Shown: positions 1 through 44,438 of the stretch, piece by piece | Layout: each line of letters opens with the position of its first letter | Numbering within the stretch: the first letter of the stretch is position 1 | Source: a bacterium | Lineage (GTDB): Bacteria > Bacillota > Clostridia > Christensenellales > SUG1161 | DNA length: 44,438 nucleotides | Assembly: GCA_029006015.1 (NCBI GenBank) | Contig: JAQXFY010000047.1 | Location: forward strand, 1-44,438 | Direction of reading: 5' to 3' | Program-made: the position numbers and the translations under genes | Notes under the pieces: model-generated | What the model saw: only the letters and a program-made list of their open reading frames with translations | What the model was told of the DNA's origin: nothing | The model's database searches: none

Positions 1-64
1 CCTGCTGCCCGCCTTTTATACGCCATGCGTTTAGCCGATAGGCCTGCCCGCAATCGCCATGCCG

Positions 65-1495
65 TTAACCCGCTGCCTTTTCATAGCAGCCGATATCGAT
101 GCCCCCGCCCTGCGGGCGGCTTGCGCCCAGCAGATCATCCGTCAGGCCGTCGATGGGCATACCGGCGTCAATGGCAGGGCTGCCCTCTTTTAAGGTGTAA
201 TCGTTGTTGGCCGCATCGGTAAATACCTCCTGCGCGGTATAGCGCACAAAGGCCTGATCGGGCAGCGTAAAGGGCTTCTCATCCTCGCCATCTAAAATAA
301 AGTTGCGCTCGTTATACTGGGTATCGGCCAGAATAGCGATATTATGATCGAAGATAACGGTATCATCCATTGCCGAGCCCGCGATGGCAACCAGCTGCTG
401 GCGGAAAGGCTCCGTTTTGGATACGCCGATAAGGTTGTTGTAGAATGTCAGGTTAAGCGCCTTGCCCTCTCCACCATCGGAACGGATGGGGAAACGCGGG
501 GAATCGGGCCCCAGAATAATGGTATTGTTATAAACCGTTACATCGCGGCTGGTATCGGCCGAATCGCCCTTGTACAGGGTGATGCCGCCCGCCTTATCCA
601 GGTAGGACAGGTTGTTGCGCACGATGCCGCCGTGCAGCCCGCTCAGGTTATACGCCGCGCCGCCGGCCGTGCCGTTGCCCGAGGAAATGTTGTATTCGTA
701 CAGGCCGTCGGAGTGGATACCGTCCCCACCCATGGAAATATCGGCATTCAAATGGAAGCCGCAGCCCTGGTTGTTAAAGGAACGGTTGCCGCGGAAAACA
801 AAATGGTCGGCCGAGTTGTTAAAATAATACCCATGCTCGCCATTTTCCTCGCTCAGGTTATAGCTGGCCAGGTAGTTATCCGAAAACGCGGCAAAAATAC
901 CGGTAATGCCGCTGCGGCGCGCCTCGCAATTGGTAACCACCATATGATCGGTGTGGACAAAATCAATGCCCCATTTTTTGGAATCCTCCGATACCAGGCC
1001 GTCGATCACCCAGTAGGCCACGGGGCTGGATTGCCCGCCGATAGCCTCGATATTGGAGCCGCGCTGGTTAAACGGCCCGGCGCAGTTGATAACAGGCTTT
1101 TTCTTGAGGGCGTTTTTGATGGTTTTAACGCCATCGGCCGTGCCGTTTAAGGCAGGCGTCAGGGTAAAGCCTTCATAGGTGCCGGGATAAACCAAAATGG
1201 TATCCCCGGGCTGGATGAGCAGCACCGCATGCTGCAGGGTGCGCCACGGGTTTTGCTTGGAACCATCGGCCTCATCCGAGCCGGTGGTGGCCACATAATA
1301 GGTTTTGGGCTCGCCCAAGGCCTGGGTGGGGGTTGGGGCAGGCGTGGCCTGGGGAGTAGCCTGGGGCGTAACCTCCGGCGACGGCGTGGGCGAAACCTGC
1401 GGTTCCGGGGAAGATGCCGGTTTGCCGCAGCCGCTCAGCAGCCCCACGCCCAGCAGCAGCGCCATTAGCAAGGCGCCAAAGCGTTTTTGTATCAT
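65..1495 (-). CDS. Lipoprotein with right-handed parallel beta-helix (pectate-lyase-like) repeats
   Basis: Start trimmed to MIQKRFGALLMALLLGVGLLSGCGK (lipobox LSGC) with SD AAGGAGG; Pro/Thr linker; YYVATTGSDEADGSKQNPWRTLQHAV plus N-rich beta-helix rungs. Confidence 0.8.
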   Translation of the reverse strand: MIQKRFGALLMALLLGVGLLSGCGKPASSPEPQVSPTPSPEVTPQATPQATPAPTPTQALGEPKTYYVATTGSDEADGSKQNPWRTLQHAVLLIQPGDTILVYPGTYEGFTLTPALNGTADGVKTIKNALKKKPVINCAGPFNQRGSNIEAIGGQSSPVAYWVIDGLVSEDSKKWGIDFVHTDHMVVTNCEARRSGITGIFAAFSDNYLASYNLSEENGEHGYYFNNSADHFVFRGNRSFNNQGCGFHLNADISMGGDGIHSDGLYEYNISSGNGTAGGAAYNLSGLHGGIVRNNLSYLDKAGGITLYKGDSADTSRDVTVYNNTIILGPDSPRFPIRSDGGEGKALNLTFYNNLIGVSKTEPFRQQLVAIAGSAMDDTVIFDHNIAILADTQYNERNFILDGEDEKPFTLPDQAFVRYTAQEVFTDAANNDYTLKEGSPAIDAGMPIDGLTDDLLGASRPQGGGIDIGCYEKAAG

Positions 1496-1677
1496 ACAGG
1501 ATCCTCCTTTGCGCAGGCGGGCACATGCTCGATGCCGCCGGGGTGCGCAGTTGTTATATGGGTTATTATACACCATCCGCCCATTTGTACACATCCCCCA
1601 GCCCATACCCTGCCGCCAGGGCACAATTTCCAACGCCCATCCGAACAAGGCCCGGGCCGGATGCTTGTTCCGGCAGT

Positions 1678-2709
1678 TTATCCCAGATATTGCTTCAGGA
1701 ACGAATAGGCCATGCGGCCGGAAATCTCGTGCACGCCGTCAAATTCATCCACCTGAAAACTGCCGGTGACGCCCATGGTTTGATACATGCGTGCCACCTG
1801 GCTGCGCGCCCTGCGAGCGGCATCAATGGGGAAAAGCGGATCGCGCGTGGCCGATTCCCACAGCATGGGCAGCGGGGCAATGGCGCAAAGCAGATCGGGC
1901 AGCTCCCCCAGCTTAAGCACGCCTGGCGTATACATGCACAGGCAGTGCTGGTCATCCAGAATGCTGTCGTGATGGGTGTTGGCAAAACCGCTGATAACCG
2001 CGCAGGCCAGCCTATCCTCGCACAGGGCGGTATAACTGGTCAGCATGCCCCCGCCCGAAATGCCCATGATGCCAATCCGATCCGGCGAGGCCCCCATGCC
2101 AAGCAGTACATCGATGGCACGCTGGGCCTGGGCAACACGCAATCCTGCGGCCGTTGTTCCCCGCATCATGCACGCAACGGATAAACGGTAGCAGGCATAT
2201 TCCCGGGGATCGTGCCCAATGTTTTCCTTAAGCCGGGCATCGCCAAAGCCGGCCAGCTCCGGCGCGATAACCAGATATCCCAGCCGGCACACCTGGATGG
2301 CAAAGTTTTTCTGGTAGCCGGCATCCCCGGTTTTGGGGCTGCCATCGGGGTTTAATCCAACGATATCGCGGCACCCATATCCATGGCCCGTGCAGCATAC
2401 CACCGCGCCGTCCCCCGCCTTCCAGCCCTTGGGCATCAACACATAAGCGGGCGTATCCAGGCCTTCATCGGCCTTGTAGGCGATGCGGCTGCGCGTATAA
2501 TCACCCATATCCACCGGCGCCTCAATCTGGCGCGGCTGCGGATCCACCGGCGCCGGAACGGCCAGTATATCGCGCGAAAAGGCCGCCCGCATTTGCTCGC
2601 GCCACTGTGCCTGCTCCATATCGCCCGAAAAAACACGTTCGGCCGCCAGGCGGGGCTGCATGCGCCGATAGGCCCCTTCCAAATAAGCATCCAGCGTAAA
2701 ATCCATCAC
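1678..2709 (-). CDS. Alpha/beta hydrolase, acetyl xylan esterase / dienelactone hydrolase-like
   Basis: 343 aa; GISGGGM nucleophile elbow, CTGHGYG region, C-terminal DGVHEISG. Confidence 0.7.
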   Translation of the reverse strand: MMDFTLDAYLEGAYRRMQPRLAAERVFSGDMEQAQWREQMRAAFSRDILAVPAPVDPQPRQIEAPVDMGDYTRSRIAYKADEGLDTPAYVLMPKGWKAGDGAVVCCTGHGYGCRDIVGLNPDGSPKTGDAGYQKNFAIQVCRLGYLVIAPELAGFGDARLKENIGHDPREYACYRLSVACMMRGTTAAGLRVAQAQRAIDVLLGMGASPDRIGIMGISGGGMLTSYTALCEDRLACAVISGFANTHHDSILDDQHCLCMYTPGVLKLGELPDLLCAIAPLPMLWESATRDPLFPIDAARRARSQVARMYQTMGVTGSFQVDEFDGVHEISGRMAYSFLKQYLG

Positions 2710-3046
2710 TTTTCCCCCTTTTGGGCATCTGGCGCTAGCATATCATGCGGGGGAAATGGATGCAAGCACCCCATGCGGCTTTGTCCCCATTTCCCGGCGA
2801 TGGCATGGCGTTTTGCCCATGCAGCCGCATCCATTCCTCGCCCCCGCCGCCAAGCTTGACCCTGTCGACGGCGCGCCCCCTTTTGGGCAGGGGCATGATG
2901 GCGCCATGCCGTTTTTACCGGGCACGGCTGTATCGCCGGCGGCGCGGCGGCACACCTTTGCCGGGGCGATACCGTTTTTTTACATAGCCCAAAGGGGCGC
3001 CGCGCATACAGCCTGGCCTGAACCCGGCAAAGGGGCGCAAAAAGGC

Positions 3047-3075
3047 TTTCCATCGCATACAAATGGTGATAAAAT
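3047..3075 (+). promoter_or_regulatory. Putative sigma-A promoter for the cysteine synthase-like gene
   Basis: TTTCCA-N17-TAAAAT about 30 nt upstream of SD GGGAGG and the TTG start. Confidence 0.4.
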
Positions 3076-3105
3076 AAACTTTATCTGCTGCCGGGAGGAA
3101 ACACC

Positions 3106-4059
3106 TTGATTTACAATAATGTGCTTGATGCCATCGGACACACCCCCCTTATCCGCCTTGGGCGCATGAACAGGCCCGGAAATTCCCAGATCCTGGTCAA
3201 ATACGAGGGGCTTGGCGTGGGTGGCTCCATTAAAACGCGTACCGCCTATAACATGCTGATGGAGGCCGAAATGCAGGGCCTTATCCATCCCGATACTTCC
3301 ATTATCGTGGAGCCGACAAGCGGCAACCAGGGCATCGGCCTGGCGCTGATTGGCGCGGTTAAGGGATACCGTACCATTATCATCATGCCCGATTCCGTCA
3401 GTGAAGAGCGCCGCAAGCTGGTGCGCCACTATGGGGCGGAAGTCAAGCTGATCCACGATGGCGGCAACATCGGCGATTGCATCGAACGCTGCCTGCAAAC
3501 CGCCATGGACATGGCCAAAGGCAATCCCCATGTTTTTGTGCCCCAGCAATTTGAAAACCCCGCCAACCCCATGGCACACCGCACCCATACTGCGCAGGAA
3601 ATCCTGGATGATGTAAACGGGCCTATCGACGGCTTTTGCTCCGGCGTGGGTACGGGCGGCACCATCACCGGCATTGGCGAGGTGCTCAAGGCCGCCAACC
3701 CCCATATGGAAATCTGGGCGGTGGAGCCGGAAAACGCCGCTATCCTGGCCGGCGGCAACATCGGCACCCATCTGCAAATGGGCATCGGGGATGGGCTGAT
3801 TCCGGCCAACCTCAACCGCGGCATCTACGATCACATCTACATTGTTTCCGATGAGGAAGCCCTGCAGACCGCACGCGATCTGGCCCGGCTGGAAGGGCTG
3901 ATGTGCGGCATTTCCAGCGGCACCAATGTAGCCGCCGCCCTCAAGCTGGCCCAAAAGCTGGGCCCCGGGAAAACCGTTGTCACCGTGCTGCCCGATACGG
4001 CTGAACGTTATTTTTCCACCCCCCTGTTTGATGAAACGGGCGAAGGGGGAAGCCTGTAA
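3106..4059 (+). CDS. Cysteine synthase family PLP-dependent enzyme (divergent motifs)
   Basis: GGSIKTR lysine motif, EPTSGNQGIGLA, GTGGTITG, GISSGTN; 317 aa; TTG start after GGGAGGAAACACC. Confidence 0.85.
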   Translation: MIYNNVLDAIGHTPLIRLGRMNRPGNSQILVKYEGLGVGGSIKTRTAYNMLMEAEMQGLIHPDTSIIVEPTSGNQGIGLALIGAVKGYRTIIIMPDSVSEERRKLVRHYGAEVKLIHDGGNIGDCIERCLQTAMDMAKGNPHVFVPQQFENPANPMAHRTHTAQEILDDVNGPIDGFCSGVGTGGTITGIGEVLKAANPHMEIWAVEPENAAILAGGNIGTHLQMGIGDGLIPANLNRGIYDHIYIVSDEEALQTARDLARLEGLMCGISSGTNVAAALKLAQKLGPGKTVVTVLPDTAERYFSTPLFDETGEGGSL

Positions 4060-4084
4060 AAGCCATCCAAACCACACCTCCATC

Positions 4085-4112
4085 AAAAGGCGGGTTTTCC
4101 CCCGCCTTTTTT
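4085..4112 (+). terminator. Intrinsic terminator
   Basis: AAAAGGCGGG-ttttcc-CCCGCCTTTTTT. Confidence 0.85.
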
Positions 4113-4289
4113 GTTTGCCCGCCCCAAAAAGCACGGTGGCGCAGCGCCACGGCATGGCCATCCATCAGCCGCCTGCCATCCGCCGATTTTCCTTCGGCGC
4201 CCATTGTTTGGGGCACAGGCCCGGCTTTTTTTGTGCCCCCATCTATGGTAAAATGGCCTGCGGAACATGCTGGATTGCGGGGGAAGCAT

Positions 4290-5642
4290 ATGGAGCTTGG
4301 GGAAAAGCGCGCGCTGAGGAAACGGTTTATATCCCTGGCCTTGCCCGCCCTGCTGGAGCAGGCTTTGATCATGATATCTTCCGTTATCATGATGATGTTC
4401 TATGGCCAAATCGGTGTATCCGCCGTGGCCGCCATCGGGGCCGGCACACTGCTGTGCAGCGTGCTGCAGGCTGCGCTGGCCGTGCTGCAGACCGGCACCC
4501 TGGTGCTGGTGGCCCGCTTATATGGGCAGGGGCGGATATCCGATGCCGCCGGGCTTGTCACCAGCGCGATGCGCTGGTCGCTCGCGCTGTCCTGCGGGGT
4601 ATCGCTGATCAGCTGCCTGGCTGCCGGCACCATAGCCAGATGGACCGTTGGCACACAGGATATCCAGCTGCTGACGCAAACCACCTCCTACATTCGCCTG
4701 GCGGTGTGGAGCGTGCCCTTTACCAGCTTCAGCCTGGTGTGCGACAGCGCCCTGCGCGGCGGGGGCGATATGAAAACGCCCATGCGCATCGCCCTGGTCT
4801 GCCAGGGCGCTTATCTTGTAGCTGCCTATATTTTAATCTTTGGCCTGTGGCGCCTGCCCGGGCTTGGCTTAACGGGCGCAGGCCTGGCGCTGGTTGCCTA
4901 CCGGGCGCTGGAGTTTACCCTCAAGGGCATACGCTTTATCAATGGAAACAACCCGCTGCACCTGAAAATTTTTACCCGCCCCAAACCGGCGCCCGGGCTG
5001 ATGCGGCGCGTCTGCCGTGTAGGGCTTCCCACCACGGGCGAACAGGTCATCCTGCAGCTGGGCTATCTTTTAACCCAACGGCCGCTTGCGCTGATGGGTT
5101 CTTCCGTTATGGCTGCCTATCAGGTAGCCAACAGCATCACCACCATTTTAACGCAGACCGTGATCGGCGCGGGCAATGCCGCCGCCACGGTGGTGGGCAA
5201 CAGCCTGGGCGCCGGGCGGCAGGATATCGCCCGCTTTTATGCACGGGAAGTGGCGCTGTGGGGCACCGGCATCATCTGCGTGCTGTCGGTTGTGTTGTAC
5301 TTTTGCTATCCCACGCTGGCGCACCTGTATGCCAAAACGGCGGATTTTTATCAAGCCGCCCTGGGCATGCGGCTGTGGTTCATGCTGGCCACACCGCTGA
5401 TCTGCCTGTTTAATTTGCTGCTTGGCATCCTGCGCGGCGCAGGCGATACCCGCACGCAAATGGTGGCATCCAACATGGGGTTATGGCCCGTGCGCTTGGC
5501 GCTGTACTGGCTGATTGCGCTTAAATTTCCCCAGCATGCGATTACCGGCGTTGCCGTCACGGTTTTTCTGGATTTTGCCGCCCGCGTGGCGGTGCAGGCG
5601 GTTCGCCTGATCCGCGGCAAATGGGTAAAGGTGGAGGTATAG
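4290..5642 (+). CDS. MATE family efflux transporter
   Basis: MELGEKRALRKRFISLALPALLEQALIMISSVIMMMFYGQIG...; about 12 TM segments, MATE-type halves. Confidence 0.9.
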   Translation: MELGEKRALRKRFISLALPALLEQALIMISSVIMMMFYGQIGVSAVAAIGAGTLLCSVLQAALAVLQTGTLVLVARLYGQGRISDAAGLVTSAMRWSLALSCGVSLISCLAAGTIARWTVGTQDIQLLTQTTSYIRLAVWSVPFTSFSLVCDSALRGGGDMKTPMRIALVCQGAYLVAAYILIFGLWRLPGLGLTGAGLALVAYRALEFTLKGIRFINGNNPLHLKIFTRPKPAPGLMRRVCRVGLPTTGEQVILQLGYLLTQRPLALMGSSVMAAYQVANSITTILTQTVIGAGNAAATVVGNSLGAGRQDIARFYAREVALWGTGIICVLSVVLYFCYPTLAHLYAKTADFYQAALGMRLWFMLATPLICLFNLLLGILRGAGDTRTQMVASNMGLWPVRLALYWLIALKFPQHAITGVAVTVFLDFAARVAVQAVRLIRGKWVKVEV

Positions 5643-5644
5643 CC

Positions 5645-6157
5645 ATGGATGCTCTGTCCCATGCTCGGCAGCTGCTCGAGGTACTGACCCCGCTTAAGCA
5701 TGATTGCGCCCGGCATTGCGGGGGCGCCTGCTGCAAGGATAATCCGCACGATTCCTCCCGGGGCGGCATGCTGCTTTTTCCGGGGGAGGAGGCCTTTTAT
5801 CCCGAGGGCACCCCGGGCGTTTGTATCCTGCCCGGCGGCAGCCTGTATCCCCAAGGGCAGGCGCCCCTTTTGGTGTGCGACGGCACATGCAACCGCGCCA
5901 ACCGCCCGCTGGCCTGCCGTTTTTTCCCGCTGATTCCCCGCCCCGACGGCCGCGGCGGCGCCGATATCCGCCTGGATCCGCGCGCGTTTTTATGCTGCCC
6001 TATTCCATCCTCCGGCCTAAGGGGGATGGATCCGGCCTTTGTTGACGCCGCGCGGGAGGCCGCCCGGCTTTTATGGGCCGACCAGGCCCAACGCGCTTTT
6101 ATCCAGCGGCTGGATGGCCACCTCCGGTGGTTTTCCGCCCGCTTTTCATCACGCTAA
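5645..6157 (+). CDS. Cysteine-cluster protein (YkgJ-like, putative metal binding)
   Basis: CARHCGGACC, CDGTCNRANRPLACRFFPL, FLCCP; start just after the MATE stop. Confidence 0.5.
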   Translation: MDALSHARQLLEVLTPLKHDCARHCGGACCKDNPHDSSRGGMLLFPGEEAFYPEGTPGVCILPGGSLYPQGQAPLLVCDGTCNRANRPLACRFFPLIPRPDGRGGADIRLDPRAFLCCPIPSSGLRGMDPAFVDAAREAARLLWADQAQRAFIQRLDGHLRWFSARFSSR

Positions 6158-6164
6158 GGAGGAA

Positions 6165-6287
6165 ATGACGATGACGAACACCCGGCTGAATGCGTTTTTA
6201 GAGATGCTGGCAAAGCTGGTTGAAAACGCAAAGACGGTTGAAGAAGCCGCGGAACTTATCCGACAGGCTAAGACAAAAAACGGGTAG
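6165..6287 (+). CDS. Small 40-aa hypothetical protein
   Basis: AAGGAGG SD directly upstream of ATG; MTMTNTRLNAFLEMLAKLVENAKTVEEAAELIRQAKTKNG. Confidence 0.6.
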   Translation: MTMTNTRLNAFLEMLAKLVENAKTVEEAAELIRQAKTKNG

Positions 6288-6313
6288 CGCCCCGACACAA
6301 GGAATCGCTACCC
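6282..6313 (-). terminator. Stem-loop GGGTAGCG...CGCTACCC; reads as a terminator only on the minus strand
   Basis: 8-bp perfect stem overlapping the sORF stop codon; A6 tract on the plus 5' side gives a minus-strand T tract. Confidence 0.45.
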
Positions 6314-6396
6314 AAACAAAACGGTGAGCCGGGAGCCCTTCCCCGGCCACCATCATTTTGGCAAAATGCCATTAAATAATCAACGGAGGTTTTCTT

Positions 6397-7809
6397 ATGT
6401 TTGGCATTCTCAGCGAACAGGATTGTGCACGCATCCATGCTGCCGGGCTGGAAATTTTAGCCACCGTGGGCATCCGCATCCATGATCCTTCGTGGAAAGC
6501 CCGCCTGCTGGAGGGCGGCGCCCGCCCCGACGAAAAGGATGACACCCGCTTTTATATTGGCGAGGATATGGTGCGCCGCGCGCTTGAAACCTGCCCCACC
6601 TCCTTTTGCATCAAGGACCGCTCCGGCCGCGGGGTGGAGGTTAAAAACGGCGCAAGGACGCTGTATTACACCTCCAACGGCATGAACTATCAGCGCTATG
6701 GCCAGCGCACCTGCGCGCCCATCACCCGGCGGACGCTGGCGGATTTTGTCCGCGTGGCCGATACACTGAAAAATGTAGATGGGCTGGTGGGCACGGCCAT
6801 CGATGATGTGGCCCCCCAGCACCGGGATTTTGTCGGCTTTAAGCTGATGGCACAGCACTCCACCAAGCACCTGCGCCCCTGCATTTACACGCCCACCGGC
6901 GCCAAGGTCATTCTGGAGATGACGGATATCCTGCTGGATGGCAAGCCTTATCGGGACAATGCCTTCTTTACGCTGGGATATTCCTGCGTCAGCCCCCTGA
7001 CATGGAGCCGGACCGCCCTGGAGCTTTTTGAAGCGACGGCGGGCCACGGCATTGCGATGATGATTAATTCCGAGCCCATGGCGGGCGGAACCTCGCCGGT
7101 GACGCTGGCGGGCAGCCTGGCCCTGGCCGATGCGGAGGTGCTCAGCGGCATTGTGTTAAACCAGCTGGTGGAACCAGGGCGCCCGTGCATCTACAACGCC
7201 GGTTTTGCCCATGTGCTGGATATGCGTACCCTGCTGACCTTGACCGGCGCGCCCGAAAACGCGCTGCTCCAGGCCGCCGGGGCGCAGATGGCAGCCTTCC
7301 ACCACCTGCCCAGCGCGGGCTGGCCCCTTAGCGACAGCGCCATGCTGGACGGCCAGGCGGTATACGAAAAATTCGGCATGCTGATGGCGCACACCCTGTC
7401 CGGCGTCAACATGGCCTGGGGCATGGGCAATATCGAAACCTCGCGCACGATCTCTCCGGAGGCGCTTGTCATCGATGACGAAATGGCGGGCTGGATCGGC
7501 CGTTTCCATCGCGGCATCGCGGTGGACGAGCAGCATTTGGCCGTTGATGTCATCCGCGAAATGGGCTTTGGCGCGGCTTATCTGGAGTGCGACCACACGC
7601 TGGATTTCTACCGCGAGGAAATCCGCTACCCCACCCTGCCCAACCGCTTCCCGCGCAAGGGGTGGGAGGACCGCGGTTCCCGCTCGCTGGAGGAATCCGC
7701 CGCCGCGTATGTCGATGGCGTGCTGCAAAAGCCCGCGGAAAGCACGCTTTCCCCTGGCCAGCTTGAAAAGTTGGACCGTCTGGAGGCGCATTGGCTGGAA
7801 AAGCTGTAA
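6397..7809 (+). CDS. Trimethylamine methyltransferase (MttB) superfamily protein, non-pyrrolysine
   Basis: 470 aa; MFGILSEQDCARIHAAGLEILATVGIRIHDP...; continuous frame without in-frame amber; SD GGAGG. Confidence 0.85.
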   Translation: MFGILSEQDCARIHAAGLEILATVGIRIHDPSWKARLLEGGARPDEKDDTRFYIGEDMVRRALETCPTSFCIKDRSGRGVEVKNGARTLYYTSNGMNYQRYGQRTCAPITRRTLADFVRVADTLKNVDGLVGTAIDDVAPQHRDFVGFKLMAQHSTKHLRPCIYTPTGAKVILEMTDILLDGKPYRDNAFFTLGYSCVSPLTWSRTALELFEATAGHGIAMMINSEPMAGGTSPVTLAGSLALADAEVLSGIVLNQLVEPGRPCIYNAGFAHVLDMRTLLTLTGAPENALLQAAGAQMAAFHHLPSAGWPLSDSAMLDGQAVYEKFGMLMAHTLSGVNMAWGMGNIETSRTISPEALVIDDEMAGWIGRFHRGIAVDEQHLAVDVIREMGFGAAYLECDHTLDFYREEIRYPTLPNRFPRKGWEDRGSRSLEESAAAYVDGVLQKPAESTLSPGQLEKLDRLEAHWLEKL

Positions 7810-7880
7810 GGCGCCGCATCGTACCCCTTGTGCCAGGCGCTACCCGGCGGCAGGGGTTGATATGCCGATGGATATACAAC

Positions 7881-7913
7881 AATATGCCGCGGCCCAATGG
7901 GCCGCGGCATATT
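7881..7913. terminator. Bidirectional terminator between convergent genes
   Basis: Perfect 15-bp stem AATATGCCGCGGCCC-AAT-GGGCCGCGGCATATT. Confidence 0.75.
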
Positions 7914-7933
7914 TAGTGGGGTTTATCCATGCT

Positions 7934-9547
7934 TTACTGCACGGCGTCGCACGCCTCCAGCAGGCGGATGTAATTTTGTTCAAATACTGCCACATCGGTT
8001 GTATAATCATCAAACGCGCGCAGCGCACCAAAGCAAATTTCCATCGCCTTGTCGTGATCGGCATCGTCGATCATATACAGCATCTCGCAATCCTCCGCAC
8101 CCGCGCGCATGCGCTCGGCGCGCACGCTCATCCACGGGCCGTTTTGGTTGCCCGGATAGCACATGTGCGTATCGCCCGCCGGCCAGAACAGGCCATCCGT
8201 ATCGGCGGGGGCGTTCATGTGATCGTAAATGCTTTCCCCTTCGGGCAGGGTGCGCCAGAAGTTAAAGCCCCAGTGCAAATAGCCCGACAGGTTAAACCGG
8301 TAGTTGCCCCAGTGCATCAACCGGGGGCGCAGCAGCTCCATATCCACGCAGCGGTTAAGCCATTTGCCGCCCGGCGCACAGCAGGTATAGCACCAGATCT
8401 GATCGCCCAGGAAGCGAAGCTCCTCCCACTGCTCCTGCCGCTGCTGGTAAATGCTGTTATAGGGCACCCAATAATCGGAAGCCCCGCGCAGCTCGGGGTG
8501 GACGATGGCATCAAACAGCGGAACGCCCGGCATAAACTTGCGAATGATGGCCGACAGCATGCGGTAATCTTCCGCCGTTTTCATGGTGGGTTCATCGCTG
8601 ACGTGCTGCACAGCCATGTCATACCAGCCATGCTCGCGCAAAAACGCCGCCCATTTGGGCAAGAACTGCGCCAGGAAGCGATAGGCTTCCGGCGAGGTGG
8701 CGTACAGTTTTTTGCCTTCCGGCCGGTAGAACAGCCAGATATTTTCATGCTGCTTATAGTTGCGCACGCCGATGTGCCCCAGCTCCAGCGTCTGGAAGCC
8801 GGCCTCCACCGCCATGCGGATAACGCGCTCGATCTTGGAAAAATCAAACTCATAAACCTGCCCGGGCATTTCCTTAATATCAATCGCGCCCAGGTTGATA
8901 ATCAAATGCGTCTGCCGCGTGCGCTGCATCAGGCGCATCAGCCTGCCGTAAAGCTCAAACCAGCGCTCGGAATAGGGCTCCAGATGATAATACTGGTTAA
9001 GCGCGCCTACGGAATACCAGTTGGTAATGGACAGGCGGTTTTTATCGGGCATCGTGGCCTTGTGCACCGTCAGCGTGGCCGGGAAGGCCACCGATTGGCT
9101 GCCCACCGAAACGGTAACGGTACCCTGATAGGTGCCGGGCACCGCATCCTTGGCCACCGGCCAGGCCAGATACAGCGCCGTGGTTTGCTTTTCCACCACA
9201 TTGCCGCCCTGGCTGAAGGGCTGCATGGCATCATACGCCCTAAAGGGCGCCTTGCGCGTGGTAAAGGAGGATACATCCTCCCCCTCCAGGGCCGAATACC
9301 CCGCCTTGCCGACGTTATGCTCCACCAGCACATCGATCAGCCGATAGCATTCCACCGGCCCAAGCTTGGTGATATCGCCCGAGGTTTCAACGGCGATCGC
9401 ATCCCCCGGTGTGGTAGCGGGGATATGCACCTGCACACTCAAATACCCGCCGCGCGGGGCATGCAGCACGATGCTGGTGCACGCCGATGGGTAGGTATCG
9501 ATATCGGGATACAACCACTCATTGGCACTGACGATACTGGCCTTCAT
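7934..9547 (-). CDS. DUF4091-like domain protein (putative glycoside-hydrolase-type)
   Basis: N-terminal beta domain, HVSDEPT motif, WCYTCCAPGGKWLNRCVDMELLRPRLMHWGNYRFNLSGYLHWGFNFW typical of the DUF4091 C-terminal region; SD AGGGAGG. Confidence 0.75.
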   Translation of the reverse strand: MKASIVSANEWLYPDIDTYPSACTSIVLHAPRGGYLSVQVHIPATTPGDAIAVETSGDITKLGPVECYRLIDVLVEHNVGKAGYSALEGEDVSSFTTRKAPFRAYDAMQPFSQGGNVVEKQTTALYLAWPVAKDAVPGTYQGTVTVSVGSQSVAFPATLTVHKATMPDKNRLSITNWYSVGALNQYYHLEPYSERWFELYGRLMRLMQRTRQTHLIINLGAIDIKEMPGQVYEFDFSKIERVIRMAVEAGFQTLELGHIGVRNYKQHENIWLFYRPEGKKLYATSPEAYRFLAQFLPKWAAFLREHGWYDMAVQHVSDEPTMKTAEDYRMLSAIIRKFMPGVPLFDAIVHPELRGASDYWVPYNSIYQQRQEQWEELRFLGDQIWCYTCCAPGGKWLNRCVDMELLRPRLMHWGNYRFNLSGYLHWGFNFWRTLPEGESIYDHMNAPADTDGLFWPAGDTHMCYPGNQNGPWMSVRAERMRAGAEDCEMLYMIDDADHDKAMEICFGALRAFDDYTTDVAVFEQNYIRLLEACDAVQ

Positions 9548-9600
9548 GATAAACATTCCTCCCTTGTATTTCCTGCCGGCTTATGCCGGAAACGCGCAGA

Positions 9601-11016
9601 TCAATCGGATACCAGGATGATATCTTCCGGAAAAGAACCCGGGTTTTTAAGCCAACATACCGATAAAATGGGCATCACCCTTCGATACCCTATGCACACG
9701 GCCACCATATCCTGCCTGCCGTCGCCATCGATATCGGCGGCGCGCAGCAAGCCCCAATTTTCCCCCGTGGTAAACGGGATGGCGCCATCGCCCCATTTGA
9801 TGCCCAGCACCTCCAGGCCAAAATCGGGCAGGGCCTCAAGCGCCGGGTCAATGGCAAACAGCGCCGTACGGTTGGAAGGCAGGGTACGATCGCCCCCGTC
9901 CAGGCCGCCCAGCAGCTCCGCTGCACCATCGCCATCAATATCCGCGGCGATCATCGCGCCAGCAGCCCCCCGGGCAACCGGGTCCTTGGCCTGAATGGAC
10001 AGCTTAAAGCGCGGCGGCCACCCCTCCGTACGGGTAAACAGATATAAATACCCGCCCGCATGCAGCACAATATCCAGTGTGTCATCCCCATTGATATCGC
10101 AAATGGCGATGGCCTCCTGCGTGGTCAGCTCGCTGCCGACATATAGCTCCGTCATGGTATACCCGCCGCTGCCCTGGATGGCCAGCCATACCAGCGCCGG
10201 CGTACCCTTGCGGTTTTTTTCAACAAGGGCCACAACCTCCAGATAGCCGTCGCCATCAATATCGCCCACTTCCATCCGGCCGATGTCCCCCAGATCCTGG
10301 GCAACCTCCGTCAGCGTCCAGTTTTTGGGGGCGGCCTGCTTGGCGACGGAATCGGGCGGCGTCAACAGCCAAAGCACGGGGTTTTCGCCGTCCTTTGGCG
10401 TGCCGTAAAGCAAAATCTGGGTTTTTTGCAGGGATGTAAAATGCCCCGTTCGCATGGTTGTCCAGCTGCCCTCCGCCACCTGGGGGAAGGCAAGGGCCTG
10501 CCATACATCGCCCTTGCGTGCGCTGACGGGGCCCGGGTTTACAAGGGCCTGCAATCCGCCGCCCTGTCCACAGGCCGCCAGCAAATCGCAACGGCCATCG
10601 CCGTCGATATCCATGGCACCCAGGGCGCATGCGCCGGGCACCTGCTGGTTTACGTTTTGCCAGCTGCCGCCAGCCTGATCCAGGTTAAACGATAGCTGCA
10701 CCACGCCCTTATCCGGGTAAGCCACGGCGATATCGGGGCTTCCGCCATCCAGGTCACAGCACAGCACATCGCCGGCCTGCCCCAGCCGGCCAAGCGATAC
10801 CTGGTTCAGCGCCCACGTCTGCCCCCGGCCGCCAAGCTCCCTGGGCACATCGCGCGGGTACAGGCGGCTGTTTATCGCCATATCGGCGCCAAAGCAAAAC
10901 GCGATGCCAACCGCCAGCACCACCACGCCCAGCGCCAGGCACATGGGCCCTATCCAGGTATGCCTGCGGTATTTTTTCTTTTGTTCCGGCAACCAAACCC
11001 GGCGTGGGGAACGCAT
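9601..11016 (-). CDS. Membrane-anchored FG-GAP/VCBS repeat protein
   Basis: N-terminal TM segment; repeats MDIDGDGRCDLLAA, GDIDGDGYLEVVAL, CDINGDDTLDIVLH, ADIDGDGAAELLGG, ADIDGDGRQDMVAV. Confidence 0.8.
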   Translation of the reverse strand: MRSPRRVWLPEQKKKYRRHTWIGPMCLALGVVVLAVGIAFCFGADMAINSRLYPRDVPRELGGRGQTWALNQVSLGRLGQAGDVLCCDLDGGSPDIAVAYPDKGVVQLSFNLDQAGGSWQNVNQQVPGACALGAMDIDGDGRCDLLAACGQGGGLQALVNPGPVSARKGDVWQALAFPQVAEGSWTTMRTGHFTSLQKTQILLYGTPKDGENPVLWLLTPPDSVAKQAAPKNWTLTEVAQDLGDIGRMEVGDIDGDGYLEVVALVEKNRKGTPALVWLAIQGSGGYTMTELYVGSELTTQEAIAICDINGDDTLDIVLHAGGYLYLFTRTEGWPPRFKLSIQAKDPVARGAAGAMIAADIDGDGAAELLGGLDGGDRTLPSNRTALFAIDPALEALPDFGLEVLGIKWGDGAIPFTTGENWGLLRAADIDGDGRQDMVAVCIGYRRVMPILSVCWLKNPGSFPEDIILVSD

Positions 11017-11019
11017 GGG

Positions 11020-11790
11020 CTAACTCTCCCCCAATACACCGCCGCGCAGGGCGTTGAGCGTGCGGGGCACCGCATCGCGCGAGGCGGAAAAATCCTTGCC
11101 GGCGTTGACATAATCAAATTGCTGGGTATAGCCGTATAACTCATCGGACAAGCGGTGCAGATGGGCTTTTTCGATGGTAATCAGCGTGGTTAAAAAATCC
11201 TCCAGCCGGCGGCCGTGAAGATGCTGCGGGGCGCGATCCAGCACAATGGCAAAATGCGGCAGGCAAAAGCCGCTGCTTTCGGCAAAAGCCTTGCGGAAAT
11301 CGCTTTCGTTTTCGTACATGCACATCAGCGTATACACATAGCGGCCCAGCGTTTCCTCCAGGCGCTCGCAGATGATGCACGTTTTTCCCGGATCGGCCGT
11401 TGCTTCCTTCAGGCGGTTCAACGCCTGGGGCAACGCCCCGTTTTTGTTGGCCTTGGCCAGCACCCCGCTGTCAAACAAACCGACGCCGCGGCGCACGGCA
11501 CCCAGCGCGCCGTCCAGCCTTTTATCCAAATCCTTCAGGGTTTCCCCCAAATGGGTATGCGCCATCAGCGCCACGCCCAGGCGGTTGCGCTGGGCGTACA
11601 GCAGCCCGAAATGGTGGCGGCAAAAGCCCTTTTGGTTAACCTCAATGCGCACATCGGGTTCCATGACCGAGCCGCCCAAAAAGTTATCCACATAGCTTTT
11701 TTCCGCCCGGTCCATCAGCCGGCACAGCGGGCAGGGCGCTTTTTCCTTATAAGCATCCCATACCGGGATGGTATCCAGATGGTAGCGCAT
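11020..11790 (-). CDS. DUF6062-like Cys/His-rich protein
   Basis: MRYHLDTIPVWDAYKEKAPCPLCRLMDRAEKSYVDNFLGGSVMEP; two CxxC...FCxxHF modules. Confidence 0.65.
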   Translation of the reverse strand: MRYHLDTIPVWDAYKEKAPCPLCRLMDRAEKSYVDNFLGGSVMEPDVRIEVNQKGFCRHHFGLLYAQRNRLGVALMAHTHLGETLKDLDKRLDGALGAVRRGVGLFDSGVLAKANKNGALPQALNRLKEATADPGKTCIICERLEETLGRYVYTLMCMYENESDFRKAFAESSGFCLPHFAIVLDRAPQHLHGRRLEDFLTTLITIEKAHLHRLSDELYGYTQQFDYVNAGKDFSASRDAVPRTLNALRGGVLGES

Positions 11791-11804
11791 TATCCGGCCC
11801 CCTT

Positions 11805-12911
11805 TTATTCGACAAAATCCTTCAGCCGTTTGCTGCGGCTGGGGTGGCGCATCTTGCGAAGCGCCTTATTTTCGATCTGGCGGATACGCTCGCGCGTAAC
11901 GTTAAAGGCCTTGCCCACTTCCTCCAGCGTGCGGTTGCGGCCATCCTTAAGGCCAAAGCGCAGCATGAGAACCATCTGCTCGCGCTCGGTCAGGGTTAAA
12001 AGCGTGCGCTGCAATTCCTCGCGCATCATGGCGTTGGCGGCGGCATCATCGGGCGCCTGGGCATCGTCATCGGGAATAAAATCGCCCAGATGGCTGTCTT
12101 CTTCCTCGCCGATGGGCTTTTCAAGCGAAACCGGCTCCTGCGCAATTTTGAGGATATCCAGCACCTTTTCCTCGCTGACCCCCATCTCCGCGGCGATTTC
12201 CTCTGCCGTGGGATCGCGCCCCAGGTCCTGCAGCAGCTGGCGCTGCACGCGGATCAGCTTATTGATGGTTTCCACCATATGAACGGGAATGCGGATGGTG
12301 CGCGCCTGATCGGCGATGGCGCGGGTAATGGCCTGGCGGATCCACCAGGTGGCGTAGGTGGAAAATTTATAGCCCTTTGTATAATCAAATTTTTCCACCG
12401 CCTTGAGCAGGCCCATATTGCCTTCCTGGATCAGATCCAGAAACTGCATGCCGCGGCCGACATAGCGTTTGGCGATGGACACCACCAGGCGCAGGTTGGC
12501 TTCGGCCAGCTTTTTCTTGGCGCGCTCATCCCCATCAGCCATGCGCTTGGCGATATCGATCTCCTCCTCCGGCGTAAGCAGGGGCACTTTGCCGATTTCC
12601 TTCAGGTACATGCGCACCGGGTCATCGATGGCAATGCCCTCGGGCAGGGCGATTTCGATATTATCCTCCGTCAGCGGCTCGGCGGATACTTCCTTTTCGA
12701 TCTCATAATCGATAACGTTAATGCCGCTTTTTTCAAACGCAACGTAGATTTCCTCGATCTGATCGGAATCCAGCGGCAGCTTGGCAAGGGCATCCGCCAC
12801 TTCGCGGTTGGTCAGCACGCCGTTTTTGCGCTTGCCGCGGTTAATAAGTTCGTTTACGATATCCTGAAAGCTGCCGGATGGGTTCTGGGTTTGTTGTGCC
12901 AAATTGGTCAC
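11805..12911 (-). CDS. rpoD: RNA polymerase primary sigma factor RpoD/SigA
   Basis: [68 protein letters not shown]. Confidence 0.97.
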
Positions 12912-12940
12912 TCCTTTGTAAGGGTAAGCCCGGGCTGTGC

Positions 12941-14710
12941 CTAGGCCTTATACTGCCGGTAGAGCATCTGTATGCGCTCTAATATCTCAAGGCGCTGCGC
13001 CTCTGTCAGCGCGCCTTGCTGCAGCCTGTTTTCCAACTGCCCGATCTGCCTTTCAACGCCTGCCTTGCGCACGGCGGCAACCAAATCCGCCGTCAGTCGG
13101 GCGCGGTCGCCCGGCATATCCCGCATAAAAAGGCCAAGGGCGATCTTTTTGTCTCCTTCCGCCATATCGGAAACGGCATCCGTCACGCTAAGGGCTGCCT
13201 TTTTACGCTTTTCAAACAACGCCCGGCATACGGGGTGGGAAAAATCCTCGCCTTGCAGGCCGGCGACGGCTTGCTCGGCTGCCGGCCCGCCCTCGTATAA
13301 AAGGGCGATCAGCTCGCCCTCCGCCTTGGGCACAGGCTCGGCATTTTCCTGTACGTGGGCGGTATCCGCACCGGCCGGTTTGGGCCTGGCTACCGTGATG
13401 CGGTGCCGCTTTAAGGCCTGCTCCACCTCCGCATACAGGCTGTCTGCGGAAAAACCGGTTTCCAGCTGCAGCCGCTCCATCCAGCGTTTAAGGTGCTCCT
13501 CCCGCTCGATGGGGCTTTGGATGGCTGCCAGCAGATCGGCACAGGCCACGGCAAACTGCGCCCGGCCCTGGGAGGTGGACATATCCGATGCTTCCCGCGC
13601 CAGCAGCATGCGAAAATCCGGCACCGTCAGGGCATTTTTCATTTCCCGCTCGAAAGCGGCGGCTCCGCCCTGGCGAACGACGTCATCCGGATCCCGGTTA
13701 TCGGAAATGCGCAGCACGCGCACGCTAAGGCCCTGGCGCTCCAGCGTTTCAAAGCTGCGAAGCGCCGCTTTGACGCCGGCCGCATCGCCATCAAAGCAAA
13801 CATATACCTCTTTAACATAGCGCTTGATCAGCCGGGCATGATCCTCCCCAAAGGCCGTTCCCAGCGCGGCGACAGCCTGCGTGATGCCGGCCTGGTGCAG
13901 CGACACCACATCCATATAGCCTTCCACCAGGATAAGGTAGGGCAGCTTTTTATCCCGCGCCGCCAGGTTAAGGCCAAACAGGCATTTGTGCTTATCAAAT
14001 ACCGGCGTGGCAGGGGAATTAAGGTATTTGGGCGAGCCCTGGCCAAGCACACGCCCGCCAAAGCCCACCACCTGGCCGCGCGGCTCGATAATGGGGAACA
14101 TAACGCGCCCGCGAAACAAATCAAACAGGCCTTTTTCCCCCTGCTGGGCAAGGCCGGCCGTTTTAAGGGTTTCGGGGCGGATATGGTGACGGGCGGCTTC
14201 TTTTATCAGGCCATCCCATCCCTTGGGCGCATAGCCCAGGCCAAAGCGGCGGATGATGCCATCCGACAGGCCCCGGCTGCGCAGATAGGCCAGGCCTTCC
14301 TTACCTTCCGGTGAAAAAAGCGTGCTAAAATAATAGCGCCCCGCCATGCGGTTGGCCTCATACACACTTTCGCGTGCCTGACGGCGTGCCCGCCAGGCTT
14401 CATCATCGGTTTCGGGCATGGGCAGGCCCGCGCGCTCCGCCAGGCGCTCCAGCGCGGCAGGAAAATCCAGCTTTTCCATTTGCATAACAAAGCCAATGAC
14501 ATCCCCTCCCGCCCCGCAGCCAAAGCATTTAAAAAACTGCTGCTGGGGTTCCACATAAAAGGAAGGCTCGCTATCCTGGTGCAGGGGGCATACGCCCTTT
14601 AGCCTGCGCCCGACAGGCTTTAACACAACGCCATATTCACGAATGACCGCGGCCAGATCGTTGCGCAGCTTGACTTCGGCGATAAACTTGTCATCCACAA
14701 AACCCGCCAT
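12941..14710 (-). CDS. dnaG: DNA primase
   Basis: CHC2-type zinc finger [54 protein letters not shown]. Confidence 0.95.
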
Positions 14711-14791
14711 GCCGCACCTCCCTAACCGCACATATTCTCTTTATACGACACAAAACCCATTTTCCCTTTATTTTGGCCCCTCCAATTTGGC

Positions 14792-15793
14792 TTAATCCGC
14801 ATAGGGCGTTGGCATAAACAGCGCGCGATACTGCCGCAGGGCATAGCCATCGCTCATCCCCGCCACATAATCGCATATCAGCACCTCCAGCGGGGCCTGC
14901 ATGCGGCGATGCCACGCGCCATCGCTCATTTCATTGGGGTGTTCCAGATAGTATGCAAAAAGATGGCTCATGACATGCGCAGCGCGCTCTTCTTCCTTGG
15001 GATCGATGGTATATCGATAAACGTTTTCAAACAAAAACTGCCTAAGCTGCAGGGTAGCCTCGCCGATTTGATCGCTCATGGCCACATAGGGCTTATCCTG
15101 GGAATGCCGCATGATATCCCAAATCATATTTTCGATGCGCTGGCCGTGGGTTTGCCCAAGCACCTCCAGCAGATGGCGGGGCAGCTGATCGGGCGACAGT
15201 TTGCCGCCGCGGATGGCATCATCGATATCGTGGTTGATATAGGCGATGCGGTCGGCCAGCGAAACGCATGCCCCCTCCAGCGTGGCGGGGTGGCCCGACA
15301 TGGTATGCTGGGCAATGCCATCGCGCACCTCCCAGGTTAAATTCAGCCCCTCCCCCTGGTTTTCAAGCACCTCCACCACCCGGAGGGACTGCTCGCTATG
15401 GCGAAAGCCGCCCGGCATCAGCGCGTTTAACGTGCGCTCCCCGGTATGCCCAAAGGGGGTGTGCCCCAGATCATGCCCCAGGGCAATGGCCTCGGTCAAA
15501 TCCTCATTCAACCGCAGGCAGCGCGCCAGCGTGCGGGCAATCTGGGATACCTCCATGGTATGGGTCAGCCGCGTGCGGTAGTGATCCCCTTCCGGGGATA
15601 AAAACATCTGCGTTTTATGCATCAGGCGGCGAAAGGATTTGCTGTGCACGATGCGATCGCGGTCGCGCTGGAAGGGGGTACGCATATCGCAGGGGGAAAT
15701 CGGCTTTTCCCTGCCGCGCGTATCTGCGCTTTGGGTGGCATAGGGTGACAAATAGTACTTTTCATGTTGTTGCAATGCTTCCCGGATGGTCAT
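14792..15793 (-). CDS. dgt: Deoxyguanosinetriphosphate triphosphohydrolase-like HD protein
   Basis: FQRDRDRIVHSKSFRRLMHKTQMFLSPEGDHYRTRLTHTMEVSQIARTLAR; HDLGHTPFGH. Confidence 0.92.
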   Translation of the reverse strand: MTIREALQQHEKYYLSPYATQSADTRGREKPISPCDMRTPFQRDRDRIVHSKSFRRLMHKTQMFLSPEGDHYRTRLTHTMEVSQIARTLARCLRLNEDLTEAIALGHDLGHTPFGHTGERTLNALMPGGFRHSEQSLRVVEVLENQGEGLNLTWEVRDGIAQHTMSGHPATLEGACVSLADRIAYINHDIDDAIRGGKLSPDQLPRHLLEVLGQTHGQRIENMIWDIMRHSQDKPYVAMSDQIGEATLQLRQFLFENVYRYTIDPKEEERAAHVMSHLFAYYLEHPNEMSDGAWHRRMQAPLEVLICDYVAGMSDGYALRQYRALFMPTPYAD

Positions 15794-15884
15794 AACCCTT
15801 CCCTTCCTTTCTTTCCAATATCCATACGCCGCCCAGGCAAATAATTCCTTTTTATCCATAAAAATCAGCCCAAAAACGGCCCAT

Positions 15885-16086
15885 AACTACCCCATTTGCC
15901 CTATCGGGCCAGGGTTTCCCCTATTGGAAAGATGCCTACAACAAAATAGCCGCCTTTACGGTCAACGCCGGCTATTGGAAAACCCTGGCGGCATGCGGCC
16001 CGGCCAATTCCTTTCCCACGGATGGCCCGGGCCGGCTTTGCGCGGCGCTAAAAGACTATTTTAAAGTGGATACAGGCCTTGCATGA
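15885..16086 (+). pseudogene. Possible start-less coding remnant
   Basis: Open frame ending ...ALSGQGFPYWKDAYNKIAAFTVNAGYWKTLAACGPANSFPTDGPGRLCAALKDYFKVDTGLA*; no start codon or SD. Confidence 0.25.
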
Positions 16087-16177
16087 CCTACTGCCCCCTG
16101 ATAGCCGGTGATGGCTTCCGGCATTTGCTGGAGCTAGCCGCCCCAAGCATTTGCGCCATCATTTTGCCTGCATCTAA

Positions 16178-16204
16178 AAAGCGCAGGGCCAATGCCTGCG
16201 CTTT
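16178..16204 (-). terminator. Terminator downstream of sigG
   Basis: AAAGCGCAGG-N7-CCTGCGCTTT; T tract on minus strand. Confidence 0.7.
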
Positions 16205-16289
16205 GGTTGATTCAGCGATATGGATATTTTGTTTGAGCGAACGCCGGGCCTTCCTGCCAAACTTCCGGCTTTGTTAAAAAACACCGGGC

Positions 16290-17060
16290 CTATATCTGCT
16301 TTCGGATGCGCAGCAGCGCGCCCTTTTCCAGCCGGGACACCTGCGCCTGGGAGATGCCGATTTCCTGGGCTACCTCCATTTGGGTGCGGCCATCAAAAAA
16401 GCGCATTTTGATAATCTTCTGCTCCCGCTGGGGCAGGGCGGACATGGCCTGGTTTAAAGCGATATCCTCCACCCACTGCTGCTCCATCTCGCCGGGCTGC
16501 TGGATCTGGTCCATCAAAAGCAAATCCTCCCCGCCGTCGTTTCCAAGCGGCTCCTGCAAGGAAAGCGGATCCTGTATGGCCTCCAGCGCGGCGGCAACCT
16601 CCTCCGCGGGCAGGTCCAACTCCCTGGCGATTTCAAGCACGCCGGGTTCCTCGCCCCTTTCGCGGGTCAAACGCTCCCGCGTTTGCATGGCCTTGTAGGC
16701 CAGATCGCGCAGCGAGCGGCTGACGCGCAGGGCATTATTATCGCGCAGAAAGCGGCGGATCTCCCCGATGATCATGGGCACGGCATAGGTGGAAAAGCGC
16801 ACGTTCATACGGGTATCAAAATTATCGATGGATTTCATCAACCCAATGCAGCCCACCTGGAACAGGTCATCCGCCGCCTCTCCCCGGTTGGCAAAGCGCT
16901 GAATGACGCTAAGCACCAGGCGCAGGTTGCCCTCGATCAACTCCTGGCGCGCGGCCCGACTTTTTTCAAATTGCACCTTTTTCAGCAATTCATCCATTTT
17001 TTGATTGGGGATGACAGGCAGCTGGGAGGTATCTACGCCGCACAGGTCCACCTTTTGCAT
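16290..17060 (-). CDS. sigG: RNA polymerase sporulation sigma factor SigG
   Basis: SigG-like region 2 (NLRLVLSVIQRFANRGEAADDLFQVGCIGLMKSIDNFDTRMNVRFSTYAVPMIIGEIRRFLRDNN) and position downstream of sigE. Confidence 0.93.
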   Translation of the reverse strand: MQKVDLCGVDTSQLPVIPNQKMDELLKKVQFEKSRAARQELIEGNLRLVLSVIQRFANRGEAADDLFQVGCIGLMKSIDNFDTRMNVRFSTYAVPMIIGEIRRFLRDNNALRVSRSLRDLAYKAMQTRERLTRERGEEPGVLEIARELDLPAEEVAAALEAIQDPLSLQEPLGNDGGEDLLLMDQIQQPGEMEQQWVEDIALNQAMSALPQREQKIIKMRFFDGRTQMEVAQEIGISQAQVSRLEKGALLRIRKQI

Positions 17061-17156
17061 GTTGTTGGCCCCCTTTTGCTTTTGTACCCTTTAAGCTGAG
17101 CGGGGGCGCGCGCGGTTATACATACCTCCAGCGTCGATTTATTGCCTTTTATGCGT

Positions 17157-17882
17157 TTAGGGTTTCATCAGGGCGCTGACATCCTTTTCCAGCCGCCTGA
17201 GGATGCGTTTTTCCAGGCGCGAAATGTAGGATTGCGAAATGCCAAGCTCGTCGGCTACCTGTTTTTGCGTGCGCTCGCCGCCGCCATCCAGGCCAAAGCG
17301 CAGCTCCACAATGTGCCGCTCCCGCCCGGGCAGGCGGGCAATGGCATCGCGCACCATACGCCGGTCGGCCTGTTCCTCGATATTGCGGGTGACGATATCG
17401 GGTTCCGTACCCATAACATCCTTTAGATGCAGCTCGTTGCCATCCCAATCGGTGGTCAGCGGTTCATCAAAGGATACCTCCATGCGGTTTTTGCCGGTGC
17501 GGCGCAGGAACATCAAAATCTCGTTTTCAATGCACCGGGAAGCGTAGGTGGCCAGTTTGATTTTTTTCTCCGGATCAAACGTGCCTACCGCCTTGATCAG
17601 CCCAATGGTTCCGATGGAAATCAAATCTTCAATGTTGATGCCCGTATTATCAAATTTGCGGGCGATATACACCACCAAACGCAGGTTATGCTCAATAAGG
17701 ATATCGCGCGCCTGGGCATCGCCCTGCATATGGCGCGCCACGGTTTGCTGTTCTTCCTCCGGGGTAAGCGGCACGGGCAGCACATCGCTGCCGCCGATGT
17801 AATAAGCCCGCGCCCGCCCGCTCCACAGCCGCAGCCAATGCCGGTAAAGGCGCATATAAACCTTTCGCATGTTTTCAAACAT
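17157..17882 (-). CDS. sigE: RNA polymerase sporulation sigma factor SigE
   Basis: [16 protein letters not shown] pro-region; [60 protein letters not shown]. Confidence 0.95.
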
Positions 17883-17895
17883 ATTGAACCCTCCT

Positions 17896-18702
17896 TTATG
17901 GTAATATGCCGATGGGCACCACCGAGCGGATGCCCTCCCCAAAGCGCGTATCCACCGGCGCGATCCAGGCGCGGCAGGGTTTCTCCCTTCCCTGCAAGCG
18001 CAAAAACAACGCATCCGGCATAAAGGCGCGCGCCTGCCCGGGGCCGGTCAGCGTTTCAAAGGCCACCGGCCTGCCATGCTTTTGGACCAATGCCTGCGGG
18101 CCAAAAGCTGCCGCCAGCACCCCGCGCTCCACCACCGCTACCGGCAGCCCGCCCAGCGGCTCGCGCATGGTATTGCCGGTATCGATCAGCGCCTGCACCT
18201 GGCAGCACCTTCCATGCCATAAAATGGTCATGCGCGCGTGAAATGCCTGCTGGCGGGCGACAACGCGCCTGCCCTGATCCACCCGCAGCCAGATTCCCCC
18301 GGCCGCTGTGGCCACCGTTAAAAGCGCCATGGGCAGCGCAGGCAGCTGGTACACCCCGCCCACCCAGCATCCGCCTTCAAATAAAAGGCCCAGCATCAGC
18401 GCCAGCCCGGCCAGTGCGGCGGAGGCCCCCATCAGCCAGCCCCCCATGGCCAGCCAGCGAAAACGCGGCGCACGGCTTTTGATAAGCGCTATCAGGCACA
18501 TCAAAAAGGGCATGGCCAGCTGGCTGGGCCAGCCCATCGGCCGGTAGAGCGCCAGCACTGCATATACCCCGCCCCATGCCGCCGCCAGGCACGCAAACCC
18601 CATGCGCAGCCTCACCCGTGCCAGCCGGGCCGCCGTCAGGATAAGCCCCAGGTTTAACAGCATATTTTGCAGGAACACCCACTCCCCAATAACCTCAAAC
18701 AT
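17896..18702 (-). CDS. spoIIGA: Sigma-E processing peptidase SpoIIGA
   Basis: Five hydrophobic segments, [12 protein letters not shown] aspartic-protease motif, position upstream of sigE. Confidence 0.88.
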
Positions 18703-18827
18703 GCCCATCACCCACGCGAAGCATAGCAGATGCCCCCCGCGCCTTCCGTCGCAGCGGCGCGCCGCGCATCCTGCCATAAAAAGCACTCCAAGTAAATGGA
18801 TATGCAGCATTTTGCCAAAAAAGAAAA

Positions 18828-18850
18828 GCCGCGCAATCTATTTGCGCGGC
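18828..18850 (-). terminator. Terminator downstream of ftsZ
   Basis: GCCGCGCAA/TTGCGCGGC stem with T-rich tract on minus strand. Confidence 0.75.
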
Positions 18851-18886
18851 CTTCGGAATATCGGCAATCCGAAAATATAGGGGGTA

Positions 18887-20158
18887 TTAATCTTTCTTGC
18901 GGCGCAGGAAGGCGGGAACCTCAAAGCTGGAGGTACGGCCCTGTTCCTTGGCAGGCTCCTGCTTGGGCGCAGCGGCGGGCTTATCGGCCTTGCTCTGCTC
19001 CGGATAGATCCAGCGCGGCAGCTGCGGGCCGCCGTCATCCTCCGCCTCGTCCATCATGGGGGCTGCGGGGCGGGGCGCCGGCTGCGGGGCGGGTTGGGGG
19101 GCGGGCGCCGCCACGGGGGCAGCAACCGGCCGGGTTTCAGGCGCACGGGCCTCCGGCGTGCGGGCAGCGGGGGCCGCCGTGGGTTTAACGTTGTTTTTGC
19201 CGCCAAAGCCGGTGGCGATAACGGTGATGCGCACCTCATCCTGCAGCGTGGGATCGATGCCGGCACCAAAGATAATATGGGCATTGGGATCGGCCGCCTG
19301 GGTAATGAGGGAAGCCGCCTCGTCCACTTCCAGCAGGCCAAGGTCCTCGCCGCCGGTGATATTAATGATAACGCCCGTCGCCCCTTCGATGGAGGTTTCC
19401 AGCAGCGGGCTTTGTACCGCCTGCTTGGCAGCTTCGACCGCGCGGCTGTCGCCCGAGGCAACGCCAATACCCATATGCGCCATGCCCGCATCGGACATAA
19501 TGGTGCGCACATCGGCAAAGTCCAGGTTGATCAGCATGGGCTGGGAGATTAAATCGGAAATGCCCGCGATACCTTGGCGCAGCACATCATCCGCCATGCT
19601 GAATGCCTGGGAAACCGTCGTCCCCTTGCCGACGATGCCAAGCAAACGGTCATTGGGGATGGTGACCAGCGCATCGACGTTTTTCATCATGTTGCTAACG
19701 CCGGTATCGGCATTGGCAGCGCGCACACGCCCTTCAAAGGAGAACGGGCGGGTAACCACGCCGATGGTTAAAATGCCCATTTCCCGCGCGATTCCCGCGA
19801 TAACCGGCGCCGCGCCCGTGCCGGAGCCGCCGCCCATGCCCGCCGTGACAAACACCAGGTTAGCCCCGCGCAGCTGTTCGACGATTTCATCCCGGCTTTC
19901 CTCGGCAGCGCGCTGGCCAATGCTGGGATTACCGCCGGCACCCAGCCCACGGGTCAGCTTTTCGCCGATCTGAAGGCGCTCGGAGGCCTGGCTGTAAGCC
20001 AGGGCCTGCTTATCGGTATTGATGGCAACAAAATCCACGCCGCGCAGCCCTGCCGTAATCATGCGGTTGACGGCGTTATTGCCGCCCCCGCCCACGCCGA
20101 CAACTTTAATCACGGCAAACGAGGCGATTTCCTGATCGAATTCCATGTTGGTGGGCAT
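18887..20158 (-). CDS. ftsZ: Cell division protein FtsZ
   Basis: [25 protein letters not shown]-terminal [21 protein letters not shown]. Confidence 0.97.
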
Positions 20159-20178
20159 GATGTTTCCTCCTTGTAGAT

Positions 20179-21357
20179 CTATCGTGTAAAGAAGCGGCGC
20201 AAGGCGGATCGGATGCCGCCCGGCCGGCTTTCTTCGGTATACGCCAAGATATAATCAACCGCGCCGGCCAACGCCGCATGGTTTGGCGTGTTCATGGCCG
20301 CGGTATGCGGGGTGATAACCTGCACCGGCCTGCCCAGTTGGGTGGTGATAAAGGGGCGTGCGCCCCGCATCATGGCCAGCCCGCCGCCGCTGAGGTAAAC
20401 CGGCGTGCGTGCCCCCAAACGGAAGCCGCAGCCCGCCAAGGCATTCCCCACCATCTCGCTGATTTCCTCCACCCGGGCCTCGATAATATCGTGGACAAGG
20501 CGGTAATCAAACCGGGTGATGCGGTCATCCTTTTCAATCAGCAGCTTAAGGTTGGAATCCTCCGTAAAGGTCATGCCAAACACATACCTGCGTTTGATCA
20601 TTTCGGCCTCATCCAGGGAAACCTCCAGCCCCGTGGCCAGATCGGATACAATGTGGCGGCCGCCCACGGGCAGGGTTTCGTGGTAAATCATACCCTCCCC
20701 CTGGAAAAGCGCCACCTGTGTGGAGGCATACCCTACATCCACCAGCGCCGCCATGCGTGCGCGCGCTTCCACCGGAATGTAGGACATTCCCTGCCCCAGT
20801 GAAGAGGCAACGTAGCCGCGGATGGACAGCCCCAGCTCATCGCAGATGGCCTGCGCATCCTTTAAAAACAGGGTGTCTGCCAGGACATAGCCGATCAACC
20901 CGCCCAGCTTGCGCCCGCGCTGGCCCACCGGGTTTTCCACCCGGCCCATTTCATCCAGCGAATAATACGCCATGCTGCGGTGAATGACCTTGTAGCGGTC
21001 GGGGCGGTAGACCCCTTCGGTGGAGCGGATCAGGCGCTCGATATCCTCGCGCGAAACACGGTTATCCTTTGCGGTGATCTGGGCGCCGCTCTTGCCGCAC
21101 ACAACGCGCGTATAATCGCCGGGAACGACGATATACACATCCCGCATGCGGTGGCGGGCACGCTGCTGCGCGGTACGCACCGCATCATATACCGCATCGG
21201 CCACACCTGCCGGATCCATCCAGCGGCCGGCGCTATAGCCCGCGTAAGGAACGCTGCTTACACCCTCCGCATCGCTGCGGGCCCCCGGGGAAGCGGTGCC
21301 GATCATGCAGGAGATTTTGGAAGCCCCAAAGTCAACAACCATGACTGCTTGTTTCAA
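20179..21357 (-). CDS. ftsA: Cell division protein FtsA
   Basis: Actin-like fold motifs [34 protein letters not shown]; upstream of ftsZ; TTG start. Confidence 0.88.
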
Positions 21358-21407
21358 GCCTGCTTCCTCCCCTCTACCGCATCTTTCGACACCATTATAT
21401 AGATTAC

Positions 21408-21436
21408 ATTATACAGGTAAGCCGGCAAGACTTCAA
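21408..21436 (-). promoter_or_regulatory. Putative sigma-A promoter for ftsAZ
   Basis: Minus strand TTGAAG-N17-TATAAT. Confidence 0.5.
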
Positions 21437-21581
21437 ACCCTTTTTGCAAATTGCTAAAATTTTTCAGCGCATTTTTGCCCCGCTCGGCCATGTGGAGCGG
21501 CCGCTTTCCGCATAAGTGCGGGATAGGGGTGATTTTCTTTTACCGCTGCCATATCGATTGCCTCCTCTTAAAAAGCGGCCA

Positions 21582-21610
21582 TTGACAAAACATCCATCCT
21601 CATGTAACAA
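21582..21610 (+). promoter_or_regulatory. Putative promoter for the symporter
   Basis: TTGACA-N17-TAACAA. Confidence 0.4.
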
Positions 21611-21714
21611 TAATTTTGTTTAAAAAGAAGGGTGCCCATGGCAGGCTATGCATGGGGGCATGCCTGCGCCTGCCCGGTAATTCCGGCATCCGCGTATGAA
21701 GAGGGGTTTGATTG

Positions 21715-23265
21715 ATGGAGCGGGAGAGTTGGTCTTCCAGGAGCGTATTTATCCTGGCCGCCATCGGCTCGGCAGTAGGCTTGGGCAACGCGTGGCGTTT
21801 CCCAGGCTTGGCCTATACCTATGGTGGCGGTGCTTTTTTGCTGGTCTACCTGTTGGCTATGGTTATTCTGGGTTTTCCCCTGCTGTTGATGGAACTTTCC
21901 ATCGGCCGCAAAACCCGGTTGGGTGCACCCGGTGCTTTCCGCAGCATCAACAAAAAGGCGGAATGGATCGGATGGGCCGGCGTTGCCAACGCCTTTTTTA
22001 TTGTTTGCTACTATGCCGTCGTGCTGGCCTGGGTATTGTTTATGGTGGTTAAATCCTTCAACATGGGCGCCTTCACCGGCGATCCTGCAGGGGCTGGCCA
22101 GATTTTCATGAACGATGTCATTCAGGTAACCGGCATTACCGCCCCCGGCGGCTATGACATCCCCGGCGGCATGATTCTGGCACTTCTGGTTGCCTGGGCG
22201 ATGATTTACCTGTGCATCCGCAAGGGCACCACAAGCGTGGGCAAGGTGGTTAAGTACACCGTATTTCTGCCCATTATTTTGCTGGTACTGTTGGCCATCA
22301 AGGGCTTTACGCTGCCCCATGCGGCCGATGGCCTCAAGCAACTTTTTGTGCCGGATTGGAGCGCGCTTGCCAACCCCGCCCTGTGGACGGCGGCCTTTGG
22401 CCAGGTGTTTTACAGCCTGTCCATCATGATGGCCATCATGATCGCCTACGGTTCCTTTGTCAGCAAAAAAAGCGATCTTATCAAGGATTGCGCCATCATC
22501 GCCATCTCCGATATGGCCATTAGCGTGCTGGCCGGCATCGTGTTATTTACAACCATCTCCGGCACCGGCACCATGGATGCCTGGGCGCTTAAGGCCGGCA
22601 GCAGCATCAGCACGGCATTTGTGGTATATCCCATGGCGCTGGTTTCCCTGTCCTCCAGCCCCGTGGTCAATTCCATCTTTGCCGTCATCTTCTACCTGAC
22701 GCTGCTGACGTTGGCCATTGATTCCGCCTTTTCCATTGTGGAGGGTGTATCCACGGCCATCTCGGATAAATTCCACTTAAACAAGCGCAAAACCACCTTC
22801 AACGTCTGCCTGGCGGCAGGGCTGGTTTCCCTGCTGTTTGCCACCAAAGCCGGCCTGAACTGGCTGGATATTGTCGACCATTGGTGCAACGAAGTCAACC
22901 TGTTAACCGTCGGCGTGCTGGAATGCCTTGCGGTAGGCTGGTTTTTCAAGCCCAGCCGCATCCGGGAGGAATTCAACCGCACCGCCACCGGCATCCGCCT
23001 TGGCAGCTGGTATGACAGCCTGATCCGCTGTGTCTGCCCGCTTGTGCTGGCCGGGCTTCTTGGGTGGAGCCTGTACCACTACTTCACCCAGGGTGGGTAT
23101 GATACACAATCGTATGGCCTGTGGCCGCAGTTTGTCGGCGGCTGGCTGGTAACGCTTGTTGTCTTCACCTCCGGCCTGATGGTCAAACGCATTGCAGCCA
23201 AAAAGCATCTGCAGGAGGATGACGTCATTCCCTGGGATGAAATCGATAACGCGATGGAGGGCTAA
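21715..23265 (+). CDS. Sodium-dependent transporter (neurotransmitter:sodium symporter family)
   Basis: FILAAIGSAVGLGNAWRFPGLAYTYGGGAFLLVYLLAMVILGFPLLLMELSIGR signature. Confidence 0.95.
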   Translation: MERESWSSRSVFILAAIGSAVGLGNAWRFPGLAYTYGGGAFLLVYLLAMVILGFPLLLMELSIGRKTRLGAPGAFRSINKKAEWIGWAGVANAFFIVCYYAVVLAWVLFMVVKSFNMGAFTGDPAGAGQIFMNDVIQVTGITAPGGYDIPGGMILALLVAWAMIYLCIRKGTTSVGKVVKYTVFLPIILLVLLAIKGFTLPHAADGLKQLFVPDWSALANPALWTAAFGQVFYSLSIMMAIMIAYGSFVSKKSDLIKDCAIIAISDMAISVLAGIVLFTTISGTGTMDAWALKAGSSISTAFVVYPMALVSLSSSPVVNSIFAVIFYLTLLTLAIDSAFSIVEGVSTAISDKFHLNKRKTTFNVCLAAGLVSLLFATKAGLNWLDIVDHWCNEVNLLTVGVLECLAVGWFFKPSRIREEFNRTATGIRLGSWYDSLIRCVCPLVLAGLLGWSLYHYFTQGGYDTQSYGLWPQFVGGWLVTLVVFTSGLMVKRIAAKKHLQEDDVIPWDEIDNAMEG

Positions 23266-23300
23266 GCCCCTGTCACCGCAAAGAACAGCTTACACATGCA

Positions 23301-23333
23301 AACAGGCGCCTGGCCGATGGCCGGGCGCCTGTT
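23301..23333. terminator. Bidirectional terminator between convergent symporter and ftsQ
   Basis: AACAGGCGCC...GGCGCCTGTT with inner GGCC/GGCC. Confidence 0.7.
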
Positions 23334-23369
23334 ATGGTTTGCCAACGCTGTCACAAGGTTTTTTATGGT

Positions 23370-24197
23370 TCATGCGGCCGCCGGGCTTTCGGCAGGCTGT
23401 TCGGGCAGCGGGGTTTGCTCCGGTTCCTCCCCTTCCGGGGAAAAGACAACTTCACCCGGTATGGATACATCCAGCGTGCCGGACCGGTGGCCCTCCTTGC
23501 GGATTTGCGGCAGCACCTGGGCCAGCCAGGCTGCTTTTTCTTCCAGGCCGGTAGGCAGGCCAAAGAGTACGCGGATCCCCTCGCGCGTTTGCATAACCAG
23601 CTCGCTGGGGTGGCCGACATCGATGGTATCGATAAGCCCCATGGCATTCTGGTTTTTCAGCGCCGCAAGCGACTGGCAGGCCACATCCAGTTTAAGCTGT
23701 TCAAACTCCAGCTGTTCCTGGCGGATTTCCTTATCCTCGATCTCCTTACGGTCCTTCATCTTAAGCTTTTGCCCGGGAATGGCATCCTCCACCGTCAGGT
23801 TCAGCACGCAGGGCAGGTGCGCATCCTCCAGCGTCTGGCGAAGCTCAAGCACGCAGCCGTTTACATCCAGCAACGCCAGTCCTTCCCCCCAGGCCATGCA
23901 TCCGGCTACGGAGCGCTCCACAATCGTAACCTGCAGCGTATCCGGCCAGATACGCTTGACGGTTGCTTTTTCCACATAAGGAATGGATTGGATATTTTGG
24001 CGCACAACGGATGTGCGGATGCGCAGCATGGGCTGGCCGCATTCCAGGCCGATATAGCTTTTAATTTGATCCTGGTCCAGCAGCTGGCAGCCCGTTACCT
24101 CGATTTTATCCAGCACCAGCCACTGGCTATCCAGCACAAACAGGGCGGCGCACGCCAGCAGCAAGATAATGACCACCACGGTTACCCTTTTGGCCAA
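23370..24197 (-). CDS. ftsQ: Cell division protein FtsQ/DivIB (POTRA)
   Basis: N-terminal TM, LDKIEVTGCQLLDQDQIKSYIGLECGQPMLRI, VEKATVKRIWPDTLQVTIVER. Confidence 0.88.
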   Translation of the reverse strand: MAKRVTVVVIILLLACAALFVLDSQWLVLDKIEVTGCQLLDQDQIKSYIGLECGQPMLRIRTSVVRQNIQSIPYVEKATVKRIWPDTLQVTIVERSVAGCMAWGEGLALLDVNGCVLELRQTLEDAHLPCVLNLTVEDAIPGQKLKMKDRKEIEDKEIRQEQLEFEQLKLDVACQSLAALKNQNAMGLIDTIDVGHPSELVMQTREGIRVLFGLPTGLEEKAAWLAQVLPQIRKEGHRSGTLDVSIPGEVVFSPEGEEPEQTPLPEQPAESPAAA

Positions 24198-24230
24198 TTT
24201 TATTTCCCCCTTATCTTTTGCGGTATTGGG

Positions 24231-25373
24231 TTAATCCACCGTTCGCATGCTGCGCGAGATATTCAGCAGCACGCCGACGCCGCTCATAAAAATAGCCAGC
24301 GACGATCCCCCCGCGCTGATAAAAGGCAAGGGCAAACCCGTTGGCGGCATGGAGCCCGTTACCACCGCCACATTGATGATAACCTGAATAGCGATGGTAA
24401 TGGTAATGCCCATTGCCATCAACGTGCCGTACTGATCGCGCGCGGCATAGGCGATGCGCACGCCGCGCCAGATAAACAGGCCGTATACCGCCAGCAGCAG
24501 CACCGCACCGATAAAGCCAAATTCCTCGCCTACGATGGAGAAAATAAAATCGCTTTCGCTAAACGGCAGATACTGGAACTTTTGCCTTGAATAACCAAGC
24601 CCCATACCGCCTAATCCCCCGTTTCCCAGCGCATAGAGGGACTGGATAAGCTGGTAGCCTTCATTCGTCGGGTTTTCCCAGGGGTTCAAAAAGGCCATCA
24701 TGCGTTTCATGCGGTAGGGTTCCAATATAATCAGCACCGCCAGGGCAACCACCCCGCACAGGGCCAGATAGACCAAATGGCGCACCCTGCAGCCCGAAAC
24801 AAACAGCATGGCAAAGGTCAGCAGCGCGATGCACACCACGGAGGACAGGTTGGGCTGAAGGCAGATCAGCCCCGCCACAATGCCCATCCAGAAAAGCGCG
24901 GGCAGCACGCCCTTGGTAAAATATTGCAGCTGATCGCGCCGCCGGGTAAGCAGGGAGGATAAATAGATAACCATGGCAAACTTGGATATTTCGCTGGGCT
25001 GGATGGAAATACCCACGTTAAGCCAGCGCCGTGCACCATAGGATTCCTGGCCGATGCCCGGGATGAGCACCAGCACCAGCAGCGCAATGGATAAAAGCAT
25101 AGCCGGCATGCGCATTTTTTCCAGGAAGTGATAATCCACCAGTGAACAGCCGATCATCCCCACGATGCCCATGGCCGCGCCAAAGATCTGTTTGTTAAAA
25201 AAATACATCCTATCGCCAAATTTTACCATGGCGGAGTAATAGCTGGCGTCATACACCATCAGGATGCCAAACCCCACCAGGCACAACGTCAGGATCAGCA
25301 GGAAGGTGTCCGGAGCATGTCGTTTTTCTTTTGCCTGCGCCATCCGCTGGACGGCTTTTGGGTCAGCAGGCAT
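24231..25373 (-). CDS. ftsW: Lipid II polymerase FtsW (SEDS family)
   Basis: GARRWLNVGISIQPSEISKFAMVIYLS; NPWENPTNEGYQLIQSLYALGNGGLGGMGLGYSRQKFQYLPFSESDFIFSIVGEE. Confidence 0.95.
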   Translation of the reverse strand: MPADPKAVQRMAQAKEKRHAPDTFLLILTLCLVGFGILMVYDASYYSAMVKFGDRMYFFNKQIFGAAMGIVGMIGCSLVDYHFLEKMRMPAMLLSIALLVLVLIPGIGQESYGARRWLNVGISIQPSEISKFAMVIYLSSLLTRRRDQLQYFTKGVLPALFWMGIVAGLICLQPNLSSVVCIALLTFAMLFVSGCRVRHLVYLALCGVVALAVLIILEPYRMKRMMAFLNPWENPTNEGYQLIQSLYALGNGGLGGMGLGYSRQKFQYLPFSESDFIFSIVGEEFGFIGAVLLLAVYGLFIWRGVRIAYAARDQYGTLMAMGITITIAIQVIINVAVVTGSMPPTGLPLPFISAGGSSLAIFMSGVGVLLNISRSMRTVD

Positions 25374-26739
25374 CCTGCTCCTCCTTCCACTGTTGGACGA
25401 TCGCCTTAAAAATGGCGCCGCGCTGCTCGTAATCGCTAAACATATCAAAGCTGGCGCACGCGGGCGATAACAGCACCTGCGCCCCCGGCCCGGCCACCTC
25501 CGCCGCGCGGTAGACGGCGCTTCGCATATCCGCTTCCCGATACAGCGTCTCCACCCCGGCGCCGCGCAGTGCCTGTTCCAGCTGGGGGGCAGTCTGCCCG
25601 ATCAGGACCACGGCCTTAACGGGGCTGGATGCCACCGCATGGGCCAGCCCTTCAAAGGGGGTGTGTTTATCGTATCCGCCGGCGATCAGCACCGTCGGCC
25701 GGTCGATGGCCTCCAGCGCGCGCAGGGTGGAATCGGGATTGGTGCCCTTGCTATCGTTGATAAAGCGCACGCCCGCGGCCTCGCACACGGGCTCCATACG
25801 GTGCTCTACCCCCTTAAAGGTGCGCAGCGCGCGCGCCACCGCCGCCGGGGGAATGCCCATTTTGATGGCCACCGCCGTGGCTGCCAGCGCGTTTTCCAGG
25901 TTATGCGCGCCTTTTATTTGGATATCCTGCACCGCGCAAATGGGGCAGCGCTGTCCGGCACGGACAAACACCACCTGGCCATCCTGCACGCAGGCCCCCT
26001 CCTCCACCTCCCGCTTGCGGGAAAAGGCAACAACCTGGCAATGGGCGGATTGGGCCATCTCGCACACGCGGGCATCATCGCCATTGATAACCAGTACATC
26101 GGCCAGCGTCTGGTTGATAAAGACACGGGCTTTGGCCGCGGCATACCCCGCCATATCGCCATGGCGGTTCAAGTGATCTTCCGTCAAATTCAGGATGGCG
26201 CTGACCTGGGGCCGGAAGGTATCGATGGACTCCAGCTGGAAGCTGGATACCTCCAGCGCCACCATGCTGTCCACCGTCATATCTCCCACCAGGGCAGCCA
26301 GCGGCGTGCCGATATTGCCGGCCGCCCAGGCTTCCCGCCCGGCAGCTAAAAACATCTCCAGCAAAAGCGCGGTCGTCGTCGTCTTGCCATTGGTGCCGGT
26401 AATGGCCGCCAGATGAGCGGTTGGGCAATTTTGATAGGCCAGCTCCAGCTCCCCGATAACAGGGATACCGCGGCTGCGCGCCTGGCGCACAATGGGGGCA
26501 TCGATGGGCACGCCGGGGCTGATTAAAAGGGTATCCACCCCTTCGGGCAGTATATCGGCCCCGGGCCCCAGCACCCAATCCACCGGCAGGCCCTCCAGCT
26601 GCGTGCGGACATCGGGCAAATCCGTTTTCCTGTCCGCCACGGTGACATGGGCGCCCAGCTGCACCAACAGCTGCGCCGCAGCCACCCCGCTCCGGGCCAG
26701 GCCCAGTACAAATACATGCTTGCCATGATATGAACGCAT
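25363..26739 (-). CDS. murD: UDP-N-acetylmuramoylalanine--D-glutamate ligase
   Basis: GLARSGVAAAQLL, ITGTNGKTTTTAL, FINDSKGTNPDSTLRALEA. Confidence 0.95.
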   Translation of the reverse strand: MRSYHGKHVFVLGLARSGVAAAQLLVQLGAHVTVADRKTDLPDVRTQLEGLPVDWVLGPGADILPEGVDTLLISPGVPIDAPIVRQARSRGIPVIGELELAYQNCPTAHLAAITGTNGKTTTTALLLEMFLAAGREAWAAGNIGTPLAALVGDMTVDSMVALEVSSFQLESIDTFRPQVSAILNLTEDHLNRHGDMAGYAAAKARVFINQTLADVLVINGDDARVCEMAQSAHCQVVAFSRKREVEEGACVQDGQVVFVRAGQRCPICAVQDIQIKGAHNLENALAATAVAIKMGIPPAAVARALRTFKGVEHRMEPVCEAAGVRFINDSKGTNPDSTLRALEAIDRPTVLIAGGYDKHTPFEGLAHAVASSPVKAVVLIGQTAPQLEQALRGAGVETLYREADMRSAVYRAAEVAGPGAQVLLSPACASFDMFSDYEQRGAIFKAIVQQWKEEQDAC

Positions 26740-26766
26740 GGCGTTTCCCCCGTTTCTTCCAAACGA

Positions 26767-27777
26767 TTACAGCGTAACCAAAAGCAGCGCAATAACGCAC
26801 AAAAGCGCCGTAATGGCGGTGTACATGGCCACAACCCGGGTTTCCGGCATGCCGGAAAGCTCAAAGTGATGATGCAGCGGCGCCATCTTAAAGATACGCT
26901 TGTGCGTCAGCTTATAATACCCCACCTGGAGCACCACGGAAAGTGCCGTGGCCGCATACATGCCGCCGATAATGGGCAGCAGCAGCATCAGGCCGGATTG
27001 GGCAAAAACCGCAACCACCGCTCCACCCAGGAACATGGAACCCGTATCGCCCATAAACACCTGGGCCGGGTAAGCGTTGACGCGCAAAAACGCCATGCAC
27101 GCGCCCGCCGCGCCGCCACAGAACGCCGCCAGGCCAACCAGCCCGCGCGCCAGCTGTTCATTATCCACCGCACGCGACAGCGCCGCGATAATCAGCGCCA
27201 TCGCCGCCATTACCACCGCCGTGACGCTGGAGGCCAGGCCATCCAGCCCATCAATCAGGTTGACGCTGTTGGTAAAGCCCACCAGCAGCACCATCATAAC
27301 GGGGATAAAGGCCCAGCCCAAATCCAGGCTGCCGCCCCAGGGCCAGTACCAAACCGTGCCCTGCGGGCTGCGGGAAATCCACCACGCCAAAAGAAAAGCC
27401 AGAACAAACTGGCCGATCAGCTTTTGCCATGCCGTCAACCCCAGCGAGCGCTTGAGCTTAACTTTAACATAATCATCCGCAAAGCCGATGGCGCCAAAGC
27501 CCAACGCGCTGATAAGGGCAACGATGGCCATGGTACCATCCGCCCAAAAGGCCGCCAGCGCACCCACCGCGGTAGCAGCCCATATCGCCAAGCCGCCCAT
27601 GGTGGGCGTTCCATTCTTTTTCAGATGGCCGCTTGGGCCGTCATCGCGGACGGTTTGCCCAAATTTCAGCCTGCGCAGCATGGGAATAAGCGCAGGGCCC
27701 AGTAAAAAGCAACATGCGTATGCGATGAGGATCGCCAGGCCAATGGGCAGCATCAGCCCCTCCAGCGATTCAAACAT
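26767..27777 (-). CDS. mraY: Phospho-N-acetylmuramoyl-pentapeptide transferase
   Basis: KKNGTPTMGGLAI, GFADDYVKV, NSVNLIDGLDGLA, PLHHHFEL. Confidence 0.96.
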   Translation of the reverse strand: MFESLEGLMLPIGLAILIAYACCFLLGPALIPMLRRLKFGQTVRDDGPSGHLKKNGTPTMGGLAIWAATAVGALAAFWADGTMAIVALISALGFGAIGFADDYVKVKLKRSLGLTAWQKLIGQFVLAFLLAWWISRSPQGTVWYWPWGGSLDLGWAFIPVMMVLLVGFTNSVNLIDGLDGLASSVTAVVMAAMALIIAALSRAVDNEQLARGLVGLAAFCGGAAGACMAFLRVNAYPAQVFMGDTGSMFLGGAVVAVFAQSGLMLLLPIIGGMYAATALSVVLQVGYYKLTHKRIFKMAPLHHHFELSGMPETRVVAMYTAITALLCVIALLLVTL

Positions 27778-27812
27778 ACGGCTCCCCCCTCGGTTCCTTT
27801 GTAATAACGCCC

Positions 27813-29261
27813 TTATTGTGCCAGGCACTCCCGAATGGTTTCCTGATCGGAAAACGGGTGCTTAACGCCCATGATATCCTGATAGGGCTCGTGCCCTTTT
27901 CCGGCAACCAGCACAACATCGTCCGGCCCGGCCCACTGAACCGCCGTTTGAATGGCAGCGCGGCGATCGGGCTGGCGGATGACCTGGGCATGGCATCCCT
28001 CCATGCCGGACAGGATCTCGTCGATGATGGCCTCCGGATCCTCCGTGCGCGGGTTATCGCTGGTGATAATGCAGGCATCGGCCATTTCCCCGGCGATGCG
28101 GCCCATGATGGGGCGCTTGCCGCGGTCCCGGTCGCCCCCACAGCCAAAGACAACCATCACCCGGCCGCGGGCAAAGCCGCGCACCGCACGCAGCACATTT
28201 TCCAGTGCATCCGGGGTATGGGCATAATCGACCAGAAAAGCCCCGCGCCCGCCGGATGGCACCACCTCCATGCGGCCGGGCACGCCCTTGGCTTGCAGCA
28301 GGCCATAGCGGATGACCGCCCAGGGCACATCCAAACACAGCGCTGCGGCTGCGGCCGCGGCCCCGTTGAGCACGCTGAATCGGCCCGGGATATGAAGCTG
28401 AACATCCACCCCGCGGCCCTGCGCTTCCAGGCGCATACCCACCCCGGTTTGCCCCAGTTCAATGTTTGTGGCGCGCACGCCGGCATCCTCCACCGTGCCA
28501 AAGGTGGTAACAGGCACCTTGAGGGTGCGGGCAAACTCCAGCAGTTTGGGATCATCCGCCCCCAGCACGGCATGCGAGCAAAAGCCGGGAACAAGCAGCT
28601 TTTTCTTGGCGTTAAAATAGGCCTCCATGCTGCCAAAATCGTTGAGATGATCCTGCGTGATGTTGGTAAACACGCCAACATCATAATGGATGCCTTCCAA
28701 TTTCCTGAAATGCAGCGCGTGGGCCGATACCTCCATCACCACCCACTGCACGCCGCTATCGGCCATACGGCGCAGCAGGCCGTGCAGTTCAAAGGGATCG
28801 GGCGTTGTCATTTCCGATTCGATGCGCGTATGCTCGATGAGCGTATAGTTGGTGCCGATCAGCCCCACGCGCTTGCCAAAGGCCTCCCCGATGGATTTAA
28901 TCAAATGGGTAACCGTGGTTTTGCCGTTGGTGCCGGTTACACCGATCATGCACATGCCGGAAGCCGGGTTGCCATAAAAATTGCCGCAGCAAAGCGCCAT
29001 CGCCGCCCGTGTGTCCGGCACGATGATCTGCACGGCCTGCCCCGTAATATCAAGCTTTCGCTCGCACAAAAGGGCGACGGCGCCGCGGTCCACCGCGGCC
29101 TGGGCAAAGGCATGCCCATCGGCCTTAAGGCCCGTCAGGCAGCAAAACAGATCCCCGGGCGCTACCCGGCGCGAATCAAATGTAATGCCGCTGATTTCAG
29201 GGTTTGCGCTTCCGCATTTTTGCGTGTGGTGAACCCCATACAAAAGCGCGTTCAGTTTCAT
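27813..29261 (-). CDS. murE: UDP-N-acetylmuramoyl-tripeptide synthetase MurE
   Basis: ITFDSRRVAPGDLF, GVTGTNGKTTVTHLI, VDYAHTPDALENVL, TSDNPRTEDPEAI. Confidence 0.95.
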   Translation of the reverse strand: MKLNALLYGVHHTQKCGSANPEISGITFDSRRVAPGDLFCCLTGLKADGHAFAQAAVDRGAVALLCERKLDITGQAVQIIVPDTRAAMALCCGNFYGNPASGMCMIGVTGTNGKTTVTHLIKSIGEAFGKRVGLIGTNYTLIEHTRIESEMTTPDPFELHGLLRRMADSGVQWVVMEVSAHALHFRKLEGIHYDVGVFTNITQDHLNDFGSMEAYFNAKKKLLVPGFCSHAVLGADDPKLLEFARTLKVPVTTFGTVEDAGVRATNIELGQTGVGMRLEAQGRGVDVQLHIPGRFSVLNGAAAAAAALCLDVPWAVIRYGLLQAKGVPGRMEVVPSGGRGAFLVDYAHTPDALENVLRAVRGFARGRVMVVFGCGGDRDRGKRPIMGRIAGEMADACIITSDNPRTEDPEAIIDEILSGMEGCHAQVIRQPDRRAAIQTAVQWAGPDDVVLVAGKGHEPYQDIMGVKHPFSDQETIRECLAQ

Positions 29262-29275
29262 AGCCATCCCCCTCA

Positions 29276-31417
29276 TCATTCGCTAAAGGTTACGATAACA
29301 TCCTGCCCCGTTGCCGACTGGGTGCCGGCCGCCGGGTTTTGGGAAACGGCCACGCCGCTTCCGCCCTGTATTTTCAGGTTAAGCCCATACGCACTCAGCC
29401 GGCTGAGGGCTTCGGGTATGCTCAGGCCGGTTACATCGGGCACCTCAACCGGCTGGCCCTCATCCTCGGCAAAGGGCTGATCGGTAACCGCCGTTACCGT
29501 CATGCCCGTATAAATCTCCTCCTCCGCGGCGGGGAACTGGCTAACCACGGTGCCGTCGCCCGTCAGGATGGCGTTAAGGCCGGCCTTGGCCAGTTCTTCA
29601 TCCGCCTGTTCGGCACTCATCCCCACCACATTGGGCACTTTAACGGTTTTAAGCACATCTTCTTCACCGGCCAGCGCATCCTTGGGCACTTTGTAATAAT
29701 TAAGCACGTTGGCAATGATCTTGCCCGCATAGGGGGCTGCGACCACGCTGCCGAAATCCACCGCGGTTTCGGGCTGGTTGACCAGCATCAGCACGGCAAA
29801 GCGCGGGTTATCCGCCGGGGCAAACCCGATGAAGGAGGATACATGCTTGCCCTGAACCAGCGCACCGTCTTTAAAAATCTGGGAAGTACCGGTTTTGCCG
29901 CCCACGCGGTAACCCGGCACATAGGCGCCCTTGATACCGTCGCGCACGGTAAACTCCAAAATCTCGCGCATGATGGCGGAAGTCGCCTCGCTGATAATGC
30001 GCTCCCCCTGCAAGGGGGTAAAATCCTGGATGACGTTGCCATCGCTGTCCTTAAGGCTTTGTACAAAATGGGGCGTCACCTTGGTGCCCCCATTGACAAC
30101 CGCGCTAAAGGCCGAGATAAGCTGGATGGGGGTTACCGAAATGGACTGGCCAAAGCCCATGCAGGCCAAATCGACATTTTGCACATATTGGACGGGGGTG
30201 ACGATGCCCTTGGCCTCGCCATAAAAATCGATCCCGGTATTTTGCCCAAAACCAAATTTTTCCAGGTAGGAATAAAAGCGCTCCTTGCCCAGCCGCAGGG
30301 CCAGGTCGATAAACACCGGGTTACAGGAGTTGCGCACGGCCTGCATCAGCGTTTGCGTGCCATGGGCGCCGGTGCGTTTCCAGCAGTGGATTTTAACGCC
30401 ATCTATGGTACGCCCGCCGCTGCAGGTAAAGGTGGAATCCGCCGTTACCACGCCTTCCTCCAGGGCGGAGGCCGTTGTGATAACCTTGAAGGTGGAACCC
30501 GGATCATACACATCCTGGATCATCGGGTTGCGGGACAGCGATTGCAGCAGCGCAATATCATTGCGCGGCACATTGTTTAGATCCATCGTCGGCCCGCCCG
30601 CCATGGCCAGCACGGCGCCGGTGTTGACATCCATAACGATGCATCCGGCAAACTGGGGGGTGTATTGCTCCATCACCTCGGCAACGGCCTGCTCGGCAAA
30701 GTGCTGGATGATGCTGTCGATGGTCAGCGTGGCATCCAATCCGGGCACCGGGGGCACATAATTTTCAACGGCATAGGGCAATTCCTCGCCGGTGATGGTG
30801 GTTTCGGTTTCCATGCGCCCGGGCTCGCCCTTTAAATATTTTTCGTAATAAGCTTCCAGGCCCTCCTGCCCCACGCCGTCGATGGTAACATACCCCAGCA
30901 CGCGCGAAAGCATCGTATTTTCGGGATAGACGCGCTTGCGGTCGGCCGTAAAGGCGACGCCCCTGAGTTTGAGCGCGCGCACCTTGTCGGCTTCCTCCTG
31001 CGTGATCTGGCGTTTTAAAAGCACCTCATATGCGCTGCGCGTGGCACGCTGCAAAATGACATCGCGCTCCACCCCGATGATGGGGGCCAGGGAATCGGCG
31101 ATGACATCGGCATTGCCGGCTTTTTCGATTTCCCGCGGATGCAGCACAAGCGCCTCGCAGGCAACGGATTGGGCCAAAAGCTCCCCGTTGACATCGCGAA
31201 TGGCGCCGCGCCAGGGCGTAATGATAAGCTCGCGCGTCCACTGATCCTGCGCCTTGGCCTGCAGCCAATCGCTTTTATACAACTGCAAATACGCCAGCCG
31301 CCCGATTAATAGCAGAAAAAGCGCACCCACTATGCCCAGCAGCCAGGTGATACGCTTTTGTGTGCGAATATCCGGTAATTGCAGCGCAATGGAGCGCCTG
31401 CGGGTTTTATGCTTCAC
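29276..31417 (-). CDS. Class B penicillin-binding protein (SpoVD/FtsI-like) with two C-terminal PASTA domains
   Basis: YDPGSTFKVITTASALE, SCNPVF, KTGTSQ; two PASTA repeats; GTG start with SD GCGGAGG overlapping the ftsL stop (GTGA). Confidence 0.93.
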   Translation of the reverse strand: MKHKTRRRSIALQLPDIRTQKRITWLLGIVGALFLLLIGRLAYLQLYKSDWLQAKAQDQWTRELIITPWRGAIRDVNGELLAQSVACEALVLHPREIEKAGNADVIADSLAPIIGVERDVILQRATRSAYEVLLKRQITQEEADKVRALKLRGVAFTADRKRVYPENTMLSRVLGYVTIDGVGQEGLEAYYEKYLKGEPGRMETETTITGEELPYAVENYVPPVPGLDATLTIDSIIQHFAEQAVAEVMEQYTPQFAGCIVMDVNTGAVLAMAGGPTMDLNNVPRNDIALLQSLSRNPMIQDVYDPGSTFKVITTASALEEGVVTADSTFTCSGGRTIDGVKIHCWKRTGAHGTQTLMQAVRNSCNPVFIDLALRLGKERFYSYLEKFGFGQNTGIDFYGEAKGIVTPVQYVQNVDLACMGFGQSISVTPIQLISAFSAVVNGGTKVTPHFVQSLKDSDGNVIQDFTPLQGERIISEATSAIMREILEFTVRDGIKGAYVPGYRVGGKTGTSQIFKDGALVQGKHVSSFIGFAPADNPRFAVLMLVNQPETAVDFGSVVAAPYAGKIIANVLNYYKVPKDALAGEEDVLKTVKVPNVVGMSAEQADEELAKAGLNAILTGDGTVVSQFPAAEEEIYTGMTVTAVTDQPFAEDEGQPVEVPDVTGLSIPEALSRLSAYGLNLKIQGGSGVAVSQNPAAGTQSATGQDVIVTFSE

Positions 31418-32007
31418 CCAAACAACCTCCGCATAATCTGAGTCCACCATGATGCATCCTGCCCAGCATCGATAACATCGCCAGGTGTGCCCGGCTGCTC
31501 ATCCATAACGGGGGCCTGAGGGGCATTTTCCACCACGCACAGCTGATCCTGCGTCGGGTTCTGAAGGCCCAATTCCTGCGCCTTATTCAGAACCATGCCC
31601 AGATCCTGCGCCGAGGCCAGTTCCGTCAGCAGGCGGGTCTGCTCCTCATTCAGGGTCTCGATGTTGGCTTTCATGCACTGGATCTCATAATTTTGCTGCG
31701 AAATCATGGCGTAGCGCCCAATGACCAACGCCGCCAGCGCAAACGCCGCGCCCATGATCGCAAAGCGCCCCAATATCTGCGCGAAGGATAACCGCGGCAT
31801 CCGGACAGCCAGCGTGCGCGTGTGGATATCCGTGTGCGGGGCGCGCGGCTGCGGTTTGGGCTGCTGAGGAGCCTGCTGAGGCCTGCGCGGTTGCCTGGCA
31901 GGCGGTGCAGGCTGATATGCCGGGGCCAGTGCATTGGCGCCCCGGGTCATCGAAGACGAACTTGTCCCGCGGCGCACCGCCTTGGGCTGGATATTGGATG
32001 CACTCAC
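31414..32007 (-). CDS. FtsL-like bitopic division protein with long Pro-rich N-terminus
   Basis: Position between rsmH and the PBP; one TM segment followed by a coiled-coil-like stretch. Confidence 0.65.
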   Translation of the reverse strand: MSASNIQPKAVRRGTSSSSMTRGANALAPAYQPAPPARQPRRPQQAPQQPKPQPRAPHTDIHTRTLAVRMPRLSFAQILGRFAIMGAAFALAALVIGRYAMISQQNYEIQCMKANIETLNEEQTRLLTELASAQDLGMVLNKAQELGLQNPTQDQLCVVENAPQAPVMDEQPGTPGDVIDAGQDASWWTQIMRRLFG

Positions 32008-32035
32008 AGGCTATTCCTCGCTTTCCGGAAGTATT

Positions 32036-32974
32036 CTATCGGCGGCGGGCCGTCCTTAGGCGGGCGCTCCGGCTTCTGGGGTTTTGGTCCAACTCCTGCG
32101 CCGAAGCGGTAACGCTTTTTTCCGGCCGGTAAATGACAGGTTTTTTGCCGCATACACACACCGGCGCTTCACGCGGGCAGGTGCACGGATCGGCCAGGCG
32201 CTGGAAGGTACGCTTGGCGATGCGATCCTCCAGCGAATGGAAGGTAATAACCACCAGCACCCCGCCGGGTTTTAAACACCCAACCAGGCCCTCCAGGGCC
32301 TCCCCCAGGCCATCAAGCTCTCCATTTACCTCGATACGCACGGCCTGGAACAGGCGGCGTGCCGGATGCTGGTCGGCCTCGCGCGCCGGCCTGGGAATGG
32401 CAGCGCGGGCAATATCCGCCAATTGGCGTGTGGTGGCGATGGGGCTTTTTCCCCTTTCGGCCACGATACGCTGGGCCATGCGGCGGGCAAAGCGTTCCTC
32501 CCCATATTCGCGAAGGATGCGCTCCAGCTGCTGGGCGCTGTAGCCGTTAACCACATCATAAGCGCTCAACGCCTGGCGCCTGTCCATGCGCATATCCAGC
32601 GGCGCGTCCTGCTGGTAGCTGAACCCGCGGGCCGCATCATCCAGCTGGGGGCTGGAAACGCCAAGATCCACCAGCGCGCCATCCAACGGCCCAATGCCGT
32701 TTTCCTCCAGCAGACGCGGGGCCTCAAAAAAGTTGCCCCTGATCAAGTGGTATGCAGCCCCGGTGGCTTTCAGCCTTTCATCGGCCGCAGCCAGGGCGGC
32801 ATCATCCCGATCGATGCCCACCAAAAGCCCGCCGGGCGCAATGGCCTTGGCCAGGCGGCTGGCATGCCCCGCTCCCCCTACCGTGCCATCCAGGATCACC
32901 TGGCCTGGCTGTGGGGCGAGGGCTGACAGCACGCCCTCCATCAAAACCGGAATGTGAAAAAAATCAGATGCCAT
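32036..32974 (-). CDS. rsmH: 16S rRNA m4C1402 methyltransferase RsmH (MraW)
   Basis: FHIPVLMEGVLSAL, DGTVGGAGHASRL, DLGVSSPQLDDAARGFSYQQDAPLDMRMD. Confidence 0.96.
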   Translation of the reverse strand: MASDFFHIPVLMEGVLSALAPQPGQVILDGTVGGAGHASRLAKAIAPGGLLVGIDRDDAALAAADERLKATGAAYHLIRGNFFEAPRLLEENGIGPLDGALVDLGVSSPQLDDAARGFSYQQDAPLDMRMDRRQALSAYDVVNGYSAQQLERILREYGEERFARRMAQRIVAERGKSPIATTRQLADIARAAIPRPAREADQHPARRLFQAVRIEVNGELDGLGEALEGLVGCLKPGGVLVVITFHSLEDRIAKRTFQRLADPCTCPREAPVCVCGKKPVIYRPEKSVTASAQELDQNPRSRSARLRTARRR

Positions 32975-33431
32975 GTTCAGCCGCCGCCGGCAGGATATCG
33001 GTGGAGAAATTCTCCTCGATTTCGCACGAATGCTTGTGCCAGGCTTCGGCATCCCAAATTTCCACCTGGTTGAGCATGCCGATCATGACGACATCGCGCG
33101 AAAGATTGGCAAACTGCCGCAGCTCCGCCGGAAGCAGCACACGGCCCTGCTTATCCGTTTCGCACTCGTACGAACCGGAATACAACCGGCGCATGTAATC
33201 CCGCAGCTTACCGCTGGTGGTGGGAAGCTGGGCGAGTTTCTCGCTCATCGCGTCCATTTCCTCCAGCGACATGGCCACCAGGCACTGCGCATCGTTGCCC
33301 TGCGTGATGATGAAATGCTCCCCCAACCGCTCCCGAAAGCGTGCCGGCATAAACACACGGCCCTTGGGATCGAGCGTGTAGTTATATTTGCCGGTTAAGC
33401 TGGTAAAGGGGCGCGGCACGGGGTTCACCAC
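32964..33431 (-). CDS. mraZ: Transcriptional regulator MraZ (start uncertain)
   Basis: TGKYNYTLDPKGRVFMPARFRERLGEHFIITQG; DKQGRVLLPAELRQFANLSRDVVMIG. Confidence 0.93.
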   Translation of the reverse strand: MVNPVPRPFTSLTGKYNYTLDPKGRVFMPARFRERLGEHFIITQGNDAQCLVAMSLEEMDAMSEKLAQLPTTSGKLRDYMRRLYSGSYECETDKQGRVLLPAELRQFANLSRDVVMIGMLNQVEIWDAEAWHKHSCEIEENFSTDILPAAAEHGI

Positions 33432-33476
33432 CTGAAAATGGAATAAAAGGGTACAGGAATCTCATCCTGCTGTTCC

Positions 33477-33505
33477 ACTATACACCACTAGCATGGGATT
33501 TGCAA
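33477..33505 (-). promoter_or_regulatory. Putative sigma-A promoter for the dcw cluster
   Basis: Minus strand TTGCAA-N17-TATAGT, about 45 nt upstream of mraZ. Confidence 0.55.
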
Positions 33506-33564
33506 CCCTTTTTCCCCACTTTCTATGCACAATGCACCCCCATTCATCCCCAAGGGCAGCAAAA

Positions 33565-33592
33565 AAGCCGGAGCCCTTTCGGGCCCCGGCTT
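33565..33592 (-). terminator. Terminator downstream of the metallophosphoesterase
   Basis: AAGCCGGAGCCC-TTTC-GGGCCCCGGCTT; T tract on minus strand. Confidence 0.75.
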
Positions 33593-33613
33593 CGGCGTGC
33601 CAAATCAACTATT

Positions 33614-34306
33614 CTAAAAGATTTCTGCCAGCGTAAAATGCAGATAATCGCAGGAAACAAGGCGGTAGGTGCAGCCATTGCGCTCGCCTTCAAAGGCCAG
33701 CGCACTTCCCGGCCCATGCAGATGGCCGTACAGCACCTGGCGCACGCCATATTCGGCAAAAAGCTCGGTAAAGACGGAGGCATCCTGCCGGTCGTTAAAA
33801 GGCGGAAAGTGCATCATAACCAGGGGGGATTTATCGGGGAACCTGCGTGCGGCATCTTTAAGCGACAGGCGCATGCGCTCCCCTTCCCGGCGGTAGATGC
33901 GCTCGTCATCGGCGGTATAATCCGATTTCCCCGGGCAGCTCCACCCGCGGCTGCCGCAGATCACCCAATCGCCCAGTGCAATGGCATCGTTTTGCAGGGC
34001 ATAGCCCTGCTTGCCCAGTGCCTCGCGCACCCGGGTAACGCTGCCCCACCAGTAATCATGGTTGCCCCGCAGCAGCACTTTATACCCCGGCAGCTCCCGG
34101 ATGGCATTAAGATCCTCCCGTGCCTGATCCATGGTCATCGCCCAGCTGATATCACCCGGGATCAAAACAGCATCGTCCTGTCCCACTTTTCCCCACCAGT
34201 CGGCTTTGATTTTTTCCCAATGATCGCCCCAATGCAGGCCAAACATATCCATATCTTTGCCCTGCCCGCCCGGCAGATGCAAATCGCTAATGGCAAAAAG
34301 CCGCAC
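33614..34306 (-). CDS. Metallophosphoesterase
   Basis: FAISDLHLPGG, LIPGDISWAM, LLRGNHDYWW, GHLHG; GTG start after GGGGGAT. Confidence 0.88.
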   Translation of the reverse strand: MRLFAISDLHLPGGQGKDMDMFGLHWGDHWEKIKADWWGKVGQDDAVLIPGDISWAMTMDQAREDLNAIRELPGYKVLLRGNHDYWWGSVTRVREALGKQGYALQNDAIALGDWVICGSRGWSCPGKSDYTADDERIYRREGERMRLSLKDAARRFPDKSPLVMMHFPPFNDRQDASVFTELFAEYGVRQVLYGHLHGPGSALAFEGERNGCTYRLVSCDYLHFTLAEIF

Positions 34307-34338
34307 GCCTATCCCCCTTTCTTCCTTTTTTAGAAAAA

Positions 34339-34364
34339 GCCCCGGCGCCTGGAGGCACCGGGGC
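34339..34364 (-). terminator. Intrinsic terminator
   Basis: GCCCCGG-GCC/GGC-CCGGGGC stem; TTTTT on minus strand. Confidence 0.75.
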
Positions 34365-34374
34365 ATAACGCCGG

Positions 34375-34797
34375 TTACTGAGCGCGCTCATCGAGGGGCA
34401 GGTCTTCCTCATCCTCGTCCTCGAGCTCATCCTCGCCATCCATGGGCATGGGAACCTCCATGGGTTCATCGACGACATCCACTTCATCCTCGTCGATCTC
34501 TTCCTGTTCATCCTCTACGGGAATAAACCCATCCTCGTCTTCCTCATCGGGCTCCACATCATCCTGGGGCTCCGATACCACGGCCGCAACCGCGGAGGCC
34601 TTGCCCAGCGCCTCCCGCAGGCAGATACGGCATAAATCCTCGCCCGGCATGGCGGGGCGCTGGCCGCATTCAATGCATAGCTCGGGCGTTTCTTCCCATC
34701 CGCCCCCACCTTTTAGATCGCGCTTGCAGACATCGCAATACTTTTCGCCTTCCGGCATATAGTTAAGTTCGCACCGGGGGCATTTGACCAGTTTCAT
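34375..34797 (-). CDS. Small double zinc-ribbon protein with extremely acidic C-terminal tail
   Basis: CPRC...CDVC and CIEC...CRIC, then a D/E-rich tail. Confidence 0.65.
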   Translation of the reverse strand: MKLVKCPRCELNYMPEGEKYCDVCKRDLKGGGGWEETPELCIECGQRPAMPGEDLCRICLREALGKASAVAAVVSEPQDDVEPDEEDEDGFIPVEDEQEEIDEDEVDVVDEPMEVPMPMDGEDELEDEDEEDLPLDERAQ

Positions 34798-34819
34798 CTA
34801 TGTCCACTCCTTTGGCATG

Positions 34820-34837
34820 GATAAGCTTTAGCTTATC
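34820..34837. repeat. Inverted repeat GATAAGCT-TT-AGCTTATC
   Basis: Perfect 8-bp arms 22 nt upstream of the zinc-ribbon gene start. Confidence 0.6.
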
Positions 34838-34935
34838 ACAGGCATGCTATGCATGGCCCGATGAAATCGCCAGAGCATGCTGGTTTTCACCGCGCTAAGA
34901 GGATGGGACCGGGCAGCGCCCGCCCAAGCCACACG

Positions 34936-35283
34936 TTAGGCTTTATCCACCGTAATCATGGCAAAGAAGGTTAAATCCCCCTGGCCATTGTTGGCGATGG
35001 CATGCGCGCCATCCTGGCAGATCAGCGTATCGCCGGCATGCAGCTCCACCTGGCGGCCATCGTCGCTGGCCAGCGCGCTGCCGGATAAAATAAAGAAGGT
35101 TTCCGCTTCCCCATCATGACGGTGCTCGCCAATGGAGCAGCCGGGCCCCAGCGTCAGCTTGGCCATCAGGCGGACATTCCGGGGCAGGCCCTGCCGGGTG
35201 ATATGCTCGATAACCGCATCGCCCTGGCCGCCGCGCATGTTTGTGCGGATTTCCTTTTCCCACTGTGTGGCTGTATAAACCAT
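34936..35283 (-). CDS. Cupin domain protein
   Basis: LTLGPGCSIGEHRHDGEAETFFILSGSA...LHAGDTLICQDGAHAIAN. Confidence 0.85.
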   Translation of the reverse strand: MVYTATQWEKEIRTNMRGGQGDAVIEHITRQGLPRNVRLMAKLTLGPGCSIGEHRHDGEAETFFILSGSALASDDGRQVELHAGDTLICQDGAHAIANNGQGDLTFFAMITVDKA

Positions 35284-35354
35284 TTTTGTCCCCGCTTTCC
35301 GTTTATATTAAGCCCTTAAAGGGCCCCCGGTATGGGAAAATCCCCACCCGGCTC

Positions 35355-36131
35355 CTATTGATCCGGCGCGTTGCGCTGGTAAAGGATGTTTAGGCCAATC
35401 AGCGTCAGCTCCGGGTTGATGGTGTGGATGGCATCCGATTCGGCTGCGATCAGGCTGGCCAGCCCGCCCGTAGCCACCACGCGCACATCGGGGCAGCCCA
35501 TCTCCCGCCGCATACGCCGCACAATATATTCCACCTGGCCGATATATCCATAGATAATGCCGCTTTGCAGGTTGGTTACCGTCGAACGGTTGATGACATT
35601 GGCGGGGCGGTCCAACTCCACCTTCATCAGGCGCGCCGTGCGCTCCACCAAAGCATCGCTTGCCACCTTGAGGCCGGGGCAGATACATCCGCCCAAAAAC
35701 TCCCCTTTTTCCGAGATGGCGCCAAAGGAGGTGGCCGTACCAAAGTCGATGATAATGGCGGGTCCTCCATAAAGGGCATGGGTAGCCACCGCATTGACGA
35801 TGCGGTCGCTGCCCAGTTCCCTCGGGTTATCATAACGCAGGGCAATGCCGGTTTTGATGCCGGGGCCCACGATGATGGGTTTTACCTTAAAGAAGGTTTG
35901 GATCATATGCTCCAGCGTATAATTGATGGTAGGCACAACCGAGGAGATAATAGCCCCCTTAACATCCCCAATATGCAGCCCCGTATACCGGAACAAATCG
36001 ACAAAGGTGATGCCATATTCATCCGAGGTGGAGACACGGTTGGTTGCCACGCGCCAGGAATGCATTTTTTTGCCGTTATCAAATACCCCGCACTTGATAT
36101 TGGTGTTGCCTACATCCATCACTAAAATCAT
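35355..36131 (-). CDS. coaX: Type III pantothenate kinase
   Basis: MDVGNTNIKCGVF; GSDRIVNAVAT; IIDFGTATSFGAI; GCICPGL. Confidence 0.95.
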   Translation of the reverse strand: MILVMDVGNTNIKCGVFDNGKKMHSWRVATNRVSTSDEYGITFVDLFRYTGLHIGDVKGAIISSVVPTINYTLEHMIQTFFKVKPIIVGPGIKTGIALRYDNPRELGSDRIVNAVATHALYGGPAIIIDFGTATSFGAISEKGEFLGGCICPGLKVASDALVERTARLMKVELDRPANVINRSTVTNLQSGIIYGYIGQVEYIVRRMRREMGCPDVRVVATGGLASLIAAESDAIHTINPELTLIGLNILYQRNAPDQ

Positions 36132-36143
36132 GCGATACAATCC

Positions 36144-36734
36144 CTACCTAAAGCCCTTGGATTTGCGAAGCGCATGCACCACGGGGATACACACGATAGC
36201 CGCCACCGCCGCCTCCGGCAAGCCGTTTGTAGCCGCTATGACCACAAACGTTTTGGCCACCGCAGCAGTGGACATGGAAAACGCTTGTGCCAGCTGCTGG
36301 GCGCCAAGCACATAAATCAGCCCTAAAAACGCCACGGTATTGCACAACGAGCCTGCCACCGCCGCCACGCCCGTGGCAACCGCGCCGGGCGCGCGCGAAA
36401 GCAGTTTCTGCGTGCCATAAACCGCCAGCGGCACAAGCAGGCGCGGAACAAAAATGCAGGTGTACATCACCACCGGCATATCCAGCAGCGGCACCAGAAG
36501 CCCCGCTTCCGATGGCGCCATCAGCGAGCGGATCAGGCTGGTCACACCAAACATCAGCCCCAGGAACAGGCCGCATTTCAGCCCCATAACAAGCGTGCCA
36601 ATAGCCACCGGCACGCACATCAGCGTAATCTGAATGGGGCCGATGGGGATATATCCCAGGGGCGTCAGCCCGAGCACAAACATGAGGGCCGCAAGAAGGG
36701 CCGTCGTCGCCAGCCAAACCGTTTTTTTGTTCAT
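36144..36734 (-). CDS. ECF transporter S component, probable pantothenate transporter PanT
   Basis: MNKKTVWLATTALLAALMFVLGLTPLGYIPIGPIQITLMCVPVAIG; adjacent to coaX. Confidence 0.75.
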   Translation of the reverse strand: MNKKTVWLATTALLAALMFVLGLTPLGYIPIGPIQITLMCVPVAIGTLVMGLKCGLFLGLMFGVTSLIRSLMAPSEAGLLVPLLDMPVVMYTCIFVPRLLVPLAVYGTQKLLSRAPGAVATGVAAVAGSLCNTVAFLGLIYVLGAQQLAQAFSMSTAAVAKTFVVIAATNGLPEAAVAAIVCIPVVHALRKSKGFR

Positions 36735-36792
36735 GAAATTCCCTCCGTTCAAGTTCACATTGGATACCTGACGCGCAACAAAAAGAAACACC

Positions 36793-36827
36793 AAACGTCC
36801 GGTTTTCGGCATGAAATACCGGCGTTT
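36793..36827 (-). ncRNA. Leader hairpin with two bulged A residues (pan-motif-like candidate)
   Basis: RNA AAACG-CCGGU-(A)-UUUC-AUGCC-GAAA-ACCGG-(A)-CGUUU at the predicted 5' end of the panT-coaX transcript. Confidence 0.4.
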
Positions 36828-36832
36828 AGCGC

Positions 36833-36861
36833 ATTATACATTCGCGCGCGCACTTTGTAAA
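36833..36861 (-). promoter_or_regulatory. Putative sigma-A promoter for panT-coaX
   Basis: Minus strand TTTACA-N17-TATAAT. Confidence 0.65.
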
Positions 36862-36995
36862 GGGCGCGCTTCTATTTTTGCTTGCCGTTCTTTCCTATGT
36901 TGCCCGGCAAACCGGGCGCTGTTAGCCGGCATATTTTGCCGTGCGCGGGCACCTGCCGATGCACAACTGCCCACAGGATGGTATAATCATGTAAA

Positions 36996-37523
36996 TTAAT
37001 TGAGCAGCACGATGGTGTAGTTGATAACCGTTGCAAAGCATAGCCAAAGCACATAGGGGATCATCAGCCACGCTGCCTGCGGCCTGACCCGGGCCTGATA
37101 AATTATATTAAGCGCGCACAGGCCCAGCATGCCCACCAGGATAAACAGCGCAGCCGCCGGCATGTACAGCCGAAAGAAAACCGCCGTCCAAACAAGGTTA
37201 AGGCCCAGCTGTACGCCAAGCGCCCGCAGCGCGGTATGTTTATCCCGGGAAGGGGGCGCCATAAAAAGCAGCAGCGCCACAACATACAACAGCACATACA
37301 GCGCCCCCCATACAATGGCAAATACCGGGGCGGGCGGCTGGAAGGCAGGTTTTTGGATCAGGGTGTACCAAGCGCTGTGCGTATCGGTTACAAGGGCAGC
37401 GGCAGCAGCCGGAATACCAACCAGCAGCAGCGCCCAAAGCCAGGGCTTCCACGCAAAGGTTTTTTGTTCTTTCTGCCCGCTTTCCCCGGCCGCAGCGGCA
37501 TGTTGTTTTTTCTTTCTTTTCAT
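36996..37523 (-). CDS. TspO/MBR family protein
   Basis: WYTLIQKPAFQPPAPVFAIVWGALYVLLYVVALLLF; LGLNLVWTAVFF. Confidence 0.88.
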   Translation of the reverse strand: MKRKKKQHAAAAGESGQKEQKTFAWKPWLWALLLVGIPAAAAALVTDTHSAWYTLIQKPAFQPPAPVFAIVWGALYVLLYVVALLLFMAPPSRDKHTALRALGVQLGLNLVWTAVFFRLYMPAAALFILVGMLGLCALNIIYQARVRPQAAWLMIPYVLWLCFATVINYTIVLLN

Positions 37524-37598
37524 GTTATCCCCTTCTTTCCGAGGATAACCTATGCATTTTACAGTGTTTCCATACGCCCATTTTAAAGGAGGTACGTT

Positions 37599-38765
37599 AT
37601 GCCCACCCTTGTCATCGCGCCCGATTCGTTTAAAGGCGCCCTCAGCGCACCCGAAGTTGCCCAGGCTATGGCCAACGGGGCCACGCGCGCCCTGCCCGGC
37701 GCCACCATACACCTGCTGCCCATCGCCGATGGGGGCGAAGGCACCGTCGATGCCATTTTAACCGCAACCGGCGGGCAAAAAATCAAGCTGGAGGTACCCG
37801 GCTCCCTTGGCGAGGCCACGCAGGCTTTCTTTGGCCTTTTGCCCGATGGCACCAGTGCGGTGCTGGAGCTGGCTGCCGCCAACGGCCTGCCCCTTATCCC
37901 CCCGGACAAACGGGATATTCTGCGCAGCGGCACGCTTGGCACCGGCATGCTGATGGCCCATGCGCTGGATATGGGCTGCCGCCGGATATACCTGGGCATT
38001 GGCGGCAGCGCAACAAACGATGGCGGCATTGGCCTGGCCAGCGCGCTGGGCATGCGGTTTTTGGATGATAACGGCGCCCCTCTTCCCCCCATTGCGCAGT
38101 CGCTTTCGCGCATTGCCCATATCGACAACACGCATATGCACCCCAAGCTTGCCGGTGCGCACATCCAGGCGGCATGCGATGTTACCAACCCGCTGTGCGG
38201 GCCTTCGGGCGCGGCCGCCGTATACGGCCCGCAAAAGGGCGCCGATGCAGCCGCCATCGCCCGGCTGGACAGCGGCCTTGCCCATCTGGCCGGGGTCGTC
38301 AAGCGCGATCTTGGCATCGATGCGGCTGATCTGCCCGGGGCCGGGGCCGCGGGCGGCGTTGGCTTTGGGCTGGTCGCCCTGCTTGGTGCCAAGCTGGTGC
38401 CGGGCATCGACATGGTGCTGTCCCTTGCCGGGGCGGACGCCCTGTTTAAAGAATGCGACCTGGTGCTGACCGGCGAGGGCCAGACCGATACGCAAACGGC
38501 CTTCGGCAAAGCGCCTGTCGGCGTTGCACAGGCGGCCAAGGCCCACGGCAAGCCGGTATTTTTACTCAGCGGGGCATTGGGCCGGGGATATGAAGATGTA
38601 TATGCCTGCGGCATCGACGCCTGTTTTTCCATTGCCGATGGCCCCATGACGTTGGATACTTCCATGGCCCGCACCGCTTCCTTATTGGAAGCCTGCGCCC
38701 ATGCCGTATGCCGGGCATGGGGGGCGGGCGCCAAGCCCCAACAGGGCAAAACGTGCAGCGGCTGA
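37599..38765 (+). CDS. Glycerate kinase
   Basis: IAPDSFKGALSAPEVAQAMANG; PIADGGEGTVDAI; LGIGGSATNDGGIGLASALG; LTGEGQTDTQTAFGKAPVGVAQAA. Confidence 0.93.
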   Translation: MPTLVIAPDSFKGALSAPEVAQAMANGATRALPGATIHLLPIADGGEGTVDAILTATGGQKIKLEVPGSLGEATQAFFGLLPDGTSAVLELAAANGLPLIPPDKRDILRSGTLGTGMLMAHALDMGCRRIYLGIGGSATNDGGIGLASALGMRFLDDNGAPLPPIAQSLSRIAHIDNTHMHPKLAGAHIQAACDVTNPLCGPSGAAAVYGPQKGADAAAIARLDSGLAHLAGVVKRDLGIDAADLPGAGAAGGVGFGLVALLGAKLVPGIDMVLSLAGADALFKECDLVLTGEGQTDTQTAFGKAPVGVAQAAKAHGKPVFLLSGALGRGYEDVYACGIDACFSIADGPMTLDTSMARTASLLEACAHAVCRAWGAGAKPQQGKTCSG

Positions 38766-38833
38766 TGCAGGCACTCCCCCGCAAAAAAGCAACAGCTTTT
38801 CGCGGCCAACCTGTACAGCAATATATACAAGCA

Positions 38834-38865
38834 AGCCGGCGTCCGGAACATTCCGGGCGCCGGCT
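38834..38865. terminator. Long GC-rich hairpin between convergent genes
   Basis: AGCCGGCGTCCGGAA-CA-TTCCGGGCGCCGGCT. Confidence 0.5.
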
Positions 38866-38960
38866 AACGTTTGCCGGGCCATCGCATATCGGAATACAGG
38901 CAGGCTGCTCTTCCCTGTAGCACGCGGTCCATCCTGCGGGGCCTTATTCCACCGGATAGT

Positions 38961-39797
38961 CTACGGCGTTTTGCGTTTAAGCATTTTGGCCAAAAAGAAA
39001 GCTGCCGCAAAGCCCGCCGCCATCAACAGCAGGTATATTCCCTGTGCCCAACCGGCCGAAAAACCGGGCAGCACCAGCGCTGCGGATACCAGTAAAAAGC
39101 CCAGCACCCCATAATAGGCATAGCCGTGAAAGCGATTAAACGCCCAGCGCACCAACACAATTAAAAGCGCGGCGCATCCTGCAAAGCCCACCCCCATACA
39201 GGCCAGGGCCATCATATCCATATGCGAGATGGCGTGCAATACGGCCCCGTACCACCCCAGGTACATCAAAATAAAGGAGGTGGAAAGGCCGGGAATAATC
39301 ATACCCGCAGCGATAATGGCGCCCGCCAGGATGGCCTGGGGCCACAGCAGCGGCATGGCGCCCCCACCCGGTTCGGGGGCATTATTTTCCAGCAGCAAAA
39401 GCAGCAACGCCAGCCCTGCGCCGGCGGCGGCAGCCACCAGGTACGGCCATTTAAAGCCGTTTTGGTTGGCTTCCCTGATAAAATCCGGGATACCGCCCGC
39501 TACCAACCCCACAAACAGATAGAGCATGGCCGCCTCGAAGCGCGCGATGACATATTCCAGCACCGTGGCGCCGCACAAAAGCCCGATCACCCCACCGATG
39601 CCGATGGGCAGCAAAAACAAAAAACTGCGTTTTGGCGTTTTAAACAAGCCGGCAACGGCATCCAGCATGGGCCGGTACAACCCAAAGCTGACAGCCATCA
39701 CCCCGCCGCTGACACCGGGCAGGATACATCCCAGCCCGATCAGCATCCCCGCGGCAGCCTTTTGGGCAACATTAACAAAGCAAGCCCCTTTACCCAT
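38961..39797 (-). CDS. DUF368 family membrane protein (polyprenyl-phosphate transporter PopT-like)
   Basis: GMLIGLGCILPGVSGGVMAVSFGLYRPMLDAV; GMIIPGLSTSFILMYLG. Confidence 0.85.
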   Translation of the reverse strand: MGKGACFVNVAQKAAAGMLIGLGCILPGVSGGVMAVSFGLYRPMLDAVAGLFKTPKRSFLFLLPIGIGGVIGLLCGATVLEYVIARFEAAMLYLFVGLVAGGIPDFIREANQNGFKWPYLVAAAAGAGLALLLLLLENNAPEPGGGAMPLLWPQAILAGAIIAAGMIIPGLSTSFILMYLGWYGAVLHAISHMDMMALACMGVGFAGCAALLIVLVRWAFNRFHGYAYYGVLGFLLVSAALVLPGFSAGWAQGIYLLLMAAGFAAAFFLAKMLKRKTP

Positions 39798-39800
39798 AGC

Positions 39801-40430
39801 TTATGTATTTTTCATAATGACGCTTGCAATGATATCCGCCACATCCTCGCACGCATCAAAGCACAATTCAAAGCCATCAAAAACATGTTGCCAGATCATG
39901 ATGGTACGGACATCGTTTTCCTGGGCAAATAACCGGCGAATAGCCTGGGCATGCAGCCCATCCCCATGGCTTTCCAGGGTATTCACCTCGATAATCATAT
40001 CCTTAATGGTTTTAGAGGAGCGGAAGTTGCGAAACTCCCGTACCGCGCGCCCCAGGGCATCGCAGCAGGCGATAATGCCCCGGGTAAAGTCCAACGCCTC
40101 CGATGGGATGGCTGCAGCATTGAACATAAACACATGCTGCATAACATCATCGATGGCATCGACCACATTATCCAGTTCCTGCGCCAGGGCGATCAAATCC
40201 TCCCGCTCGATGGGGGGAATAAATTCGCGCGCCAGTTTTTCAAGCATTTCGTGCCGGTTAGCATCGGCGGCATGCTCGATCTGGTGCATTTGATGGGTTT
40301 TTTCCTCAACCTCCTCCTGCCGGAATGCCGATAGCGATGCATCCAGCAGCGCAGCCGCCTGGCAGGCATAGGAAGCGCTGGTTTCCAAATAGCCAAAGTA
40401 ATCCGTTGTTTTCTGGGATTTATGTTTCAT
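39801..40430 (-). CDS. DUF47 family phosphate-transport accessory protein
   Basis: EHAADANRHEMLEKLAREFIPPIEREDLIALAQELDNVVDAIDDV. Confidence 0.9.
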   Translation of the reverse strand: MKHKSQKTTDYFGYLETSASYACQAAALLDASLSAFRQEEVEEKTHQMHQIEHAADANRHEMLEKLAREFIPPIEREDLIALAQELDNVVDAIDDVMQHVFMFNAAAIPSEALDFTRGIIACCDALGRAVREFRNFRSSKTIKDMIIEVNTLESHGDGLHAQAIRRLFAQENDVRTIMIWQHVFDGFELCFDACEDVADIIASVIMKNT

Positions 40431-40442
40431 GGGTCAACCCTC

Positions 40443-41495
40443 CTAAAAAATCAGCATAAACAGCTTGGCCATTCCATAGCCCAGCAGCCCGCATCCAGGA
40501 AACGTCAGCACCCAGGCCAGCGTCATGTCCTTGACGATGCCCCAATTGACCGCCGACAGCCGTTTGGATGCACCCACGCCCATGATGGCGGTGGTTTTGG
40601 TATGGGTGGTGCTGACGGGGATGCCGGTAATTGAGGATAGCAGCAAACACAGCGCGCCGCCCATATCCGCCGCAAAGCCCTGGTAGGGTTCCAGCTTAAC
40701 CATATTCATTCCCACCGATTTGATGATACGATAGCCACCAATGGAGGTTCCCAGCGCCATCACCACCGAGCATAGCAGCATCAGCCAGATCGGGATCGCA
40801 AACTGGGTCACCTCACCCTGGCCGGAAGCCAGAAAAATGCCCAGCAAGAAAACGCTCATAAACTTTTGCCCATCCTGTGCGCCATGCATAAAAGCCATTG
40901 CCGCGCCGCCAAACACCTGAGCCCCTTTAAAATACGGGATGGTTTTACGCCGGTCCGCTTTGCGAAAGATGGCCTCAATGCATCGGGCGGAAAGAAACCC
41001 CAACCCAAAGCCCAGCACCGTGGACAGCACTAGGCCATAGATGACTTTGATCCATTCCATCGGGTTGATACCGCCCACCCCGCCATGCAGGGCGATGGCT
41101 GCGCCGGACAGCCCGGCAATGAGCGCATGGCTTTCGCTGGTTGGGATGCCAAAGCGCCATGCTGCCGTGGCCCAAACTACGATGGCAAACAGCGCCGCAC
41201 ACAGCGCCACCGTAGCCTCCCCCGTGTTTTGGCCAAAATCAACCATGTTATAGATGGTCATGGCCACCTTGGAGTTAATCAGCGTCATCACCAGAACGCC
41301 TAAAAAATTCAGAATAGCCGACATCACGATAGCCGGTGCCGGCCGCATGGCCCGGGTGGATACACAGGTTGCAATGGCGTTTGGGGCATCCGTCCATCCA
41401 TTTACCAGGATGACCCCCAGCGTCAGCACCACGGTGACGGCCAGCAACGGGTTGGTAACCAGCTTTTCCAGGAACGTGCCAAAGTCCATGCTCAT
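40443..41495 (-). CDS. Inorganic phosphate transporter, PiT family
   Basis: VNGWTDAPNAIATCVSTRAMRP; GIPTSESHALIAGLSGAAIA; GAQDGQKFMSVF; GIPVSTTHTKTTAIMGVG. Confidence 0.92.
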   Translation of the reverse strand: MSMDFGTFLEKLVTNPLLAVTVVLTLGVILVNGWTDAPNAIATCVSTRAMRPAPAIVMSAILNFLGVLVMTLINSKVAMTIYNMVDFGQNTGEATVALCAALFAIVVWATAAWRFGIPTSESHALIAGLSGAAIALHGGVGGINPMEWIKVIYGLVLSTVLGFGLGFLSARCIEAIFRKADRRKTIPYFKGAQVFGGAAMAFMHGAQDGQKFMSVFLLGIFLASGQGEVTQFAIPIWLMLLCSVVMALGTSIGGYRIIKSVGMNMVKLEPYQGFAADMGGALCLLLSSITGIPVSTTHTKTTAIMGVGASKRLSAVNWGIVKDMTLAWVLTFPGCGLLGYGMAKLFMLIF

Positions 41496-41551
41496 GTTTT
41501 CATTCAATCCCCCTATCCTTTGCAGTATACATAAACCTATGGCCAGGGCAT

Positions 41552-41592
41552 AAAAAAGAAAAACGACAGAACCCATCCCATGGGCCCTGTCG
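41552..41592 (-). terminator. Intrinsic terminator/attenuator in the PiT leader
   Basis: Minus strand CGACAGGGCCCAT-GGG-ATGGGTTCTGTCG followed by TTTTTCTTTTTT. Confidence 0.75.
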
Positions 41593-41652
41593 CTAACGAT
41601 ATAACGCAGCCTGTAGATATCGGCAATTCCCGAATATACATACAGCTTTCAC
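41593..41652 (-). CDS. Candidate 19-aa leader peptide (MKAVCIFGNCRYLQAALYR)
   Basis: GTG start 5 nt after TGGAGG; TAG stop directly abuts the terminator hairpin; not in the ORF track. Confidence 0.45.
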   Translation of the reverse strand: MKAVCIFGNCRYLQAALYR

Positions 41653-41725
41653 AAAAACCTCCAATAAGCACAACGCCCCACGGCGGTTTTACGATAAACA
41701 CAACCCCTTATCTTCAGCCAGGCGC

Positions 41726-41769
41726 ATTGTAGCATATTAACCGGCCGGGCGCAAGCCAGGCGGCCGGTT
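41726..41769 (-). promoter_or_regulatory. Putative promoter overlapped by an inverted repeat
   Basis: Minus strand TTGCGC-N17-TACAAT with extended TGC; AACCGGCCG-N13-CGGCCGGTT (41739-41769) flanks the -35. Confidence 0.5.
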
Positions 41770-41861
41770 GTTGCTCCGCTGCGCTTTTTCCCATGCTGCG
41801 GGCTTGCATTTTTTAAAAACGGTAACACCCTATTTCTTTCCATATGCCGTTATCTTTATTC

Positions 41862-41899
41862 CCTAAAAAGGGGGATGCCTTTGGCACCCCCCTTTTAGG
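41862..41899 (-). terminator. Terminator of the Cys-rich gene
   Basis: CCTAAAAGGGGGG...CCCCCTTTTTAGG on minus strand. Confidence 0.75.
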
Positions 41900-41926
41900 A
41901 AACCATGGTGTTATGCCGGGCGCATG

Positions 41927-42241
41927 TCAGCAGCCGCAACCGCATCCATTCATGCCCATACCCATGCCACAACCGCAGCCGTTGTTGCAGCCGCAGCCGC
42001 CAAAGCCGTTGGTGATGGCCAGCAGGGCCAGCAACCACACCAGGCAGTCGGAATGCAGGCCAAAGCAGTTCAGGCCATTGCCGCAGCCACAGCCGTTGTT
42101 GCAGCCGCCCATACGGGCTTCGCCATTTTCGCAACCGCAGCCGCAACCATTGTTGCAGCCGCAGCCGTTATTGCAGCCGCCCAGGCCGCCCAGCAGGATG
42201 ATGAGCCACAACAGGGAGCAACCATTATTGCCGCAGAACAT
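41927..42241 (-). CDS. Cys/Gly/Asn-rich repeat protein with two hydrophobic segments
   Basis: 104 aa, 20 Cys, NNGCGC repeats; SD GGAGG 9 nt upstream of ATG; terminator downstream. Confidence 0.65.
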   Translation of the reverse strand: MFCGNNGCSLLWLIILLGGLGGCNNGCGCNNGCGCGCENGEARMGGCNNGCGCGNGLNCFGLHSDCLVWLLALLAITNGFGGCGCNNGCGCGMGMGMNGCGCGC

Positions 42242-42423
42242 AGATATCTACCTCCATTGCATCTTTCGGTGGCCCTCTTGGCCTCCGATACTTCATGATT
42301 ACGCACCTGCCCAAAAAAGCGTGCGCACCCGGTAGGCAAAACTTTTTTGCTCCAAGCCCTTGTGCTTGCGGCCAAAAAGTTGTACTGTATATAGGAGGAA
42401 TACTGCTAAAGGAGTGACTATCC

Positions 42424-43755
42424 GTGGGCAAGAAATTTGCATTTATCGGAGCGGGCAGCCTGGGCTTTACGCGCGGGCTTGTCAACGATATCCTGACCTA
42501 TCCTGCTTTCGCCGATTGCACGTTGGCGCTGATGGACATTAACCAGGAGCGTCTGGATTTTGTCAACAAAGCCGTTACCAAAATGGTGGCTTCCAGCGGG
42601 CTTCCGGTTAAGGTTATCGCCACGCTCGACCGTGTCGAAGCTTTAAAGGATGCCGATGGCGTGGTCTGCACCATCTTAAACGGCGATATCGATATTCTGC
42701 GCACCGATATCGAAATCCCCAAAAAGTACGGCGTGGATTTCTGTGTCGGCGATACGCGCGGCGCGGCCGGTATTTTCCGCCATCTGCGCACGGCGCCCGT
42801 TATGCTGGATATCTGCTCCGACATCCAGAAATATTGTCCCAATGCCATTTTCCTGAACTATACCAACCCCATGGCCATGTTGTGCCGCGTCATGCAGGGG
42901 CAATATCCCGATCTGCACATCACCGGCCTGTGCCACAGCGTACAGGGCACCGCGGCCATGCTGGCCGAATGGATCGGCGCGCCCAAGGATGAGATCACCT
43001 ATACCTGCGCCGGCCTTAACCACCAGGCTTTCTACCTGGAATACAAGTGGAACGGGGAGGATGCCTACCCCCTGATCCGCGAGGCCATCAAGCGCGACGA
43101 AGTGCTGTATAAGGACCTGGTCCGCATCGAGCTGTTCAAAACGCTGGGCTACTTTGTAACCGAATCCTCCGCGCACTCCAGCGAATACTATCCCTGGTTC
43201 CGCGCCAAGCCGGAATACCTGGAGTATTTCCTGACGCACGATACCAGCGAAAGATTGGCTACCACCGGCCGCAACATCGATAAATACATGAAGCGCGAAA
43301 AAACCTGGAAGGATGAAACCCGCAAGTACCTGGAGGGCGAAATCAAGGTGCATCCGCGCGGCGAAGAATATGCCGCCTGCATCTTTAACGCCGTCTTTGG
43401 CGATAACGAGATGTTCACCTTCAACGGCAACGTGCGCAACTTTGGCATTATCGACAACCTGCCCTATGGCGCGTGCGTCGAGGTACCCTGCCTGGCTTCC
43501 AAGAAAGGCATCGAAAGCATGCACGTCGGCCCCATGCCCGCGCAGCTGGCGCTGCCCTGCTCCATCTCCGCGCAGATCGAAGAAATGGCCGTTGAAGCCA
43601 GCATCACCGGCGATCCGGATCTGGTCTACCAGGCCATCTGCTTTGATCCCAACACCAACGCGGTTTTGACGCTGGAGCAAACCCGCAACATGGTCAATGA
43701 GCTGTTCCAGGCCTCCAAGGAGTTCCTGCCCCAGTTCAAGCACTTCAAGGTATAA
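42424..43755 (+). CDS. GH4 family glycosidase (alpha-galactosidase / alpha-glucosidase-like)
   Basis: KFAFIGAGSLGFTRGLVNDIL; NYTNPMAMLCRVM; GLCHSVQGTA; CAGLNHQAFYLEY; GTG start after AAAGGAG. Confidence 0.92.
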   Translation: MGKKFAFIGAGSLGFTRGLVNDILTYPAFADCTLALMDINQERLDFVNKAVTKMVASSGLPVKVIATLDRVEALKDADGVVCTILNGDIDILRTDIEIPKKYGVDFCVGDTRGAAGIFRHLRTAPVMLDICSDIQKYCPNAIFLNYTNPMAMLCRVMQGQYPDLHITGLCHSVQGTAAMLAEWIGAPKDEITYTCAGLNHQAFYLEYKWNGEDAYPLIREAIKRDEVLYKDLVRIELFKTLGYFVTESSAHSSEYYPWFRAKPEYLEYFLTHDTSERLATTGRNIDKYMKREKTWKDETRKYLEGEIKVHPRGEEYAACIFNAVFGDNEMFTFNGNVRNFGIIDNLPYGACVEVPCLASKKGIESMHVGPMPAQLALPCSISAQIEEMAVEASITGDPDLVYQAICFDPNTNAVLTLEQTRNMVNELFQASKEFLPQFKHFKV

Positions 43756-43771
43756 AAATATCGCACCATAC

Positions 43772-43807
43772 AAACCAGGCCGCGGAAATTCCGCGGCCTG
43801 GTTTTTT
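43772..43807 (+). terminator. Intrinsic terminator
   Basis: AAACCAGGCCGCGGAA-A-TTCCGCGGCCTGGTTTTTTA. Confidence 0.9.
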
Positions 43808-43918
43808 ATGTGTTGCCATAATAAAGATAGCAAAAAATATCGGCCATCCGCCATCCATCATGTGCGTTGCGGAAAGCACGCGCCATGGCGCACCGCAAAA
43901 CGGCATGGAGGCATCCTT

Positions 43919-44098
43919 ATGGTTTGTGGAAATAAATTTTGTATCTATTATGAAAACCAGGCCTGTTTATTGGATAGCATTACGCTGGATTCCATCGGAA
44001 TGTGCGCCAGCTGCGTGTATATTAATATCAGCGAAATTGATTTGGCCGCGCGGCGCATGATTCTTCGCAAAAAGCTGCAAAAACAGCGCTTTGATTAA
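43919..44098 (+). CDS. Small 59-aa five-cysteine protein
   Basis: SD GGAGG then ATG; MVCGNKFCIYYENQACLLDSITLDSIGMCASCVYINISEIDLAARRMILRKKLQKQRFD. Confidence 0.65.
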   Translation: MVCGNKFCIYYENQACLLDSITLDSIGMCASCVYINISEIDLAARRMILRKKLQKQRFD

Positions 44099-44185
44099 CC
44101 TTTCTTTGCCCTATCCCCCTTGCGTTTTTTGCCCAAATGCGGTACCGTATAGCTGGCTAAACAATGCAGCGAAAGGATGATACGC

Positions 44186-44438
44186 ATGGGTAAAAAAATT
44201 GCTTTTATCGGTGCGGGCAGCTTTGGGTTTACCCGCCGCCTGGTCAACGATATTCTGACTTTCCCGGCTTTTGCCGATTGCACGCTGGCTTTGATGGATA
44301 TCGACCAGCAGCGCCTGGATTTTATCCACAAGGCCGTCAATAAAATCGTGGCTTCCAGCGGGCTTCCGGTTAAGGTCATCGCCACGCTCGACCGGGTGGA
44401 GGCGCTGGACGGCGCGGATGGCGTGGTCTGCACCATTT
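44186..44438 (+). CDS. Second GH4 family glycosidase, truncated by window end
   Basis: MGKKIAFIGAGSFGFTRRLVNDILTFPAFADCTLALMDIDQQRLDF...; near-duplicate of the gene at 42424. Confidence 0.88.
   Translation, partial: MGKKIAFIGAGSFGFTRRLVNDILTFPAFADCTLALMDIDQQRLDFIHKAVNKIVASSGLPVKVIATLDRVEALDGADGVVCTI

Follow-up and report, generated by a model that had tools for sequence, protein, structure and literature searches.

The PiT operon and its upstream region

The locus described here comes from an uncultured bacterium (lineage Clostridia; Christensenellales; SUG1161) and lies on contig JAQXFY010000047.1 of assembly GCA_029006015.1, positions 1 to 44,438 of which make up the window analysed. A PiT phosphate transporter, a DUF47/PhoU-like protein and a DUF368/PopT-like undecaprenyl phosphate translocase are encoded in a single close-packed operon on the minus strand (Table 1). 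On this strand, the operon is preceded by a gene for a repetitive Cys/Gly/Asn-rich protein (without a match in Pfam and NCBIfam searches), the terminator of this gene, a palindrome with promoter P1, an SD, a 19-codon open reading frame (ORF), a hairpin and a T tract, in that order. All of the sequence features claimed in the first-pass annotation of this DNA were found in place when the minus-strand letters were checked. An alternative start codon for PiT is available at TTG 41507. In addition, a 3-codon ORF, AGGGGG-N5-ATGAAAACATGA (41514-41492, minus strand), has a stop codon that overlaps the PiT ATG (ATGA), and its SD spacing is better than that of PiT itself.

Table 1. Features of the PiT operon and of the DNA upstream of it (positions in the window)
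Feature	Position	Strand	Details
Cys/Gly/Asn-rich repetitive 104-aa protein	41927-42241	-	CNNGCGC repeats
Terminator of the Cys/Gly-rich gene	~41903-41862	-	Strong hairpin
Inverted repeat over the -35 region	41739..41769	-	AACCGGCCG-N13-CGGCCGGTT; arms 41769-41761 and 41747-41739; possible operator
Promoter P1	41726..41754	-	TTGCGC (41754-41749), 17-nt spacer, TACAAT (41731-41726); extended -10 TATGC; score 10
Predicted SD-holding hairpin	41654..41690	-	AAAACC.GCC / GG.GGUUUU; -11.1 kcal/mol
19-codon ORF	41593..41652	-	MKAVCIFGNCRYLQAALYR; GTG start, TGGAGG-N5; TAG 41595-41593
Intrinsic terminator	41552..41592	-	13-bp stem (arms 41592-41580 / 41576-41564, two G.U pairs), loop GGG, T tract TTTTTCTTTTTT (41563-41552); -22.7 kcal/mol
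Candidate local -10, weak	41524..41529	-	TATACT; score 8
PiT phosphate transporter	40443..41495	-	Pfam PHO4, PF01384; ATG at 41495 by ortholog comparison
DUF47/PhoU-like protein	39801..40430	-	PF01865
DUF368/PopT-like undecaprenyl phosphate translocase	38961..39797	-	PF04018

From promoter P1 to the terminator hairpin

P1 is the only promoter in the intergenic region to stand above chance, its score being matched by 0.03% of shuffles; this bears out the -35 and -10 elements given in the first-pass annotation, which had missed the extended -10. The inverted repeat described around the -35, with 13 nt between its arms, is likewise present; no other inverted repeat within 41480-41860 reaches 9 nt. 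No second perfect copy of this palindrome was found in the organism's own genome. Sites with up to three mismatches (15 versus 6 in the control) look like terminator hairpins or chance matches, and a role as a genome-wide operator was rejected on the grounds that there is one perfect site and that the mismatched sites include terminator-like hairpins. The two near-identical direct repeats reported earlier, GTTGTGTTTAT (41704) and GTTGTGCTTAT (41674), do occur 30 nt apart, but chance alone would give about 0.4 near-matches of this kind over a region this long (a rough estimate), and they were rejected as regulator boxes. A 64-codon ORF (41843-41649, minus strand), probably a chance frame, spans P1 and ends in a TGA overlapping the GTG of the 19-codon ORF.

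The terminator hairpin is clearly above chance (z -6.46 versus shuffles). As had been claimed, its 13-bp stem is in direct contact with the TAG of the ORF, giving a stop-to-stem gap of zero, and PiT follows closely, with 56 nt between the T tract and the ATG (about 60 nt in the first estimate). It is not the end of the upstream Cys/Gly-rich gene, since that gene already has a terminator of its own. The zero gap is exceptional and unlike the usual arrangement of gene and terminator in this genome: for 58 terminators located up to 80 nt after ORFs of at least 100 codons in 1.0 Mb (half the genome), the gap was at least 14 nt in 56 cases and 3 nt or less in none. In pooled low-GC clostridial loci, a small sample, it was below 12 nt in 6 of 12. 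The presence of a terminator before a gene was rejected as proof of attenuation, because half the genome contains 13 unassigned sites of this type and geometry alone is indecisive; Rfam accounts for a TPP riboswitch locus only. Two tandem TPP riboswitch aptamers are found at L164:7228-7479 (minus strand), before a hydroxyethylthiazole kinase-like gene (the gene was judged by eye).

Promoter, leader, intrinsic terminator and structural gene thus lie in the order expected of an attenuator, on one strand, and at the level of predicted elements the presence of a promoter and a terminator in this order can be considered established. As P1 is the sole supported promoter and a strong terminator separates it from PiT, readthrough is the simplest source of operon transcripts, and we infer that PiT is read from P1. 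The interpretation we tentatively favour is that the 275 nt from the palindrome to PiT form a leader for PiT-DUF47-PopT, in which P1 leads into an intrinsic terminator and readthrough sets the expression of the operon. Transcription would start at about 41719, most transcripts would stop at the terminator (41592-41552) and the fraction reading through would determine PiT-DUF47-PopT expression; the palindrome over the -35 may act as an operator controlling initiation, and a candidate control of readthrough is a ribosome that, at the stop codon of the 19-codon ORF, would occlude the 5' arm of the stem. We prefer a transcription-attenuating leader because the promoter-terminator-PiT order with its zero gap is real, and unusual for the genome.

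A possible, if somewhat unlikely, alternative is that P1 and the terminator delimit a free-standing RNA of about 165 nt (perhaps regulatory, perhaps peptide-coding), PiT being transcribed from the weak TATACT at 41529. The promoter and the strong terminator do constitute a complete unit, and TATACT (41529-41524) would leave PiT with an SD and a leader of about 22 nt; the possibility of such a weak local promoter, raised in the first-pass annotation, also counts against the leader interpretation. TATACT is, however, no better than shuffles, 36% of which score as high, and the ORF, taken as an ordinary gene, would stand alone in the sampled half of the genome in having a zero stop-to-stem gap.

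The 19-codon ORF and the leader fold

The ORF opens as first described (TGGAGG-N5-GTG, 41652-41593), with a GTG start and a good, well-spaced SD, and the succession of promoter, SD, ORF and terminator matches that of an ordinary small gene followed by a terminator of its own. It differs from such a gene in its zero stop-to-stem gap and in its non-coding-like codon usage. With 725 long ORFs from about half of the genome as a reference, its relative adaptiveness is 0.34, versus 0.68 for genes and a mean of 0.39 for shuffled leader DNA, from which its codon usage is indistinguishable; 99.7% of gene windows score higher, as do 98% of gene starts. Of its 18 codons, 8 are rare, versus 2.0 on average. 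Neither the 106 other PiT leaders nor the 391 class genomes yielded a homolog, and the peptide has no amino-acid run and no evident link to phosphate. The ORF has neither the coding-like codon usage nor the conserved peptide of a small protein gene, and is either not a gene or, like that of bmrB, a slow leader. Its codon usage argues against a peptide-coding version of the free-standing RNA and, together with the lack of a phosphate link, against the leader interpretation.

Codon usage like that of shuffled DNA would suit a chance frame placed before a terminator that acts as a fixed leaky brake, or that is an evolutionary leftover, and that lowers PiT without regulation. This explanation, which we consider unlikely, is consistent with the singleton status of the arrangement and with a leader fold that, except for the terminator, is like that of shuffles. 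In 46 of 3000 shuffled leaders (1.5%), an SD-led ORF of at least 8 codons stopped no more than 3 nt from the hairpin, a modest result for a pattern noticed by inspection; exact abutment was rarer (12 of 3000, or 0.4%) and, with the good, well-spaced SD, it speaks against a chance frame, just as a strong promoter running straight into a strong terminator would be wasteful without regulation. The abutment of ORF and hairpin is nevertheless only suggestive, being weakly above chance and found by looking.

Upstream of the terminator hairpin, the leader has no excess of structure over shuffles (z +0.38). An antiterminator pairing GGGUU.UGUU of the leader with the 5' arm (GACA.GGCCC) was rejected, as 194 of 1000 shuffles were equally stable; the mutually exclusive antiterminator helix of a trpL/bmrB-type attenuator was not found in the leader, and no riboswitch or Rfam cis-regulator matched it above threshold. 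With an antiterminator no better than shuffles and a fold at this z value, no switch or sensor is visible, and both results weigh against the leader interpretation. The predicted hairpin holding the SD, which had not been listed in the earlier annotation, is not unusual either (25 of 200 shuffles were equally stable). As no competing helix was found, any regulation of readthrough would be left to ribosome occlusion or a protein factor.

Relatives, coupling and known attenuators

The comparison with relatives covered 80 clostridial and 29 order-level PiT loci, with 106 other non-redundant leaders, none of which has a promoter-terminator-PiT arrangement of this kind. A search of 391 class genomes with the leader DNA returned matches of chance length only, and no repeat copies were found elsewhere in the organism's own genome. 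A conserved PiT-operon leader was rejected on the basis of its absence from these leaders and class genomes, an absence that counts against the leader interpretation; the free-standing RNA and its peptide are equally devoid of relatives. The first-pass annotation had named the lack of the ORF and hairpin in orthologous leaders as a refutation of its idea, and neither is present there; since the nearest PiT orthologs compared are at most 80% identical and belong to other families, this removes support for attenuation rather than disproving it. Judged from sequence comparison at the available resolution, the arrangement is lineage-restricted. A scorable promoter lies within 150 nt of PiT in 80 of the 106 other leaders, a space occupied here by the hairpin. 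In the few orthologs with a terminator up to 160 nt before PiT, a promoter then follows, in keeping with the idea of a free-standing RNA, and these terminators look like the ends of preceding genes.

Coupling between transcription and translation matters here, because control by ribosomes requires it. A short stop-to-stem distance serves as one indicator of runaway transcription (Johnson et al., 2020, as reviewed in PMC7858274), and purine-rich coding strands as another (PMC13323073). With its long gaps and a low coding purine fraction of 0.504 (coding strands not purine-rich; about 1.0 Mb sampled, L124-L223 plus the window), the genome looks coupled by both. A terminating ribosome could, thus, interfere with a hairpin at its stop codon, and coupling and the zero gap together provide the best, albeit indirect, support for the attenuation idea, the samples from relatives being small. 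Rho is present in the genome. An apparently coupled genome in Bacillota is unlike the rule assumed for the phylum.

The bmrB-bmrCD leader of Bacillus subtilis has a similar short rare-codon ORF, an intrinsic terminator at the 3' end and membrane transporter genes downstream, and replacing the rare codons of the bmrB leader ORF, which is rich in them, lowered expression past the terminator (PMC4191407). In bmrB, the terminator lies within the ORF, a competing antiterminator is predicted and the cargo is a drug (PMC4191407), whereas in the PiT leader the stop codon precedes the hairpin, an antiterminator was not seen and the cargo is phosphate. The vmlR leader of B. subtilis resembles the PiT leader in having a uORF, in its first stem-loop, followed by an intrinsic terminator upstream of the coding gene (PMC9226507). 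vmlR is also characterized by a tripeptide uORF, by antiterminator and anti-antiterminator helices, by NusG pause sites and by its conservation in Bacilli (PMC9226507), none of which was found at the PiT leader. By analogy with bmrB or vmlR, the PiT leader may function in the manner of a ribosome-mediated attenuator.

Ribosome-dependent attenuation is a special case of the leader interpretation, not an addition to it: a ribosome paused on the rare-codon ORF, or at its end, would cover the 5' arm and allow the polymerase to reach PiT. The zero gap, the SD-led ORF with its rare codons, the apparent coupling of the genome by two proxies and the outline shared with bmrB and vmlR argue for this mechanism, which we nevertheless regard as distinctly doubtful, given the lack of homologs, antiterminator and sensor codons and the unsupported translation of the ORF. 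That ribosomes on the ORF decide readthrough is speculative. Of the attenuation layout first proposed, the P1-terminator-PiT order and the zero gap have held up; the absence of ORF relatives, the shuffled-like codons and the lack of an antiterminator tell against it. It is very improbable that, in a coupled lineage and with no antiterminator, a stop codon abutting the terminator would alone decide PiT transcription, through ribosome release versus pausing.

Regulated readthrough would provide an example of RNA-level control for a PiT-type phosphate transporter, for which none was found in searches limited to open-access literature, and occlusion at the stop codon would be a simple attenuator design. 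If unregulated, the arrangement would be an ordinary short transcript or a leaky terminator ahead of a transporter gene. As for the operon itself, only a few of 108 other loci (L010/L088, L049, L111) have PopT in the vicinity of PiT, sometimes upstream, which suggests that phosphate uptake and the recycling of the lipid carrier are occasionally linked.
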